A stretch of DNA of 64,000 nt from the NCBI GenBank assembly GCA_950054155.1, contig CATLOT010000007.1, positions 1 to 64,000 of the forward strand, read 5' to 3'. Position numbers and translations under genes: made by a program. The stretch is from an uncultured Bacteriovoracaceae bacterium. GTDB lineage: Bacteria; Bdellovibrionota; Bacteriovoracia; Bacteriovoracales; Bacteriovoracaceae. This document shows positions 1 to 64,000 of the stretch, piece by piece. Below the pieces are notes generated by a model that did not search any database, was not told the DNA's origin, and saw only the letters and a program-made list of their open reading frames with translations. The first letter of the stretch is position 1, and each line of letters begins with the position of its first letter.

Positions 1-40
1 ACGGAGTTTATTAAGCAATCAGCTCAATAAGAAGAGCTGC

Positions 41-1072
41 TTAAATAAACTTTACACCATCTCCACCGCCGCCGACTTTCTTGTGCCCCGGAGTTCCTCC
101 GAAACGTTGATAAGTAAACTCAATAGACTCGCGTATACTTGGTAAATTTACATTTAAGAAACCTTCAATATTGGCGGTATCCAGTTTGAAGTAAAGCTGT
201 TCTTCAACTGAAGTTGTCGTCGCTGACTGATGATAGGGAAAAGGCCAGCGCCCTTTTGAAAAGCGGTCTTTCGCTATATTAAAGACCTCTCCATAATTTT
301 GAGCAAATTGATAAAGGCTTCCAATATCTTCGCTTGAAACCTGAAAGAGTCTATTAGAGACTCCAGATTCAAAACTCATGCGAATTAACATCCCAAGATA
401 ATAAACATCTAAAAAGCCCGTATGAATATAGTCATCCATTTGAGCCCCTTTATTTTTTGCAAGGAGCCGCTGAAGATTTTCAAACCACGTTGGTCGTGTC
501 GGAATAATAGATCTTCCGTAAAGTCGGCAGCATCTAAAGATTAAGTAATTGAGAGATGTTTTTTGTATATAAAATTCAGCAGCAGCTTGAGTTTTCCCAT
601 ATGTCGTAAATCCATCGGGAATATCCATTTCAAAGTAATTCTTTTTTTCTCCAGAAAAAATAAAGCCTGAACTTAAATAACAAACTTGAGCTTTATAACG
701 CTGGCAGTATTCGGCGACGTTGAAGAGGCCTGAAGTATTAAGAGCATCAGCCTTTTCTTCTTTAAGGTGACACTCTTCGATTGATGAAATACCCGCACAA
801 TAAATCACGTAATCAGGCTTAAAGGCAAAGAACATCAATTGCACTTCTTCTTTAGCTAAAACGTCACAAGGTATGGTGAGAACCCCATTAATTCGAACAG
901 AGTTTTTATGATAAGTTCCGATTACTCGATAATCTTTTTTTAAAAATTCTGCGAGATTTGATCCAATAAATGAACTCACTCCAAAGATAAGAACTGTTTT
1001 CTTGGTATTCGCCTCAAGTTCTTCTAGAAGTTTTTCTTTTGAGATTTCTTTCTCTTTCTTGGATTTACTCAT
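41..1072 (-). CDS. RmlD-like extended SDR, NAD(P)-dependent sugar-nucleotide reductase/epimerase family
   Basis: The protein has 343 residues. After about 25 Lys/Glu-rich residues comes a Rossmann nucleotide-binding loop (G31-VSSFIG-37). A C-A-G-I strand-end follows near residue 92, then the serine region CYLSSG at 131-136. This is the order of RmlD-type dTDP-4-dehydrorhamnose reductases. The usual YxxxK catalytic pair should be Tyr158/Lys162, but residue 162 is Gln (codon CAA at 587-589), so ordinary SDR catalysis is doubtful. The family reduces or epimerises nucleotide sugars in the cytoplasm. Its position just after two flagellin genes suggests, without proving it, a role in flagellin or surface glycan modification. 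A terminator lies between it and the flagellins, so it probably has its own promoter. The start has no Shine-Dalgarno sequence; a -10-like hexamer lies six bases before the ATG. Confidence 0.75.
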   Translation of the reverse strand: MSKSKKEKEISKEKLLEELEANTKKTVLIFGVSSFIGSNLAEFLKKDYRVIGTYHKNSVRINGVLTIPCDVLAKEEVQLMFFAFKPDYVIYCAGISSIEECHLKEEKADALNTSGLFNVAEYCQRYKAQVCYLSSGFIFSGEKKNYFEMDIPDGFTTYGKTQAAAEFYIQKTSLNYLIFRCCRLYGRSIIPTRPTWFENLQRLLAKNKGAQMDDYIHTGFLDVYYLGMLIRMSFESGVSNRLFQVSSEDIGSLYQFAQNYGEVFNIAKDRFSKGRWPFPYHQSATTTSVEEQLYFKLDTANIEGFLNVNLPSIRESIEFTYQRFGGTPGHKKVGGGGDGVKFI

Positions 1073-1078
1073 GGTTCA

Positions 1079-1084
1079 AGATTA
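1079..1084 (-). promoter_or_regulatory. -10-like TANNNT box, possible leaderless start of the SDR gene
   Basis: Read on the minus strand, TAATCT is followed by six bases (TGAACC) and the ATG of the SDR gene. No Shine-Dalgarno sequence precedes the ATG. A -10 box at this distance would place transcription start at the ATG itself. No clear -35 element is seen. Confidence 0.35.
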
Positions 1085-1111
1085 CCATGCTATTGATTTT
1101 AAAGAGATGGA

Positions 1112-1159
1112 GGGAAAAAAAAGACAAACGCCCAAGCTTCATCCGAAGCATTGGGCGTT
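1112..1159 (-). terminator. Rho-independent terminator after the flagellin genes
   Basis: The arms AACGCCCAA (from 1127) and TTGGGCGTT (1151-1159) are perfect complements. Inside them GC and TTC/GAA pair further. On the minus strand the stem is followed by a T-rich run (complement of the A-run at 1115-1122). It sits 18 bases past the flagellin stop codon. Confidence 0.9.
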
Positions 1160-1176
1160 AAAAAAGAAATGTTATT

Positions 1177-2010
1177 TTATCCAATCAGTTTGAGGGCTGT
1201 GGTACCCGACTGATTTGCTTGAGCTAACACAGAAGTGCCTGCTTGAACGAGAATATTATTCCTCGCCAGGTCCGCTGTTTCAGCGGCCACATCTACGTCC
1301 CGAATTCGAGACTTAGCAGCACTTAGGTTCTCATCACTGATCGCTAAATTATTGATCGTTGACGAAAGCCTATTCTGAGTTGCACCAAGTTCAGCTCGTA
1401 CCCCGTTAATTTGTACCAAGGCATCATCAAGCCTTTTGAGCGTGTTTTGTGCCCCCTCTTTGGTACTAACGGTTTCACCAGAAAGTCCGAGTGCTCCAAG
1501 AGTAGCGTTAGCTTTCGTCCCATCATAGCGCAAACGATCCAGCGTAGGGTCATTGTGGATGCCGACTTGAAATTCAAGCATGCCTCCAGTCCCATCAAGT
1601 AACGGAATTCCGTTAAAGTCAGAGGACTTTGAGATTCTATCGACTTCTTCTTTGAGCTGTTGAAACTCAATGTCTGTAAAACCTCGTTCAGTGTTCCCCA
1701 CTGTGTCCGAAGCAGCTTGTACTGCGAGTTCTCTAAGTCGAATAATGATGTTAGAAATCTCACTTAAGCCTCCTTCGGCCGTTTGTATCATCGAAATAGC
1801 GTCGTTGGCATTTCTCTTTGCCTGTCTATTTCCTCTTATTTGCGCTTTTAAGTTTTCACTAATTGCTAAACCTGCAGCATCGTCACTCGCTCGCGTAATT
1901 CTTTCCCCCGAAGAAAGTTTCCTCAGGTTATCATTCATTCTCCTATTGGTTTGACCCAGAGAACGTTGTGCCGAAATTGACGACGTGTTGGTGTTAATTC
2001 GTAGTCCCAT
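1177..2010 (-). CDS. Flagellin (short form, D0/D1 domains only)
   Basis: This 277-residue flagellin has the conserved N-terminal D0/D1 block, starting MGLRINTN and including the LSSG-RI--A-DDAAGLAIS region near residues 31-51. It also has the C-terminal block with the A-SRI-D-D-A-E-A motif near 233-245 and a coiled-coil end. The middle variable region (D2/D3) is very short, so the filament surface is nearly bare. Flagellin is exported by the flagellar type III system and polymerises into the filament. The start ATG has an AGAGGAG ribosome site. Immediately upstream is a five-codon reading frame with its own strong site. The gene lies 221 bases after a second flagellin gene and may be read from that gene's sigma-28-type promoter; no convincing promoter was found in the gap. 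Confidence 0.95.
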   Translation of the reverse strand: MGLRINTNTSSISAQRSLGQTNRRMNDNLRKLSSGERITRASDDAAGLAISENLKAQIRGNRQAKRNANDAISMIQTAEGGLSEISNIIIRLRELAVQAASDTVGNTERGFTDIEFQQLKEEVDRISKSSDFNGIPLLDGTGGMLEFQVGIHNDPTLDRLRYDGTKANATLGALGLSGETVSTKEGAQNTLKRLDDALVQINGVRAELGATQNRLSSTINNLAISDENLSAAKSRIRDVDVAAETADLARNNILVQAGTSVLAQANQSGTTALKLIG

Positions 2011-2012
2011 GA

Positions 2013-2030
2013 CTAATCTCCTCTATACAT
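2013..2030 (-). promoter_or_regulatory. Five-codon upstream ORF (MYRGD) in the flagellin leader
   Basis: On the minus strand AGGAGG (2037-2042) is spaced six bases from an ATG at 2030, which opens a frame of five codons and TAG. The codons AGA GGA G of this mini-frame form the Shine-Dalgarno site of the flagellin gene. The stop lies two bases before the flagellin ATG, in a different frame. The arrangement fits translational coupling or a leader peptide controlling flagellin output. It could also be a chance ATG beside a duplicated ribosome site. Confidence 0.4.
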
Positions 2031-2231
2031 CTCTTACCTCCTGTAAAGTGTCGCGGTCATCATGTCCGCCAAATTAGTTAATAATAGTTTTCATGTAGTT
2101 TCGGATAACCAACTTTTTCTTTTTTGTGTCTTTGTGTATTAGAGCGATCTCCCATTGCAGGCTAGGCTACCGCTTTTCTTCATTTATCCATTTGGTCCAA
2201 ACATTACGTACTCCATTTGTTAGTTTTTCAA

Positions 2232-3080
2232 TTACCCTTGTGAGGCTGATTGAATGAGGCTTAGTGCCGATTTTGTTGAGGCGTTAGCCTGACTTAAGAC
2301 TGAAGTACCTGCACTCATAAGAATATTATTTCTTGTAAGCTCAGCAGTTTCAGCGGCCACATCAGTGTCACGCACCCTGGAGTTCGCAGCAGAAAGGTTT
2401 TCAACACTTACTGCAATGTTATTAATTGTCGATTGAAGACGGTTTTGAAGCGCACCAAAGTCAGCACGAATCCCGGAAACAGAGATGATCGCTTGATCGA
2501 TCGCTGAGAGCGAGTTTTGAGCTGAGATTTTGTCTGCTACCGAAGCAAGGTTAAGACCTAGAGCTGCTACGTTAACATCAGCACTTGAAGCGTCGAATGT
2601 TAGACGGTCAGATATAGGGTCATTTCTTGTTCCGATTTGAATATCAAATACTGCACCTGTACCGTTCAAGAGAGGAACTCTGTTGAACTCAGTAGAGTTA
2701 GCAATACGATCAACCTCAGAAGTCAGCTGTTCAAATTCCACATTAAGGAACTTTCTTTCAGTACCGCCGATAGTATCCGAAGCGGCCTGTACACTGAGCT
2801 CTCTAAGACGAATAAGGATGTTTGAAACCTCACTCAATGCACCTTCAGCAATCTGAACAAGTGAAACACCATCTTCCGCGTTTCTTTCAGCTTGCTTAAG
2901 TCCTCGAACTTGAGCCTTTAGGTTTTCAGAGATTGCCAAACCAGCAGCGTCGTCGCCAGCTCGGTTAATTCTTTGCCCTGAACTAAGTTTTTCTAACGAT
3001 TTATTCATCGATAGACGTGTTCCTCTCAAATTCCTCTGGGCATTGAGGGAGGCCACGTTTGTGTTAATTCGAAGTCCCAT
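2232..3080 (-). CDS. Flagellin (short form), promoter-proximal copy
   Basis: This 282-residue flagellin closely resembles the next gene, with the same MGLRINTN start, the LSSGQRINRAGDDAAGLAIS block, and the C-terminal S-NSRVRDTDVAAETAELTRN block. As there, the central variable domain is nearly absent. The frame is open for 22 more codons upstream, but the start at 3080 is preferred. There an AAGGAGG ribosome site sits seven bases upstream, and the protein then aligns with its neighbour from residue one. A sigma-28-type promoter lies about 100 bases upstream. Two adjacent flagellins suggest a filament made of more than one subunit, as reported for Bdellovibrio. Confidence 0.95.
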   Translation of the reverse strand: MGLRINTNVASLNAQRNLRGTRLSMNKSLEKLSSGQRINRAGDDAAGLAISENLKAQVRGLKQAERNAEDGVSLVQIAEGALSEVSNILIRLRELSVQAASDTIGGTERKFLNVEFEQLTSEVDRIANSTEFNRVPLLNGTGAVFDIQIGTRNDPISDRLTFDASSADVNVAALGLNLASVADKISAQNSLSAIDQAIISVSGIRADFGALQNRLQSTINNIAVSVENLSAANSRVRDTDVAAETAELTRNNILMSAGTSVLSQANASTKSALSLIQSASQG

Positions 3081-3181
3081 TTTATCCTCCTTGATAACGG
3101 GTTCCGATAAAGGCCAATCCCTAAACCGGCGTGCAACACTCAACATCTATCCATGACGTAGGTAGTGCACCTTCTGATTAC

Positions 3182-3208
3182 TTATCGCACCGCACACTAA
3201 AAACTTTA
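3182..3208 (-). promoter_or_regulatory. Sigma-28 (FliA)-type promoter for the flagellin genes
   Basis: On the minus strand TAAAGTTT (3201-3208) is separated by exactly 11 bases from TGCGATAA (3182-3189). The FliA consensus is TAAAGTTT-N11-GCCGATAA, so the -35 half is perfect and the -10 half matches six of eight. Expected transcription start is near 3174, leaving a leader of roughly 95 bases before the flagellin at 3080. Confidence 0.8.
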
Positions 3209-3374
3209 GAAAAAAATGACTTTTTTTTTGACAATTTTAAAGGTCATAAGTCATTGAAATTAAACGAATATTGCCAGTTAATAACCGAGTTTTTTAGTTT
3301 TAAAGTGAATAAAACTTAATCAACTTACCCTGGAGTGACTGGTTTTTTGTCAGAAAGAGTCCACAATAAAAGCC

Positions 3375-4334
3375 ATGAATGTAAAAACTTTGAAAGAAAG
3401 CCCAGATAAACTCAATGAATGTGTCTCTCTTATTGAAGAGGCCTTTAGATATGATGACCAATACTCGTATAAAGAGGACTTCTCCCTCCTTCTTCAAGAA
3501 GAGAATTATGCCAATTGCTACTTCCTGGAAGAAGATGGCGAAGTTGTCTCCACACTATTCACTCTCCCAAGAGTTCTCGAATATAAAGAGGTTGATATTC
3601 CCGTTCTCTTTCTAGGGGGAATAAGTGTTAAGGACGAAAAACGTGGAGCCGGACTTTTCAGAACTCTTCTTGAAACAATCCTTCTCTTTAATCCCAATTA
3701 TGCTTTTTATATGCTGTGGTCTGATCTTTCACAACTTTATGAAAAGTTCTCCTTCTATGAGTTCGGACTTATTGAGGAGATAGACCTGAGAGACCAAGAA
3801 AATAATCTTAAGGAATTTGAACCAACGGACACGGGTGTCTTTGTCGATTCCTATCTTCACCTTAAAGATAAGTATATTGTTCCTAAAAGAAGAGATATCG
3901 ATTGGTATAACCTACTATTTGATTGTCGCTCTATTAAGATTCTCGAAGACGAAGGCAAGCATTGCTACTTTGTTAACAAGGGAATGGATCTTCAAGGCAT
4001 TTGCCATGAACATCATCCCATGGATGCTCCCCCTATTGCGGGTTTCATCAATTGGCGCTTAACAGATAAGCCAGATCCTAAGAATCCTCTTCGCTATATG
4101 GGCTTTATGAGGATGGGTAACGTTGATCTTATCGACAAACTAATAAGATATACCTCTGGAGAAAGGCTTCAAGTCATGGGTCATGAAGAAGGAATGGTCA
4201 AAGTTCTCTTTGACGGCAATCCCTATGAACTGAGTGAAAAAGACTTCATCCAGGGACTTTTTGGACCCGGACGAATTGAAGAGTGGCGTGAACTTGTCCC
4301 CCTCATTCTCATTCACGGCTACGACTCAATTTAA
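3375..4334 (+). CDS. GNAT-family N-acetyltransferase-like protein
   Basis: The 319-residue protein has a GNAT fold in its first 140 residues. Beta-4 (PVLFLGGISVKDEKRGAGLFRTLL, about residues 76-99) carries the acetyl-CoA pyrophosphate loop, R-G-A-G. The C-terminal half (about 150-319) is not recognised and may be a second, degenerate acetyltransferase-like domain. The acceptor substrate cannot be told from sequence. It is transcribed divergently from the flagellins and converges on the UbiB-like gene, with three bases between stop codons. A weak AAAG-type ribosome site precedes the ATG. No clear terminator separates it from its convergent neighbour. Confidence 0.7.
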   Translation: MNVKTLKESPDKLNECVSLIEEAFRYDDQYSYKEDFSLLLQEENYANCYFLEEDGEVVSTLFTLPRVLEYKEVDIPVLFLGGISVKDEKRGAGLFRTLLETILLFNPNYAFYMLWSDLSQLYEKFSFYEFGLIEEIDLRDQENNLKEFEPTDTGVFVDSYLHLKDKYIVPKRRDIDWYNLLFDCRSIKILEDEGKHCYFVNKGMDLQGICHEHHPMDAPPIAGFINWRLTDKPDPKNPLRYMGFMRMGNVDLIDKLIRYTSGERLQVMGHEEGMVKVLFDGNPYELSEKDFIQGLFGPGRIEEWRELVPLILIHGYDSI

Positions 4335-4337
4335 AAA

Positions 4338-6059
4338 CTAATTTGGTACTTTTTTTAGTGCGAAGTAGCCTTTGCCAAAAGCAAGGGATCCCAATACCCA
4401 AAAGATCCACGTGATTGTTGGAACCTCACTCCAATGATTTACATTGCGTCCGAGAAAATAAACACCACTCGCAACAAAAAGGCATGTGAGTAAGGTAAAG
4501 GCTAAAAAGACAATTGAGCCGTTAATCATTTTAGCTGAGTTTTCATAGCCCGTTAAAATGAGTTCAATTCCATATTTCTTTTGAGTAAAGTCCTTAAGAA
4601 ACCACTTGAGGTGGCGAGGTATAATTCTAGCGACTCCCATAAAGTCTTTAGCGGCCCACAGTCCCTCTTCAAGAATCTCATCTTTATTGAAGCTCGCTTG
4701 GATTAAGTCATTAAGATCCTCTTCCATCATGGCGTAAAGGTCATAATCTTGACCAAGAGAGCGTCCAACACCGTCTAAGGTCATCAAAGAGCGAAAGACA
4801 ATGAACCACTCCCGAGGAAGGAAGATCTCATGATGCTTGAGTGTAGAGATTGTTGATTTAAGGACCAGACTAAAGTCTGTTTGCTGGACAGTCAGACCAA
4901 TATAAGGAGAAAGAGCATCACGCACGTCACTGATCAAACGATCAACATCAGGAATTTGATCATATTCAGCAACTTCTAAGAATTCATAGACCACATTTTC
5001 ATAATTAAAGTTGATCAACGAATAAATAATCGAAACAAAATTCTTTCGCCCTCTCTTAGAGAGTGTTCCCATGAGACCGAAATCAATAAGACCAATTTTT
5101 CCGTCGTTAAGAAGAAAGAAATTTCCTCCATGAAGATCGGCATGAAAGAAGCCATCTGCTAAGAATGTCTTTAAAAAGATCTTAAGACCATCATTGAGCT
5201 TTACCTCAAGGTCATCAAGGTGTGGCTCTATATCATTATAGTTACTAAAGGGGATACCGTTTAGCTTCTCCATGACGAGAAGATCTGCACTAGTGTATTC
5301 CTCATAAATTTTAGGAAGGTAAAAGAGATTCCCCGTATCATGGCTTTCTATGATTTTTCTGTAGCGACCACAGTTAAGCGCCTCAATATTAAAATTAAGT
5401 TCATTAATTAAGGAATGAGAAAAATCATTAACGACTCGTGAAACGCCAAGAAATTTAACTTCCTCACTCACCTTTTCTGCTTGATGGGCAAGAAAACGGA
5501 GAATTGAAAAATCAGTCTCCATCATCTTCTCAATTCCAGGCCTCTTCACTTTAAGAACAACTTCTGTTCCATCAAGAAGCTGACCTTTAAAAACAACCCC
5601 TATAGAAGCGGTACCAATTGGCTTAGGGTCAATTTCTTTGAAAACGCGATCAATGGGCATACCAAGAGATGCTTCAATACCTGCCCTTACATCTTTAAAG
5701 GGTACTGGTTTAACTTTATCCCTAAGAATTTTCATTTCATCGATAAAGCTGGCATCGAAAATATCCTCACGACTTGAGAGGAGCTGACCAAATTTAATGA
5801 AAGCTGGACCTAATTCTTCAAAACAAAGACGCAAGCGATAGCCTAAAATTTGTGGCCAATCTTTTTCCGTTTCTCTGTCTAACTCTTCCTTAATGCTTCG
5901 CTTAGACTTGGGAAGAACAAAATTGGGAATTCCAGCAATCGCATTATGCGAAATAAATTCGTCAAAACCGTTCTTAGCAAAGACAACAACGATTTCTCGC
6001 AATCGGCTCACATTTCGGATCGTTTTCGTTATTCCAATTCCAGTCTTAATTAAATCCAT
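4338..6059 (-). CDS. ubiB: UbiB/AarF (ABC1/ADCK)-family atypical kinase
   Basis: The 573-residue protein has the UbiB hallmarks in order: KFGQ (89-92) of the KxGQ segment, a loop GTASIG (149-154) in place of the Ala-rich loop, and the ATP lysine in VVLK (K170). It then has the catalytic HADLHGGN (306-313), the metal-binding DFG (326-328), and two C-terminal membrane helices (about 518-540 and 547-565). UbiB proteins are membrane-anchored ATPases that support ubiquinone synthesis or lipid handling. Bacteria that use menaquinone also carry them, so the exact role here is open. It is a single gene between the GNAT gene and a divergent secreted-protein gene. Function in quinone synthesis is family knowledge and is not shown by the neighbours. 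Confidence 0.88.
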   Translation of the reverse strand: MDLIKTGIGITKTIRNVSRLREIVVVFAKNGFDEFISHNAIAGIPNFVLPKSKRSIKEELDRETEKDWPQILGYRLRLCFEELGPAFIKFGQLLSSREDIFDASFIDEMKILRDKVKPVPFKDVRAGIEASLGMPIDRVFKEIDPKPIGTASIGVVFKGQLLDGTEVVLKVKRPGIEKMMETDFSILRFLAHQAEKVSEEVKFLGVSRVVNDFSHSLINELNFNIEALNCGRYRKIIESHDTGNLFYLPKIYEEYTSADLLVMEKLNGIPFSNYNDIEPHLDDLEVKLNDGLKIFLKTFLADGFFHADLHGGNFFLLNDGKIGLIDFGLMGTLSKRGRKNFVSIIYSLINFNYENVVYEFLEVAEYDQIPDVDRLISDVRDALSPYIGLTVQQTDFSLVLKSTISTLKHHEIFLPREWFIVFRSLMTLDGVGRSLGQDYDLYAMMEEDLNDLIQASFNKDEILEEGLWAAKDFMGVARIIPRHLKWFLKDFTQKKYGIELILTGYENSAKMINGSIVFLAFTLLTCLFVASGVYFLGRNVNHWSEVPTITWIFWVLGSLAFGKGYFALKKVPN

Positions 6060-6146
6060 TTATTACCTAATTCCGTTCGGGCACATTAGCAGCGCATCAA
6101 GAACATTGTTTTAACGCCCGCATCTTTTCTGATAGAGTAAAAGTTT

Positions 6147-6653
6147 ATGAGCACTTTTAGAACCTTTATCCTATTCATAAGTTTAAGTAGTCACATCTTC
6201 GCTGCTGACACCTGCAGCCGTGTTGCCATTATAAACCAGCAAGAGGTTTTGATCGATAACAACTCCAATGAACTAGGAGAGGGCCTGAGGTTTCACCTTG
6301 AAAAAGACCCCGTGGCCAAAGGTCTACTCGAAGAATACCAAGATGGCACAAAATTGCGCCTCGTGAATACAGTGATGGGAAGTCTCGGCACTGGACTCAT
6401 GCTGACAGGAATTATCGCTGGTGGTGACTCTGAGCAAAAAAAGACCTTCCTTATCGGTGGGGCTACCCTTATGATCCTCAACTTTCTCGTGGCGAAGACT
6501 CTTGATAACGCCAATGAACAAAATCTTATTGAAGCCATTGATGAATACAATAAGAGAAATTATCCTAAGATTTACTACAATCCCGAACAAAATGATCAAT
6601 CTCAACCAAGCCCTGGACTTAGTTTCAGCATTGGTAAGACTTGGACTTTTTAA
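6147..6653 (+). CDS. Secreted or membrane protein of unknown function
   Basis: I do not recognise this 168-residue protein. It starts with a signal peptide (residues 1-19, cleavage probably after HIFA) and has two hydrophobic segments (about 73-88 and 100-115) separated by a short charged turn. This suggests a membrane hairpin after the secreted N-terminal part. The C-terminus is polar and Asn/Gln-rich. There is no Shine-Dalgarno sequence; a TAGAGT box lies eight bases before the ATG. It opens the rightward cluster that continues with the Cys-rich protein and greA, with a gap of 11 bases to the next gene. No function is proposed. Confidence 0.6.
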   Translation: MSTFRTFILFISLSSHIFAADTCSRVAIINQQEVLIDNNSNELGEGLRFHLEKDPVAKGLLEEYQDGTKLRLVNTVMGSLGTGLMLTGIIAGGDSEQKKTFLIGGATLMILNFLVAKTLDNANEQNLIEAIDEYNKRNYPKIYYNPEQNDQSQPSPGLSFSIGKTWTF

Positions 6654-6664
6654 AGGAAGACACA

Positions 6665-6967
6665 ATGTCATTAGTTGAATCAGGAATTAAGTGTTATAAC
6701 TGCTCCCAATCACTAGGGCTCAATCCTGGTGAAAATATCGGTCGACAGGAAGAATGTCCTCAGTGTTATGCTAGTCTGCACTGTTGTACGATGTGTACCT
6801 TCTACGACACAAGTGCATATAACGATTGCAAAGAACCTATGGCCAACCGGGTTCTCGAAAAAGAAAAGGCTAACTTTTGCGACTTTTTTAAGCTTAGTGC
6901 CCCCTCCGGCGGTGGTGATGATAAGAATAGCTTACTAGATGCTGCAAACTCATTATTTAAGGATTAA
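6665..6967 (+). CDS. Small Cys-rich putative zinc-binding protein
   Basis: The 100-residue protein has nine cysteines. C10-x2-C13 and C31-x2-C34 form a classical zinc-ribbon pair, and C40, C41, C44, C55 and C72 form a second cluster that could bind another metal ion. The C-terminal 25 residues are Gly/Ser/Asp-rich and probably flexible. The frame is open a little further upstream, but the ATG at 6665 has an AGGAAGA ribosome site. It lies 19 bases before greA in the same orientation and is probably co-transcribed with it. That suggests, weakly, a nucleic-acid or RNA polymerase-linked role. No named family was recognised. Confidence 0.7.
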   Translation: MSLVESGIKCYNCSQSLGLNPGENIGRQEECPQCYASLHCCTMCTFYDTSAYNDCKEPMANRVLEKEKANFCDFFKLSAPSGGGDDKNSLLDAANSLFKD

Positions 6968-6986
6968 AAGAAAAGAGGTTACTATT

Positions 6987-7463
6987 ATGCAAAACCAAAC
7001 TCCCATTACAAAAATTGGCTATGAAGCCGTTGAAGCTGAACTCAATCACCTCATAAAAGTTGAAAGAGAAGAAATTAAAACAGCTATTGGTGAAGCCCGT
7101 GAGCTTGGTGACCTCAAAGAAAATGCTGAGTACCATTCTGCAAAAGAAAAACAGGCTATTATTGAAGGTCGTATTTCACAACTTCAAGGTGTCATTGCAA
7201 GTGCCAAGATTGTTGATCCCTCTAATATGAGTAGTGATCGCATTGTTTTTGGAGCAACAGTTACACTTCTTGACGTCGAGAAAGATGAAACGATCACTTA
7301 TCAGATTGTTGGTGATATCGAATCAGATTCTTCAAAAGGAAAGATCTCTTTTCAAAGCCCACTTGGCAAAGCCCTAATAGGCAAAGAAGAGGGTGATACT
7401 GTTATTGTAAAAGCTCCAAAAGGAGATATTGAATATGAGGTAGAGGATATTGAGTTCAAGTAG
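6987..7463 (+). CDS. greA: Transcription elongation factor GreA
   Basis: The 158-residue length is that of GreA. The N-terminal coiled coil carries the tip motif ARELGDLKENAEYHSAKE (about 35-52), whose acidic residues enter the RNA polymerase secondary channel and stimulate cleavage of backtracked RNA. The C-terminal FKBP-like domain binds polymerase (about 80-158). The frame continues 16 codons upstream, overlapping the previous gene, but the ATG at 6987 has an AGAGG site and matches the usual N-terminus (T-x-x-G-Y-E-x-x--EL). Its last 14 bases overlap recG. Confidence 0.95.
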   Translation: MQNQTPITKIGYEAVEAELNHLIKVEREEIKTAIGEARELGDLKENAEYHSAKEKQAIIEGRISQLQGVIASAKIVDPSNMSSDRIVFGATVTLLDVEKDETITYQIVGDIESDSSKGKISFQSPLGKALIGKEEGDTVIVKAPKGDIEYEVEDIEFK

Positions 7464-9570
7464 CCTTACCTGGAACTCTCCTCTCTCAAAACTTATCGCG
7501 GGAAGGAAGAGCAAGACTGTTGATAAGCTTGTTAATAATGGAGTTGATCATGTCAAAGATCTTCTCTGGATCCTTCCCCTCAGAACCACAATTCTTCCCA
7601 AGGTTCAAAGCTTTCACGCTTTAGCACCAGAAAGCCTCTTTAAAGGGGTCGCCAAAGCTGTTGCTTTTCGTGATCAACCTAATTTTAAAGCAAGGGGCAA
7701 GGGAAGAACTCCCCTCTCTAATGTCACCGTAACGGTTCAGGATCGCTTCAGTGAAGGCATGATGAACCTTAAATGGTTTAACTGCTACCCCTCTCAAGTT
7801 AAGAAACTTAAAGAGCAAGAGTATCTCTTTTTCACGGGATCAGTTTCAGAATTTATGGGTGAAGCCCAAATGATTTCCCCTGACGTTGAAGAGCTAACTT
7901 CACTAGACTATGAAAAAGACCTCAAGGAATGGCAGGATAATGACAAGGAAGCTATTAAAGTCACCTACCCTACAGTTGATGGAATAAGCCCCCATCACCT
8001 GGCCGGACTCTTTGATAAAATTCCAAATGAACTATGGGAAACAATCGAAGAACCCCTTCCTGAGGATATGATCCAAAAGAGAAACCTGATCAGCCTTAAA
8101 GAGGCCTTCTCAATTCTTCACGGAAAAATTCCCCCTCATCAATTAACGCCTCAAAATCTTGATAAAGCACGAGAGAGATTGATTTATCATGAGTTCTTTA
8201 CAGAGCAGATCAAAATAAAGTTGCGTCGGGAGATTTTAAAAGGAAAGCCAAGCATTCATCTTAATGATGAAAACTGGCGCGAGCACCTTTCTCTCTTTCC
8301 TTATCAACTCACCGAAGACCAAGAAGCTGCTATCAATGATATTCTAAAAGACTTCCAAGCTGACCGGCCTATGATGAGACTTATCCAAGGAGACGTTGGA
8401 AGTGGAAAAACATCTGTCGCTTTAATATCTGCTCTGATCGCAATTTCCCAAGGCTATCAAGCAGCAATAATGTGCCCAACAGAAGCTCTCGCCCTTCAGC
8501 ATTTCCTAACGTTTAAAGAACTCTTAAAGGGCAAGTGGACCCTTGATATTCTTCTTGGAAGTCAAAGTAAGAAAGACAAGGAGCTTGTTCTTGCTGGACT
8601 CAGCTCCGGTAAAACTCAAATCGTTATTGGTACCCATAGCCTCATTCAAGAGAGTGTTTCTTTTAAAAACCTAGCCTTTTGTGTTATCGATGAACAGCAT
8701 AAGTTTGGTGTCGACCAGCGCCTAAAGCTTGTTAACAAGAGTGAGGGTTGCCACTGTCTTTTAATGACCGCCACACCTATACCTCGAAGTCTAAGTCTAA
8801 CCCAATATGGGGACCTTGATATTTCCATCATCAAGCAAATGCCCTCTAATCGCAAAGGCACTCAAACCAGAATCGTTGCCCCAGAGAATTATGCGAAATA
8901 TTTAAGCTTCCTAAAGACCCGTGTTTCTATGGGGGAACAGGCCTATGTCGTTGTTCCTGCAATTGAAGAAAACCCTGAGCAAGATATGCTCAATCTGGAG
9001 GTTGTTCTTAAGAAATATCGTGAGTACTTTCCAGAATTTCGCATTGAAGGTCTGCATGGCAAGATGAAGTCTGATGAAAAGAATAAAATCTTTATTAGTT
9101 TTCGCGAAAAAGAAATTGATATCATGATTAGTACTTCAGTTATTGAAGTAGGTATCAACAACCCCAATGCGACAGTAATGACGATTCTAAATCCAGAGCG
9201 CTTCGGACTCTCTTCTCTTCATCAAATGCGAGGACGAGTAGGACGTGGAGAAAAGCCAGGGTTTTGCTTTCTCGTGAACGACAAGCCGCTCTCACCAACA
9301 AGCATGGAACGACTAAGCGTTATTGAGAAGAGCAGTGATGGCTTCATCATTGCCGAAGAGGACCTTAAAATTCGTGGGGAAGGTGATCTTTTTGGCAGAG
9401 ACCAAAGTGGAGTTAAGTCGACCAGAGTTCTAAGCTCTCTCATCCATCATCAAGATACTCTTGAGAAAGCAAAAGAGGATGTAATTTCCCTTTGTGAGAA
9501 TCACCCAGACCTTTTTAGTAATATATCCTTAGAATATAAAAATGACGATCTTGTCGGCAAAACAGTTTAG
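7450..9570 (+). CDS. recG: ATP-dependent DNA helicase RecG
   Basis: The 706-residue protein has an N-terminal wedge/OB domain (about 1-210) followed by two superfamily-2 helicase domains. Visible motifs are Walker A GDVGSGKTS (314-322), DEQH motif II (414-417), a TATPIPRS motif III (about 441-448), and the C-terminal QMRGRVGRG motif VI. RecG regresses stalled replication forks and branch-migrates Holliday junctions. The start is TTG at 7450, with GAGG nine bases upstream inside the end of greA. The 14-base overlap suggests translational coupling. No in-frame ATG exists near this end, so TTG is the natural start. Confidence 0.95.
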   Translation: MSSSSLTWNSPLSKLIAGRKSKTVDKLVNNGVDHVKDLLWILPLRTTILPKVQSFHALAPESLFKGVAKAVAFRDQPNFKARGKGRTPLSNVTVTVQDRFSEGMMNLKWFNCYPSQVKKLKEQEYLFFTGSVSEFMGEAQMISPDVEELTSLDYEKDLKEWQDNDKEAIKVTYPTVDGISPHHLAGLFDKIPNELWETIEEPLPEDMIQKRNLISLKEAFSILHGKIPPHQLTPQNLDKARERLIYHEFFTEQIKIKLRREILKGKPSIHLNDENWREHLSLFPYQLTEDQEAAINDILKDFQADRPMMRLIQGDVGSGKTSVALISALIAISQGYQAAIMCPTEALALQHFLTFKELLKGKWTLDILLGSQSKKDKELVLAGLSSGKTQIVIGTHSLIQESVSFKNLAFCVIDEQHKFGVDQRLKLVNKSEGCHCLLMTATPIPRSLSLTQYGDLDISIIKQMPSNRKGTQTRIVAPENYAKYLSFLKTRVSMGEQAYVVVPAIEENPEQDMLNLEVVLKKYREYFPEFRIEGLHGKMKSDEKNKIFISFREKEIDIMISTSVIEVGINNPNATVMTILNPERFGLSSLHQMRGRVGRGEKPGFCFLVNDKPLSPTSMERLSVIEKSSDGFIIAEEDLKIRGEGDLFGRDQSGVKSTRVLSSLIHHQDTLEKAKEDVISLCENHPDLFSNISLEYKNDDLVGKTV

Positions 9571-9582
9571 TAAGGTATATAT

Positions 9583-9999
9583 ATGCTTGTTTTCCACATT
9601 CATTCCACAAATACTGGTTCAAGTGGCGAAAAGGTTATTTTTTACTTTCAGGAAATTGTTGTTGGCAACTCACCTCAATCTCACATCAGAATAACGAGTT
9701 TAGAGAGAGACCAAGTCGCTATAAAAATTCATCATCATGACACCGGGATTTTAATAGAGAGTATTGAAAACTACCCTTTCTTTCTTAATGGTAAAAAGAT
9801 CATTGGAACAAAGGTTTTAAAAATCAATGACATTATCACTATTGATGAATCCTCTCTCCAATTAACGGAAGCGAACTTTGCTCTTTCCAATAAAACGATT
9901 GATCTTGAAGGAACATACGATACCTTTTATACAAACCATCAAGAGCACGAAACAGTAATGACGGCACTTGAGCGAGAGCTCATTCTATCAGATGACTAA
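9583..9999 (+). CDS. FHA-domain-like protein
   Basis: This 138-residue protein reads like one forkhead-associated (FHA) beta-sandwich: an early turn G33-NS--SHIRI, then R42, a GILIE strand (about 55-59) and FFLNGKKI-GTKVLKINDIITI (about 66-88). FHA domains bind phosphothreonine peptides. The canonical glycine-arginine and serine-histidine positions are only loosely kept, so phosphopeptide binding is uncertain. The C-terminal 40 residues are acidic. It follows recG by 12 bases with an AAGG ribosome site and precedes the hydrolase gene by eight bases, so the three are probably one operon. No partner kinase is in the window. Confidence 0.55.
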   Translation: MLVFHIHSTNTGSSGEKVIFYFQEIVVGNSPQSHIRITSLERDQVAIKIHHHDTGILIESIENYPFFLNGKKIIGTKVLKINDIITIDESSLQLTEANFALSNKTIDLEGTYDTFYTNHQEHETVMTALERELILSDD

Positions 10000-10007
10000 G
10001 GATTGAA

Positions 10008-10901
10008 ATGTTCACAGGATTTAAAGAGTTAGAACTTACTGGCCCAGATGGTTTACAACTTAACATTGGTCATAACCTTGATTCAGACCATCGTGATCCC
10101 TCTCTCCCTGTGCTCATTTTTAACTATGGATTAGTTTGTAATATTGCCCATTGGACTTACCAGATTCCCTACTTTCATGATCTCGGCTATAAAATCGTTT
10201 ATCACGACTATCGCTTCCACTATAAAAGCAGTTCTTCAGAATCTATTGATGATTTAACTTTTAAAAATATTGCGACCGACATGAATTTCCTCTTAAATGA
10301 GATTGGCGTCAGTCAAGGTGTCCACTTTGGTCACTCTATGGGAGTAAATACAACCCTTGAATTTGCCCGCCAATACCCTGAACAAGTTACTGGCATGATC
10401 CTCATCTCGGGAACGGTACTACCGCCACAAGATGTTCTCTTTGATACCAACTGGATGGATATCTTGCAGCCCATGCTTGAAACTCTTCTCGAGAAATATC
10501 CCAAACTCTACGGCAGTATTTGGAAGACAGGTCACCTCAATCCTCTCGCCACTCACCTCGTCCACAAAGGTGGCTTTAATACCAAAAAGGTTCCTAAAGA
10601 CTTTGTCGAATACTACCTAAAGAAGATTGGAGAGCTTGACCCCCATGTATTCTTTCAGCTTTTAAAAGAGATGAAGAATCACGATATTGTCTCCTCTCTT
10701 GAGCATATCCAGACACCAGCTCTCATTATGGGAGGAGATAAGGATCAGGTTATCCCCAACTTCCTTCAAAATATTCTGAGAGATAATCTTCCGAACTCTC
10801 GCCTCTACATTATTAAAGATGGTAGCCATGTGCCCCAGGCGGACTTTCCTGAAAGTGTGAATGAAAGGTGCGAAGTCTTTATTGAAACTACGAGATCGTA
10901 A
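10008..10901 (+). CDS. Alpha/beta-hydrolase fold protein
   Basis: The 297-residue protein has the nucleophile elbow GHSMG (108-112, Ser110), a probable acid in GGDKDQVIP (Asp246 or Asp244) and a catalytic His274 in GSHVPQ. These are in the right order for an esterase, lipase or haloperoxidase-type hydrolase. The oxyanion strand FNYGLV lies near 38-43. No signal peptide is present, so it is cytoplasmic. Substrate is unknown. A good AGGAT ribosome site precedes the ATG. It ends the greA-recG-FHA run. Its 3' end overlaps the convergent RelA-like gene by 14 bases, with no terminator between them. Confidence 0.85.
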   Translation: MFTGFKELELTGPDGLQLNIGHNLDSDHRDPSLPVLIFNYGLVCNIAHWTYQIPYFHDLGYKIVYHDYRFHYKSSSSESIDDLTFKNIATDMNFLLNEIGVSQGVHFGHSMGVNTTLEFARQYPEQVTGMILISGTVLPPQDVLFDTNWMDILQPMLETLLEKYPKLYGSIWKTGHLNPLATHLVHKGGFNTKKVPKDFVEYYLKKIGELDPHVFFQLLKEMKNHDIVSSLEHIQTPALIMGGDKDQVIPNFLQNILRDNLPNSRLYIIKDGSHVPQADFPESVNERCEVFIETTRS

Positions 10902-12135
10902 GGCCTTTATACTCAGCAAGTGGCCCAAAAACTCTTTTCATTGCGGTGAGAACTTGCTGTTTCTTATATTCAGCATGAGAGGCTTCTCCCTCAGAGTTAA
11001 TTTGATGAGATTCCTCATCTACAATTTGAACTTCATAGGGATAAAAGAAACGAACGTCACGAGCGATGTGACTATAGTCCATCGCTAAAATTTTCTTAGC
11101 GATCTCTTCTTCTTTTTGATCTTTTGCAGATTTTCTCAAATCAATAAATTCTTGAAGAAAAGGATTCTTATATTTAATGAGTTGTCGGCAAGTGAACTGA
11201 ATCGCCTGATAACCACTAAGGCTATGAGAGTTTCTCTCATCTCCATTAGCGCCCGGTCGGCACTCGCGAATCTCTCTTTCAATAGCCTCTGAAAACTTCT
11301 CTTCGTTAAGATTATGTCTTAAGGCATATTTAATGAGATTGGCGTGGCGATTTTTAAATTCATTCATATCCACTAAGCTATTCGTAGAACGGCTGGGTTT
11401 AATATTGTGAGGGATAACAATATAGTTCTCGATAAGAAACTTAATCGTTCTAATAGAGTCAAATCGTGACTTCGTCACAATTCTTACTCCCACTCTATCA
11501 AATAATTCTTCAGCAACATTTTCTGCTTTATGAAGAAGCTTAATAATTACGGAGTCGCGCGTTTTCTTTGATTTCGTTTCAAACTCTACAAGTGAGATTC
11601 CGTTGGCCTTCATTTCCTTTTTCTTTTTAGCAAAGTAAAGGTCCTCACCATCACGAAATAAGTACTTATAAAAGCGGTCAAAGATTTGCGTTTGAATTTC
11701 AGAAAAATAACTTGAACGAAGATCTTTATCTACATGGAGAATAGTGTGCATCACCTTCAATACAATTTCGGCCCACAGCTTATCTTCACGAGTAGCATCT
11801 TGTTTATTACCAGTGGCCATAAAGAAGAGGTCACTAATATCTGTAATCATAAAAATACTATTTGGAATTTTAAGATCTAGTCCCTCACCACTGCCTTCTT
11901 TTAAGAAATAGCGGCGAATAAATTGAAGGGCCTCTTGAAAGTTCCCAAAGAGCTCAGCCCTTGCAACGGGATCATTGGCATCTAGTCCATAACCTACAAG
12001 GAAACTTTCAACCATCTCCTCATTAAGCATTTGGCTGATAAAAAACTTAGAGTCGAGTGCTGATTTACCACCAATGACAACGTCAAAGGACTCCCAATCA
12101 AAGAGGTATTTTGATAAATAGCTTGGTCTTTCCAT
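10888..12135 (-). CDS. Divergent RelA/SpoT-synthetase-fold protein, function unknown
   Basis: The 415-residue protein has a non-homologous N-terminal half (1-180). Its C-terminal half matches the RelA/SpoT (p)ppGpp-synthetase plan: a Lys/Arg-rich helix with SVIIKLLHKAE (195-205), FDRVGVRIV (212-220) whose Asp213 matches the metal-binding Asp, and SGYQAI (307-312) whose GYQ matches the guanine-stacking Tyr. PYEVQI (366-371) follows, with Glu368 at the catalytic Glu position, then S-EGEASHAEYK (381-391), which matches the H--AE-G-A-AH--YK block. Differences from true synthetases are EVQIVD in place of EVQIRT, loss of the His after GYQS, and an insertion between 245 and 305. No HD hydrolase domain is seen. 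It may be a nucleotidyl or pyrophosphoryl transferase with a changed substrate, or a pseudoenzyme. It is divergent from pgpA. I vaguely recall a related uncharacterised family from Myxococcota but could not check it. Confidence 0.65.
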   Translation of the reverse strand: MERPSYLSKYLFDWESFDVVIGGKSALDSKFFISQMLNEEMVESFLVGYGLDANDPVARAELFGNFQEALQFIRRYFLKEGSGEGLDLKIPNSIFMITDISDLFFMATGNKQDATREDKLWAEIVLKVMHTILHVDKDLRSSYFSEIQTQIFDRFYKYLFRDGEDLYFAKKKKEMKANGISLVEFETKSKKTRDSVIIKLLHKAENVAEELFDRVGVRIVTKSRFDSIRTIKFLIENYIVIPHNIKPSRSTNSLVDMNEFKNRHANLIKYALRHNLNEEKFSEAIEREIRECRPGANGDERNSHSLSGYQAIQFTCRQLIKYKNPFLQEFIDLRKSAKDQKEEEIAKKILAMDYSHIARDVRFFYPYEVQIVDEESHQINSEGEASHAEYKKQQVLTAMKRVFGPLAEYKGLTIS

Positions 12136-12232
12136 AAAAATTAAATAACCTGAGTCTAAGAATATCCGGCATTATACTGCCTCGAGCGGCGAATTCAAAA
12201 GAACTCCGCGCCACACACTATAGCTAGGACCT

Positions 12233-12736
12233 ATGAAAGAGGAAAACGCACCAAGTCTTACGCATCCAGAAGTTGTCTTTGTCTCTTTCTTTGGAGCAGG
12301 CTTTCTGCCGAAAGCGCCTGGCACCTGGGGCTCTCTCGCTATCTGCCCCGTCCTCTTTGGGCTCTCTCAAGCCGGTGCCCCCTACTTCTTCTTCATTCCG
12401 TTTCTGATTATGGCAACCATCATCAGTTGCTTCATTGCACAAATTGCTCAGGAGAAATATAAAGTTCATGACCCCTCTTGGATTGTTATCGATGAAGTCT
12501 TAGGCATGTGGACAGCTTGGATATTCACTCAGGCCGTAGGGGGAAAGCCTGTCATCAGTTTAATTTTTGTTTTTGGAGTTTTCCGTTTCTTTGATATCAT
12601 TAAGTTCTGGCCAGCCACTTATTTCGATAAGGAAATCTCTCACGGTGCGGGAACAATTATCGATGACATCATCAGTGGAATCTACGCAGGCCTCGTCTAC
12701 TTGGGGGCTCACAGCCTTTTTCCAAATTTTTTATAA
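12233..12736 (+). CDS. pgpA: Phosphatidylglycerophosphatase A (PgpA)
   Basis: The 167-residue protein carries PgpA family motifs: FFGAGFLPKAPGTWGS near residues 18-33, VIDEVLGMWTA near 84-94, and the acidic GTIIDDIISG near 140-149. Three or four membrane helices lie between them. PgpA removes phosphate from phosphatidylglycerophosphate to give phosphatidylglycerol at the inner membrane. The ATG has only a short AGGAC site four bases upstream and a TATAGC box, so the leader is probably very short. It is transcribed divergently from the RelA-like gene. No terminator is seen before the recA promoter region. Confidence 0.9.
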   Translation: MKEENAPSLTHPEVVFVSFFGAGFLPKAPGTWGSLAICPVLFGLSQAGAPYFFFIPFLIMATIISCFIAQIAQEKYKVHDPSWIVIDEVLGMWTAWIFTQAVGGKPVISLIFVFGVFRFFDIIKFWPATYFDKEISHGAGTIIDDIISGIYAGLVYLGAHSLFPNFL

Positions 12737-12737
12737 T

Positions 12738-12770
12738 TTACGCTTGACTTACGCAAAACTTACGCACACA
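12738..12770 (+). repeat. Three TTACGC direct repeats spaced by exactly 11 bases
   Basis: TTACGC occurs at 12738, 12749 and 12760, so each copy is one helical turn from the next and lies on the same face of the DNA. The copies start two bases after the pgpA stop codon and lie about 230 bases before recA. The spacers differ (TTGAC, AAAAC, ACACA). This fits a cooperative binding site for an unknown regulator of recA. A TTGACT -35-like hexamer sits inside the array at 12744-12749. Confidence 0.5.
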
Positions 12771-12993
12771 ATAATTTTAGATTCTTTCTAGAGTTCATTT
12801 TAATTTTTGCGGCGAACAAATCAAAAGTTAATTCAGAACATTAGATGAGTTTAGATTTTCTCTCACCATGCATTGAGGAGAGGAATTGAAAGGTGCCAAC
12901 CTGTTCATGTAATGCTAGGTTAATACAACACAGCATACACATAGGAAAAGCACTTTTTAAGTTAGGATTACTTAAACCTTTTTAGGAGACATT

Positions 12994-14115
12994 ATGGCCG
13001 TTTCAAAAACATCTGCTAGTGGTGAAGCAAACAAGAAGAAAGCTCTAGACCTCGCCCTTTCCACAATTGAAAAACAATTTGGCAAAGGCGCCATCATGAA
13101 ACTTGATGGTACAGCACAAGATAAAATTCCTGAGATCCCAACTGGGTGTCTTAGCCTTGACCTTGCCCTCGGTATTGGCGGTATTCCTAAGGGAAGAATC
13201 ATCGAAATCTATGGGCCAGAATCTTCTGGTAAAACAACTCTTACACTTCACATTGCAGCAGAAGCCCAAAAGCAAGGGGGAACCGTTGCCTTCGTAGATG
13301 CGGAACATGCTCTCGATACTGCCTACGCTTCAAAGCTTGGCGTTGATATTCCAAACACTCTTATTTCTCAACCTGACTCAGGCGAGCAGGCTCTAGAAAT
13401 CACGGATATGCTTGTACGCTCAGGTGCCGTTGACCTTCTTATTGTTGACTCTGTTGCTGCTCTTACTCCAAGAGCAGAACTTGAGGGTGACATGGGTGAC
13501 AGCCACATGGGTCTTCAAGCAAGGCTTATGTCTCAGGCGCTCAGAAAACTAACTGGGAGTATTTCTCGCTCAAACTGTACCGTAATCTTTATTAACCAAC
13601 TTCGTATGAAAATTGGTGTTATGTTCGGTAACCCAGAAACAACAACTGGTGGTAATGCCCTTAAGTTCTACTCATCTGTTCGTTTAGATATTAGAAGAAC
13701 TGGTGCTATTAAAGACGGTGATCAGGTTGTCGGTAACCGCACTAAGATCAAAGTTGTTAAGAACAAAGTAGCTCCTCCATTTAAAACAATCGAATTTGAT
13801 ATTATGTATGGAGAAGGTATCTCTAAAACTGGTGATATCCTTGATCTCGCTGTTTCCAACGGAATCGTTGAAAAAGCCGGAGCATGGTTCTCATATGATA
13901 ATGCAAAGATTGGCCAAGGTCGTGAAAACTCTAAAACCTTCTTATCAGAAAATCCGGATGTGCTTGCAGAGATCAAGACCAAGGTTCTTGCTAAGTATGG
14001 TTTAGCTGATGATCCGACAGCCAATAATATCGATACGGCCACTGGTGAAATCGTCGAAGACGAAATTCCTGCAGAAGTACCTAAAAAGGCACGTAAAAAG
14101 AAGACCATTCAATAA
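12994..14115 (+). CDS. recA: Recombinase RecA
   Basis: The 373-residue protein has Walker [10 protein letters not shown] (about 73-81), a [10 protein letters not shown] Walker B strand (about 149-158), the L1 and L2 DNA-binding loops ([22 protein letters not shown] near 203-224), and a C-terminal tail ending in a Lys/Arg-rich stretch (KKARKKK). RecA forms ATP-dependent filaments on single-stranded DNA, drives homologous pairing and activates LexA self-cleavage. An AGGAGA site precedes the ATG. A strong terminator follows, then recX. The upstream region has no E. coli-type SOS box and no TTACN3GTAA site of the kind described for Bdellovibrio, so LexA control is not evident. Confidence 0.98.
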
Positions 14116-14121
14116 CTTCTT

Positions 14122-14149
14122 AGCCGCCCACCTAGGGCGGCTTTTTTTT
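14122..14149 (+). terminator. Rho-independent terminator after recA
   Basis: AGCCGCCC (14122-14129) pairs perfectly with GGGCGGCT (14135-14142) around a five-base loop and is followed by seven more T. It lies directly before recX, so recX is probably reached only by read-through, as reported for E. coli recA-recX. Confidence 0.95.
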
Positions 14150-14156
14150 GCTCTTT

Positions 14157-14636
14157 ATGAATGAAGAATTAAAAAAGTGTTACAACCAAGCCCTAGCCCA
14201 CCTTGCTCGCAAGGATTACTCAGAGTACAAGCTCAAGCAAAAGCTTAAAGATAAGGGTTATGAGCGTGAAGTTATCGCTGAAACCATTAACGAACTCCTA
14301 GAAAAGAATTATTTACGTGAAGATCTCTATATTGAGGCACGAGTAAAAGGCTTTTTACGCAAAGGCTATTCTTATGACGTCATACGCTACCGCCTGTCCC
14401 AGGAGTTCTGCGAAGCCAGCCTAGAAGAAATAGAAAACATTGCCCATGAAATCGGACTAACAAAAGATGCTCAGCTTAAAGATCTGGTGGAAAAAAAAGT
14501 ACGAATAGATTACGACTTTGTTCCCAATAAACAGAAACTAAGAGACAGAGTCTTGCGCTACGCAGGAAACCGGGGTCACAGCATTTCAAAAGCGGCTTCC
14601 TACTACGACCAAGTCATCGAAGAGTTTTACTCTTAA
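14157..14636 (+). CDS. recX: RecA-regulatory protein RecX
   Basis: The 159-residue protein is made of three-helix RecX repeats, best seen at ARKDYSEYKLKQKLKDKGYEREVIAETINELLEKNYL (about 14-51). RecX binds the RecA filament groove and limits its extension. An alternative TTG start three codons upstream lies inside the recA terminator tract. The ATG at 14157 is preferred, although neither has a Shine-Dalgarno sequence. That, with the terminator just upstream, points to low expression relative to RecA. The position directly after recA supports the assignment. Confidence 0.88.
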   Translation: MNEELKKCYNQALAHLARKDYSEYKLKQKLKDKGYEREVIAETINELLEKNYLREDLYIEARVKGFLRKGYSYDVIRYRLSQEFCEASLEEIENIAHEIGLTKDAQLKDLVEKKVRIDYDFVPNKQKLRDRVLRYAGNRGHSISKAASYYDQVIEEFYS

Positions 14637-14719
14637 ACCTCATCATCATTCAATTATGAAGGGTCCTATGTTATCTTAGGAGCTCTCAAATACCCATTTT
14701 AGGTAAAGGTGTGAATGGC

Positions 14720-17320
14720 ATGAAAGTAGTCGAGATTAGAAAGAAGTTTGCCCAATTTTTTCAAAACAAAGGTCATGAAAAGGTACCAAGTTCACCACTT
14801 GTTCCTATAAATGACGACACGCTACTTTTCACCAATGCTGGCATGAACCAGTTTAAAGATTATTTTACCGGCAAGGCGCAAGCTGAAAACAAGAGAGCTG
14901 TAACAATTCAAAAAGTTGTCCGCGCAGGTGGTAAGCATAACGACCTTGAAAATGTTGGACTCACTGCTCGTCACCACACCTTTTTTGAAATGCTTGGAAA
15001 TTTTTCTTTTGGTGATTACTTCAAAAAAGAAGCTATCGAAATGGCGTGGGAATTTCTCACTAAAGAACTTGGGATCCCAGAAGAAAAACTCTATGTGACT
15101 GTTCACCATTCTGATGATGAAGCCTTTGAGCTTTGGGAAAAACATATCGGCGTTCCTAAAGAAAAGATTTTTCGAAAAGGGGACAAAGACAACTTTTGGG
15201 AAATGGGTGATATTGGTCCATGCGGACCCTGTAGTGAAATCTTCTATGATCATGGGCCAGGGCATACAGATCCTAATTTTACACCTGGAGAGGGCCAAGA
15301 CCTTCTTGATGATGAATTAAGATACGTCGAAGTCTGGAACCTAGTTTTTATGCAATTTGAGAAAGATGGAAAGGGTGGACAGAAGAAACTCCCCAATCCC
15401 TCTATCGACACAGGAATGGGTCTTGAACGTATTGCTGCGGTTCTTCAAGATGTCTACTGGAACTATGATACCGATGCCTTTACCCCTATCATTGATGAGA
15501 TCTCTAAGTTAACGGGCAAGAAATATAGCGATCCCAAATACACAAGTTCGATGAGAATCGTAGCCGACCACATCCGCTCTTGTACCATGCTCATTACCGA
15601 TGGTGTGATCCCAAGTAACGAAGGTCGAGGTTATGTCCTTCGAAGAATCATCCGAAGAGCAATTCGCCACCTTAGAGAGTTAGATGCACCTGCTGGAACC
15701 TTCTCTAAACTTAGTGATGTCGTGATGAGGGAGTTTGCTGAGGAGTATCCCCAGAATATTGCAAACCATAGCTTGGCCCAAAAGTTTCTCAATCTAGAAG
15801 AGAAGAAGTTCTTAGAAACACTTGATATGGGTCTTAAGTTTCTTGAAGAATCCCTTAAAAAGAATGTTAAGAATAATGTCTTTGATGGTGAAGCCGCTTT
15901 TAAGCTCTATGACACTTACGGATTTCCTCTAGATTTAACGGAAGTGATTCTCCGTGAGAAGAATATTGAAGTTGATGAAGATGGCTTTAACAAGGCCATG
16001 GAATTAAGAAAAGAGGATTCAAGAAAGTCTTGGAAAGGCACTTTAAATCTTGATGATAAGATTTTTCATGATTCTAAAGCTAAGTGTGGAGAGACGAAGT
16101 TTCTTGGCTATGACTCCTTAGAAAGTGAAGCCACCTTAAAAGACATCATAAAGATTGATGAAGAGACCACTGGACTCGTCTTCGATCAAACTCCCTTCTA
16201 CGCTGAAGGTGGTGGTCAAGTCGGTGATTCAGGAACCGTTCTTCTCGGAAAAACGGAAGTTCAGATCACGGACACTCAAAAGCCAGTCGATGGACTCTTT
16301 GTCCACTTCACTTCAGGACAAATTGAGCTTAAAAGCGGAAGTAAGGTTCATTTAAAAGTTGATGCTCATAAAAGAGCCCTCACAACTCGAAATCACAGTG
16401 CCACTCACCTTCTTCAAGCAGCTCTTATTGAAACCTTAGGAGACCATGTTAAGCAAAGTGGCTCGATGGTTAATAGTGAGCGTCTCCGTTTTGACTTTAC
16501 TCATATGCAAGCATTGACTCAAAAAGAAATCGACCAAGTTGAGGCCATTGTTAACAGAGAAGTACTCAAAGCAAATGATGTCATCGCCAGCCACTGTTCA
16601 ATGGATGAAGCCCTCAAAAAAGGTGCTCTTGCACTCTTTGGGGAGAAGTATGGTGATGAAGTTCGAGTTCTCGAGATGGGTGGTTTTTCAACTGAACTAT
16701 GCGGTGGAACTCATGTCTCAAATACTGCAGAGATTGGACTCTTCACAGTCATTTCCGAATCTTCCCTAAGTACAGGGGTAAGAAGAATCGAGGCAACAAC
16801 GAGTGAAAATGCCATCAACAGACTCAATGAAAGAAGTCGTAAACTTAAGGAGCTAGAACTCCTCACTTCTTCTGGAGCGAGCAAAATAACCGAGAAAGTT
16901 CAATCGCTCTTTGATGATATTAAACGACTCCAAAAAGAAATCACCGGCCTAAAAGACGAGCTTACTTCTAAAGATTCTGATGACCTCTTCAGTAATCCGG
17001 AATTATTGGCGGGAAAAGTTCCTTATAAATACGCTCATGCGCCAGAGGGCTCAGACCTTAGAAAGCTTTCCGATCTCTTTATGGATAAGAACCCTGACGG
17101 TGTTATTCTCCTCACAACAGTAAAAGGAGATAAGCTCGCTGTTCTTCTCAGAGCTGGCAAGAAGTCTGGTATTCCTTGTAACAAAATTCTTAAAGACGCC
17201 CTTGCGATGATTGATGGTCGTGGTGGAGGTCGCCCAGATATGGCCCAAGGAAGTGGTGAAAACAAAGAGGTTGAGGACTTTGCGTCTCACATTAAGTCTC
17301 AATTAGAAAAAGAGCTCTAA
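14720..17320 (+). CDS. alaS: Alanine-tRNA ligase
   Basis: The 866-residue protein has the normal AlaRS layout. The class II core comes first, with motif 1 near SSPLVP, motif 2 (ARHHTFFEMLGNFSFGDYFK) and motif 3 with GLERIAA. The editing domain follows, with the zinc/metal sites H-x3-H (NHSATHLL) and CGGTH, and the C-terminal C-Ala domain ends with the GGGRPDMAQGSG block. The frame continues three codons to a GTG at 14711. The ATG at 14720 is preferred because AAAGG then lies at normal spacing and the N-terminus matches the family. It charges tRNA-Ala with alanine in the cytoplasm. The next gene begins three bases after the stop. Confidence 0.97.
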   Translation: MKVVEIRKKFAQFFQNKGHEKVPSSPLVPINDDTLLFTNAGMNQFKDYFTGKAQAENKRAVTIQKVVRAGGKHNDLENVGLTARHHTFFEMLGNFSFGDYFKKEAIEMAWEFLTKELGIPEEKLYVTVHHSDDEAFELWEKHIGVPKEKIFRKGDKDNFWEMGDIGPCGPCSEIFYDHGPGHTDPNFTPGEGQDLLDDELRYVEVWNLVFMQFEKDGKGGQKKLPNPSIDTGMGLERIAAVLQDVYWNYDTDAFTPIIDEISKLTGKKYSDPKYTSSMRIVADHIRSCTMLITDGVIPSNEGRGYVLRRIIRRAIRHLRELDAPAGTFSKLSDVVMREFAEEYPQNIANHSLAQKFLNLEEKKFLETLDMGLKFLEESLKKNVKNNVFDGEAAFKLYDTYGFPLDLTEVILREKNIEVDEDGFNKAMELRKEDSRKSWKGTLNLDDKIFHDSKAKCGETKFLGYDSLESEATLKDIIKIDEETTGLVFDQTPFYAEGGGQVGDSGTVLLGKTEVQITDTQKPVDGLFVHFTSGQIELKSGSKVHLKVDAHKRALTTRNHSATHLLQAALIETLGDHVKQSGSMVNSERLRFDFTHMQALTQKEIDQVEAIVNREVLKANDVIASHCSMDEALKKGALALFGEKYGDEVRVLEMGGFSTELCGGTHVSNTAEIGLFTVISESSLSTGVRRIEATTSENAINRLNERSRKLKELELLTSSGASKITEKVQSLFDDIKRLQKEITGLKDELTSKDSDDLFSNPELLAGKVPYKYAHAPEGSDLRKLSDLFMDKNPDGVILLTTVKGDKLAVLLRAGKKSGIPCNKILKDALAMIDGRGGGRPDMAQGSGENKEVEDFASHIKSQLEKEL

Positions 17321-17323
17321 ATT

Positions 17324-19057
17324 ATGACAAAAATCCTCATTCTTTTAATTTCTCTTACCCTGACATCATGTTTTCAAAAAACAAAAACTGATATCGATAA
17401 CAACACTCTTTATCATCCCCTCTCGGGGGAAGTGAGTACACTTGATCCTGCCAACAGCTACGATGTCATTTCGGCAGCTGTTGTTTATCAAAGTCTAGAG
17501 CCACTCTATCAGTACCATTATTTAAAACGGCCATATACTCTCGAGCCTCTTCTTGCGAAGGAAATGCCTAAAGTTGAACAGAATGGCTTAAGGTACATCA
17601 TTCCCCTAAAAAAGAATATTCAGTACCATGATGATCCTGCCTTTGGCGGCAAACCGCGCTTTGTGAAGGCCCAAGATTTTATTACTCAAATCAAACGCCT
17701 CGCTTTTATTCCTAACGCCAGTAATGGCTGGTGGCTTTTCGATGGCAAGATCAAAGGGATTAATGAGTTTCGCGATAAAGTTGGAATGGACCTTAATAAA
17801 CTCTACACAACGCCAATTGAAGGGGTAAAGGCCCTTGATGATCACACCCTTCAAATTGACCTTAGCGAGCCCTATCCGCAAATGACAGTGGCCCTTGCAA
17901 TGAGTTTTACGGCACCTGTTCCAGAGGAAGTTGTTCGAAAATATGAAAATAAACTTTCAGATAAAATGATTGGAACAGGACCCTTTATGCTTGAGAAATG
18001 GAACCGTCTCTCTGGCATCACCCTTGTCAAAAACCCCAATTATCATGAAAGTCTTTATCCAACGCAAGGAGACCGCCTCGCTCATAGTCGGGGCATGCTT
18101 CAGGATGCTGGCAAGAAGCTTCCCTTTCTCGACAAGATTGAATTTAAAATCATGAAAGAAAGCCAAACGCGATGGCTAAACTTTCTCAGCAAAAAAGTGC
18201 ATATCCTTAAGAATATTCCAAAAGATAATTATCAAAACGCGGTCACACCTCAAGGCTCCCTTAGCAAAGACCTAAGAGAAAGAGGTATCCAGCTTCAGGC
18301 CTTCCCAACTCTTACCTACTGGTGGCTTTCCTTTAATATGAAAGACTCCATTTTTAGTAAGAATAAAAACCTCCGTTTAGCCGTGGCCCATGCCTTTGAT
18401 TTTGACCGCCACATCGAACTCTTCACTAATAAGATTGGTCAAAAAGCGAATAGTATCTATCCTCCAGGTGTTCCAGGCTATTACCCCAATGCTAATCTTC
18501 CCTACAAATATGATCTTAAGAAGGCGAAAGAATATTTGAAGGCTGCCGGTTACCCCAATGGAAAGGGACTGCCTGAAATTAGTTTTGATGTAAGAGGGAC
18601 TTCCGCTCAAAATAGGCAGTTGGGTGAATTCCTCAAATCTCAGATGGAAAAGGTTGGTATTCCGATCAAAGTTACAACCAATACATTTCCTGACTTTCTA
18701 GAGAAAGCGAAGAAAGGCGAGCTAGAATTTTGGCAAGATGGATGGACTCTTGATTATCCTGATGCCCAAAATGTGCTTCAACTTCTTCTGAGAAAGAACT
18801 TTGTTCCTGGACCTAACGTTACCTATTATCACAATCCTAAGTTTGAAAAACTCTTTGATGAACTTAAATTCCTTCCTGAGGGTAAGCGAAAGTGGGATCT
18901 GATGAAAGAGATGGAAGATGTCGTTAACAATGACCTCCCATGGGTGATGCAATACTATGCAAGAAACTATGTTCTCTTCCATGGAAACCTCAAAAACTTC
19001 CGCCACAGCGACCTTATTTACAACAACATGAAGTACCTAAAGCTCGAAAAGCGGTAA
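17324..19057 (+). CDS. Oligopeptide-binding lipoprotein (SBP family 5, OppA-like)
   Basis: The 577-residue protein begins with a lipoprotein signal, with lipobox L-T-S-C (Cys16) right after a hydrophobic segment. The rest follows the OppA/DppA family (extracellular solute-binding protein family 5): a P-LSGEVSTLDPANSYD start region, KAQDFITQIKR, GTGPFMLEKW and a C-terminal EFWQDGWTLDYPD block. Such proteins capture peptides and pass them to an ABC permease. No permease or ATPase gene is next to it, so it may use a distant transporter. It starts three bases after alaS, so it is in the same transcript or uses an internal promoter. A terminator hairpin has its stop codon in the loop. Confidence 0.9.
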   Translation: MTKILILLISLTLTSCFQKTKTDIDNNTLYHPLSGEVSTLDPANSYDVISAAVVYQSLEPLYQYHYLKRPYTLEPLLAKEMPKVEQNGLRYIIPLKKNIQYHDDPAFGGKPRFVKAQDFITQIKRLAFIPNASNGWWLFDGKIKGINEFRDKVGMDLNKLYTTPIEGVKALDDHTLQIDLSEPYPQMTVALAMSFTAPVPEEVVRKYENKLSDKMIGTGPFMLEKWNRLSGITLVKNPNYHESLYPTQGDRLAHSRGMLQDAGKKLPFLDKIEFKIMKESQTRWLNFLSKKVHILKNIPKDNYQNAVTPQGSLSKDLRERGIQLQAFPTLTYWWLSFNMKDSIFSKNKNLRLAVAHAFDFDRHIELFTNKIGQKANSIYPPGVPGYYPNANLPYKYDLKKAKEYLKAAGYPNGKGLPEISFDVRGTSAQNRQLGEFLKSQMEKVGIPIKVTTNTFPDFLEKAKKGELEFWQDGWTLDYPDAQNVLQLLLRKNFVPGPNVTYYHNPKFEKLFDELKFLPEGKRKWDLMKEMEDVVNNDLPWVMQYYARNYVLFHGNLKNFRHSDLIYNNMKYLKLEKR

Positions 19058-19074
19058 AACTTGCCGCTTTTTCT
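19046..19074 (+). terminator. Rho-independent terminator after the peptide-binding lipoprotein gene
   Basis: AAAGCGG (19048-19054) pairs with CCGCTTT (19064-19070), followed by TTCTT. The TAA stop codon (19055-19057) lies in the loop, so translation and termination overlap. Confidence 0.75.
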
Positions 19075-19155
19075 TACTGACTAAGTGACTCGCCTTTATT
19101 AATTCTTCATTGTCCCGATTAGCTCTAAGACACTCTGTCTAAGAGAAGAGGACTT

Positions 19156-19554
19156 ATGAAAAAACACCTGCAAATCTGTTTATTCTTGATCTTTACTTTC
19201 ACGGCCTCCATGGGCTTTGCGAGAGATTATATTATTTTTTCTATTGCTCAAGATATCCCTATGGGAATTGAGAATGAGAAAATCACGAAAAACTATTATG
19301 TGAACATGGGCGAGAAGCAAGGCCTTGAGAACGGTAGTGTTCTTGATGTCTATCGAGTCATCTCAATACTAGATCCCTATCAAACGAAGAAAAGATTCAA
19401 TCATAGAGTCAAAGTTGGTGAACTCAAAGTTCTGCATGCAGAAGACACCTCAGCGATTGCTCACCTTAATGAGTTAGAAGCAGGTAAGAACGATATTCAC
19501 TATGAAATCCCTGGTCTCATGATCGGAGACCATGTCGAAGTAAAGGTAGATTAG
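19156..19554 (+). CDS. Secreted small protein, possibly FlgT C-terminal-like fold
   Basis: This 132-residue protein has a clear signal peptide (residues 1-22, cleavage after GFA). The mature part has a YYVNMGEKQGLENGSVLDVYR segment (about 48-68), VKVGELKVLHAEDTSAIAHL (about 84-103) and a final G-M-IGDHVEV strand. This is the pattern of small beta-rich domains of the FlgT C-terminal type, though the family link is tentative. It would sit in the periplasm. A GAGAAGAGGA ribosome site precedes the ATG. It overlaps the convergent gene by four bases. Its role is unknown. Confidence 0.6.
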   Translation: MKKHLQICLFLIFTFTASMGFARDYIIFSIAQDIPMGIENEKITKNYYVNMGEKQGLENGSVLDVYRVISILDPYQTKKRFNHRVKVGELKVLHAEDTSAIAHLNELEAGKNDIHYEIPGLMIGDHVEVKVD

Positions 19555-19796
19555 TCCTTACTCAGGGAGTGGAGACGCTCCCTTCTCACTTGAAGTTTTT
19601 CTCCCAACTCTTTTACGGCCTTGTTTACCTTTTCAATGCGCTGAATTTCTTTTTCCCCAACGCCCTCATTTTTTTTCAACGCTTTTTCTAAAAAGCTTCC
19701 CATCCCTTGGGCAACGAGAAGGTTATTTGAAATATCATGAAGAAACTTTCTTTCTTCAGCCACGAGTTCATCTACTGTTACATCTAAATCGGCCAT
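19551..19796 (-). CDS. Stand-alone histidine-phosphotransfer (DHp-like) protein
   Basis: The 81-residue, fully helical protein contains FLHDISNNL around His20, which reads like the H-box of a histidine kinase dimerisation domain (H-D-x-x-N). A second helix (about 48-72) could complete the four-helix bundle as a dimer. There is no ATP-binding domain, receiver or membrane segment. It may accept or pass phosphate as ChpT or Spo0B do, or control a kinase. The start has an AAGG site. The upstream gene ends eight bases before it, so the two are probably co-transcribed. The H-box is seen directly; phosphotransfer is inference. Confidence 0.5.
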   Translation of the reverse strand: MADLDVTVDELVAEERKFLHDISNNLLVAQGMGSFLEKALKKNEGVGEKEIQRIEKVNKAVKELGEKLQVRRERLHSLSKD

Positions 19797-19804
19797 ATAC
19801 CCTT

Positions 19805-20065
19805 CTATAGAAAATCAACTTTGATCATTTTTAAGTCTTTCACTCTTAATATTTTACCATAAAGTTCTTTCGTTTTTATTGAGTGAACTTTCGCATGGAC
19901 AATATATTCCTCATTTTTCCACATTTCTTGAGTACTTTTCTTTCCCATTAATCGTATTTCTTGAATCTTGCTTCCTTTAAAGTATCCCTTAAAATGGAGC
20001 CGATACATGAAGCCCTTCTGTGAATATGCAATACCTAAACATTTACCTATAGCAATAAACTCCAA
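19805..20065 (-). CDS. Small hypothetical protein, beta-rich
   Basis: I do not recognise this 86-residue protein. It appears to be mostly beta strands with basic patches (KGYFKGSKIQEIRL, then KVHSIKTKELYGKILRV), so a small OB- or SH3-like fold is possible. The start is TTG at 20065, with an AAAGGAGAG ribosome site about seven bases upstream, which supports it. It lies upstream of the DHp-like gene in the same direction. Its start codon is only 29 bases from the divergent acyl-CoA ligase gene, so their promoters must overlap. Confidence 0.6.
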   Translation of the reverse strand: MEFIAIGKCLGIAYSQKGFMYRLHFKGYFKGSKIQEIRLMGKKSTQEMWKNEEYIVHAKVHSIKTKELYGKILRVKDLKMIKVDFL

Positions 20066-20082
20066 ATTTACTCTCCTTTGAC

Positions 20083-20088
20083 TATAAT
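20083..20088 (+). promoter_or_regulatory. Consensus -10 box (TATAAT) six bases before an ATG, leaderless start
   Basis: A perfect TATAAT ends six bases before the ATG at 20095, so transcription should begin at or next to the start codon. No Shine-Dalgarno sequence is present and the region upstream lacks a clear -35 hexamer. A leaderless mRNA for the acyl-CoA ligase is the simplest reading. Confidence 0.5.
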
Positions 20089-20094
20089 AACGTT

Positions 20095-21774
20095 ATGACT
20101 ATTTTCGACTTTTTAGACGCTAAGAAAGATTCAACTACACCCTTGGTCTCTTGGATTAATCGAGGGCAACTCGAACATCTCAATCAAGCTGAATATAAGG
20201 AATATATATGTAAGACCGTTTCAATCTTAAAAAGAAATGGTCTAAAAAAGGGAGACCGCATCTGCCTCATGGCAACGACTTCCCTAGAATGGCACCTTTT
20301 TGATATGGCGATAATGGCAATAGGGGCCTCAACGGTACCGATCTTTCCGACCATAAGTCACCATGACCTCTTAGAGTCTTTTAAACTCCTCAAGCCAACA
20401 GCTATCGTCACCAATTTGGATTTAGAAACTGATATTAAACGAATCGATTGTTCACTAGAAAATATTAGGGATGAGGAGTCTAATTTTCAATTGAGTGATG
20501 TGACGAAGTCACTTACTGGGAGTGATTTAGCCTGTGTTCTTATGACATCAGGAACGACTGGGAAGCCCAAGGTTATGGAGTTTCGACACGAGCAACTCTA
20601 CATCATGCTAGCTTCCATTCGCTCTCGTATGAATAGTAAGATCACTTCTAATAGTAAATCTCATACGGCGCTCCCCCTTTCTCATGTCCTTGGAAGGTGC
20701 GACTCTCTTCTTCATCTCGTCCTCAACACAACGACTCAATATGGAACAGGACTTGAGAATTTAAGGGACGACCTTAAAATTACACGACCACATTATTTCA
20801 TCACCATTCCCTTTATCTTAAGTAAAATGGTTAATAGTATGAAAAAAGAGGTCGAACAAGCTAACCCCCTTAAGAAGCACCTCTTTCAATTGTTAATAAA
20901 CTCAAGTAAGTCTTTTCTAAGGGATGAAAATCCTGGCCATTACCACACAATGATTTTTTTGAGAGCACAGAAATTCTTTAAAGATATTTTAAAGAAACAA
21001 GGGCTCGGTAATTTAAAGTTTATTGTTGTGGGTGGCGGAAGAGTTAATAAAGATGATTTCAATTTCTTTGAAGCAATAGGAATCAATGTACTGCAAGGCT
21101 ATGGCCTTACCGAAACCCTCGGCCCCCTCACGGTTAGTGACTTTAATGATCATCACTATGAATCCGTTGGTCTCCCTTTTAAAAATGTTGAGATAGCTTT
21201 TGCTGAAGATGGTGAAATTCTTGTTAAATCCCCTTATCTCTTTGATGGTTATCTCAACAACAATCAAAGTCATTTTACATCTGATGGATTCTATAAGAGT
21301 GGTGATATTGGTGAGTTAAATGAAAAGTCTCAGCTTAAAATCACAGACAGAAAAAAAGATATCGTCATCACTGCACAAGGTGTTCACCTCTCTCCTCAGA
21401 AAATTGAAAGTTTATTCCAAGGCTGTAACTTTATTGAGAAGATCGTTGTTCTCGGTGATCATCACCCTTATCTTTGTGCCCTCGTAAGCACCCACAAAAC
21501 ACGTCTGTCTGAGCTTATTGACCTAGGCATTGTAAGCCCCAACATAACAGCAAAGGAAATCCCTCATGATAAAGCTGTTATTAAGGCCATTCAAAAAGAA
21601 ATTGATGAGGTAAATAAAATTCTTAGTGAACCAGAGAAAATTAAAGAATTTATCATTCTTCCCATTAGGCTTGAGCCTGAGGGCGACTTTATGACGCCAA
21701 GCCTTAAAATTAAGAGAACTCTCCTCTATAATAAGTTCAAAAAAGAAATAGATGCAATGTATCATAACCATTAA
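20095..21774 (+). CDS. AMP-binding acyl-CoA synthetase (long-chain type)
   Basis: The 559-residue protein is an ANL-superfamily adenylating enzyme. Visible motifs are the P-loop TSGTTGKPK (151-159), YGLTETLGP (about 340-348), SGDIGELNE (about 401-409), the hinge LKITDRKKD (about 415-423), and a C-terminal lysine-containing block (PSLKIKR). It would activate a carboxylic acid, most likely a fatty acid, to acyl-AMP and then acyl-CoA. The chain length cannot be predicted. It has no signal peptide, so it is cytoplasmic or membrane-peripheral. It appears to be leaderless. It is followed by the dyad upstream of rpoZ. Confidence 0.9.
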   Translation: MTIFDFLDAKKDSTTPLVSWINRGQLEHLNQAEYKEYICKTVSILKRNGLKKGDRICLMATTSLEWHLFDMAIMAIGASTVPIFPTISHHDLLESFKLLKPTAIVTNLDLETDIKRIDCSLENIRDEESNFQLSDVTKSLTGSDLACVLMTSGTTGKPKVMEFRHEQLYIMLASIRSRMNSKITSNSKSHTALPLSHVLGRCDSLLHLVLNTTTQYGTGLENLRDDLKITRPHYFITIPFILSKMVNSMKKEVEQANPLKKHLFQLLINSSKSFLRDENPGHYHTMIFLRAQKFFKDILKKQGLGNLKFIVVGGGRVNKDDFNFFEAIGINVLQGYGLTETLGPLTVSDFNDHHYESVGLPFKNVEIAFAEDGEILVKSPYLFDGYLNNNQSHFTSDGFYKSGDIGELNEKSQLKITDRKKDIVITAQGVHLSPQKIESLFQGCNFIEKIVVLGDHHPYLCALVSTHKTRLSELIDLGIVSPNITAKEIPHDKAVIKAIQKEIDEVNKILSEPEKIKEFIILPIRLEPEGDFMTPSLKIKRTLLYNKFKKEIDAMYHNH

Positions 21775-21788
21775 GTAGCCCATAAACT

Positions 21789-21817
21789 TTGACTTTTAGG
21801 ACGCTATGTCCTAAAAA
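21789..21817 (+). promoter_or_regulatory. rpoZ promoter with an inverted repeat filling the spacer
   Basis: TTGACT (21789-21794) and TAAAAA (21812-21817) are separated by 17 bases. A perfect dyad, TTTTAGGAC (21794-21802) and GTCCTAAAA (21808-21816), occupies the spacer with a five-base centre. No T-run follows, so it is not an intrinsic terminator. A dimeric regulator bound here would cover the promoter. The -10 match is only moderate. Confidence 0.5.
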
Positions 21818-21852
21818 AGTAAGTTCAGATTATATATTTAGGAGTGTCTTAG

Positions 21853-22065
21853 ATGGCCCGTATTACTATTGAAGACTGTTTAGAAAAAGTTGAAAACCGT
21901 TATGAGCTTGTTCACCTAGCGACTAAGAGAGTGAAGCAACTAAGAGAAGGCGCTGATAGACTTGTTAAGTCTAAGAACAAAGATATTGTTACAGCTCTAA
22001 GAGAAATTGCTGACGACAAAGTTAAGCACACTGCTGTAGCTGAGTACGACGAAGACGAATTTTAG
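21853..22065 (+). CDS. rpoZ: RNA polymerase omega subunit
   Basis: The 70-residue protein matches Rpo[27 protein letters not shown], a few basic residues, and [12 protein letters not shown] as the conserved helix, with a short acidic tail (YDEDEF). The omega subunit helps fold and hold beta-prime and takes part in the ppGpp response in some proteobacteria. An AGGAG site precedes the ATG. Its gene is alone here, without the gmk or spoT neighbours it often has. A shared terminator separates it from the convergent lon gene. Confidence 0.95.
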
Positions 22066-22104
22066 TCTGCGCTGGGACTCTTCTCAGAAATCAAATTTAC
22101 AATT

Positions 22105-22134
22105 AAAAAAGCCCTCTTTTCAGAGGGCTTTTTT
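22105..22134. terminator. Bidirectional Rho-independent terminator between rpoZ and lon
   Basis: AAAAAAGCCCTCT pairs with AGAGGGCTTTTTT around a four-base loop. A-runs on one side and T-runs on the other make it a terminator for both the rightward rpoZ and the leftward lon transcripts. Confidence 0.95.
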
Positions 22135-22141
22135 GTTTCGG

Positions 22142-24637
22142 TTATCTTTTAAGCCGAGGCATTGCAACCTTCAGAACTTCGTCAAAGTGCTCTACGGGGT
22201 AGAACTTAAGGCCTTTACGATGTCTCTCGGGAACTTCCTTCAAATCCTTTTCATTCTCTTTAGGAAGGATAATCTCTTTTACTCCTGCTCTCTTAGCAGC
22301 AAGCACTTTTTCCTTAATGCCTCCCACGGGAAGAACACGACCAGTTAAAGAGAGTTCACCAGTCATCGCTAAACCATTTTTGATTTTGTTATCTGTAGCC
22401 AGGCTATAAAGCGCCAACGCCATTGTAATACCTGCACTTGGACCATCTTTAGGAGTCGCCCCAGCCGGTAAGTGAAGGTGCACTTCATGCTCCGAAAGAA
22501 AGTCTAAAGCATCCTCACACTGAGCCTCTACTGCTGGTTTGGCTTTTTTAGAAGACTTCTTTTTCGCTTTTTGAGCGTCGAGATCTTCCTCTAAGAGACT
22601 CTTCACATAAGAGTAAGCAATATTTGCAGACTCATTCATGACATTACCCATTTGGCCTGTCAGCTTAAAGGTACCCTTACCCTTTAACGGTATTGTTTCA
22701 ATAAAGAGTATCTGGCCACCATAAGACGTCCAAGCAAGTCCCGTAACGATTCCTGGCTTAATGGTCTTTTGCGCCAACTCAGTTTGAAATCTTGCACTAC
22801 CAAGATGTTCTTCTAACTGATTAGGAGTAGGGGCGAACTTCTTCTTTCTTCTTGCACTAACCTTTATAAGAGCAGCCTTACGACAAAGCTTTGCAACAAA
22901 TTGCTCAAGCATACGAACTCCTGGCTCACGAGCGTAATCGCTTATTAGCCTTTTAAGAGTTGCTGTATTTAAAGAGAAATCTTCTTTCTTAAGACCATGC
23001 TTTTCAAGTTGCTTTGGAATTACCCACTTACTAGCGATGCTTACTTTTTCTTCAATTGTATAGCCACTTAATTCAATGAGCTCCATTCTATCAAGTAGGG
23101 GCTCTGGAATATTTCCAACGTAGTTTGCTGTCGCAATGAAGAGAACCTTTGAGAGATCAAAAGGTACATCAAGATAATGATCGATGAACGATTTATTTTG
23201 TTCAGGATCAAGAACTTCAAGAAGTGCAGAAGCCGGATCACCCTGATAGGAATTTCCAAGCTTATCAATTTCATCGAGCATAATGACAGGGTTATTCACC
23301 TCAACTCGCTTAAGGGCTTGAATAATTCTACCTGGCATCGCTCCGACATAGGTTCTTCTATGCCCTTTAATTTCAGCCTCATCTCGCATACCACCTAAGG
23401 AGAAACGATAGAATTTACGCCCCAGTGATTCTGCAATACTACGACCAAGAGATGTCTTTCCTACTCCGGGAGGACCACTCAGGCAAAGAATCGTTCCATC
23501 ATATTCTGGTCTCAATTTCCTCACCGCCAAGAACTCAAGAATTCTTTCTTTCGCTTTCTCAAGGCCATAGTGATCTTTCTCTAGAATCTTTTTTGCCTTA
23601 TCCATCTCAATCTTTTCTGGTGTCGACTGAGACCAAGGAAGATCGATCATCCAATTAAGGTATGTTCTAGTGACATTATATTCTGGTGAGCTATCAGGAA
23701 TGACCTCTAGTCTCTCAAGTTCTTCTTGAGCTGACTTTAGGGCCTCCTCAGGCATACCAATTTCTTGTAGCTTTTCACTTATACGTCCAATATCACGAGA
23801 CTTTTCATCATCATCCATTCCTAACTCAGAACGGATCACTTTTAATTGCTCTCTTAGAAAATACTCTCTCTGATATTTATTAACTTTGTCGTTAACTTCA
23901 TCTGAGATTTTCTTTTGAATATCGGCAACATCTTTTTCACGTCTTAGATAGACGAGAAGTTTTGCAAATCTTTTCTTAACAACAAGTGTTTCGAGAAAGT
24001 CTTGTGCCTCTGGAATATCAAGAGAAATGGCAAAAGCAACAAGATCAGCCAATGCACCAGGTGAAGGTGAATTTAACATCGCCAACTTCATCTCTTCGTT
24101 AAAGTAGGGATTAATCTCACTCAATTTTTTCACCTGATTAATCACTGAGCGCGTGTAAGCGTCTAGCTCTTCATCAGCTTCTAAAATATCATCGAAGACT
24201 TCAAAGTCCGCCTTAATAAGGGGCTTCTCATCAATGTACTTACTCGCACGGTATCTCTTCACCCCATGAACAAGAACGTTTACCGAACCATCAGGAAGCT
24301 TCAACTTTTTAACGACCTTGCAAAGAACCCCTACTTTGTAGAGATCGCGGGTCTTTATTTCACGGCTTTCAAGATCAATCTCTTCTTCTGGGACAAAGTC
24401 ACCATGCTCATCCTTGAGGTCGGACTTCACAAGGTTGAGGGCAACAAAGCCTGTCTTCATGAGATAATCATCAAGCTCCGGAGTAAATTTATCTTCCGAA
24501 AGAATAATCGGCGCGATCATTCCAGGAAAAATGGGACTATTCATGATGGGAATAATCACGACTTCATCAGGAAATTCGAGGTCGTTATCCTGATTGGGTT
24601 TTATCTGAACCTGATATTCATTTTCAATATCTGACAT
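22142..24637 (-). CDS. lon: ATP-dependent Lon protease
   Basis: The 831-residue protein has the Lon N-terminal substrate domain (about 24-220), a coiled-coil (about 240-310), an AAA+ domain with Walker A GPPGVGKT (388-395), and a protease domain with catalytic Ser734 (DGPSAG) and Lys777 (GGIKEK). It degrades misfolded and regulatory proteins in the cytoplasm. A Lys/Ala-rich stretch (about 688-709) is inserted between the ATPase and protease halves; it is absent from E. coli Lon. An AGGAG site precedes the ATG. It ends at the bidirectional terminator shared with rpoZ. Confidence 0.96.
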   Translation of the reverse strand: MSDIENEYQVQIKPNQDNDLEFPDEVVIIPIMNSPIFPGMIAPIILSEDKFTPELDDYLMKTGFVALNLVKSDLKDEHGDFVPEEEIDLESREIKTRDLYKVGVLCKVVKKLKLPDGSVNVLVHGVKRYRASKYIDEKPLIKADFEVFDDILEADEELDAYTRSVINQVKKLSEINPYFNEEMKLAMLNSPSPGALADLVAFAISLDIPEAQDFLETLVVKKRFAKLLVYLRREKDVADIQKKISDEVNDKVNKYQREYFLREQLKVIRSELGMDDDEKSRDIGRISEKLQEIGMPEEALKSAQEELERLEVIPDSSPEYNVTRTYLNWMIDLPWSQSTPEKIEMDKAKKILEKDHYGLEKAKERILEFLAVRKLRPEYDGTILCLSGPPGVGKTSLGRSIAESLGRKFYRFSLGGMRDEAEIKGHRRTYVGAMPGRIIQALKRVEVNNPVIMLDEIDKLGNSYQGDPASALLEVLDPEQNKSFIDHYLDVPFDLSKVLFIATANYVGNIPEPLLDRMELIELSGYTIEEKVSIASKWVIPKQLEKHGLKKEDFSLNTATLKRLISDYAREPGVRMLEQFVAKLCRKAALIKVSARRKKKFAPTPNQLEEHLGSARFQTELAQKTIKPGIVTGLAWTSYGGQILFIETIPLKGKGTFKLTGQMGNVMNESANIAYSYVKSLLEEDLDAQKAKKKSSKKAKPAVEAQCEDALDFLSEHEVHLHLPAGATPKDGPSAGITMALALYSLATDNKIKNGLAMTGELSLTGRVLPVGGIKEKVLAAKRAGVKEIILPKENEKDLKEVPERHRKGLKFYPVEHFDEVLKVAMPRLKR

Positions 24638-24664
24638 ATGAACTCCTAAAGATGAGGAATTGAA

Positions 24665-25168
24665 TTACCCTTTAATATCAACAACAAGTCGACCAGGGTT
24701 TTCGAGGTAAAAGACATCAAGCGTGACATTTTTCTTAAAAAGGACTTCTACGCTTAATGTATCTTTTTGAATGGGAAAGAAATTTACGGCCTTTACAAAC
24801 TCACTGTCTCCAAAAGAACTGAGAGAATCGGGAACATCGGTTGAAAAAAGATCTAAGTATAGCTTTCTTTCATCATTTGAGATGTAACCATATATTCTTG
24901 GTGGCTTATTCGTCGCAAAGTCGAGAACAACCCGCTCATAGCCTCTTTTAGAGGAATAGTTATGTCGAATTGCCTTCAACTTAGAATCACGCTTGGCCCC
25001 TCCATTATGGAAGATTCCTGCGTCTAAATAGACAGACTTTTTTCTAGTGCTAATTCTTCTAATTCTTTCTTTGAGTAAGTTTTGAGCTTCGACAGTGCCT
25101 ACACTTAAACTTAAGATAAAAAGGAAAGTTAGGAATTGACGTGTTTTTTTGAAAGTTAAGTTCTTCAT
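24665..25168 (-). CDS. Secreted AMIN-like domain protein
   Basis: The 167-residue protein has a signal peptide (about 1-29, cleavage after VEA). The mature part looks like a single AMIN-type beta domain: RVVLDFATNKPPRIYGYI, LYLDLFSTD, and the closing PGRLVVDIKG at the end. AMIN domains place amidases and secretins at cell-wall or envelope sites. No enzymatic domain is attached. It lies upstream of lon by 27 bases in the same direction and downstream of the metalloprotease pair. The family call is moderate because the domain is short and degenerate. Confidence 0.6.
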   Translation of the reverse strand: MKNLTFKKTRQFLTFLFILSLSVGTVEAQNLLKERIRRISTRKKSVYLDAGIFHNGGAKRDSKLKAIRHNYSSKRGYERVVLDFATNKPPRIYGYISNDERKLYLDLFSTDVPDSLSSFGDSEFVKAVNFFPIQKDTLSVEVLFKKNVTLDVFYLENPGRLVVDIKG

Positions 25169-25205
25169 CCCCTATAGGATACAAGAAACAGCCCTTTTTT
25201 GAACA

Positions 25206-26972
25206 CTAAAAACTTAGAAAGCGACTTCTTCTCATAAAGAAGAAAGCCTGAGCCATGAATAGTCCGAGTACAAGTGAAGTCATTGGACCAGGACCTTGAT
25301 CATCATCAGAATCATCAACCATTGCTATTGTTCCACAAGCGATGGCACCCGCTTCACTACTCGCCTTCTTTGAAGAGCTCGTGATATTACTCACTGTTGG
25401 TGTAGACCTAACGCTATAAGTCTTCTCGCCGTCCATACATTGAGCATTGCCGCGAAAATCGCGATAGTCATAGGTTTGATTAACCGAGTACTCAAGTCCA
25501 CTACCCTTTCCAATGAAAAAGATAAATTGGTAAAAGTATCTCTCATCACCGATTGTGGAAAAGTCTGGGAAATACGCCCCCGTCGTTGGGAAATTACTCC
25601 CTAAAAGAAATGTATTAAATTCGATCGGCTTAACCTTAATCTCGAAAATATTATTACTAGGTGTAAAGCTATCGAGTGGGATTTTCCCCTTCATATTTAA
25701 ATTAGGATTGAGGTCAGTATCGATGGTTTCACCATAGGTGACACTGAATAACGGAGACGTCACCTCAAGCTCGTAGGCTACTTTGCTTTGAAAATCTTGA
25801 GAGAGTAAGGAGAGGTCTAAGTAAAGGTCACCACTACTGGCATCAATATGGGAGAGATCTATTTTTATCGTATCTTCTTCTCCTGAGAGAATATCTGCTT
25901 CTGAGAAGAAACCAACAAAACTATCTCCCGCCCTATCGGCATCACTGAGAACAAATTCACCTCCAGCGCGGCCACTAAAGTAGTCTATTGGTACCTTGAG
26001 ATCACACTTGATGGAGACAACACCAATGTTCACCTCTCTTTGTGAGCTATTTAAAGGAATTCCTTGGGGATGACCTCTTCTTCCACTATTACATGTTTCA
26101 AAGAAGCCGCCCTTATAGGATGCGAAGCCCGTGCAAAAGTCTGTTCGTGCTGTTTGATAATAAGTTGCCGTAGTGCTTAAGACCTTCGTTGGTTTTACAA
26201 AGATATAATAAATATCGTCCAAAGGAATGCCTCTAAACTCAAAGCTTCCATTTGATTCAGAAAGAACCGATGCTATCACGCGGCCACTCTTGGCCGAAAT
26301 GAGATCAACCTCAGCACCAAAAACAGGAGTTAAATTACTAGAACCGGCAATAGAACCAGAAATGATTCCAACACCAGAAATATTGGGGTTATAGAGACGA
26401 CTCAACCCTAAAGTGTCATCAAAAGAAGGTGTGCCTTGCCCTTTTACTAACTTATAGAACATGGATGCAAAAGGAAGGGTGCCATGATCAAGTCCAAGGA
26501 GATGACCTACTTCATGAGATATGAGGTCGCCAATATAAGGCTCTGTTCCGACAGCCGCACTATAGAGAACGGAGTCCTTAATGATAATATCCGATTCAAT
26601 TATTTTTCCATTTGCTTCATTAAAAACTGTTTCTGTCACTGCGAGTACAGATGTACTTGCAAAATAATTAGAGTTATTCGAGAAGAAAAGATCACTTTGC
26701 CCATCACGTGGACTAGAGGTGTCGTTAACTATTGTAATATTTGGGGCATCCGCTTCATTCCATTCAGAGGAAACTGAAGAGGCAATGCTCACGATAGTTG
26801 AAGAAGCTATAGCACTTGAGTTATCGCCTTTAACATGAAGGGTTACAGTTGTTCCATCGGGCCATTTAGATTTTTGACCACTTGGTGTTCTTTGATGAAC
26901 AAAGGCTGAGAGAGAGTGTCCCCATAAAAAAAGAATCGATAAAAATAACCCTTTAATGGTTCTTGCTTTCAT
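25206..26972 (-). CDS. Secreted matrixin-like zinc metalloprotease with C-terminal anchor
   Basis: The 588-residue protein has a signal peptide (about 1-23) and a metzincin catalytic motif HEVGHLLGLDH (153-163), with a Met-turn (ASM171F) just beyond, as in M10 peptidases. A carboxypeptidase-regulatory-like beta domain follows (about 200-300) and then a long region of unknown fold. The C-terminus has a Cys (ACG), an Asp-rich and Gly/Pro linker, a hydrophobic segment and then R-R-S-R. This is the three-part layout of envelope-sorting tails. Its substrate may be prey or host protein, which is inference. It overlaps the upstream gene by 20 bases. Confidence 0.8.
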   Translation of the reverse strand: MKARTIKGLFLSILFLWGHSLSAFVHQRTPSGQKSKWPDGTTVTLHVKGDNSSAIASSTIVSIASSVSSEWNEADAPNITIVNDTSSPRDGQSDLFFSNNSNYFASTSVLAVTETVFNEANGKIIESDIIIKDSVLYSAAVGTEPYIGDLISHEVGHLLGLDHGTLPFASMFYKLVKGQGTPSFDDTLGLSRLYNPNISGVGIISGSIAGSSNLTPVFGAEVDLISAKSGRVIASVLSESNGSFEFRGIPLDDIYYIFVKPTKVLSTTATYYQTARTDFCTGFASYKGGFFETCNSGRRGHPQGIPLNSSQREVNIGVVSIKCDLKVPIDYFSGRAGGEFVLSDADRAGDSFVGFFSEADILSGEEDTIKIDLSHIDASSGDLYLDLSLLSQDFQSKVAYELEVTSPLFSVTYGETIDTDLNPNLNMKGKIPLDSFTPSNNIFEIKVKPIEFNTFLLGSNFPTTGAYFPDFSTIGDERYFYQFIFFIGKGSGLEYSVNQTYDYRDFRGNAQCMDGEKTYSVRSTPTVSNITSSSKKASSEAGAIACGTIAMVDDSDDDQGPGPMTSLVLGLFMAQAFFFMRRSRFLSF

Positions 26973-27684
26973 CCCTTTTGCCCCTAGTTAAAAAAGATGA
27001 AATAAAACCAAGAATACCAAGAGCAATGATCAACCAAATCGGAGAGAAGTTCGTTTTCTTCTCACGCTCTGTAGAGCTTCCTCTACTTGCCGGAGAACGA
27101 GAACCTCTCTTCATACTCTGTGCTTGAACAATTTTTGATCCTTTATCAATAAACTTATCAACACGAAATGCCGTCATTCTATCCCCAAAGGCATTTCCTA
27201 ATAGTTCATTAAACTCATTCAAAGAAATTAGCCCAATTCCTTCTTTATTTGGAAATACTTCACTTTGTAGAAATCTTTCTCCATTACGCTCGATGGGACG
27301 ATATTTACTCATCGCGAGATTAGCCAATTGATAACCGTATTTACCTTTTTGAATAACGAGATAAGACACTTCTCCCTGAGAGAATTCAGGTGTCCCATGG
27401 ACTCGATAGGTGCGCCCCTGCCAAGAACCGCCGGGATAGAGAATCTTAAAGCCTTGATGATTAATAATTTCATTTGGTCTTATTCCACTTACGCCAAGGA
27501 CCTTAAAAGAAGCCTCAGTAACCACCTGACCAGAGGGTAGTCTTTTAGAGCTAGAGCCCATAAACTCCCCCTTAATAACCCCCTGGGCAGTTCTTAGCCT
27601 GTCCTCAAGAGATGTCTCTAAAAAGGTCGTCGCCCAAAGGGACTGTCCAAAAAGTAATGTGAGAAGAAATAAAGCCCTAGTCAT
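26953..27684 (-). CDS. Secreted membrane-anchored protein, partner of the metalloprotease
   Basis: I do not recognise this 243-residue protein. It has a signal peptide (about 1-18), a beta-rich central region with no motif I could name, an Arg/Ser-rich linker (about 190-213) and one C-terminal membrane helix (about 216-234) followed by basic residues. It is therefore a single-pass, envelope-facing protein. The 20-base overlap with the protease gene indicates translational coupling and probable joint action. A GAGG ribosome site lies six bases before the ATG. Confidence 0.65.
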   Translation of the reverse strand: MTRALFLLTLLFGQSLWATTFLETSLEDRLRTAQGVIKGEFMGSSSKRLPSGQVVTEASFKVLGVSGIRPNEIINHQGFKILYPGGSWQGRTYRVHGTPEFSQGEVSYLVIQKGKYGYQLANLAMSKYRPIERNGERFLQSEVFPNKEGIGLISLNEFNELLGNAFGDRMTAFRVDKFIDKGSKIVQAQSMKRGSRSPASRGSSTEREKKTNFSPIWLIIALGILGFISSFLTRGKRDESKNH

Positions 27685-27755
27685 ACTTACCTCTTCGGAG
27701 GTCAGCAGAAAAACTTTACTAAAAAAGTCGGCTATTGTTTTAAGAAATCAGCTAC

Positions 27756-30362
27756 TTAGCTAAACTCGATTAAGTTTGGTGCCATAGCCAAGACTACAGG
27801 GTTTTGATCGACTATCAATAATGTGTTTCCATCATGTTTAAGAGAATCAAGAAATGAAAATATTTTTTCAACCTCTCCACTTGATAACCCAGAGCTAATA
27901 TTATCAAAAACCAGAAGGCTGTTTTCAAGCTTCTTTGATAGCTGTGCTAAAAGCTTTACGCGTAACCTTTCTCCACCAGACAAGGAGGAAAGAGGTCGAT
28001 CTAAGCTCAGATAATCCAATTTTAAAAGAAGAACCATCTCCCAGAGCTTCTTAAACTTTGGAGTTAGAGACAGCCTAGGAATAACTTCACTCATAGGAAG
28101 ATTAAACAATTCATAAACAGTGAATTGACCATCAGAGATATTTGCAATGAAAGGTTTTAATTTTTTACCACCACAGTCATCACACGAAAGAATAATATCC
28201 TCTAAGAAAGACATTTCAACTTCCTTAACTCCCTTTCCCTCACAGGTAGGGCATCGACCAAGATCAGAATTAGGTGAAAAATGACCTTTTTCAAGTGCCA
28301 ATTCCTTTGAAACAGGAAGGTTCGAAAGATACATCCGCAGCTGAGGACTTAAACCAATCGTTGTCCCAACAGTCGAGCGAGAACTCACTTTTCCTACAGA
28401 TGAGTCAAAGACAATAATGTCCTTTAAAGGGAGTTCTTTATTCTTAATGAGCTCATCTCTTACGTCCGTCATACTCTCTATAGGCTCACCTTTAATAGCA
28501 AAGGAAAGAGTATTGGCGAGAAACTTATAAAAGTAATAATTTTTAAAGCTTCCTGAGTTGCCAAAAACAACTGAGGTTTCACCTAATGGAAAGGTAAAGG
28601 GTTTAAACTCCCATTCCTGAAAATTGAACCCTCCAAGAGTTACAGAGGCACCACTCTTTGACTTCTTATGTGGCTTAAACTTCTTATAAGTAGGAAACTT
28701 CTTGGTGCGGTTTTGTTTTGTCATCAAAACCTCACCACCTCTAGGGCCTGCTCCTGGCCCCATCTCTATATGATGATCGGAAAGTGCGCGAAGTAATTCA
28801 CTATGCTCTACCAATAAGATTGTATTTCCTTGATCCTTAACCTTTTCAAGGCTTTTAAAAAGACTCTTTTGCTCATCAATACTCAAGTCATAGGAAGGCT
28901 CATCTAAAATAAAAAGCGATCCAGAGCCTTCATAGCTTAAAATTTTAGTAAGTAAGGCCCTCTGATACTCAGAACTACTGATAAACTTTGACTTTTTCCA
29001 CAGTGGAATAGCCCCAAGGCCAAGCTCGCAGGCGACCTTGAGAAGATGAATAATTGGTTTTATTCTGCGCTTTTCTTCAAATTCTTTTTCAAGTCCCTCA
29101 AACCAACCAAGTAACTCTGACGAGATTAATTGCCATATTTCTTTATAATTAAGAGGATGACCTTCACTTAAAATAAATTGATGTACCTTTCTATTTACTC
29201 TTGTGCCTTCACAGTCTGTACAGAGAACTTCTGACTTTAGCCTTCTTGAGAAAATTCTCACAGTTCTTTTGTAGCGCTTTGATTCTAAATAATCGTAGCA
29301 GGTCTGAAGACCTGGAAAATTACCACTTCCTTCATCTAAAACCTCCCAGACCTTCTTTTGGTCGAGAAGTTCAAATGGCTTGGTTAAAGATATCTTTTTC
29401 TTTCTTAACTCCGTCTTCAATCTGGGAAGAAGATGTCTAAAGTGAGATGACTCGAGTAAAGAAATAGCCCCCTCTTCGATAGAGAGGTAGGGGTACTTAA
29501 CAATTTTGGCCCTATCGTATTCTAGATTCATCCCGTGGCCACTACACTTTTGGCAAGCACCAGCTGCATTGTAGGGACTAAATTCAGTTGGCTCAAAATT
29601 ATATTTGGCTTTCTGGTAATCACAGTGCGGGCACTTGAGGGCCTTAGCCATTGGCAAAGGAGCGATCCCCAACTCATCTCCCGCGATGTGATAATAAACG
29701 TCATCAGTGGTAAGACCTGCTTCTTTTAACTTAGCGGGTAATTTATCTAAACCCTTAAGCTTAAGACGAAAGACTTCCCAATACAGATCATCAGCTTCAA
29801 AAGAGCGAACCTCAGAGGTTTCAAAGTCAAAGGAGCGCACTGGAATAGCATCTCCACCAAACTTTTCTTCATAAGTTCCCCTGTCACTCATAAAGTGAAA
29901 GACAAGATTATCATCTCGATCACTAAAGCCTTCTTTAAAGAGCTCAATCCAGTCGACCTCTTCAAGAAAAGCCTTATGAGTGGGGCAACTTTCTCTCGCA
30001 AAATCAAAGAATAGCTTTTGAAGGAAGTCGGACAGGCCAATTGTATCAGCGATATTTGGTCTTGAGCCTAAAATGGGATTACTTTGTGCTAACCCCCAAA
30101 CAGGGAGAACCGGAAGAATTGAATCGACATCTGCAGCTGTTGGCATATTCCAAAAGAACTTAACATCGTTTGGAAGAGAGTTAAGATAACGCCTTTTAGA
30201 TTCGGCCAACAAAGTGTGAAAGGCCAGTGAGGACTTTCCCGAGCCGCTCGGTCCATAGATACACGTAATTTTATTAAGGGGTATTTCGACATCAACATCT
30301 TTGAGGTTGTGGGTCTTAGCACCCTTTACTTGAATTGATTTGAACTGATTACTTTTGGCCAT
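27756..30362 (-). CDS. UvrA-like ABC ATPase with one degenerate ATP site
   Basis: The 868-residue protein has UvrA organisation: two ABC-type nucleotide-binding halves and zinc modules (CPHC 244-247 with CQKC 270-273, and CPTC 704-707 with CDDC 727-730). In half one Walker A GPSGSGKS (37-44), Walker B LDEPS with Glu488, and His520 are intact, but the signature is SSSEYQR (462-468). In half two Walker A is GNSGSFKN (601-608), Walker B ends FDN (Asn821) and the switch His is Gln853, yet the signature LSGGE (794-798) is intact. So the composite site formed by half one's Walker motifs with half two's signature is complete, and the other is broken. It is probably a UvrA paralogue rather than the main repair UvrA (usually about 940 residues). 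No uvrB is nearby. The start appears leaderless. Confidence 0.75.
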   Translation of the reverse strand: MAKSNQFKSIQVKGAKTHNLKDVDVEIPLNKITCIYGPSGSGKSSLAFHTLLAESKRRYLNSLPNDVKFFWNMPTAADVDSILPVLPVWGLAQSNPILGSRPNIADTIGLSDFLQKLFFDFARESCPTHKAFLEEVDWIELFKEGFSDRDDNLVFHFMSDRGTYEEKFGGDAIPVRSFDFETSEVRSFEADDLYWEVFRLKLKGLDKLPAKLKEAGLTTDDVYYHIAGDELGIAPLPMAKALKCPHCDYQKAKYNFEPTEFSPYNAAGACQKCSGHGMNLEYDRAKIVKYPYLSIEEGAISLLESSHFRHLLPRLKTELRKKKISLTKPFELLDQKKVWEVLDEGSGNFPGLQTCYDYLESKRYKRTVRIFSRRLKSEVLCTDCEGTRVNRKVHQFILSEGHPLNYKEIWQLISSELLGWFEGLEKEFEEKRRIKPIIHLLKVACELGLGAIPLWKKSKFISSSEYQRALLTKILSYEGSGSLFILDEPSYDLSIDEQKSLFKSLEKVKDQGNTILLVEHSELLRALSDHHIEMGPGAGPRGGEVLMTKQNRTKKFPTYKKFKPHKKSKSGASVTLGGFNFQEWEFKPFTFPLGETSVVFGNSGSFKNYYFYKFLANTLSFAIKGEPIESMTDVRDELIKNKELPLKDIIVFDSSVGKVSSRSTVGTTIGLSPQLRMYLSNLPVSKELALEKGHFSPNSDLGRCPTCEGKGVKEVEMSFLEDIILSCDDCGGKKLKPFIANISDGQFTVYELFNLPMSEVIPRLSLTPKFKKLWEMVLLLKLDYLSLDRPLSSLSGGERLRVKLLAQLSKKLENSLLVFDNISSGLSSGEVEKIFSFLDSLKHDGNTLLIVDQNPVVLAMAPNLIEFS

Positions 30363-30368
30363 GACTTA

Positions 30369-30374
30369 ACTTTA
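30369..30374 (-). promoter_or_regulatory. -10-like TANNNT box, possible leaderless start of the UvrA-like gene
   Basis: On the minus strand TAAAGT is followed by six bases and the ATG at 30362, with no Shine-Dalgarno sequence. An overlapping TATAAA lies at 30371-30376, with a four-of-six -35 match (CTCACA) 17 bases upstream. It falls between the rpsI terminator and the gene. Confidence 0.4.
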
Positions 30375-30416
30375 TAACCTAGGGAGGACCATTTGTGAGT
30401 TCTAAAATATTTAGGC

Positions 30417-30444
30417 AAAAAAAACCCGGCATAAAGCCGGGTTT
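30417..30444 (-). terminator. Rho-independent terminator after rplM-rpsI
   Basis: On the minus strand AAACCCGGC pairs with GCCGGGTTT around a TTTAT loop and is followed by a run of T. It ends the ribosomal-protein transcript. Confidence 0.92.
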
Positions 30445-30467
30445 CTCGTATATCTGTAAATTCGATA

Positions 30468-30875
30468 TTAACGTTTTGAGAACTGGAAGCGCTTTCTTGC
30501 ACCAGGTTGACCAGGTTTCTTTCTTTCAACCTTACGTGGGTCACGAGTAAGAAATCCAGCTTTCTTAAGTTCAACTCTTGCAGTTGGATCTAGCTTAAGA
30601 ACGGCACGAGCAATTGCATGTCTAATTGCACCGGCTTGACCAGTAGTACCACCACCACGAACATTAATCTTAATGTCATACTTATCAGCGATCTTAAGAA
30701 GGTTAAGTGGTTGATTAACAACATATCTGTCAGTTGCTTTTGGGAAGTATTCTTTAATATCACGATCGTTAATGATTACATCACCTTTACCAGAATCTGA
30801 CACGTATACTCTCGCAACAGATGACTTTCTTCTACCAACAGTGTGAGCTTCGTATGTTTTACCTTTCGCAGCCAT
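30468..30875 (-). CDS. rpsI: 30S ribosomal protein S9
   Basis: The 135-residue protein has the S9 signature [10 protein letters not shown] near the start, [23 protein letters not shown]-type residues (about 72-93), and the conserved basic tail ending [11 protein letters not shown], which reaches the decoding site. It follows rplM by 22 bases, the standard L13-S9 operon. A normal ribosome site (AGGATAG) lies before the ATG. It ends at a terminator. Confidence 0.97.
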
Positions 30876-30897
30876 TCCAACTATCCTTTAACTTCTA

Positions 30898-31335
30898 CTA
30901 CAGTTTGATTTCTTGAGGGTTTTGAGCCTCGTGATTATGTTCAGTACCAGCAAACACCTTAAGCTTAGTTAATTGCTTACGTCCAAGAGAGTTCTTTGGA
31001 AGCATACCTTTAACAGCGGCCATAAGTACTTTTTGAGGTTGTCTATCTAGCTGCTCACGTGCAGTTCTTTCTTTTAGACCACCAACATATCCTGAGTGCT
31101 TGTAATATACTTTATTATCAAGTTTTCTACCAGTGAAGACAACTTTCTCTGCGTTTACAACAACAACGAAGTCACCTGAATCCGTATGAGGAGTATACTG
31201 AGGATTAGTTTTACCACGTAGGATATCAGCTATTTTAGTAGCTACACGACCTACAGTTTGCCCTTCAGCATTCACAAGGTACCATTTTTTTTCAGCGTCA
31301 GCAGGTTTCAACACGAACGACTTTTGAGTATACAT
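30898..31335 (-). CDS. rplM: 50S ribosomal protein L13
   Basis: The 145-residue protein matches L13: WYLVNAEGQTVGRVATKIADILRGK, SGDFVVVVNAEKVVFTGRK, and a G-M-LP---LGR core. The frame could extend ten residues upstream, but the ATG at 31335 has an AAGGA site about ten bases upstream and gives the normal length. L13 is an early assembly protein. A hairpin and a good promoter lie upstream. It starts the rplM-rpsI operon. Confidence 0.96.
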   Translation of the reverse strand: MYTQKSFVLKPADAEKKWYLVNAEGQTVGRVATKIADILRGKTNPQYTPHTDSGDFVVVVNAEKVVFTGRKLDNKVYYKHSGYVGGLKERTAREQLDRQPQKVLMAAVKGMLPKNSLGRKQLTKLKVFAGTEHNHEAQNPQEIKL

Positions 31336-31353
31336 ATTAACAGTCCTTCTATT

Positions 31354-31371
31354 GGCTCTTTCCAACGAGCC
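31354..31371 (-). promoter_or_regulatory. Leader hairpin before rplM, possible L13 autoregulatory site
   Basis: On the minus strand GGCTC (31367-31371) pairs with GAGCC (31354-31358) around an eight-base loop, just upstream of the AAGGA ribosome site. L13 is known to repress its own mRNA in E. coli, so this could be the target, but a five-pair stem is weak evidence. Confidence 0.35.
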
Positions 31372-31401
31372 ACAAGTCCACGATTTATATAAGTAGAGAG
31401 C

Positions 31402-31431
31402 TTTATAATAGAAAATTGGGCCTTACGTCAA
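31402..31431 (-). promoter_or_regulatory. Sigma-70-type promoter for rplM-rpsI
   Basis: On the minus strand TTGACG (31426-31431) lies 17-18 bases from TTATAA/TATAAA (31402-31408). The -35 has five of six consensus bases and the -10 is close to consensus. Predicted start is near 31395, giving a leader of about 60 bases. Confidence 0.75.
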
Positions 31432-31452
31432 GAGAGATATTAAAACTTCCTG

Positions 31453-34272
31453 TTAAAAATACCCAATACTGAGGTGAAATCTTCCAAATGACTCTCTGTT
31501 CCCATTCCCTAAATTTTGTCTATTGAGCTTTACACCATAATCAAAATCTAAAGTTCCTACCGGAGTCAAAAACTTAAGAGTTAAACCAGTGGAAGTACGT
31601 AGATCTGCTGGACGAATCGTGTCAACAAAAAGCCTTCCTGCGTCAAAAAATGGTCCTATAACTAAGGTGTCATCAATATAGTACCTAGGCTCAAACTTGA
31701 AGTTCACAAAGTAGGCTTTGCCTTGAATTCTCTTGGAAGTAATATCTTCCCCTTCACCTACCTTATTAATTTCGTTGTCTGCAAAGCCACGAACAATATC
31801 AAACCCATCTAGGCGAAACACCTTAATAGAGGGAATATAACCTCGCGTTCGGATAGTGCCATCGCTATTGAAGCCAGCTTGTTCGTTGGCATAATTTTTC
31901 TGCATTCCCCCAGCTACACTCAGGGCCAAAACAAAATTTCTGCTCCCAATAGGAATATAGAATCTATTTCTAGAAATCACTTTAGAGAAATTAATCTCGA
32001 TATCCTCATTGTTTTGGGAACCCAAGGCAGGGCTAGCAAACTCCCAGTTGAGTCCAAAGTAAGCACCCTTTCGAGGAGAGATATTGCTATCCCTAAAGTC
32101 TAGAGTAATACCTGGAGTAATGGAGCCAATTTCAAAAGTCGCCCTATCCTTTAACTCAGTTGCATCAAACTGCCTGATCCTTTCATATTGATACTTAAGA
32201 GAAAGATTAATTCTATTGGTTACTTGCTTTGTTATTTGAGGAGAGATTCTAAAGATATCAGCATCAAAGGAATAGAACCTTCTTCTTTGCACGGAAAAGC
32301 TACTGTCAAAGTTTGCGAATTCAAAGAGATGGGGAAAGCGATAATTTAAGGTCGCAATGCCTTCAATCTTGTGATTCTTTTCTTGCGCTCTTCTTGGATC
32401 AAACTGACTAAGACTAAAGCGGCGGTTTAACTGAAGTTTGAGAGTGCCACTGTCATTATAACCAAGTAGATTTGACCTCGAGATCGTAAAAGATAGCTTA
32501 GCCCCAATATCTGTTCGATAGCCTGGTGCAATCTCCCCTCGACCAAACTTTTTTTCTACAACTTGAAGTACTAAATTTACCTTATTCTCTTTCTCATCAG
32601 CGAGCTTATTAGTGATAATCGGTAAGATTTGAACTGATCCAAAAAGCCCTAGAGCATTAAGATTATCGCGAATTAATTTTAATACCTCAGGCGTAACAAT
32701 ATCCCCTCTTCTCAGAGGGACTTCTCTTCTCAAGACGATATCTTTAGTGACCTTGTTTCCACTTAGGACAACGTTTTCTAGTCTTGTGAGTTTTCCTGTA
32801 TTAAAATTAAGGTTAATACGAGAGCGCGTATAGTTCAGTTCATAGGAAACAACATTGTCCTCATTTAAGTTCGTAATTGTGGCGTAGAAAAACCCTTGCT
32901 CTCTAATTGTATTAAGCGCTCGGCTAAGGTCTTTTTCAAGTTCGATAACATTAAGTGGTTGGCCTTCTTTGTTTACCATTTGATCGAGAATCTTCTTCTG
33001 ATAGTCCGAAGGAACGCCATTGAGGTTAATCTCTTCTAAAATACTCTGTTGTCGCTCCTTAATCGCATAGGTAACTTCTGCTTCTTTGCCATTCTCATAG
33101 AACTTAACGCGCGGTTTAGATATATCGACAAAAACGAAGCCTTTTCTTAAATAATGATCTTTTAGAATAGAGGTAAAGTTCTCAAGATATTTCTTGTCGA
33201 GGTAGTCTCGAGAAGAGAGAGTCGTTCCTTTTCCGTAATAAAGGTCTTCTAACTCCTCTAAATCAACAAGAACAGGACCCTTAAAGCTGATTTTCTTTAT
33301 GCCAATCTTTTTTCCCTCATCAATCTGAAAGAAAAAAGTCTTTATACTAACCCCTTCGGCAGTCTTACCCGTTTTCTCATAACCTTTCACCTTCGTGCCA
33401 TAAAGACCATTTCCTTCATAATACTTTTCTATAAAGCTTGATATGTCTGCAGTATTTAACAAAGCCGTACCATCAGAGAAGGCATTATTCAGGGCCAGCA
33501 TTAGGCTTGAACGATCATGAACTTTATTTCCATAAAACGAAAACTGGAATCGCTGACCAGGATCAATTGTTAACTCGACTGCGACATTGGGGGGGTGAAT
33601 TTTATCTTTAAAGCCAATCTTTGCGTGAAGAAAGCCATTGCTCTTCAATTCGGACAACATAATATCTATGGCTAGTTTGAAAGTGACTCGACTATAGGGA
33701 TCGCGCTTTAACTTAAAAACAGGGCGAAGGAGCTCATCTATTACGCGATTTGTTTTCCCCAAGACTTTAACTTCTTTTAAGGCCAACTTCTGAGAAAAAC
33801 TCACTTTAAGTGACAAGATGACATCACCCTCTTCATTAAAGCTTTCTTCTATTTCCAGCTTGGGCTTAAGAAAACCCCTCTCAAATAGCCACGACTCAAC
33901 ACGTTCCTTGGCAGAATAGATTTCGTCCTGATTATAAAGAACACCTTCTTGAATCTGAGATATTTTTAGAATCTGATCGGGATCAACTTCTGTTGGTACA
34001 CTAAGCACAACCTCCTCAATGAGAGGCTTAACTTCCACAACCAACAACATCTTATCCTCTGTACGCTCTCGTACCTCCAAATATTTAATACTTTTATCGA
34101 GAGCAAGTTTTTCTAAGTTAGAATCAACCTCTTCGCGATCAGAGAGATCCGGATTAAATTTTTCTTTTATTACCGCACATTTCTCTTCAGGATAGCACAG
34201 TAATTCGACCTCTGCCCGAAGGGACGGAGTCATTAGAATGAGAAATGGTATTAAGATTCTTAAAATGACCAT
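31453..34272 (-). CDS. tamA: TamA/BamA-family outer-membrane assembly protein (Omp85)
   Basis: The 939-residue protein has a signal peptide (about 1-20), several POTRA domains (about 20-500) and an Omp85 beta-barrel (about 570-939). The lid-locking loop reads FDIVRGF, the conserved VRGF. The end, LSIGYF, is a typical barrel C-terminus with a terminal aromatic residue. It is longer than E. coli TamA (about 577) and nearer BamA in size. Because it is the next gene after tamB, with a 13-base overlap, it is called TamA-like. It would insert outer-membrane proteins or, with TamB, move phospholipids. True BamA function cannot be excluded. Confidence 0.85.
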   Translation of the reverse strand: MVILRILIPFLILMTPSLRAEVELLCYPEEKCAVIKEKFNPDLSDREEVDSNLEKLALDKSIKYLEVRERTEDKMLLVVEVKPLIEEVVLSVPTEVDPDQILKISQIQEGVLYNQDEIYSAKERVESWLFERGFLKPKLEIEESFNEEGDVILSLKVSFSQKLALKEVKVLGKTNRVIDELLRPVFKLKRDPYSRVTFKLAIDIMLSELKSNGFLHAKIGFKDKIHPPNVAVELTIDPGQRFQFSFYGNKVHDRSSLMLALNNAFSDGTALLNTADISSFIEKYYEGNGLYGTKVKGYEKTGKTAEGVSIKTFFFQIDEGKKIGIKKISFKGPVLVDLEELEDLYYGKGTTLSSRDYLDKKYLENFTSILKDHYLRKGFVFVDISKPRVKFYENGKEAEVTYAIKERQQSILEEINLNGVPSDYQKKILDQMVNKEGQPLNVIELEKDLSRALNTIREQGFFYATITNLNEDNVVSYELNYTRSRINLNFNTGKLTRLENVVLSGNKVTKDIVLRREVPLRRGDIVTPEVLKLIRDNLNALGLFGSVQILPIITNKLADEKENKVNLVLQVVEKKFGRGEIAPGYRTDIGAKLSFTISRSNLLGYNDSGTLKLQLNRRFSLSQFDPRRAQEKNHKIEGIATLNYRFPHLFEFANFDSSFSVQRRRFYSFDADIFRISPQITKQVTNRINLSLKYQYERIRQFDATELKDRATFEIGSITPGITLDFRDSNISPRKGAYFGLNWEFASPALGSQNNEDIEINFSKVISRNRFYIPIGSRNFVLALSVAGGMQKNYANEQAGFNSDGTIRTRGYIPSIKVFRLDGFDIVRGFADNEINKVGEGEDITSKRIQGKAYFVNFKFEPRYYIDDTLVIGPFFDAGRLFVDTIRPADLRTSTGLTLKFLTPVGTLDFDYGVKLNRQNLGNGNRESFGRFHLSIGYF

Positions 34273-37200
34273 TGGTATTTAATATCCACCCCTTTTGAAT
34301 CTGGTAACTCCTGCTCAAGCTCATCATTTGAACGAACTTCATACACTCCTTCAAGCGACCACGATTTATTTATTTTATAATTCAAATTCATTTCCTGACT
34401 TTGATCAACACTCCCTCCTACAGTACTTGAGAGAGAGAGGTTCATTTTTTTATTTATTCTCTTTTGAACTTTTAAAACCGTTTGAGACCGAAAACGACTC
34501 CCTCCATTTCGATCCTCCACCCTTCCTTCAAGAAGATTATTCTCATCTTCAATAAACTCAGGCTGAATACTAACCCTTACACCGAGGCTATCATTTAGAG
34601 ATTGATTAATTCTAAGCTGATCTATCAATAATGTCCCGATACTTAATGTTGTAACCGATTGCCTTTGTCGATCTCCTAAGTTCTTAGAAACATCACTGGT
34701 TACTCCCAAGGTGAGAAGTGACAAAATATCGGCCTGGGCAAGAGGAGGATTACTCGACATCTCTACATTCATTTTATCAGAGGGACCTGCAACAGAGACA
34801 AAAATATCGTAATCATTAATCCTTGTGACACCATTAAAGCGAAGTTCAGGAGGCTCTTTCCTGACGCCATCTAAGAGCTTAATCTCACCTTCACTTAAGA
34901 GAAATTCGTGCCCCTTAAAAAGAAACTTATTCTCCGGATTTTCAATTTCTAATCTTCCACTAAACTTGGGTGAGAGAATACTTCCAAAGACATTGATATT
35001 GCCCCCCAGCCCCATATCAATCATACCATTCTTAATCTGCACCGGAGAAAACGAAGTTACGCTTATGTCAGTGTTGATGAAACTAACATTCCCCTCTAAA
35101 TAGCCTACCGGGATAAATCTTTGATAACTATCATTACTCGCAGCACTTGAAGCAAGATCATTCATACTATCAATAACCTCGCCTTGAATGACTGCGAGGT
35201 TCCCCTTGAGTTGATAGGGAAGCTTCTCACCCTTGAGGGTCATATCACCAGAGACGACTACTCCACTCTTCTTTAGAATAGGAAATCTCGTTTTTTCAAC
35301 ATTCATGGATAGATTTAGCTTGGGAAATGGAAAAGTAAAACGAAGCTTACCACTTCCTTTGACCTTCCCGTTTCCATAACGTCCCGTTAATTTATCGATC
35401 AAAACAACATCATCTTCAAAATGAACACCTACTTTAATATCAGAGAATAAGCCTGGTAGATTCTTGGCCTTTAACGAGATGCCATCCCCCTCTATGTTCA
35501 TAAAATGATCTAAGTTTTCGGCATTGCCAAAAACATTATGAACTCCACTGATTTCACCATCACTTTTTTCAACAAAATCAGTAATCAACTCTACAATGGA
35601 GCTGTTGAACTTAAATTTATTTGAGAGATCAAAGCGATTCTTTAAATTACCGACAGCTTTGGTCTTTAGCTCGAACCCTTTTCCTTTGATCTCTTGATCC
35701 CAATTTTCAAAAACGCCTTTTTTGATTTCAAAAAGATAGGGTCTTTGATTTTCTTCAATTCTTACCCCAGGAAAAGAAGCCGACAGTGTGTCGATCTTTA
35801 TTCTGAGGTCAGTCTGACTTAAGTCGTCCAAGTCAAAATCACTGACCATATCCGCTTGAATCCTTCCCTCTAAGTTCGACTTGTTAATATTATGTTTACT
35901 GATAATTCCCGCTAAATTTCTGATGTTGTCAGTGTCAACATTCATCGTCAGACTACTCAACTTCTTTTTCTTCTGATTTAAATTAAGAAATCCTTCCATC
36001 TTAACCTCTCCACCAAGACCAGAGGTACTAAAAAAGAGGTCATCTTTATTATTGTAAACAGTAAGGATGGAATCTTTTAAGCGGGTACTATCGACAACAC
36101 TGTTAATAAGACGAAAATGGGTACGAGAACTGAAGTCGTCATCGTTTCCATAACCATTAAACTCTGCAAAAACATCCCCATCTAAGCCCAAATTTAGTAA
36201 ACGGTAATAGAAAACATCTTTTAGGCGCAGACTAGTTAAAGATCCTTCATATGAATATTCTTTATCTTTTAAATTGTAGCGCCCTTTGCCAAAAAGGTTT
36301 CCCGATACCTTCTGAGCCCTAATATTATTAAAAGAAAGTAAACTATCGTTAAGAGTAAAATCTGTGCTAATTTTCTCAATATCTTCAGAGAACCACAAAA
36401 AGTTAGTCGCTAACAAATCGCCCTTAACATTCATTTCATGAACATCGAACCCACCAGTCACAAGGACCGAAGACTCCATATTAAAATGAGCATTTTTTAA
36501 ATAAGGGATAATTGGCTTAAAAATTGGATAAAGGGACTCTTTAGCATCATTCCATGATCCCTTAAAGATACGAAAGGATAGGTTCATAGGCTTTTCTTCA
36601 TCAAAATTGAAAACACCCTGGCCTGAATATTCCATCCCCTTGTAGACGCCGGAGAGATTATTTAACGATAGCCGTGAGGACTTTAGACCATAACTAAGAT
36701 TGGTTTTTATTGAGCCTAGCTTTATGTCTAAGAGTTCGGCATCTCTAGGCGTTAAGGTAAAATTAAACTGAGGGTCATTCATCGCTCCCATGATCGTACC
36801 GACAACTCCTCCTGTCCCCTTTAAGACAACACCTGATATAGGGCCAAAGGCGAAGAGATCGGCTTGGCTAGGGTTAACTTTAACATTAACTTGATCTCCC
36901 TTAATGCCGCCAGTAACTTGTAGCAAGCTATTCTTAAAGCCAATGCCTGCATCGACATTAACATCTCCGTTAAAAGATACATTGAGAATACTTCCAGGCG
37001 ATAAAAAATATTCATCGTTCTTCAATATATCTTTGCCGGAGTTTTCATTAACGAGTGAAAAGTTATTTAGTCTAAAACCTTCAAATGTTTTTAGTAAGAT
37101 TCTATCTTTTTTAATAGTCAATTTAACTGGGCCAGAGATGAATGACTTTACAGGATCAAGTTTGGGGAGAAAGAAGAGAAGATTATTGGTAAAAATTTTA

Positions 37201-38279
37201 TTAGCATCAATAAAAAAGTCAGGATAGGTGAAGTCCTTTATCTCTGTATTAAAGATTTCAACCTTTTCAGTCAGTTTGAGGGTACCTCCGGAAGTAAACC
37301 CCAGAGCGTCTTTTAGGATTAGCCTTCCCTCCTCATAGAACAAATCACTTTGAAGAGTACTAAAACGATAGACTTCACTATTTAAGCGAGTTCCCTTTAA
37401 TTGGATATCTGCCTTTGGGTTTTTAATACTTCCATCAATCACGCCACTTACACGCATGGCACCTGAAGGTAAAATTTTTGGATTGATATCGTCTGGAATT
37501 AACTTCTTAAACTTATTGAGATCAAGAAATGAATCAACGGTTAACCCTTGAAAAGACTCGTTATAAAACACCTTTCCAGAGAGTTGAAGATAGCTATTTT
37601 CTGAGAGAATTCGAGCTTCTTTAAGCCTTACATAATTAGATGTGATTTGAAGCTGACCAGAAAACCCATTGAACTCTACTTTCTTTAAATTTGTAGGTAA
37701 GTATTGTGCTATAAAATCCTCATCAAAGCCTATCGACATATCAATCGTTAAAATATTGGGAAATAATGAGAGCTTTGCCGAAATTGCTTCTACACGCTCA
37801 TCGCCGACATTTACAATCGTATTAACAAGTTCAACTCCTCTTAAATTGAAAGGAAGTTGTTTTCTGATTTGTTCTTTATAGAGTTTGAAGCCGTCACTCC
37901 ATGCAAAGTCTGTTTTTTCATTTTGATTCTTCTTAGTTTCAGGCAAGTAAATCAGAGCATCTTTTATGAAAACTGAGCCTATGGAGAATTCTTTTGAGAA
38001 TATGTCTCGCCAGCCAAATGTTAACCCCACTTTTCCAGAGCTCAGAAAGTAGTCTTGATACTCAAGTTCAAAATTAACGAGCTCTGTTGACACAGGAAAA
38101 AAGCTAAACTCCACCTTCTCAAAAGAAACCTTAGCCTCATATTTTTTACTGACGTAAGAAGATAGTCTGGAACTTAAAATAGAGCCAAACTTCTCCGTTT
38201 GTATGGATTGCCATACAAGAAAAAGTAGCCCAAACAATAGGCCAAGAACAAATAGAAAAACTCGATTAGTTTTTTTCAA
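34260..38279 (-). CDS. tamB: TamB, periplasm-spanning envelope protein
   Basis: The 1339-residue protein has an N-terminal signal anchor (about 7-26), a long central series of beta-strand repeats that would form a hydrophobic groove across the periplasm, and a C-terminal TamB (DUF490) domain (about 1000-1339). This ends with SLEGVYEVRS---KGVDIKYQWSF. TamB works with an Omp85 barrel to bring proteins or lipids to the outer membrane. The gene overlaps the TamA-like gene by 13 bases and the TPR gene before it by 14 bases, so all three are one coupled unit. The order (TPR, tamB, tamA) is the reverse of the usual tamA-tamB. Confidence 0.88.
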   Translation of the reverse strand: MKKTNRVFLFVLGLLFGLLFLVWQSIQTEKFGSILSSRLSSYVSKKYEAKVSFEKVEFSFFPVSTELVNFELEYQDYFLSSGKVGLTFGWRDIFSKEFSIGSVFIKDALIYLPETKKNQNEKTDFAWSDGFKLYKEQIRKQLPFNLRGVELVNTIVNVGDERVEAISAKLSLFPNILTIDMSIGFDEDFIAQYLPTNLKKVEFNGFSGQLQITSNYVRLKEARILSENSYLQLSGKVFYNESFQGLTVDSFLDLNKFKKLIPDDINPKILPSGAMRVSGVIDGSIKNPKADIQLKGTRLNSEVYRFSTLQSDLFYEEGRLILKDALGFTSGGTLKLTEKVEIFNTEIKDFTYPDFFIDANKIFTNNLLFFLPKLDPVKSFISGPVKLTIKKDRILLKTFEGFRLNNFSLVNENSGKDILKNDEYFLSPGSILNVSFNGDVNVDAGIGFKNSLLQVTGGIKGDQVNVKVNPSQADLFAFGPISGVVLKGTGGVVGTIMGAMNDPQFNFTLTPRDAELLDIKLGSIKTNLSYGLKSSRLSLNNLSGVYKGMEYSGQGVFNFDEEKPMNLSFRIFKGSWNDAKESLYPIFKPIIPYLKNAHFNMESSVLVTGGFDVHEMNVKGDLLATNFLWFSEDIEKISTDFTLNDSLLSFNNIRAQKVSGNLFGKGRYNLKDKEYSYEGSLTSLRLKDVFYYRLLNLGLDGDVFAEFNGYGNDDDFSSRTHFRLINSVVDSTRLKDSILTVYNNKDDLFFSTSGLGGEVKMEGFLNLNQKKKKLSSLTMNVDTDNIRNLAGIISKHNINKSNLEGRIQADMVSDFDLDDLSQTDLRIKIDTLSASFPGVRIEENQRPYLFEIKKGVFENWDQEIKGKGFELKTKAVGNLKNRFDLSNKFKFNSSIVELITDFVEKSDGEISGVHNVFGNAENLDHFMNIEGDGISLKAKNLPGLFSDIKVGVHFEDDVVLIDKLTGRYGNGKVKGSGKLRFTFPFPKLNLSMNVEKTRFPILKKSGVVVSGDMTLKGEKLPYQLKGNLAVIQGEVIDSMNDLASSAASNDSYQRFIPVGYLEGNVSFINTDISVTSFSPVQIKNGMIDMGLGGNINVFGSILSPKFSGRLEIENPENKFLFKGHEFLLSEGEIKLLDGVRKEPPELRFNGVTRINDYDIFVSVAGPSDKMNVEMSSNPPLAQADILSLLTLGVTSDVSKNLGDRQRQSVTTLSIGTLLIDQLRINQSLNDSLGVRVSIQPEFIEDENNLLEGRVEDRNGGSRFRSQTVLKVQKRINKKMNLSLSSTVGGSVDQSQEMNLNYKINKSWSLEGVYEVRSNDELEQELPDSKGVDIKYQWSF

Positions 38280-39789
38280 GTTCTTTAACCCTCTCCTTGC
38301 TTAAGCGATAATTCTTCCGACCTTTCAAGACAAACTTATAATCAATCAAAGCGTTGGTAAAATCAGAAAGAGCATAGTAGCACTCTGCCCTCAAGTAGAT
38401 GAAACTAATCTTTTCATTTTCTGTTAATGGATTTTCACCTAAAGTGTCGTCAATGAGATCTCTTGTTCTGTGAAATTCTCCTAAACTAAAGAGAAGTTCT
38501 GCTTTTAAGTAATTTATATTTATTCTTTCGAGATACTCTTTATTCTCTAGAGTCACTCTGTTAAGAACACCGAGAGCAACCTTAGGAAGATTTAGCAGCT
38601 TCAAACCGATAACCATATCCTCATAGTGCTCCTCAACATAGGATTGCTCATAGTAGCGCTCCATATTTTGATAACCAGATTGAAGTTCTTCTTCACCTCC
38701 AAGATGTGTCGTATGCTTTCCAATTTCCCGCAAAAGATTTTGGATATTAGATTCAGCCTCATCTTCTCCCACTTCTCTTTTAAGTAAATCGAGGAGAGGA
38801 CTTTCTGGATTTGTTTTCTTTAGGTCATTAAGTAACTTCATGGCCTCAGCACGGAGTCCTGAACGCATAAGAAATTTAATATTCCGCTCTAACTGATTAT
38901 CCTTTTCTTCTCCCAAGAGAAGATCCAAACCAAGGTCGAGCGATCTTAAGTCCAGAGTTTCTTTCGTTTCTTTCGCCGCAAAGAAATCCATATCCTCATA
39001 CTTACCAAGGATTTTGCTTAACTCGTGGCCTAGAATATTGAGTTCTCTTTCCTTAGCTATATTCAAAGTCATATTGATAAGGTCAAAGTTTTTCTCAAGA
39101 GTTAACCAGGAGTCTATGAGTAATTTAACCACCTGCTTCTTACCGACAAGAAGCTCTCGTTCACTATTAACTTTTGTAATGAGAAAGTTGAGAATGATCT
39201 GCGACGAATGCCAATACCTTGTATTAAACGATGCCTCCTGTAGAAATGATTCCAAAACATCAAGTGGCCAATCGCTTGCCTCCCCTGCATTAATCAATGT
39301 TTCGAGTGTCTTAATGTCCCCCATTGCAAGAAGAGACTTTAATTTCCACAGTCTAAGGTCCTCCTCTTTTATAATGTCTTTGTTTTCTTCTAAAAAGGAA
39401 TGAACGCGTGGAGCATAACCGCGCCTTAAAGATTCTCTAATATAAACATCTGAAACTTTTTTTGATTCTTCTAGTAAGCCCATCTGAATGGAGCAGTTAA
39501 AAACTTCTTTTAAATAATCTAAGTCTTTTGTTTCTTGGTAAGCTTGTTCAAAGCATTCAGCTGCCTTTTCAAACTCTCCACATTTTTGCCAATTTTTAGA
39601 AAGTAGTTCTAGAAACTCAAAAGATATTCGTCGTTTAAGATACGTAAAAAGTTTTTCAATTGAATGACAGCACTCTGAAATCTCTTCGATTTCTAAGCTC
39701 TCATTCATAAGAAGGTTTTTGAAAAGCTCAAGTGCCTTTAAAAAATTACTGGACCTGAGCTCTTCTCTGGCGCGATTCAATTCACTCAA
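38266..39789 (-). CDS. TPR-rich cytoplasmic protein, start of the tam operon
   Basis: The 507-residue protein has no signal peptide and is built of helix pairs of the TPR type. The clearest are ALELFKNLLMNESLEIEE near the start, KCGEFEKAAECFEQAYQETKDLDYLKEVF in the first quarter, and repeats near the C-terminus (SDFTNALIDYKFVL). It probably acts as a scaffold. The start is TTG at 39789, with AAGGA nine bases upstream; no ATG lies close by in frame. Its end overlaps tamB by 14 bases. The function is unknown, but the tight coupling suggests a role with the Tam machine or its regulation. Confidence 0.65.
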   Translation of the reverse strand: MSELNRAREELRSSNFLKALELFKNLLMNESLEIEEISECCHSIEKLFTYLKRRISFEFLELLSKNWQKCGEFEKAAECFEQAYQETKDLDYLKEVFNCSIQMGLLEESKKVSDVYIRESLRRGYAPRVHSFLEENKDIIKEEDLRLWKLKSLLAMGDIKTLETLINAGEASDWPLDVLESFLQEASFNTRYWHSSQIILNFLITKVNSERELLVGKKQVVKLLIDSWLTLEKNFDLINMTLNIAKERELNILGHELSKILGKYEDMDFFAAKETKETLDLRSLDLGLDLLLGEEKDNQLERNIKFLMRSGLRAEAMKLLNDLKKTNPESPLLDLLKREVGEDEAESNIQNLLREIGKHTTHLGGEEELQSGYQNMERYYEQSYVEEHYEDMVIGLKLLNLPKVALGVLNRVTLENKEYLERININYLKAELLFSLGEFHRTRDLIDDTLGENPLTENEKISFIYLRAECYYALSDFTNALIDYKFVLKGRKNYRLSKERVKELEKN

Positions 39790-39834
39790 TGAGGACCATC
39801 CTTGGACCTAAGTTAACAGTATAACTATTTAATT

Positions 39835-41178
39835 TTACTGCATTTTATGAGTTAAGAAGTTGGTTGAGTAATTATTTCCTCTAAAGTCCTCGTCTCTCAA
39901 AATATCGAGGTGAAGATCTTTATTTGTCTGAATTCCCTCAATTACTGTTTCCTCGAGGGCACGAATCATTCTATCCAAGCATGTTAGTCGGTCTCTTCCA
40001 TGAACAATGACTTTAGCAATCATCGAATCATAGAAAGGCGACACTTTATATCCAGAATAAATAAAGTCATCCACACGAACGCCAAAACCTGCTGGCCTAT
40101 GATAGTGGAGAATTTCACCAGGAGAAGGTGTACCAGTATAAGGATTCTCAGCATTTATACGACATTCAATTGAGTGACCAGAAAACTCAATCTCTTCTTG
40201 TTTGAGATCCAGTACATTACCCTGAGCTGAAAGGATTTGTTGACCAATAAGGTCAACCCCAGTTCGCTGCTCAGTTACGGGGTGCTCAACCTGAATACGA
40301 GTGTTCATCTCCATGAAGTAGAACTTTTCTTCATCCTGATCATAAAGATATTCAACTGTACCTACAGAGTCGTAGCCAACATATTTCGCGAGGTCTACGG
40401 CAGACTGACAAATTTCCTCACGTTTTTCAGCAGTAAGAACTGGACATGGACTTTCTTCGACGACTTTTTGAAAACGTCTTTGGACTGTGCAGTCACGTTC
40501 TCCTAAATGAACCACATTTCCATGCTGATCGGCTAAAATCTGAACCTCAACATGGCGAGGGTTTGTAATATATTTTTCGATGAAGAGAGTATCGTCACCA
40601 AAACCAGCTTTTGCTTCAGCCTTTAACCGAGAGATATTGGGAAGAACATCTTCTTCCTTATCAATCATTTTCATTCCACGGCCACCGCCACCAGCGGAAG
40701 CTTTTATTAAAACGGGAAAACCCATTTCATGGACTTGGCTTAAAATTTCTTTATCACTTAACTCATTCACGCGAATTGGTTTTAAAACTGGAAGGCCTGC
40801 TTTCTCTGCAATTTCCTTGGAGAGAATCTTGTCGCCCATTTTTTCAATGCACTCTGTGTTGGGTCCAATAAAGGATACCTTCCACTTCTCACAAAGATTC
40901 GCGAACTCTCTATTTTCACTCAAGAAACCAAAACCAGGGTGAATAGCGTCTGCCCCCGTAATCTCTGCAGCGGAAAGAATCGCTGGAATGTTAAGGTAGC
41001 TTAGGGTCGACTTTGCAGGTCCAATACAGACAGATTCATCAGCAAGTTTAACATGAAGAGAATGCTCATCAGCAGTCGAGTGAACGCAGACCGTTTGAAG
41101 ACCCATTTCTCGACATGTTCGTAGAATACGAATCGCAATCTCTCCTCTATTGGCAATGAGGATTTTTCGAAATTTCAT
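39835..41178 (-). CDS. accC: Biotin carboxylase subunit of acetyl-CoA carboxylase
   Basis: The 447-residue protein has the ATP-grasp layout of AccC: KILIANRGEIAIRI at the N-terminus, the Gly-rich loop KASAGGGGRGM (about 160-170), EMNTRIQVEHPVTE (about 290-303), and a C-terminal domain with ECRINAENP. It carboxylates the biotin on BCCP with ATP and bicarbonate, the first step of fatty-acid synthesis. It follows accB by nine bases. No unusual features were seen. Confidence 0.97.
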   Translation of the reverse strand: MKFRKILIANRGEIAIRILRTCREMGLQTVCVHSTADEHSLHVKLADESVCIGPAKSTLSYLNIPAILSAAEITGADAIHPGFGFLSENREFANLCEKWKVSFIGPNTECIEKMGDKILSKEIAEKAGLPVLKPIRVNELSDKEILSQVHEMGFPVLIKASAGGGGRGMKMIDKEEDVLPNISRLKAEAKAGFGDDTLFIEKYITNPRHVEVQILADQHGNVVHLGERDCTVQRRFQKVVEESPCPVLTAEKREEICQSAVDLAKYVGYDSVGTVEYLYDQDEEKFYFMEMNTRIQVEHPVTEQRTGVDLIGQQILSAQGNVLDLKQEEIEFSGHSIECRINAENPYTGTPSPGEILHYHRPAGFGVRVDDFIYSGYKVSPFYDSMIAKVIVHGRDRLTCLDRMIRALEETVIEGIQTNKDLHLDILRDEDFRGNNYSTNFLTHKMQ

Positions 41179-41187
41179 AACAAACCC

Positions 41188-41634
41188 TTAAGGTTTAACT
41201 CTAAAGAGAACCTGTCCAAACTCAACATAAGTTTCATTCTCTACACAGATTTCAACGATTTCACCGTCGGCTTCACTTTCAATCTCATTCATGATTTTCA
41301 TCGCTTCAACGATGCAAAGTGCTTGACCCTTAGAAACTCTATCACCTGGTTTTACATAGGGGTCAGACTCAGGAGAGCTTGATCTATAAAAAGTTCCAAC
41401 AAAAGGTGAGGTAATTTCAACTAAGCCAGACTGACTCGCTGAAGTTGCTTCAGTTTTAGTTGCTCCCATAGGTGCCTGTGCTGGCATGGCCATAGCGGGG
41501 GCACTTTGAACAACGACAGGGTTAGGGTCTGAGAGTTTAACAGAGATTTTTTCATCGCCGTTTTCATACTTTAACTCAATCACGCCTGCTTCTTTCGCAT
41601 AATCTACAAATTCTTTTACTTTATCGAGTTTCAT
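41188..41634 (-). CDS. accB: Biotin carboxyl carrier protein (BCCP)
   Basis: The 148-residue protein has an N-terminal helical segment, an Ala/Pro/Met-rich linker (about 38-70) and a C-terminal biotinyl domain with EAMKIM; Lys113 is the biotinylation site. The frame allows an ATG six bases further upstream, but the one at 41634 has GGAG at correct spacing. BCCP carries the carboxyl group from AccC to the carboxyltransferase, whose genes are not in the window. Confidence 0.96.
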   Translation of the reverse strand: MKLDKVKEFVDYAKEAGVIELKYENGDEKISVKLSDPNPVVVQSAPAMAMPAQAPMGATKTEATSASQSGLVEITSPFVGTFYRSSSPESDPYVKPGDRVSKGQALCIVEAMKIMNEIESEADGEIVEICVENETYVEFGQVLFRVKP

Positions 41635-41648
41635 AACCATTCTCCAGT

Positions 41649-42221
41649 TTAGGAATTAACCCTCTCGACATATTCGCCAGTTCTCGTATCAACTTTTAAA
41701 ACTTCACCTTGCTTAATAAAGAGAGGAACGTTGATCTGCAATCCTGTTTCCATAATTGCTTTCTTTGTTCCACCCGAAGCAGTATCACCCTTGAGGCCGG
41801 GGTCAGTTTCTTCTACTTTTAGATTTACAAATGTTGGTGGTTCAATCGAAATGGGGTTGCCTTTATAGTAAAGCACATTAAGACGAATACCTTCCTGTAG
41901 ATAGTATTTCATGTCACCAACTTGATCTGCTAGCACATGAATTGTTTCGTAGTTTCCTTGATCCATAAAGTTAAACCCATCTGGATCTTCATACATATAT
42001 TCAACTTCTTTCTCTTCTAAGTCTGGCTTGACCACACCTGTAGAAACACCGGACTTGTAGGTTCTTTCAAGAACAGAGCCATCCTCAAGATTCTTAAGCT
42101 TAACTTTTACAAAAGCAGAACCTTTTCCTGGATTAGTGAAATCAGATTTGATGATGTTGTAAGGCTTTCCATCTACCTCTACTTTCAATCCTTTCTTAAG
42201 ATCAGTTGTTTGAAATTCCAT
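41649..42221 (-). CDS. efp: Elongation factor P
   Basis: The 190-residue protein has the three beta domains of EF-P. Lys33, in the loop NPGKGSAF, is the position modified in other bacteria. The C-terminus has VPLFIKQGEVLKVDTRTGEYVERV. EF-P relieves ribosome stalling at proline runs. No modification gene (epmA, epmB, earP) is present here. It sits between aroQ and accB, an order known from many bacteria. Confidence 0.97.
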   Translation of the reverse strand: MEFQTTDLKKGLKVEVDGKPYNIIKSDFTNPGKGSAFVKVKLKNLEDGSVLERTYKSGVSTGVVKPDLEEKEVEYMYEDPDGFNFMDQGNYETIHVLADQVGDMKYYLQEGIRLNVLYYKGNPISIEPPTFVNLKVEETDPGLKGDTASGGTKKAIMETGLQINVPLFIKQGEVLKVDTRTGEYVERVNS

Positions 42222-42233
42222 TAGACTGCTCTC

Positions 42234-42665
42234 CTACGACAGTTGCAGCAAGTAAGTAAAGGCCAAGGCATAGCTATTTTTACCAAAACCTTCTATGACA
42301 CCGTCACTTGCTCCTGATGTTATTTTTACTTTTCTAAATTCTTCTCTTTTATATGTATTTGAAAGATGGACCTCAACCTTCTTACCTGGAAAGGCCTTTA
42401 AAGCATCGTGAAGAGAGACACTTGTGTGAGTAAGTCCTGCAGGGTTAATGACGATTGCTTGAAAACCCTTTTCTTCAGCTTCATGAATGAGATCAATGAG
42501 ATCACTTTCACTGTTGGATTGATGCCACTGCATTGAGAAGCCTTTATCTTTAAAAGACTCTTCGATAAAACTTTCAATGTCAGCAAGGCTGTCGCTACCG
42601 TAAACTTCAGGTTCTCTTTTTCCCAAAAGATTTAAGTTAGGACCACCAAGTACTAAAACTTTCAT
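42234..42665 (-). CDS. aroQ: Type II 3-dehydroquinate dehydratase
   Basis: The 143-residue protein carries type II DHQase features: VLGGPNLNLLGKREPEVYG with catalytic Tyr22, HQSNSE, VINPAGLTHTS, and VHLSN with His96 as the proton donor. It converts 3-dehydroquinate to 3-dehydroshikimate in the shikimate pathway, forming a dodecamer. The start lacks a Shine-Dalgarno sequence. The aroQ-efp-accB-accC order is a common operon. Another shikimate gene (aroE) lies at 57-58 kb. Confidence 0.96.
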   Translation of the reverse strand: MKVLVLGGPNLNLLGKREPEVYGSDSLADIESFIEESFKDKGFSMQWHQSNSESDLIDLIHEAEEKGFQAIVINPAGLTHTSVSLHDALKAFPGKKVEVHLSNTYKREEFRKVKITSGASDGVIEGFGKNSYALAFTYLLQLS

Positions 42666-42766
42666 GGTTTACCACTGCACTTCAAATATGAGTTGATGAC
42701 GCTATCAGGTAAAAAGTGAATCTGTAAAGGAACACAAAGGCATATAAGAGGAAGAAAGAAGATTCG

Positions 42767-43738
42767 CTAGAGGGGTTTTGAGCGAGATTTTAACTCGGTG
42801 AGAAAATCCTCCAAAGGCGTTGTAATTGTTATACTTTCGACTGAGTCTTGAGGCTCACTGACCTCTTCTTCACGAGGTGTTTTCTGCGCTAGATCAATAG
42901 CGGCCATTAATATGGAGCGCCCCTCTTCCTCATTAGGAGAAACCACCACTTTCTTTAGTTCCTCTAGCCTTTTTTGGGTGTCTTTATTTTCTGGCTGTAT
43001 CTCAGCTATCTTTTCAAGAAGTTCTAATGCCTTCTCCTTGTGACCCTGTTGTAAATAGAGATCAACGAGAGTGTGAGTTATAACTGGTGTCGCTTCGACT
43101 TCTTCTACTTCTAAAGGTTTTTCAACAATTTCAACCTTTACAGGCTCCTCGTCAATCTTCTTTACCTCAGTTGACCACTCCTCAAAATCTTCCTCTTGCT
43201 CCTGATTTAAGTCAACTTGGACCCAATCATCTAAAGCGCGATCTAATTCAGGACTAGGTTTTAAGGCATCAATATCAAATTGAATCTCTTCTTCAGCTTT
43301 TTCCTCATAAAGAGCAGACTCACCTAGCTCTTTTTCAAGACGCTGAACATGATAGGCTACCTTGTCATCTTTCGGCTGAAGGAAGAGGAGGTACTTAAAT
43401 GTATCAAGAGCTTCAGACTTATTACCTGTTTTTTCAGCACTTACGGCAAAGAGGTTTTGCAATCTAATATTATCTCGATGCAAAGGTGCCAATGGTCTTA
43501 ATGTGCTGTAACTTAAAGGATACTCACCTTTGTCGATATAACACTGAGCAAGTGTTAAATAGCCAAGAAGATAATCTGGGTTGTAACGAATGCCCTTCTG
43601 AAGAACTTTAAAGGCATTTTCAATAAGACCAACTTTTCGATAGGCCTCAGCAAGAGGAGCAAAAACACGGCTCCTAGGATCTCTTTCTAACTGACCCTCA
43701 TACTTTGCAATCAATGGAGTGACATTACTCTCGATCAA
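42767..43738 (-). CDS. TPR-repeat protein downstream of pilQ
   Basis: The 323-residue protein has an array of TPR helices (about 15-135: AEAYRKVGLIENAFKVLQKGIRYNP and similar). It then has an acidic low-complexity region (about 150-215) and another TPR pair (about 225-260: LVDLYLQQGHKEKALELLEKIAEIQP). No signal peptide is present, so it is cytoplasmic. The start is TTG at 43738, two bases past the pilQ stop, with GGAG six bases upstream. Its coupling to pilQ suggests a structural or regulatory role in pilus assembly. I cannot equate it with a named pilus protein. Confidence 0.65.
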   Translation of the reverse strand: MIESNVTPLIAKYEGQLERDPRSRVFAPLAEAYRKVGLIENAFKVLQKGIRYNPDYLLGYLTLAQCYIDKGEYPLSYSTLRPLAPLHRDNIRLQNLFAVSAEKTGNKSEALDTFKYLLFLQPKDDKVAYHVQRLEKELGESALYEEKAEEEIQFDIDALKPSPELDRALDDWVQVDLNQEQEEDFEEWSTEVKKIDEEPVKVEIVEKPLEVEEVEATPVITHTLVDLYLQQGHKEKALELLEKIAEIQPENKDTQKRLEELKKVVVSPNEEEGRSILMAAIDLAQKTPREEEVSEPQDSVESITITTPLEDFLTELKSRSKPL

Positions 43739-43740
43739 CC

Positions 43741-45615
43741 CTAACTCCGCTCAACAAGACCAGCTTCTTCTTGATTAATAATTCTTGGAGTTATGAAGAT
43801 AATAATTTCCCTTTTCCTGGTGGAGGGATTGTATTGATTTCTAAATAACCAACCTAGAATAGGAATGTCCTTTAGGTAAGGAATCCCTGATATAGTTTCT
43901 CTCTTGATATATTCATAAACACCACCAATGACAATAGTGGAACCGTTATCAACAAGAACATTCGTAGAGACTTCATTAGATGTCTTGTTCGGTGGAAGCT
44001 GCTCACTCACTCTATCCGCAAAGTCCTCTTTAATAACTTCTACCTGTAAGCTTATAGAGCCCTCATTTGTAATTTGAGGTGTTACCGTCAAAGAAAGCTG
44101 TGCTTCTGCTGTTTCCGCACCTGTAGTTGCAGTGTCACCGGCACCATTAACAACGAGGTAGGCTTCTGTTCTTTTCGACGTAAGTTTTGCTGGTTGCTTG
44201 TTTTGAGTCACAACTTTAGGTGAAGAAATAATTTTACCTTTTGACTCCGATTCTAAGAGTTGCAACCTAAAATTAAGATCAAACACTCTTCCAAACTGAC
44301 TGACCGACAATTGCATAATACCATTGTTAGTGCCATCAATAATCCCACCAGCAGTATTGAAAGAGAAACCTGGACCGGAATTTGTAGACCCAGACCCTAC
44401 TGCACCAACACCTGCTGCAGTACTCGCCTGCTCGCCAATGGGGTCATAGCTAAGACCAAAACCATTTTGGAGACCTAATGATTTAGAATAGGATTCACTA
44501 ACTTCAACAATTCTCGATTCAATTAGAACCTGTGGCGTTTGAGTATCAAGGGTCTCTATAATTTTTCTGATCTTCTCAATAACATCCGGGGTATCTTTTA
44601 CTATTAAAGAGTTCGTTCTGATATCTTCTGAAGCTTTCCCCCTTCCTTCAGTTAGATACTCTGCAATAATCTTCATCAAGTCTGTAGTCGATGAATAACT
44701 AATAGGAAAAACTTTTGTAACAAGGGGTTCTTGCTTTAGAGTTAATGATTTTGCAGCGACTTCTTTCTCTTTTTCTTTAGTCGCGGCATCCAGTGTTTGA
44801 ATCATTAAAATGACACCATTCTTCTTGGCAACAAGATTATTAAGGCCAAGAATCGTATCAAGGGCTTGATCCCAAGGGATATTTGTAAGATTCAAGCTCA
44901 AGGGGGGAAGGGTCTTGATCTCGTCAGTCATGATGATGTTAAAGCCAGAAGCTTCAGCGATCATCTTTAAAATCTCTGATACCGGTACATCTCTAACATT
45001 CAATGAAAACTTGGAACCAATGTACTTTTTCCGACCAGATAAAGTTAAGTTTTCTAAAATGTCCTCAACACTATCGGACTTTGGTACGTTTAACTTTCCA
45101 ACATTTATATCTTTTTCAGTCACTTTCTCTTCAAATGACTTTGCTTCACTCATGTCACGCTGATCAAAAACACCAAATCTGTTTTCAACCTCGAGAACGA
45201 TACGATTTGCCTTTCTTTTTAAAATAGAACGAACATTGTCTCTAAGTTGAACGGCTATTCTCAAATCAGAGGGTGCACCGGGTTTGGGATAAGCAGATAC
45301 AAAGACAACACTTCCAGAGAATTCTGATGTATCAAACGCCCTTCTTACTCTTTCAGTTGCTTTAGCATTTCGAATATCAATAATGATTTGCTTATCTTCT
45401 ACAACCGCAAATTTCTTTGCCGGGGTCTTATTATTATCGAGAACAACTTCTAGCTCTGAAATTTCGCCAACCTGTTTAAAGTTGATTCCTTGAACTTCAG
45501 CTAATTCCAACTTTGGTGCTTCAACCTTTTCTGCGATGAGTTCATCTTGGGCTAAAACATTAGAAAATAAAGCATTATGGATAAACCATATCGCGAGAAA
45601 AATTCCTTTTTTCAT
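43741..45615 (-). CDS. pilQ: Type IV pilus secretin PilQ
   Basis: The 624-residue protein has a signal peptide (about 1-22), an AMIN domain (about 40-150), an N0 STN domain (FSLNVRDVPVSEILKMIAEASGFNI, about 203-228), an N1-like domain (about 300-365) and a secretin core ending near residue 617. A Gly/Ser-rich segment (about 400-425) is in the gate region. It forms the outer-membrane pore through which the pilus passes. It is one AMIN domain shorter than many PilQ proteins. The next pil gene (pilP) is 81 bases upstream, the largest gap within the assembly block. Confidence 0.92.
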   Translation of the reverse strand: MKKGIFLAIWFIHNALFSNVLAQDELIAEKVEAPKLELAEVQGINFKQVGEISELEVVLDNNKTPAKKFAVVEDKQIIIDIRNAKATERVRRAFDTSEFSGSVVFVSAYPKPGAPSDLRIAVQLRDNVRSILKRKANRIVLEVENRFGVFDQRDMSEAKSFEEKVTEKDINVGKLNVPKSDSVEDILENLTLSGRKKYIGSKFSLNVRDVPVSEILKMIAEASGFNIIMTDEIKTLPPLSLNLTNIPWDQALDTILGLNNLVAKKNGVILMIQTLDAATKEKEKEVAAKSLTLKQEPLVTKVFPISYSSTTDLMKIIAEYLTEGRGKASEDIRTNSLIVKDTPDVIEKIRKIIETLDTQTPQVLIESRIVEVSESYSKSLGLQNGFGLSYDPIGEQASTAAGVGAVGSGSTNSGPGFSFNTAGGIIDGTNNGIMQLSVSQFGRVFDLNFRLQLLESESKGKIISSPKVVTQNKQPAKLTSKRTEAYLVVNGAGDTATTGAETAEAQLSLTVTPQITNEGSISLQVEVIKEDFADRVSEQLPPNKTSNEVSTNVLVDNGSTIVIGGVYEYIKRETISGIPYLKDIPILGWLFRNQYNPSTRKREIIIFITPRIINQEEAGLVERS

Positions 45616-45696
45616 AATTACTCTTCCATAAGTAAAAGGACTTCGTTAGGTAAATTATACCACTTTCAGAATACTTTACTAGGCAAATATTGAATA

Positions 45697-46194
45697 TTAG
45701 TTGCCTTCTGATGTCACAGGTATGACGGTTTCGATATATTCATCTTGATCGTAAACATTCCTAATTTTCTCAACTAAAACGACCCCACCAGGAACAATAG
45801 CCTTAACCTCAGCGTCGTTTTCGCCAATCTTCATACCTTCTTTGATAATATAGGAATCTGGGCTAGATGCCCCACTTTTTGGATCAACTATTTTAGCAAT
45901 TGCTCTTCTATTTTTGCCAAGCAAGACCCCAACAATTCTAATCTCTCTGACTTTATAACCATCGATAGTTGGAATATTGGAGTACTTATTATTATTTAAG
46001 TAATTACCGTAGTTTCTCTTTCTTCTCCCAAGCTTTCTAGGCTTTTTCTTAAATGGGTCTCTTAATTCAAAAGGATTTTTAATGGATGTTTGATTATCCA
46101 ACAAGCCCTTAACACCCGGAGCAACCTTTTTCTTATTAGCCTGCCCGTAAGTTGGGAAAAACGTAAATGTAAGAATTAGGAATAAGATCTTCAC
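45697..46194 (-). CDS. pilP: Type IV pilus protein PilP
   Basis: The 165-residue protein has a signal peptide (about 1-19), a basic linker rich in Lys/Arg/Asn (about 45-70), and a C-terminal beta domain that would bind PilQ: a VREIRIVGVLLGKNRRAIAKI core and GMKIG---V. Unlike many PilP, no lipobox cysteine is present. The start is GTG at 46194 and overlaps the pilO stop by four bases. It links the inner-membrane PilN-PilO complex to the secretin. Confidence 0.85.
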   Translation of the reverse strand: MKILFLILTFTFFPTYGQANKKKVAPGVKGLLDNQTSIKNPFELRDPFKKKPRKLGRRKRNYGNYLNNNKYSNIPTIDGYKVREIRIVGVLLGKNRRAIAKIVDPKSGASSPDSYIIKEGMKIGENDAEVKAIVPGGVVLVEKIRNVYDQDEYIETVIPVTSEGN

Positions 46195-46856
46195 TTATTT
46201 TTCTTACCTTTTTTCTTATTATTCTTTTTCTTTTCTGGCTTCTTAGCATTACCAGCAAAGTTCTTCTCAATATTTTGTATTCCCCTATCCTCTTTATGAT
46301 CTGGATTGTAACGATAGGACTCTACAATTACTTTAGCATTAATTAACTGAAAACGCCCCCTTCTCGGCTCATCAGATCTCACCAACTCAACTTCACTTAT
46401 ATTAAGAAGGCGCTCACTCTGTGCAATTTTTTCAAAGAAGACAAGAAACTGAAGATAGGTCCCCTCCCCACTAAAAGCATAGCGCTTTATGAAGTAGAAA
46501 CCTTTATTCTCCTCTGTTTCTGGTGAAAGGAAAATTTTCTTAATGTTAAGATCGGTCGCAATCTTCTTAATGATAGAGAGGTTTTCTGCATCCTGAATTG
46601 TCTCAGGTAACTTTTTTTGTAATCTCTCTACTTCTTGAGCAACGAGTTCAATATTCTTTTTTGCCTCTTCAATATCTCTTAAGTAGGTTCTTATTTGCTT
46701 ACGCTCTTTATTTGCTTTTCTAATTTGAGTTTGAATTCTTGGTTTAGCGCCTTCAATTGTTTCTAACTTTTCTTCATGAAAGATATAGACCTGATAAGCC
46801 TCCCATCCTCCGTAAAGGAGAATGAAAAGCCAAACTTTTTGAAAAAATCCTTCCAT
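46191..46856 (-). CDS. pilO: Type IV pilus assembly protein PilO
   Basis: The 221-residue protein has one N-terminal membrane helix (about 5-23), a coiled-coil (about 35-90) and a ferredoxin-like domain (about 90-175). A very Lys/Asn-rich C-terminal tail (about 195-221) is unusual. PilO pairs with PilN in the inner membrane to align the pilus machine. A GGAGACC site precedes the ATG. Its stop overlaps the pilP start. Confidence 0.85.
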   Translation of the reverse strand: MEGFFQKVWLFILLYGGWEAYQVYIFHEEKLETIEGAKPRIQTQIRKANKERKQIRTYLRDIEEAKKNIELVAQEVERLQKKLPETIQDAENLSIIKKIATDLNIKKIFLSPETEENKGFYFIKRYAFSGEGTYLQFLVFFEKIAQSERLLNISEVELVRSDEPRRGRFQLINAKVIVESYRYNPDHKEDRGIQNIEKNFAGNAKKPEKKKNNKKKGKKNK

Positions 46857-46869
46857 GGTCTCCTATCTC

Positions 46870-47478
46870 CTAGAATGGGTCGTAAAGCTTTATATCACCT
46901 TCGATAAGAAAGCTTTCTTCTCTAAAACTAATACCATCTTGAGTTTCCTCTTCTGTCTTAGAGTCTTTAAGCTGTAAACTCCCACCAAAAATAGGACTAT
47001 CATTCATACTCAGTAGAAACTCACCAATACTCGTGTAACTCTCTGCTCCCCCCTTAACACTTAATTTATCTGAGTCATCAATTTTTAGTTCATTGAACCA
47101 CAGATCCTCAGGAGCAGAACGAGCCATTTTCTCAAGGAGATGTTTCGGGTTTGTTTTCAGCTTGATAATTTTATCAACCTGATTTGAACGTTCTTTAAGT
47201 CTCTCAATCTGCTGATTAAAAGCTTCAAGTTGTTCCTTAATTCCTTTATTCTTCCTGAGTTCACTTCTAAGTTTACTTAGTTTCTTATTAAGTTCTTTAA
47301 CTTCTTGCTGTTTAGCGTTTTCAATCTCTACGGTATATTCTTTATAATAATCCACCGGAAATTTAGCCAAAAGAGAAGCGACGACGATCATTCTCCATGG
47401 CAATTTAGCAGTATCAACACCAAGAATTACCGGCGCTTTAAATGCTTTTTTCTTTTCGAGGAGATTAATCTCAATCAT
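46870..47478 (-). CDS. pilN: Type IV pilus assembly protein PilN
   Basis: The 202-residue protein starts with the PilN cytoplasmic peptide INLLE (residues 3-7), which binds PilM. A weakly hydrophobic segment (about 27-40), a long coiled-coil (about 50-105) and a small C-terminal domain follow. The membrane segment is short and less hydrophobic than usual, so membrane insertion should be checked. It starts right after the pilM stop. Confidence 0.82.
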   Translation of the reverse strand: MIEINLLEKKKAFKAPVILGVDTAKLPWRMIVVASLLAKFPVDYYKEYTVEIENAKQQEVKELNKKLSKLRSELRKNKGIKEQLEAFNQQIERLKERSNQVDKIIKLKTNPKHLLEKMARSAPEDLWFNELKIDDSDKLSVKGGAESYTSIGEFLLSMNDSPIFGGSLQLKDSKTEEETQDGISFREESFLIEGDIKLYDPF

Positions 47479-48576
47479 TTACGTTTGCCTCATCGCTAGG
47501 CCTAACACCTGTACACCCTGATAAGCGATTTGATTTATTTCTTCTTCAGTAAAGTCTTTTTCTTTGTAACTTATAACGTCAAAAGGATTAAGAACACTTA
47601 CATCAACACCAAGAAGAGCTTCAAGCCCCTCTAATAGTCCGGGTATTAAGGAACTTCCCCCTGTCACAACACAATAGGAAAGTGACTCATCAGAGGTAGA
47701 GCTAATATAAAAGTCGATTGCTTTTTTAATTTCGGAGAAAAATGTTTCTACGACATCGTCGATAATTTCTAAAATTTCTTCAGGAAGATTCCCATTTTCA
47801 TCTCCTGTTAACTTGAGATCCTCGGCTTCATGGTAATTCACTCCCATTTGCCTTTGGATTTCTTCGGTAATCATTACCCCACCAACATTTACTTCTTTGG
47901 TAAAGACAATCATTCCATCTTTATAAATGACGAAGAACGTCTTTTGAGCCCCAATATCCAAGAGAAGATAGCCCTCCTCTGGATTATCAAGCTTATCACC
48001 CATAACAAGTTCAAAAACATTTGTTACGGCCAATATACCTAAGTCGGCTATTTTCACTGAACCACCTGCATTTTCAACAAGTTCTTTAAAGTTAGTGATA
48101 ACATCATTCTTTGCCGCAGCAACAATAACATCTACACCACCACCCTCATTTTCACCAATCAAGTGATAATCTACTGTGGACTCTTCAATATCGAAGGGAA
48201 GGTACTGTTCTGCTTCCCAAAGAACTTGATCTTCAATCTCATCAGCACTACCACCCGCAAGTTGTAGTTTTCTTGCAACAGTGTTTGGGCCAGAGATTCC
48301 AAGGCAACAGTTTAAACCGTCTAACTTTAATTCTTCTGCTGCTTGTCTTATTGCTTCGCTGATCTCTTCAGGCTTTTGAATCTCATCTTCAATTATGGCG
48401 CCTTCTGGGAGGTTTACTTTTGTGAAACCCGTGAGGGCAAAAGATCCCCCACCTTTACTTTCTACTGTGGCTATTTTGACACTACTTAGACCTATATCAA
48501 GACCAACAATTCCCTTGCTTCCAAAGGCAATGGTCTTAAAAAGTTTTTTAAATTCTTTCTTATAATCAATGGCCAA
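47479..48576 (-). CDS. pilM: Type IV pilus assembly protein PilM
   Basis: The 365-residue protein is actin-like. GLDIGLSSVKIA (about 25-36) is the phosphate-1 loop, YLLLDIGAQKTFFVI (about 207-221) is phosphate-2, and VVTGGSSLIPGL (about 305-316) is the adenosine loop. PilM polymerises at the inner face of the membrane and holds the PilN tail. The start is TTG at 48576 with GAGG seven bases upstream; no ATG is available nearby in frame. The order pilM-N-O-P-Q is standard. Confidence 0.92.
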   Translation of the reverse strand: MAIDYKKEFKKLFKTIAFGSKGIVGLDIGLSSVKIATVESKGGGSFALTGFTKVNLPEGAIIEDEIQKPEEISEAIRQAAEELKLDGLNCCLGISGPNTVARKLQLAGGSADEIEDQVLWEAEQYLPFDIEESTVDYHLIGENEGGGVDVIVAAAKNDVITNFKELVENAGGSVKIADLGILAVTNVFELVMGDKLDNPEEGYLLLDIGAQKTFFVIYKDGMIVFTKEVNVGGVMITEEIQRQMGVNYHEAEDLKLTGDENGNLPEEILEIIDDVVETFFSEIKKAIDFYISSTSDESLSYCVVTGGSSLIPGLLEGLEALLGVDVSVLNPFDVISYKEKDFTEEEINQIAYQGVQVLGLAMRQT

Positions 48577-48655
48577 ATTGAGTCCTCAAAAAACAGCAAA
48601 GCGTCAATGTCAATTATAACTAGCGAGTTGTTGTAATTTCAAGAAATTAGTATAG

Positions 48656-49444
48656 CTAATGAATACTAAATAGAGATTGAGTAAATGAGTCAAATTGGGA
48701 AGGAAAGAATACCTGAGCAAATGCCACAACTACTATAAAGGGACCAAAGGGTATTCTTGTTCTCCGATCCATAACTTTTAAGAGTATTAATATACCGCCG
48801 ACAAAAGCACCTAAAAAACAGCTAAAAGTTAAATTGTACATGATTCCAGAGGGACCAAGATATATACCGAGAACGCCATAAAGCTTTATATCCCCGCCAC
48901 CAAGGCCATCCACCCCCTTCAGGTAATAGAATAAAGCCGCAACTGCTCCCGGAAATAGCGCACCAAGCAACATCCCCCCAAGCCAATGCATCACACTTGT
49001 TTTTAAAACAACTGCGCAAAGAAAGAGAATGGCTAAGTAAATATTGATCACATTAGGGATAATGTGAAAGCGAAGATCAATACAAATAATTGCCAAAAAA
49101 CATGAAAAAACTGAGAGAAAGAAAAAGAAATTCCACAAAGATTCTGCCGAAAGAGTCTTTGGCGTTAGAAACAAGGCAAAGAGACCCACAGTAAGTTCAA
49201 TAAGAGGATACATTATTGATATTCTTGTTTTACAGCCAGAGCACTTTCCTCTTAGAAAAATATAGCTAATGACGGGTAAATTCTCATACCAATAAATTAA
49301 TTTATTACAATTTGTGCAATGACTCCTTGAAGCACCGAAAGGAATTTTTCTAGGTAGTCTATAGATAACAGCATTTAAAAAACTGCCTATACACAGTCCA
49401 AAGAGCAGTGAAAATAGATATAAGAAAAAATCAACGTTACTCAT
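48656..49444 (-). CDS. pilD: Prepilin peptidase PilD (A24 aspartyl peptidase)
   Basis: The 262-residue, multi-spanning protein has the zinc-binding cytoplasmic loop with paired cysteines (CTNC about 43-46 and CSGC about 69-72). It also has the two catalytic aspartates, one in CIDLRFHIIPN and one in the GGGDIKLYG motif (about 178-186). The enzyme cleaves the leader of prepilins after Gly and N-methylates the new first residue. It starts within a four-base overlap of the upstream ABC permease gene, as pilI-pilD do in Myxococcus. Confidence 0.94.
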   Translation of the reverse strand: MSNVDFFLYLFSLLFGLCIGSFLNAVIYRLPRKIPFGASRSHCTNCNKLIYWYENLPVISYIFLRGKCSGCKTRISIMYPLIELTVGLFALFLTPKTLSAESLWNFFFFLSVFSCFLAIICIDLRFHIIPNVINIYLAILFLCAVVLKTSVMHWLGGMLLGALFPGAVAALFYYLKGVDGLGGGDIKLYGVLGIYLGPSGIMYNLTFSCFLGAFVGGILILLKVMDRRTRIPFGPFIVVVAFAQVFFPSQFDSFTQSLFSIH

Positions 49445-50211
49445 GTAAGCTCTTTTTTATTAAAGAGGACAATGGCAAAAACTATGAAAACGAAAACCCA
49501 AGTGAAACTATAACCACTTGCTACCAAAAACCAGTCATTGGGTAAGAACTTATTGTAGAGAACATAGTTTTTTAAATTTAATTTATCAAAATTAGGCAAC
49601 CACTGAGTATAAAAATCCACAAAACCTCTTAAGAGATCATCCTTTTGATAGAGATGTGTCTCTTTGACCGTTTCTACTCCATGGCCTGCAATAAACATGG
49701 TCAATGTAACCATTATTGAAATAATCGGATTACTAAAAAGTGAGAAGAATAGTGACATCACCAGAACCAATAAAGATTCCATATAGACAAAGAATAAGGT
49801 CCATCCAATCATATTGTCCCATGATCCTCCTAAGGCAAAATAGAGAACGAGAAGCAAGGAAAAGAGAGCAATAAGATTCAAGAAAACAATCGCAGCAAGG
49901 CCAATAACCTTACCTAAAAGAAACTCATAACGAGCTACTGGTCGAACAAGGACCATGTAAAGAGTCCTATTTTCAACCTCATTCACAATGAGTCGAGACC
50001 CTAAAAATAGCGAGATGGCTACTCCACTCAAGGAAATGAGACCCAAGCCAATATCGAGTGTCACCTTTTCAGCGACACCATAACTAAACTCTGAAACAAC
50101 AAATGTTAACAAGAGAAGAAGCACCCCTAAGAACAGGATATTCATTAGCACTTTACTTTGATAAATCTCTTTAAACGATTGTTTTGCAATCAATAATACA
50201 TTCATACTCAT
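49441..50211 (-). CDS. pilI: ABC-2 transporter permease, PilI-like
   Basis: The 256-residue protein has about six membrane helices (first about 22-45) and follows an ABC ATPase. It matches ABC-2 permeases such as GldF or Myxococcus PilI by shape and position. PilG, PilH and PilI are needed for pilus formation in Myxococcus. The start codon overlaps the ATPase stop by one base. A second in-frame ATG two codons later has better spacing to AAGG. The transported substrate is unknown. Confidence 0.72.
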   Translation of the reverse strand: MSMNVLLIAKQSFKEIYQSKVLMNILFLGVLLLLLTFVVSEFSYGVAEKVTLDIGLGLISLSGVAISLFLGSRLIVNEVENRTLYMVLVRPVARYEFLLGKVIGLAAIVFLNLIALFSLLLVLYFALGGSWDNMIGWTLFFVYMESLLVLVMSLFFSLFSNPIISIMVTLTMFIAGHGVETVKETHLYQKDDLLRGFVDFYTQWLPNFDKLNLKNYVLYNKFLPNDWFLVASGYSFTWVFVFIVFAIVLFNKKELT

Positions 50212-51128
50212 TACCTTGAACTTGAATCATAAATCACTTCTTCTAAGGTTGGATTTTCCGATTTTAGTTCAATTAAGCTTACCTTCTGGTCTTGTACCCA
50301 TTTCATGAATTCGCCATGGTGATTATTTGAAAACCTAATTCTTATCATTCCGTTACTTTGATTCTCGACAGTTTTAATAAGATCAATTTTTGAAATAGCA
50401 GACTTATAGGAATCACTCACCACCGCGCTAAACTCAGACTTTTTACTCTCCTCGAGAAGGGTTGAGGTCTTACCCGAGTAAAAATGTTTCCCTTCTTTAA
50501 TGACAACTAAATTTTCACAGATTTCTTCAACATCACTAACAATGTGACTACTAAAGAAGACTGTACGTCCTTCCTTGTTCAGAAGCTGGAGAACATCCTT
50601 AAATTCTTTTCGTCCGATGGGATCTAAACCCGAGAGAGGCTCATCAAGGATAATAAGACTTGGACTATGAATTAGTGCTGAGAGAAAGCCTAGTCTTTGT
50701 AACATTCCTTTTGAGTAACTTCGTACCTTCTTATGGAGTGCATAGGATATATTTAAAGCTTCTCCCCATTTTTTAATATTGATTTCAATGTCGTTTTTAG
50801 AAATCCCTTGAAGAGCTCCTAAGTATTGGCAAAACTCCATTCCTGTTAGATAGGGGTAGAAATAAGGACTTTCGGGGAAATAGCCAATTTTGGACCGAAC
50901 CTCTTTAAAAGAAGCTCCAAGTGCCTCAGAATAATTTATAGATCCAGAATCTATAGAAATAAACCCTAGCAATGCTTTAATTGAGGTAGTTTTTCCGGCA
51001 CCGTTAGCACCAAGAAAACCAGTTATGGTACCTTCTTCTAAACTAAATGAGAGCCGATCTAAAACGATCTTTGGCTTTTTCCAAAAGTCTTCTTGAAAAG
51101 ATTTTGTGACCTCATTGAAATGAATCAT
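50211..51128 (-). CDS. pilH: ABC transporter ATPase, PilH-like
   Basis: The 305-residue protein has Walker A GANGAGKTT (about 39-47), signature YSKGMLQRLG (about 138-147), Walker B LIILDEPLSGLDP (about 158-170), and a switch His in FFSSH (about 192-196). It is most like ABC-2 (GldA/PilH) ATPases. With the permease, and the gene at 51.2-52 kb as the third part, it forms the PilGHI module. The start has an AAGGA-like site. It is transcribed divergently from the PilG-like gene, 51 bases away. Confidence 0.85.
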   Translation of the reverse strand: MIHFNEVTKSFQEDFWKKPKIVLDRLSFSLEEGTITGFLGANGAGKTTSIKALLGFISIDSGSINYSEALGASFKEVRSKIGYFPESPYFYPYLTGMEFCQYLGALQGISKNDIEINIKKWGEALNISYALHKKVRSYSKGMLQRLGFLSALIHSPSLIILDEPLSGLDPIGRKEFKDVLQLLNKEGRTVFFSSHIVSDVEEICENLVVIKEGKHFYSGKTSTLLEESKKSEFSAVVSDSYKSAISKIDLIKTVENQSNGMIRIRFSNNHHGEFMKWVQDQKVSLIELKSENPTLEEVIYDSSSR

Positions 51129-51167
51129 GATCCAAATTTCCTTATTAAACTTAATTGGATTCTCATA

Positions 51168-51173
51168 TAAGAT
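51168..51173 (+). promoter_or_regulatory. -10-like TANNNT box, possible leaderless start of the PilG-like gene
   Basis: TAAGAT is followed by six bases and the ATG at 51180; TATAAG overlaps it at 51166-51171. There is no Shine-Dalgarno sequence, and no good -35 hexamer is seen. Confidence 0.4.
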
Positions 51174-51179
51174 ACTATT

Positions 51180-52004
51180 ATGACGTTAAATAGCTCTGCT
51201 CACAAGACCACAAAACTCCTTCTTTTAATAACTGGATTCTTCTTAGTGTTCCTGAGTAATCAACTCATCACCTCCCTAAAGAAAGAAGACATAAAAGTAA
51301 GTCAGCAAGAGAAAGCGATAAATATCAACGAACACGTCGTAAAAGGTATAAGTCTTGGCCAAAATCGGCTTTTAAGTAGTCTCTTATGGGCGGAGACCCT
51401 AATCAAAGCTGGAATTAGCCATTACAAAGAGGGGGACCTCAATAATTGGATGTTCCTCAGACTTAAACTCATGACAACTCTAGACCCCTATTTTTATCAA
51501 GCCTATCTCTATGGAGGCATTTACTTGAGTATTGTCAAAGACGATGATGCTGGGGCTGAGTTTATTTATGACAAAGGGCTGAGGTACTTTTCCGATGACC
51601 TCTATCTAAATATGAATGCTTCTTATCATTATCTCTTTGAGGTTCATCATTACGACAAAGGTATCTCTGCCTTAGAAAGAGCAGAGAAGATGCCAAACTC
51701 GCCCCCCCACATTCCAAGATTAATCGCTCGCTTTAAAGCACAAAGTGGAAAACTCGAGGACGCTAGAGATCACCTTGTAAGTCTAATGCAAGGTACTCCT
51801 GAAGGTTCCGAAATAAGAAAAAAATATCTTCAACAAATCGACAATATTCAAATCGAAATAGATCTAAACTGTCTCAACGAAAACAAAAAGAAATGTAATT
51901 TCCGCTCTCCTGACGGATCAGCTTATAAACAAAACTCTTTAGGAAAATGGTATTCACAACAGCCTTGGGAGTCTTTTAAGCCAAAAACAAAAAAGGCCCC
52001 CTGA
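51180..52004 (+). CDS. pilG: PilG-like membrane-anchored TPR protein
   Basis: The 274-residue protein has a membrane helix (about 12-30), then TPR-like helices (about 80-215: LDPYFYQAYLYGGIYLSIVKDDDAGAEFIYDKGL and similar). Its C-terminal Cys pair (about 235 and 242) may form a disulfide outside. It lies between pilA and pilH, which is where pilG lies in Myxococcus, but it is on the opposite strand. I infer PilG from position and general shape, not from residue identity. Its last 13 bases overlap the pilA terminator. Confidence 0.5.
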   Translation: MTLNSSAHKTTKLLLLITGFFLVFLSNQLITSLKKEDIKVSQQEKAININEHVVKGISLGQNRLLSSLLWAETLIKAGISHYKEGDLNNWMFLRLKLMTTLDPYFYQAYLYGGIYLSIVKDDDAGAEFIYDKGLRYFSDDLYLNMNASYHYLFEVHHYDKGISALERAEKMPNSPPHIPRLIARFKAQSGKLEDARDHLVSLMQGTPEGSEIRKKYLQQIDNIQIEIDLNCLNENKKKCNFRSPDGSAYKQNSLGKWYSQQPWESFKPKTKKAP

Positions 52005-52017
52005 AACAGAGGGCCTT
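51985..52017 (-). terminator. Rho-independent terminator of pilA, inside the end of the PilG-like gene
   Basis: On the minus strand AAGGCCC (52011-52017) pairs with GGGCCTT (51993-51999), followed by TTTTTTG. The right part covers the last coding bases and stop codon of the convergent PilG-like gene. On the plus strand no T-run follows, so it serves pilA. Confidence 0.85.
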
Positions 52018-52043
52018 CATAACTTATAGATCTTTTTGGCTAA

Positions 52044-52655
52044 TTAGTAACCGCGAGCAATCTCGGCTAGAGTTTTGTTTTCATTAATAGCCCATTTTGA
52101 ACACTCAGCTGCGTTACCAGTTGTTCTGTTGGTAAAGTCTGGATCAACAGCGGCTAGAGCACCAACAACAAAGTAGGATCCGGTATCATCAACTGTGGGA
52201 GTACCAATAGTAGAGCCCGTAGAGTTATCAATTGAACTTGAGTCAATTTCACCTAAGTCACCAACCGCAGCAACATAACCACCAACTGACTTATCTCCAG
52301 CAAAACGATATCCACCTGGGTTACCGTCACGACAAGTTGCTGCTGTACCATTATTTCTTACGATACCATTAGCTGTCGTGTTCTCAGTAGCGAAACCAAT
52401 TGCGTAATAATTGTTCCCAACAGGTGCAACATAACCGGCATCACCAAGACAAGTTCCATATGCATCATAGTCTGATTGTAGTGATGTTAGTGCAGAGTAA
52501 ACCGCAGATAGTTGAAGCTTGGCTTCAGAAGTTTTTGTTTTAGCTTGGTAACGTTTAAAGTTAGGGATCGCAACGGCTGAAAGAATACCAATAATGGCAA
52601 CAACAACCATCAGCTCCACAAGAGTAAAACCCTCTTCATTCTTAAAATTTTTCAT
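52044..52655 (-). CDS. pilA: Type IV pilin (PilA)
   Basis: The 203-residue prepilin has a nine-residue leader ending in Gly, then the mature N-terminus FTLVELMVVVAIIGILSAV with the required Phe1 and Glu5. The globular part (about 40-203) has three cysteines: one pair is near 64 and 114, and one is near 190. At about 194 mature residues it is longer than many pilins. It is the only pilin gene seen here. A good GGAG site lies before the ATG. Direct repeats lie in its leader. It is separate from pilC, 258 bases away. Confidence 0.95.
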   Translation of the reverse strand: MKNFKNEEGFTLVELMVVVAIIGILSAVAIPNFKRYQAKTKTSEAKLQLSAVYSALTSLQSDYDAYGTCLGDAGYVAPVGNNYYAIGFATENTTANGIVRNNGTAATCRDGNPGGYRFAGDKSVGGYVAAVGDLGEIDSSSIDNSTGSTIGTPTVDDTGSYFVVGALAAVDPDFTNRTTGNAAECSKWAINENKTLAEIARGY

Positions 52656-52676
52656 AACATTCTCCTTACTTGAGCC

Positions 52677-52719
52677 ATTAAGAGACTCTCGTTGTTAATA
52701 CCCTCGATTATTAAGAGAC
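52677..52719 (-). repeat. Two 10-base direct repeats in the pilA leader
   Basis: On the minus strand GTCTCTTAAT occurs twice, at 52710-52719 and 52677-52686, offset by 33 bases (about three helical turns). They lie 22 to 64 bases before the pilA start. No sigma-54 promoter (GG-N10-GC) was found nearby. The repeats may be a regulator or RNA-binding site. Confidence 0.4.
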
Positions 52720-52913
52720 CAAGGGGCATGCCTTTTAAGATATGATGTCCACTCTTTCCCACTTAATCCGGCGTAAAGTTCACCGCAACCTCATGAGATG
52801 TTTTCATCATTTCTTAATCTCTATTTTAATGCTTATCGGAAAATTGGTTCAAAATTATTTAGTTAATTTCATAAGAATTTATCATTACCTTATAAATTCA
52901 AGAACTTACAATC

Positions 52914-54128
52914 TTATCCACCAGCAGACATAAACATTGGGAGATACATTGCAACGAGAATTGTGGCAATAATTCCACCCAAAACGACAATAATTAGTGG
53001 CTCCACCATTTTTGTCATAGTCTCAATGAGCGTGTTTACCTCATCCTCAAATACCTCAGAAGTCTTATCTAGCATCTGATCTACCTGACCTGTTTGCTCG
53101 CCTACTCGAACCATCTGAGTAACCATTGAAGGAAAGTAATTAATCTTCTCTAACGGCTCAGTAAGAGACTTACCCTCAATAACCTTTTTTCTAACCTCAG
53201 ATAAATCTCGAGCAATAACTCCGTTATCAATAGTCTCAATACAAATATCCAGGGCATCAACAAGGGATACACCTGATCCAAGCATAGTCGCTAAAGTTCT
53301 TGAGAATGATGCTAAATTTCCTTTGATAATAATTTCACCAAAAATAGGAACCTTCATAAAAAGGTTGTCGTAAATAATTTTCCCTACAGGTGTCTTTATA
53401 TAAGCATTAATAGCGGCACCCAAAACCATGAACCCTGGAACCAAGTACATTGAATAATTTCCAAGAAAGTCAGAAGCATCAATCACAAATTGAGTTACTG
53501 CTGGAATTGCTTGACCAGTGTCTTGAAGCATACCTACAAATTGCGGGACAACAAAAACCATCAAGCCCCAGACAACACCGATACCAACTAAGGTTACAAT
53601 CATTGGATAAGTCATAGCTGACTTTACCTGAGCTTTGATTTTTTCTTGTTTTTCAAGGTGTACTGAAAGCTTTTCAAGAATTGTATCTAAGATACCGCCA
53701 GCTTCCCCTGCCTTAACGAGATTGCAGTAAAGCTTATCAAAGCCCTTTTGCTCCTTCATCGCTTCAGCAATGGTTTTCCCTTCACCTACATCTGAACCAA
53801 TTTTTTTTATAGCTTTTTTTAAAACAGGATGTTTTTGTTGCTTATAAAGGATTTCTAGACTTTGAATAATGGGAACTCCGGCATTCACCATAATAGCAAG
53901 TTGCTTGGTAAATCTCATAAGCTCTTGTGGTCCAAAAGGCTTTGCAAAGCCATTTTCTACCATCCATTCACCAATATCGAACTCTAATATTGAGGGCGCA
54001 ACAACTCTCTTAGGCCTTAGCCCGCGACTTCTAAGGACACGACGAACCTCTTTAGCATTACTTGCTTGTATTGTTCCAGCCTCTCGCTTGCCCTCTTTAT
54101 TTACTGCCTCAAATCGCCAATTGCCCAT
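52914..54128 (-). CDS. pilC: Type IV pilus platform protein PilC
   Basis: The 404-residue protein has two copies of the GspF domain (about 65-190 and 270-395), each with membrane helices. Features include FTKQLAIMVNAGVPIIQSLEIL and a second copy FSRTLATMLGSGVSLVDALDIC. PilC is the inner-membrane platform that PilB and PilT turn. It starts nine bases after pilT. Its start lies at 54128 with a weak ribosome site. Confidence 0.95.
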   Translation of the reverse strand: MGNWRFEAVNKEGKREAGTIQASNAKEVRRVLRSRGLRPKRVVAPSILEFDIGEWMVENGFAKPFGPQELMRFTKQLAIMVNAGVPIIQSLEILYKQQKHPVLKKAIKKIGSDVGEGKTIAEAMKEQKGFDKLYCNLVKAGEAGGILDTILEKLSVHLEKQEKIKAQVKSAMTYPMIVTLVGIGVVWGLMVFVVPQFVGMLQDTGQAIPAVTQFVIDASDFLGNYSMYLVPGFMVLGAAINAYIKTPVGKIIYDNLFMKVPIFGEIIIKGNLASFSRTLATMLGSGVSLVDALDICIETIDNGVIARDLSEVRKKVIEGKSLTEPLEKINYFPSMVTQMVRVGEQTGQVDQMLDKTSEVFEDEVNTLIETMTKMVEPLIIVVLGGIIATILVAMYLPMFMSAGG

Positions 54129-54137
54129 ATCTTAATT

Positions 54138-55265
54138 CTATAGTGTTCTCGTTTTTATACCAAGCTGTTTTCCAAGCTCTTCTGGCTCAGTTGAATAAGC
54201 CATCGCTGTATCGCCATCTATCATTCCGTTATCCACAAAACGACGAAGACTCTGATTCATTGTACTCATACCCGTTTTCTCTTGCCCGATTTGCATTTGA
54301 GAATAGATTTGGTGGATTTTATCTTCTCGAATTAGATTTCTAATTGCTGGCGTAGTTCTCATAATTTCCATGGCGCATACTCGCCCGGGGTCAAATGTCT
54401 TCGGTATCAGTTGCTGCGCAATCACACCTTGAAGAACGAATGACAATAGTGTTCTTACCTGGTCCTGTTCATCAGCAGGAAATACGTTAATAATCCTATT
54501 GATCGTTTGAACACATGAGTTGGTGTGGAGTGTACCAAATACCAAGTGACCTGTTTCTGCAATTGTAAGAGCGGCTTCAATTGTCTCTGCATCACGTAGC
54601 TCCCCAACGAGAACAATGTCTGGGTCCTGTCTCAGAAGGGACTTAATTGCTTTGCTAAAATCAGTCGTATCAGAGCCGATTTCACGTTGATTCACGATAC
54701 ATCCCTTATGGGGATGAACAAACTCAATGGGATCTTCTAGAGTAATAATGTGACCAGATTCATTTTCGTTAAGCCTATCGAGAAGCGCCGCTAGTGTCGT
54801 CGACTTTCCAGATCCAGTTGGTCCAGTAACAAGAATGATTCCGTTACTCACATCCGTCATCTCTAAGAGAACATTTGGAAGATTAAGTGCCTTAAAATCA
54901 GGGATGACAGAAGGAATCTGTCTAAAAACAGCAGCGCATCCCCCTTTTGAATAGAATACATTGGCACGAAAACGGGCTAGGCCTTTAATCCCGAATGAGA
55001 AGTCTAGCTCCATATTCTTTTCAAATTCATTCTTTTGCTCTTCAGTTAGAATTTGATAAATCAGTCTCTTGGTATCAGCTGCTGTAAGAGCGGGAATTTT
55101 CACTCTAACAATCTCACCATTCACCCTAAGGCCCGGAGGAGTTCCCACTGTTAAATGGAGATCGGAGCCTCCATTTTCAACCATAAGTTTAAAGAGTTGT
55201 TGGATCTTTACATTTTCTCCGATCCCAACTTGTTTTGTTTTTGTAACGCTATTATCAGAACTCAT
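54138..55265 (-). CDS. pilT: Pilus retraction ATPase PilT
   Basis: The 375-residue protein has Walker A GPTGSGKSTTL (about 144-154), Walker B with LLRQDPDIVLVGELRD (about 211-226) and HTNS (about 247-250). PilT hexamers depolymerise the pilus to pull the cell forward. Its presence shows that pili here can retract, which fits gliding or prey attachment. It starts eight bases after pilB. Confidence 0.97.
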   Translation of the reverse strand: MSSDNSVTKTKQVGIGENVKIQQLFKLMVENGGSDLHLTVGTPPGLRVNGEIVRVKIPALTAADTKRLIYQILTEEQKNEFEKNMELDFSFGIKGLARFRANVFYSKGGCAAVFRQIPSVIPDFKALNLPNVLLEMTDVSNGIILVTGPTGSGKSTTLAALLDRLNENESGHIITLEDPIEFVHPHKGCIVNQREIGSDTTDFSKAIKSLLRQDPDIVLVGELRDAETIEAALTIAETGHLVFGTLHTNSCVQTINRIINVFPADEQDQVRTLLSFVLQGVIAQQLIPKTFDPGRVCAMEIMRTTPAIRNLIREDKIHQIYSQMQIGQEKTGMSTMNQSLRRFVDNGMIDGDTAMAYSTEPEELGKQLGIKTRTL

Positions 55266-55273
55266 ACGTATCC

Positions 55274-56944
55274 TTAAAACTTATCTGAAGCGGAATTCAT
55301 CACGGCTTCAGATAATGTTGTTAATCCTTGAGCAACCTTTGTTAAGGCACACATCCTTAGTGTTTTCATTCCATCTTTAATGGCTTGTTTTTTAATCTCA
55401 TCAGCACTTGCATGCTTTAAAACCAAATCCTTTACTCCAGCAGTCATATCGAGCACTTCATAAATCGCTACCCTGCCTTTATAGCCAGAATTATTACAGT
55501 ACTCACATCCCTTACCTTCATATACTTTAATTTTACTCGCAGAACTTGGGGCAATACCACAGGCAATAAGCTCTTCTACACTTGCATCAACAACTTCACG
55601 ACACTCAGTGCAAATCCTTCTACAAAGTCTTTGGGCCACAACAACATTGAGCGAACCCACGACGAGAAAAGGCTCTATTCCCATGTTAAGGAGTCGTGTA
55701 ACTGTAGAAGGGGCATCATTAGTATGAAGCGTAGATAGAACAAGGTGACCCGTGAGTGCAGCTTCAACTGCAATCTCACCGACCTCAAGGTCCCTAATCT
55801 CCCCAACCATGATGATATCAGGGTCTTGCCTCAAAAAAGCCTTTAGAGCTGAGGCGAATGTTAAACCTACTTCTTTTCTAACGTTTACTTGGTTGATTCC
55901 ATCGAGGTTAAATTCAACAGGATCCTCTGCTGTAGAAATGTTGGTCTTAACCTTATTAAGCTCTGCAAGACCAGAATAGAGTGTCGTTGTTTTACCAGAG
56001 CCAGTAGGGCCTGTGACCAGACACATCCCATAAGGCTGATAAATACCATTCTTAAAAACATCTAATTGCTTCTGTTCAAACCCGAGCTTCGTCATATCAA
56101 GCTGCAAGTTAGATTGATCTAGTAATCGAAGTACAACCTTTTCACCAAATAGTGTAGGCAGTGTACTTACCCTGTAATCGATAGGCTGACCGCCAATAGA
56201 CAGCTTAATTCTTCCATCTTGAGGCTTACGTTTTTCCGAAATATCAAGTTGGGCGAGAATCTTTAATCGAGAGATCAGTGGCCGAGCTAGTTTTGGAGAT
56301 GGGTTATCCACCTCGTGAAGAGTACCATCTATCCTAAAGCGAATTCTAAATGTTTTTTCATAGGGCTCAACGTGGATATCAGAGGCCTTCTTAATAAATG
56401 ACTCTGCTAGCATCTTATTAACATAGAGAATAATCTCATCACCGATATCTTCTTCTTTAACAGTTTCATCTTTGTGGTCTTCTGGCTTTACCTCTTTAAT
56501 CGTTGAGAGAAGTTCATCAATTGACTCTGTGACTCTTCCGTAGATTTTATTCCAAGAAGCAAGATTAGTTAGAATAAATTCGACTTGATGTTGAAAAATT
56601 GTTTGCAGTTCAGTCTTAAACTCAACAACAGTAGGATCATAGATTGCAACACTAACGGCCTTAGCTGTCTTTTGAATAGGCAGGACACGATATTTTACGA
56701 CATCATTTTTCTTTATAAGCTTTAGCGTTCTCTCTTTAATTTTTGCTTTTGATAAATCAATGAAAGTAAGCTTATATTTTTCAGCTAGAACTTTTGCAAA
56801 CTTGATGTCATCGAAGAAGTCCAGAGACAAGAGATCAAGCTCAGCAACCTTCTTTGGGTCTGAGTCTTGTAGCATTCCTCTCATGTCTTTTACGGGGATC
56901 ATCCCTGTCTGGGAAATGACCTCAGCAAATTCTTTTCTAAACAT
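55274..56944 (-). CDS. pilB: Pilus assembly ATPase PilB
   Basis: The 556-residue protein has an N-terminal MshEN-like domain (about 1-150), a linker, and a GspE ATPase with Walker A GPTGSGKTTTL (about 309-319), FLRQDPDIIMVGEIRD (about 374-389) and a tetracysteine zinc site (CRRIC-TEC about 446-453 and CEYC about 486-489). It drives pilus extension. AAAGG precedes the ATG at 56944. It begins the pilB-pilT-pilC unit. Confidence 0.97.
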   Translation of the reverse strand: MFRKEFAEVISQTGMIPVKDMRGMLQDSDPKKVAELDLLSLDFFDDIKFAKVLAEKYKLTFIDLSKAKIKERTLKLIKKNDVVKYRVLPIQKTAKAVSVAIYDPTVVEFKTELQTIFQHQVEFILTNLASWNKIYGRVTESIDELLSTIKEVKPEDHKDETVKEEDIGDEIILYVNKMLAESFIKKASDIHVEPYEKTFRIRFRIDGTLHEVDNPSPKLARPLISRLKILAQLDISEKRKPQDGRIKLSIGGQPIDYRVSTLPTLFGEKVVLRLLDQSNLQLDMTKLGFEQKQLDVFKNGIYQPYGMCLVTGPTGSGKTTTLYSGLAELNKVKTNISTAEDPVEFNLDGINQVNVRKEVGLTFASALKAFLRQDPDIIMVGEIRDLEVGEIAVEAALTGHLVLSTLHTNDAPSTVTRLLNMGIEPFLVVGSLNVVVAQRLCRRICTECREVVDASVEELIACGIAPSSASKIKVYEGKGCEYCNNSGYKGRVAIYEVLDMTAGVKDLVLKHASADEIKKQAIKDGMKTLRMCALTKVAQGLTTLSEAVMNSASDKF

Positions 56945-57005
56945 AGAAAACCTTTTTGTTCTTTTCTATGTTATCGGAAATACGAGCATATTATTTTATT
57001 TATTT

Positions 57006-57698
57006 TTATAAGTCTTTGATTCCCCAAAACTGAAGGGCAAATTTTGCTTGATAGTAGAGAAGATCGTCACCCTCTCTGTACTCGAATTGTGCTTCTCTAA
57101 GCTTTTCATGGGGCTCAAAAGAATAATTCATATCCCAAAAGGTAGAGTTCGCTGGTAACTCACTATCAAAAACGAATTCCCGAGAACAACAGTTTACTAT
57201 TAGAGTTTTCTTTGAAATGACTTCACAATATTTAATTCTATTTAAGTCACCATGCTCTCGACGTGAAAAGTTTTTGTAAGTTATTCCTAGTTGATCAAAA
57301 ACCATAGAAAAGACCATGGCCATATTTCCACTTCCAAGAACAATATAATCTTGGCTCGGATTCTTTTTAATCTCTATTTCAATGAGGTACTTGGCTGCAA
57401 GATAATCTGTGTTCGTGGCAACATATTTATTATGTTCATGTTTAATGCAATTAATAGCCTTTAGTTTTTTTATACTTTGTTCACTAAAAGTTACATCATT
57501 TAAAAAATGCTTCTTATAAGGATAAGTTATGCTTATTCCTCTAAAGCTCTCCTTGAAAATATCATCCAAGCTTTTAACCTCTGTTTCCTCTTGATAGTCC
57601 AAGAGGGAATAGTCTACTTTTTCACCTAAAAGCCTCTCATACATTTCCTGTGAACGAGAATGTGAAATATTTTTACCGACCAAGGCTAACTTAATCAT
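57006..57698 (-). CDS. aroE: Shikimate dehydrogenase-like protein, short
   Basis: The 230-residue protein matches the AroE fold: KNISHSRSQEMYE (substrate serines, about 10-22), a GISITYPYKKHF block (about 55-66) with the catalytic Lys, and ATNTDYLAAK (about 94-103) with Asp. The Rossmann loop is VLGSGNMA (about 120-127). It is shorter than usual (about 270). The ATG at 57698 is preferred over one eight codons upstream because it matches the family N-terminus. The 8-base overlap with ribF indicates coupling. Shikimate formation is likely but not proved. Confidence 0.8.
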   Translation of the reverse strand: MIKLALVGKNISHSRSQEMYERLLGEKVDYSLLDYQEETEVKSLDDIFKESFRGISITYPYKKHFLNDVTFSEQSIKKLKAINCIKHEHNKYVATNTDYLAAKYLIEIEIKKNPSQDYIVLGSGNMAMVFSMVFDQLGITYKNFSRREHGDLNRIKYCEVISKKTLIVNCCSREFVFDSELPANSTFWDMNYSFEPHEKLREAQFEYREGDDLLYYQAKFALQFWGIKDL

Positions 57699-58611
57699 TA
57701 AGAGTTCTTCTGAAAGAGACATCTTTTTTTATTTGATCTATTAATTCATTAACTGAAGAGAACTTCTTTTCATCTCGAATTTTTTGAAAGAACTCAACCT
57801 TTATCTCCTCACCATAAAGATCCCCATCAAAATCAAAAACATTCGTTTCAATGTTAAGCTCTTTTTCATCTTTAAAGGTCGGATTATACCCAACGTTTGT
57901 TATCGAAATATAGCTTCCCTTACGGAAAGTGCACCTTGTTGCATACACACCAACTTCCGGTGCAATCCTTTCAAAGTCTAATGGGATATTGGCCGTAGGA
58001 AATCCAATCTGATGACCCCGGCCTGCACCTTTTATGACTCTTCCCTTAAGATAGAATGGTCTTCCTAGGGAATTTATAGCTTCTAATGTCTTACCAGTAT
58101 TGAGTTGGTTTCTCACCAAAGTAGAACTATATGTCTTTTCTCCTTCTATAAACTTTTCCTGGATATGGACTTCAATTGAGCGATCCTTACAGTGGTCTTT
58201 TACAAACTCGTGATTTCCTTTTTTATTTGCACCAAAAGCAAAGTCGTATCCGAGATAAAGGGCTTCTACTCGATCGTTTTGGAGAACGAAGTCATCCATA
58301 AACTTTTCTGGGCTTAACGTGCTAAAGTCTCTTGTAAAGTTAAGCTCAACTACATACTTAACGCCTAGAGCTTCAAGTAACTCACATCGCTCCTCATAGC
58401 TATTAATCAAAAAGCCCTTTAAGTTTCTTAAGATAGTAAGAGGGTGCGGAACAAAGGTAATGACAACCAATTCTCTTTTCTTTTTCTGACTCTCTTCCAA
58501 AAGGCATTTCAGAAGTTTCTGGTGACCAAGATGGACACCATCAAAGTTACCAATGGTAAGAGCATAGCTATTGCTAGAGGGTAGATCTTTTAAACTATTA
58601 ATGACTTGCAT
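57691..58611 (-). CDS. ribF: Bifunctional riboflavin kinase/FMN adenylyltransferase
   Basis: The 306-residue protein has the adenylyltransferase domain (TIGNFDGVHLGHQKLL, about 17-32, and VVITFVPHPLTIL, about 46-58) and a C-terminal riboflavin kinase domain (GAGRGHQIGFPTANI, about 194-208). It makes FMN and FAD. It overlaps the batD gene by 14 bases upstream and aroE by eight bases downstream. It is probably read from the bat operon. Confidence 0.95.
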   Translation of the reverse strand: MQVINSLKDLPSSNSYALTIGNFDGVHLGHQKLLKCLLEESQKKKRELVVITFVPHPLTILRNLKGFLINSYEERCELLEALGVKYVVELNFTRDFSTLSPEKFMDDFVLQNDRVEALYLGYDFAFGANKKGNHEFVKDHCKDRSIEVHIQEKFIEGEKTYSSTLVRNQLNTGKTLEAINSLGRPFYLKGRVIKGAGRGHQIGFPTANIPLDFERIAPEVGVYATRCTFRKGSYISITNVGYNPTFKDEKELNIETNVFDFDGDLYGEEIKVEFFQKIRDEKKFSSVNELIDQIKKDVSFRRTLND

Positions 58612-60265
58612 TGCTGAGTTCTCGCTGTAAGGATTTAAAGCTCGCTGACTTAAACCTTACTTTTTTATCAGTTCTTTTTGCTTCTGAGAAATCGCCCCCC
58701 TCAAGTGCGTCAAGGAGCTCCAGAAAGTAATCTTTATCTCTATTCGGTAATCTACTCTTTTTAACTATGTCTCGGATAGAAGTATTCTCGTTAGCCTCAG
58801 GCAATTCATAAATAAGCTTGACCACTTTTGAGTACTCCAAGCCATTTTTCTTCATTTCTTTTATTAAAGAATCATAAGTACTTACCGTGGGTCGAGATAA
58901 GATTTTAGACCATATGAGTTCTAAAAGTTGTAAAATAATGACGGTAAAAACTCCAATCAAAACCCATTTTGGCCAGTTTAGGGGTAACCCCTTCCAATCC
59001 GTAGTAAAGAGAGGCGCTAAGGGACTATCGAGAACTAATGCTGGGTTTTCACGTATTACTTTTCGATTGGTCTTTTCCAGAGAGCCTGTATTATTTTGCC
59101 GACCAACAGAAGTGCCTCCACCTCCAACAACCAATCCCGGAATATTTATTTCAATCTCTTTATACGTTTTTTCATTGGGATCAAAGTAGCTTAAAGCAAG
59201 CTTGCGGTCCTCTATTTCTGTGTTCCCTCGAGCAAGATAGGTATAGTCGAATATTTTTCGCCCCATATCTTTCCCAACCTCAAAGAATTCACTTTTAGTA
59301 TCAAAGTTTTCAAGTGCATTTGATTGGTAAACCTTAGGAGCCTCCATTTTCTCAAGCGCACCTGGCCCGAGAACCTCCAATTTAGCTTCGATGGCTTCAT
59401 TCACTACGTACTTGCCCTTAGGGCTCGTAAAAGTAAACTTGTGCTCTCCAATTAAGCCAGTAAAGTTATCGGGAACATTTTCAGTGGGGAGAGGTGAAAC
59501 ATTAACCTCTACCTTCTTTGAGATAACTGTTTTTGATCTAAATCTATTGAAGGAGAGGCCAAAATTGCCAAAGGGGCTCCCCCTACTTGTCGCGTACTGA
59601 ATATTAAGATGAAGAGGGTCAATGGTTAACTTTCCTTCTTTCTCAGGGTAAATACGTCCCGAGTACTTAAGGATTTTCTTGTAAATTATTCCATCTTCTT
59701 CAACAGTTTGTTCATCATCTACCGTTTTGTGAAATCTTTTAATAAAACCATTTAATTTGGGAAAGTTTTTAAATTCAACCTGAACGACAGGGACTCGTGT
59801 ATAGAGGTAATAGCGAAGATCAACCCCTTCTCCAACGTAAACATCCTCTTTACTCAATTCAGCTCGAACGAATACAGATGCTGGCGTCTTCTTTTTAAGG
59901 AGTACCTTAATCGCCACCTCAGGGTGGCGCAACACTTTGTCACCAACAGTAACTTCAATATTCTTAATTTTCGCTACTCGTGAGACATCCGAAATCATTT
60001 CGTAATGGAAGTTGATCTTCTTCTGTGATTTAAACTTCCCATTGATATAAGAACTGCTAATTGAAACCTCTCGGCTTCTTCCTAACACCTCTAGACCAAT
60101 AGGGTAAAAGGCGACATTAGGTTCAGCATCAGTATCTGTCGTCACCTCGAAAGTAACCTTGAATGATTCGCCTTTTACAGGATTAGGCGGGTCTACTTTT
60201 ACTTTTACATTCGCTATTGCTGGTAAAGCTACGATCAGCGTTATTAATAGTGTGAAAAACTTCAT
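58598..60265 (-). CDS. batD: BatD-family protein
   Basis: The 555-residue protein has a signal peptide (about 1-18), several immunoglobulin-like BatD domains (about 20-390), a membrane helix (about 430-450) and a helical cytoplasmic tail. Bat proteins help oxygen or envelope stress tolerance in Bacteroides and others; the mechanism is unclear. The frame extends to a TTG two codons upstream. The ATG at 60265 has AAGGA at good spacing and overlaps the previous stop by one base (TGATG). Confidence 0.85.
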   Translation of the reverse strand: MKFFTLLITLIVALPAIANVKVKVDPPNPVKGESFKVTFEVTTDTDAEPNVAFYPIGLEVLGRSREVSISSSYINGKFKSQKKINFHYEMISDVSRVAKIKNIEVTVGDKVLRHPEVAIKVLLKKKTPASVFVRAELSKEDVYVGEGVDLRYYLYTRVPVVQVEFKNFPKLNGFIKRFHKTVDDEQTVEEDGIIYKKILKYSGRIYPEKEGKLTIDPLHLNIQYATSRGSPFGNFGLSFNRFRSKTVISKKVEVNVSPLPTENVPDNFTGLIGEHKFTFTSPKGKYVVNEAIEAKLEVLGPGALEKMEAPKVYQSNALENFDTKSEFFEVGKDMGRKIFDYTYLARGNTEIEDRKLALSYFDPNEKTYKEIEINIPGLVVGGGGTSVGRQNNTGSLEKTNRKVIRENPALVLDSPLAPLFTTDWKGLPLNWPKWVLIGVFTVIILQLLELIWSKILSRPTVSTYDSLIKEMKKNGLEYSKVVKLIYELPEANENTSIRDIVKKSRLPNRDKDYFLELLDALEGGDFSEAKRTDKKVRFKSASFKSLQRELSNASH

Positions 60266-62034
60266 CACCAATCCTTTTTGTTGTTTTGGGAGCGCTCTTG
60301 GGTTGATGTATCTAAGTATTTTTGTTGTAAGTTTCGATCATCAGACATTATCTGCTTTATGATCGCCGGAACTTTAATCATCTTTCGCTTCTTTCTAATT
60401 TCATCTTGGCTTTCTTTTACCGACTTAGGCTTGGGTGTAGACTTCTCTTTTTTGTCATTATTATCCTGCTGGTCAGAAGGCTTGGGGTCACCATCCTTCT
60501 TTTTTTTACCAGATTCCTTCTTGTCCTTTTTATCAGAGTCACCTTTTTGCTCCTTGCCTTGATCTTTATTCTCTTGCCCCTCTTTTTCCTCTTTGTTTTT
60601 TTCTCCATCGCCTTGTTTCTTTTGTTTTTTCTTCTCTTCAGACTTGGAGTCTTTATTATTTTCTTTTGATTGCTTATTTTTCTGATTTAAAGCGAGGAGA
60701 ACATTCTGCCGAATATAGGACTCTTCTTCATCTTTTATTTTTACAAGTCCGCTTCTTCCATCTTTTTGTAGCTGAGCAAGAACCTTTAAGGCTAATGCAC
60801 TTTCCTTGGTGCCAATGAGAGAAAGGGCATAATTATTTATATCTGCAGCAGTCAACTTCTTACGATCAACCTCTTCATAGATAACGCGAGCAAGTTCTGG
60901 CTTTTTTTCTTTCATATAAAGCGATGCTAACTTTAGCTTCGCATCCACACCAACGTCTTCAGTTTTTAGTATTTCCTCTAAGTTAGTTATTTCTTCATCT
61001 GCTATTGAGGGTCTTTGGCCACCAAAGAGGATAAAGATTAATAAAACCGACATTCTTGAGTAAGACTTTGGAATATAAAGTAAGAAAGAGATAAGGAGGA
61101 GTATTAGAGCTGGAAGTAAATAAACCTCTACCTTTACAGGGCGGATTGTGACCTTTCCCTTAGCAAGGCGTTGCTGAAAGTTATTATTAAAAAAAGTTAA
61201 GATGTCCTCCGTGGGAATTGTGTAACTATTTGCAATCCAAAAATCATAAGTTTCAACTTTGTTTTTGAGTTCCTTAAGCCACTCCTCATTGAGTTTTGTT
61301 ATAACTTCTTTTCCTTTAAACTTTTTATAACCACGAAAAACACCATACTGATCTCGATTTGGAATCTTTGAACCACGGGCAGTACCGACACCTACGACAG
61401 CAAGGGAAACATCCTTTGGTAAATCTAAAGTGAAGCTATCATCATGACCTTCACTATCGGTAAAAACGAGAAGATTCCCACTAAGTCGCTTATTCTTTCC
61501 CTGGTCTAACCTGAAATAGCCAAGACTCTCTTTAATTGCTTGAGAAATATTGGATCCTCCATCAAATAGCCTTAGGTTTTCAAGTCCGGCTACCCTGGCA
61601 TCCAACAGATCAAGATCATCAGTAAAGGGAACAAGTCTCTTTTGTGTATCCGAAAACAAGACAACAGCCACCTTATGACCATAGGCTTTCTTTATAAAGT
61701 GACGTGCCATTAATAAGGACTTCTTAAATCGATTGGGTCTAACGTCCTCTGCCAGCATGGATGCAGAACTATCAATAACAATAATCGTTTTTTGATCGGG
61801 AATTTTAGAGTCTAGTTTCTCCTGTGGCCCTCTGGGATCCAGAAGACTTATTCCCAAAAGGATAGCTGAAATAATAAAAAGGAGTGATCTCAGTTTATTT
61901 TTAAAGGTCACCTTCTTAAAAAATGTATATTCTATAAATTGATTTTTTTTCTTTTCTTCTCTTAAATAAAAGAGAAGATATATTGCAAGAACAACTAGAA
62001 TTGGAAAAAGAAGATCTATTTTTAAGTAATTCAA
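60265..62034 (-). CDS. BatB-BatC fusion: VWA membrane protein with TPR and Lys/Glu-rich tail
   Basis: The 589-residue protein has two N-terminal membrane helices (about 8-24, 50-65), a von Willebrand A domain with MIDAS D88-x-S90-x-S92, and two further hydrophobic helices (about 305-320, 328-338). TPR helices (about 350-425, BatC-like) follow, then a low-complexity Lys/Glu/Asp/Gly-rich segment (about 452-540). BatB and BatC are separate in Bacteroides. The tail beyond 540 is a short helix (about 545-575). The VWA domain would bind a divalent cation in the periplasm. Confidence 0.85.
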   Translation of the reverse strand: MNYLKIDLLFPILVVLAIYLLFYLREEKKKNQFIEYTFFKKVTFKNKLRSLLFIISAILLGISLLDPRGPQEKLDSKIPDQKTIIVIDSSASMLAEDVRPNRFKKSLLMARHFIKKAYGHKVAVVLFSDTQKRLVPFTDDLDLLDARVAGLENLRLFDGGSNISQAIKESLGYFRLDQGKNKRLSGNLLVFTDSEGHDDSFTLDLPKDVSLAVVGVGTARGSKIPNRDQYGVFRGYKKFKGKEVITKLNEEWLKELKNKVETYDFWIANSYTIPTEDILTFFNNNFQQRLAKGKVTIRPVKVEVYLLPALILLLISFLLYIPKSYSRMSVLLIFILFGGQRPSIADEEITNLEEILKTEDVGVDAKLKLASLYMKEKKPELARVIYEEVDRKKLTAADINNYALSLIGTKESALALKVLAQLQKDGRSGLVKIKDEEESYIRQNVLLALNQKNKQSKENNKDSKSEEKKKQKKQGDGEKNKEEKEGQENKDQGKEQKGDSDKKDKKESGKKKKDGDPKPSDQQDNNDKKEKSTPKPKSVKESQDEIRKKRKMIKVPAIIKQIMSDDRNLQQKYLDTSTQERSQNNKKDW

Positions 62035-62990
62035 AAGACCTCCCTAAAAACAACAAAACCAAGGAGTTCACTAAAAAGGAATATCACAACTCCCCAAAGA
62101 AGGTAGCTCCAATAAAGCTCTTTATAGATTACTTTACTCGACGCTTTGATTTCTGTTTTTTCAAGCTGCTGAATTTCATTTAAAACCTCTTCCAGTGCAG
62201 CTTCATTACCGGCATAAAAAGATTTCCCCCCTGTGATTTTAGATATCTTCTCAAGTGTTTCTAAATCAACACTCCCGCCAGGTATTCTTTGGTACCGACT
62301 TCCACTGGTTCTCAGAAGAGCTGCATTCGATCGCTGACCGATCCCGATAGTATAAACCTTCACTCCCTGATCTCGAGCCTGCTCAGCCGCCTGTAAGGGC
62401 GTCATGTTTCCAACATTAGACACACCATCCGTAAGGAGCACAACGATCTTATTTTCAGCTAATGATTGTGTTGCACGGCCAACCGCTAATCCCAGCGCAT
62501 CCCCAATATTTGTTCCGCTTCCAAGAAAACCAGTGTTTATTTCATCAACAATTTTTTCAATTAAGTCTAAATCCGTAGATAGAGGTAAGAGAGTAAAAGC
62601 CTTTTCCGAAAACATAACAATACCGATACGGTCCGTAGGTCGCATTTTTAGAAAGTCGCGTATCTTTTCTTTTGCAGCCACTAACCGATTGGGCTTAAAG
62701 TCTTCTGCAAGCATTGAGCGCGAAACATCCACAACCATAAATATATCATTTACCTTAATAGTATTTTCAGAAAACCCAAGTGGAACCCTAGGCTGTGTTA
62801 ATGAAAAACCGATGAGAGCTAGACCTAACAATCCAAGCAATCCCTTCAAGTGGCGTAGATAATCGAAAGTATTTCTCGCGTTTTTAGCCGTAAAAAACTC
62901 TGGTTTTTTAAACCATTGAAAATGACGAGATAAATAGGCGAACAGCAACGCAATCGTTAGGATACTATAGTAGGGGTTTTTAAACTCCAT
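62031..62990 (-). CDS. batA: BatA-family VWA membrane protein
   Basis: The 319-residue protein has an N-terminal membrane helix (about 5-20), a second (about 50-66), a VWA domain with MIDAS D88-x-S90-x-S92, TDGVSNVGN (about 186-194) and a C-terminal helix (about 295-315). It overlaps the BatB-BatC gene by four bases and the upstream gene by 11 bases. Together they are thought to form a membrane complex with BatB. Confidence 0.88.
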   Translation of the reverse strand: MEFKNPYYSILTIALLFAYLSRHFQWFKKPEFFTAKNARNTFDYLRHLKGLLGLLGLALIGFSLTQPRVPLGFSENTIKVNDIFMVVDVSRSMLAEDFKPNRLVAAKEKIRDFLKMRPTDRIGIVMFSEKAFTLLPLSTDLDLIEKIVDEINTGFLGSGTNIGDALGLAVGRATQSLAENKIVVLLTDGVSNVGNMTPLQAAEQARDQGVKVYTIGIGQRSNAALLRTSGSRYQRIPGGSVDLETLEKISKITGGKSFYAGNEAALEEVLNEIQQLEKTEIKASSKVIYKELYWSYLLWGVVIFLFSELLGFVVFREVF

Positions 62991-63750
62991 CCCTTACCTC
63001 CCTTGCTGCTTTTTTGGCCATACTTAAGAGATGGTCTATCTTTTGACTTCTCCAATCCGGTGTAAACTGTTTGTCTCTATATTCTTTAAAGAGATTGGTG
63101 AGTGTGATGCTTGAGTGGCTCTTAGCATCTAGCAAAACTCTTCTCTTTTCATATAGAATCTCCAAATCACGGTGGGTCGATGCACCTTCGAGGAGCAACA
63201 AGTATTCATTTACTTCATCAACTTTCCGTTTCCCACCCATGTCTCGCATTACGATTTTATAAATAAGAAATGATCCAAAAAATAAAGCGCAGATTGCTAA
63301 AAGATAATACCACCATGGCCAATTTCGTTTAAACTCAAAGTCTCTGTTTAAGATTGCGAACTGTTGCTGGACAAGGTCTGTTTTCTCTATATCTGGAAGC
63401 CTAACTTCAATCGGGATATTAGATTCTTTAAAAGCCCAAATGTTAACATTATTAAACTGAGCCTCTTTCGCAAGCGTTGCCGTCATTTCAACCACGAGCG
63501 CATCTGCATTATTAAGAGATGGGCTTATACTTTTCACTTCGCTGATATAGAACAAATCAAGGAAAAACTTATTTTCAAAGTCTTCAACTTTGAAAAGTGA
63601 AGAATCAGCAGGTACTAGGACCAGTTCGTAATCATAGGCTTCGCCAACCCTTACTTTTTTGGCTTCACCTTTTAGCTGCAAAAAACCAGACACATCACTG
63701 GCGTGAGCTGACATGATTAAAAGTAAAAATAGGCTCAAAAGTATCTTCAT
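62980..63750 (-). CDS. Bat-operon membrane protein, unnamed
   Basis: The 256-residue protein has a signal peptide (about 1-17), a BatD-like beta domain outside (about 18-140), one membrane helix (about 148-166) and a helical cytoplasmic end. It occupies the position between DUF58 and batA seen in many Bat operons. Its start overlaps the DUF58 gene stop by four bases (ATGA). I cannot assign it more closely. Confidence 0.65.
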   Translation of the reverse strand: MKILLSLFLLLIMSAHASDVSGFLQLKGEAKKVRVGEAYDYELVLVPADSSLFKVEDFENKFFLDLFYISEVKSISPSLNNADALVVEMTATLAKEAQFNNVNIWAFKESNIPIEVRLPDIEKTDLVQQQFAILNRDFEFKRNWPWWYYLLAICALFFGSFLIYKIVMRDMGGKRKVDEVNEYLLLLEGASTHRDLEILYEKRRVLLDAKSHSSITLTNLFKEYRDKQFTPDWRSQKIDHLLSMAKKAAREVRDGV

Positions 63751-64000
63751 ATCATTTCGCGGATAAACTGATCAAGGTAGCGATCCTCTACCTTCAAATC
63801 CTTTATCCTTCCCCCAAAGCTTGGGATATCATTTTCCTTAGAATTAACGACTTTTACAGAAGAGCCGCCCAGCGTACCTCTACTCAGCAAGGAGATTGGC
63901 CTCGTCTTAGCATAATCAAGAGGTGCAAGAATTCTAAAGCAATGAGCATTCTTATTATGGGTAACTTTCTTAAAACTATCTTCTGTTAAAAAATCTAACC
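63747..64000 (-). CDS. Partial DUF58-like gene (C-terminal 84 codons), cut by the window edge
   Basis: Translating the minus strand from the window edge gives an open frame of 84 codons including the stop TGA. It reads LDFLTEDSFKKV, then HCFRILAPLDYAKTRPISLLSRG, then DRYLDQFIREMI. Its position directly before the Bat genes and its general look (a DP/LD-type strand after a hydrophobic helix) suggest the C-terminus of a DUF58 protein. The identity is inference, because the VWA-like core lies outside the window. Confidence 0.45.
   Translation of the reverse strand, partial: LDFLTEDSFKKVTHNKNAHCFRILAPLDYAKTRPISLLSRGTLGGSSVKVVNSKENDIPSFGGRIKDLKVEDRYLDQFIREMI

Follow-up and report, generated by a model that had tools for sequence, protein, structure and literature searches.

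The stretch of DNA analyzed here is a window of 64,000 nucleotides on a contig from an uncultured Bacteriovoracaceae bacterium. On its minus strand, at 10888..12135, it carries a gene for a RelA/SpoT-synthetase-like protein of 415 amino acids, identified from its open reading frame and profile matches as a TIGR04562/TIGR04552 protein. The frame had been proposed in an earlier note made from the sequence alone; it is real, its coordinates are exact, and all residues named there are present (D213, G308-Y309-Q310, E368, EVQIVD at 368-373, and EGEASHAEYK at 382-391). With hmmscan, the protein matched NCBIfam model TIGR04562 at 444.9 bits (cut-off 140, E 2e-133, positions 1-356 of 356) and TIGR04552 at 425.1 bits (cut-off 125, E 2e-127, positions 1-352 of 352). 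It is a member of TIGR04562; both models were matched over their full length and far over the cut-off, and no difference from the catalogued family was found. Comparison with the closest relative gave a dN of 0.136 and a dS of about 4 (NG86), indicating strong purifying selection on the gene. Given the full-length NCBIfam matches, the hundreds of orthologues, and a dN of ~0.14 against a saturated dS, both the frame and its residues lie far above chance.

The gene has syntenic neighbors on both sides, which were named within the 64-kb window by recognition of their translations. A convergent alpha/beta-hydrolase gene (10008..10901, plus strand) overlaps it by 14 bp at the 3' ends, and a divergent pgpA-like gene (12233..12736, plus strand) is followed by recA, recX, and alaS, a row that is syntenic across the order. 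In 80 relatives of the order, the gene was found in an almost fixed arrangement, with greA-recG-(FHA)-hydrolase on one side and pgpA-recA-recX-alaS on the other. A small FHA-domain-like protein is encoded between recG and the hydrolase gene (9583-9999 of the window); it was much less conserved than its neighbors, with 27-58% identity or no detectable counterpart.

TIGR04562 and TIGR04552 are already catalogued by NCBI, under model names without function. In a literature search, TIGR04562 was not mentioned and TIGR04552 appeared only as an entry in a mutation table (PMC9888234). The Pfam model PF04607 (RelA_SpoT) scored 24.8 bits with the 415-residue protein, below its gathering cut-off of 27 (E 2.9e-5), and matched 27 of 30 orthologues at E<=1, the best at 1.1e-8. 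Pfam found no HD_4 domain in the protein, which therefore does not have the HD domain N-terminal to the synthetase that defines long RSH enzymes; the only HD_4 domain in the source genome lies in its separate long Rel.

An AlphaFold2 model built on 64 orthologues reached a mean pLDDT of 82 and a pTM of 0.66. When residues 122-393 of this model were compared with solved structures by VIA-align, they matched Bacillus subtilis Rel with a Z of 11.8 (4.6 A over 151 residues), RelQ with pppGpp with a Z of 11.5 (3.0 A over 151 residues), and CapRel with a Z of 8.0. The next fold was that of DNA polymerase lambda (Z 7.2), which is a nucleotidyltransferase as well. The top 50 Foldseek hits were RSH synthetases throughout, but they were weak (E 2e-3, with a poor TM over the whole model). 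The model thus supports a RelA/SpoT synthetase fold for residues 122-393, as the earlier note had proposed, and not a placement outside the nucleotidyltransferases. The sequence link to solved RSH enzymes was weak (hmmsearch E 0.068), and membership of the fold rests on structure and motifs together. Without manual intervention, the family profile placed the closing motif on E323-K346 of RelSeq and on the Rel found in the phylum itself, so that the reading of EGEASHAEYK as the final motif of the RSH family held, with E368...K391 aligned by profile methods. When HHalign was run with the family against a single Rel or a Rel profile, the closing motif alone was aligned confidently and the full path was a forced alignment.

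The family shares with RelQ/RelP and with the synthetase domain of Rel/RelA the fold, the donor-site residues, and the motifs D-x2-G-x-R, E-x-Q, and G...H-x2-Y-K. It differs from them in having KxxKxxxSxxxK instead of RxKxxxSxxxK, an insertion of ~50 residues ahead of the G-loop Tyr, mostly Gln or Lys for the syn3 His, a replaced syn4 Arg, and an N-terminal half of its own, without HD, TGS, or ACT domains.

Three segments on the minus strand make up the putative donor site. KxxKxxxSxxxK (residues 188-199, 11539..11574) aligns with the ATP-phosphate-binding motif of RSH enzymes, RxKxxxSxxxK; D213-x2-G216-x-R218 (syn2, 11482..11499) would provide the Mg2+-binding Asp and the adenine-contacting Arg; and E368-V-Q370-I-V-D...G383...H387-x2-Y390-K391 (syn4/syn5, 10963..11034) holds the catalytic Glu and the closing motif. 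In the structure of FaRel2 with APCPP, the ATP site is formed by R64, K66, S70, K74, R77, D90, G93, R95, E145, and Q147 (PMC11782079). By motif spacing, these correspond to K188, K191, S195, K199, H202, D213, G216, R218, E368, and Q370 of the present protein. Nine of the ten positions map to residues that were invariant in 30 phylum-spanning and 64 closer orthologues, the exception being H202 (R77 in FaRel2); the first donor Arg (R64) is a Lys, K188, with an offset of one residue. The probability that nine of ten positions fall by chance on the 33 invariant columns, given that mapping, is ~4e-10, a value that is supportive and not independent because the mapping drew on the motifs. D213 and E368 were invariant in both alignments, and the alignment of these two residues proposed earlier therefore holds across orthologues. 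By computation, then, the ATP/Mg2+ half of the active site is intact. Loss of activity, which had been offered as one of two explanations for the altered motifs, is not supported by a site that is invariant across a phylum, and inactivity of the protein appears unlikely from its sequence; the other explanation, a different substrate, stands as plausible in view of the altered acceptor side.

That side carries an insertion that the whole family shares, about 50 residues long (253-301; 11233..11379, minus strand); it appears in the alignment and is modeled as two helices ahead of the G-loop Tyr. The distance from D213 to Y309 is 96 residues, and ranged from 86 to 102 across 30 diverse members; the corresponding distance in RelSeq, D264 to Y308, is 44. 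The insertion described earlier is accordingly present, with a length of ~50 and not ~60 residues. A second insertion of ~30 residues, at about 323-360 (11056..11169, minus strand), was found by alignment in some classes only and is absent from Bdellovibrionia, including Bdellovibrio, whose orthologue has 365 residues. Between the two lies the acceptor (G-loop/syn3) region, aligned as N302...Y309-x3-Q313...R317 (11185..11232, minus strand). N302 is invariant and position 309 is Tyr in 25, Phe in four, and His in one of 30 sequences; G308 and Q310 are not conserved, so that of the GYQ proposed as a family-matching motif only the Tyr remains. The His of GYQSLH is indeed replaced here, by Q313. 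This is no trait of the family: position 313 is Gln, Lys, or His family-wide, and in the 64 Bacteriovoracales orthologues it is Gln in 43 and His in 21, which gives the latter an [AS]xH at syn3. With a third of the close orthologues retaining the His, its loss becomes a weaker argument for an altered substrate. The syn4 Arg occurs in no sequence of either alignment (30 diverse, 64 closer) and is replaced by Val, Met, Thr, or Leu. Positions 313 and 372 covary among the 64 orthologues, His occurring with Thr in 19 of 21 and Gln with Val or Met in 40 of 43. This may represent a single event in one clade; it is also what two facing residues of an acceptor pocket would be expected to show.

In a comparison that included Apk, guanosine-type synthetases carried the signatures SxH (syn3), IR (syn4), and AVR (syn2), adenosine-type enzymes carried GxN, YH, and RYT, and motif swaps did not convert one specificity into the other (PMC12226406). 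The present protein has AxQ, IV, and GVR at syn3, syn4, and syn2, which is neither set, and on these signatures it would be assigned to neither the (p)ppGpp nor the (p)ppApp synthetases. Since the swaps failed, the signatures are poor predictors and the substrate is not readable from them; a different acceptor is a plausible suggestion from the lack of either known signature. What computation does establish is that the acceptor side has been rebuilt, by the helical insertion and by the changed syn3 and syn4 positions.

The N-terminal half (residues 1-169; 11629..12135, minus strand) is all-helical in the predicted model. W121, H130, H134, and Q150 are invariant in the alignments and D138 is present in 29 of 30 members, so that an HxxxHxxxD motif runs along one helix. 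The half is acidic (18 Lys and Arg against 28 Asp and Glu here), and Asp plus Glu exceeded Lys plus Arg in all members checked. When residues 1-169 were modeled alone (pLDDT 76), no solved relative was found (Foldseek best E 3.4, VIA best Z 3.4), although this is no proof of a new fold, and no sequence relative was found beyond the TIGR04562/TIGR04552 family. The earlier statement that the first 180 residues match nothing is correct as regards other domains and solved folds; these residues are included in the TIGR models and are in that sense catalogued. An HD hydrolase domain was rejected by Pfam, and matches to DUF6272/SiaB at residues 49-124 (E 0.004-0.005) were attributed to chance, as Pfam finds them in one of 30 members. 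A metal-binding or regulatory role for this half is a guess.

Family matches were found in 318 of 369 Bdellovibrionota genomes and in 219 of the 235 near-complete ones, almost always as a single copy. The nearest named relatives are in Bacteriovoracaceae/Halobacteriovoraceae, which points to Bacteriovoracales as the order of the window. None was found in 14 control genomes from other phyla, and plasmids and viral contigs held no genuine copy. One apparent phage copy, with 28% identity, was rejected: the 274-kb 'Microcystis phage MaAM05' (MW495066.1, 115534-132619) looks like a bacterial chromosome labelled as phage, as its TIGR04552-family-like gene sits among glyS, secD, secF, acpS, and mtgA. 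A long Rel of ~730 amino acids was present in all 38 genomes tested, including six without the TIGR04562 gene, and the protein is therefore an addition to the normal stringent-response enzyme. The gene was absent from several reduced-genome lineages of 1.2-2.0 Mb (phylum families f15-f18 and small f10 genomes), which kept Rel where tested. Separate candidates for ordinary small alarmone synthetases, with PF04607 above cut-off, were seen in two relatives (G138:C1:3625858-3626172 and G128:C46:5491-5856) and are absent from most genomes tested.

Outside the order, where neighbors were named from the impression of their sequences and not from domain searches, the surroundings of the gene change. 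In Bdellovibrionia it is usually flanked, across small gaps, by a lipoprotein gene and a gene for a PlsC-like acyltransferase (L176-L181, L195), and the gene that follows it in other classes is FAD-oxidoreductase-like. The PlsC-like neighbor in Bdellovibrionia and pgpA in Bacteriovoracia are both phospholipid genes, perhaps by chance. In one lineage (L183, G361), the orthologue is flanked by a RluB-like pseudouridine-synthase gene and a RimO-like gene, in a translation-related row whose gene ends overlap. No common operon partner was found across classes, nor any operon partner within the order of the window, and the gene context accordingly names no pathway. Neither an adjacent nor a fused antitoxin was found across the 80 loci or at loci of other classes, and PADLOC and PHROGs gave no match. 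Without a common partner and with purifying selection and no PADLOC or PHROGs match, the gene is best regarded as a vertically inherited housekeeping gene and not as a toxin-antitoxin or defense gene.

Among enzymes that signal stress through nucleotides, the RSH family is the classic example. The reading we favor, and consider probable though far from settled, is that the family is a chromosomal, vertically inherited ATP-dependent 3'-pyrophosphokinase with a RelA/SpoT-synthetase fold, serving housekeeping signalling beside the ordinary Rel and not acting as a toxin; the activity is predicted from sequence and modeled structure. ATP would donate its beta-gamma pyrophosphate, and the 3'-OH of an acceptor whose base stacks on Y309 would receive it. 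The acceptor would most likely be a free nucleotide or a related small molecule other than, or additional to, GDP/GTP, and the N-terminal helical domain, with W121, H130, H134, Q150, and D138, might sense a cue and gate the activity. As the ATP half is unchanged and the half that chooses the acceptor has been rebuilt, the enzyme probably makes a new signal nucleotide. To our knowledge, new acceptors such as those yielding (p)ppApp or modified tRNA have so far come chiefly from toxins, from toxin-antitoxin modules, and from exported enzymes. A bolder version, which we hold to be distinctly unlikely, sees a second near-universal synthetase of Bdellovibrionota with an acceptor outside GXP, AXP, and tRNA CCA, whose product, a new alarmone, would control part of the predatory cycle, with the HxxxHxxxD domain as sensor. 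That a predator phylum has kept an RSH-type synthetase beside Rel points to a core route of signalling, overlooked because the family is filed only under a number, and this known numbered family now has a strong mechanistic lead.

The alternatives differ mainly in the acceptor. The protein could be an ordinary small alarmone synthetase that makes (p)ppGpp or pGpp from GDP, GTP, or GMP, its insertions only tuning regulation: Y309 and N302 are kept, GVR at syn2 also occurs in M. tuberculosis Rel, and the syn3 of 21 of the 64 close orthologues is RSH-like. We nevertheless find this unlikely, as the syn4 Arg is never present, a basic residue by the G-loop (K304-like) is not conserved, and the G-loop region has been rebuilt by the 50-residue insertion. 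An RNA 3'-end pyrophosphokinase acting on tRNA CCA, like FaRel2 and CapRel, here for translation control and not as a toxin, would agree with the donor site and fold common to both enzymes and with the RluB-like and RimO-like neighbors in one lineage. The positive patch on the acceptor side of FaRel2 is reduced (PMC11782079), and conserved basic residues are likewise few on that side here. However, the acidic N-terminal half contrasts with the basic tRNA anchor of FaRel2 and the gene is retained throughout with no antitoxin beside it, which makes this reading decidedly doubtful.

Similarly improbable is a pseudo-synthetase, that is, a non-catalytic ATP-binding regulator. The ATP-binding residues are constant while acceptor residues vary, as such a regulator would have it, but D213 and E368, which are needed for metal binding and catalysis beyond ATP binding, are invariant, and pseudo-enzymes usually lose metal or catalytic residues. 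With toxSAS enzymes (FaRel2, CapRel) and Apk/Tas1, the family shares the fold, the donor site, and the lack of a full guanosine signature; in contrast to them, it is a core gene without an antitoxin or immunity partner, a fused pseudo-zinc-finger domain, or the GxN/YH/RYT adenosine signature. A toxSAS-type toxin or anti-phage effector is hardly credible despite the CapRel-like fold, and the proposed relationship to toxic synthetases falls with it, in view of the fixed housekeeping synteny over an order, the missing partner gene, and the lack of plasmid, viral-contig, PADLOC, or PHROGs matches.

In a published evolution experiment, Bdellovibrio sp. NC01 was passaged 40 times on one prey strain. 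According to the mutation data of that report, a one-nucleotide deletion arose in DOE51_RS08710, a 'TIGR04552 family protein', and exceeded 75% in line B, one line of six; its authors attribute frameshifts to the single-nucleotide indels in coding genes (PMC9888234). The family name and the single copy in Bdellovibrio genomes point to DOE51_RS08710 as the orthologue, and on these data a frameshift at such frequency implies that cells growing as predators can lose the gene. The deletion may possibly have hitch-hiked. As far as one line of six, a weak basis, can indicate, the reported frequency hints at selection against the gene under unvarying laboratory conditions, as would suit a signal that restrains growth.
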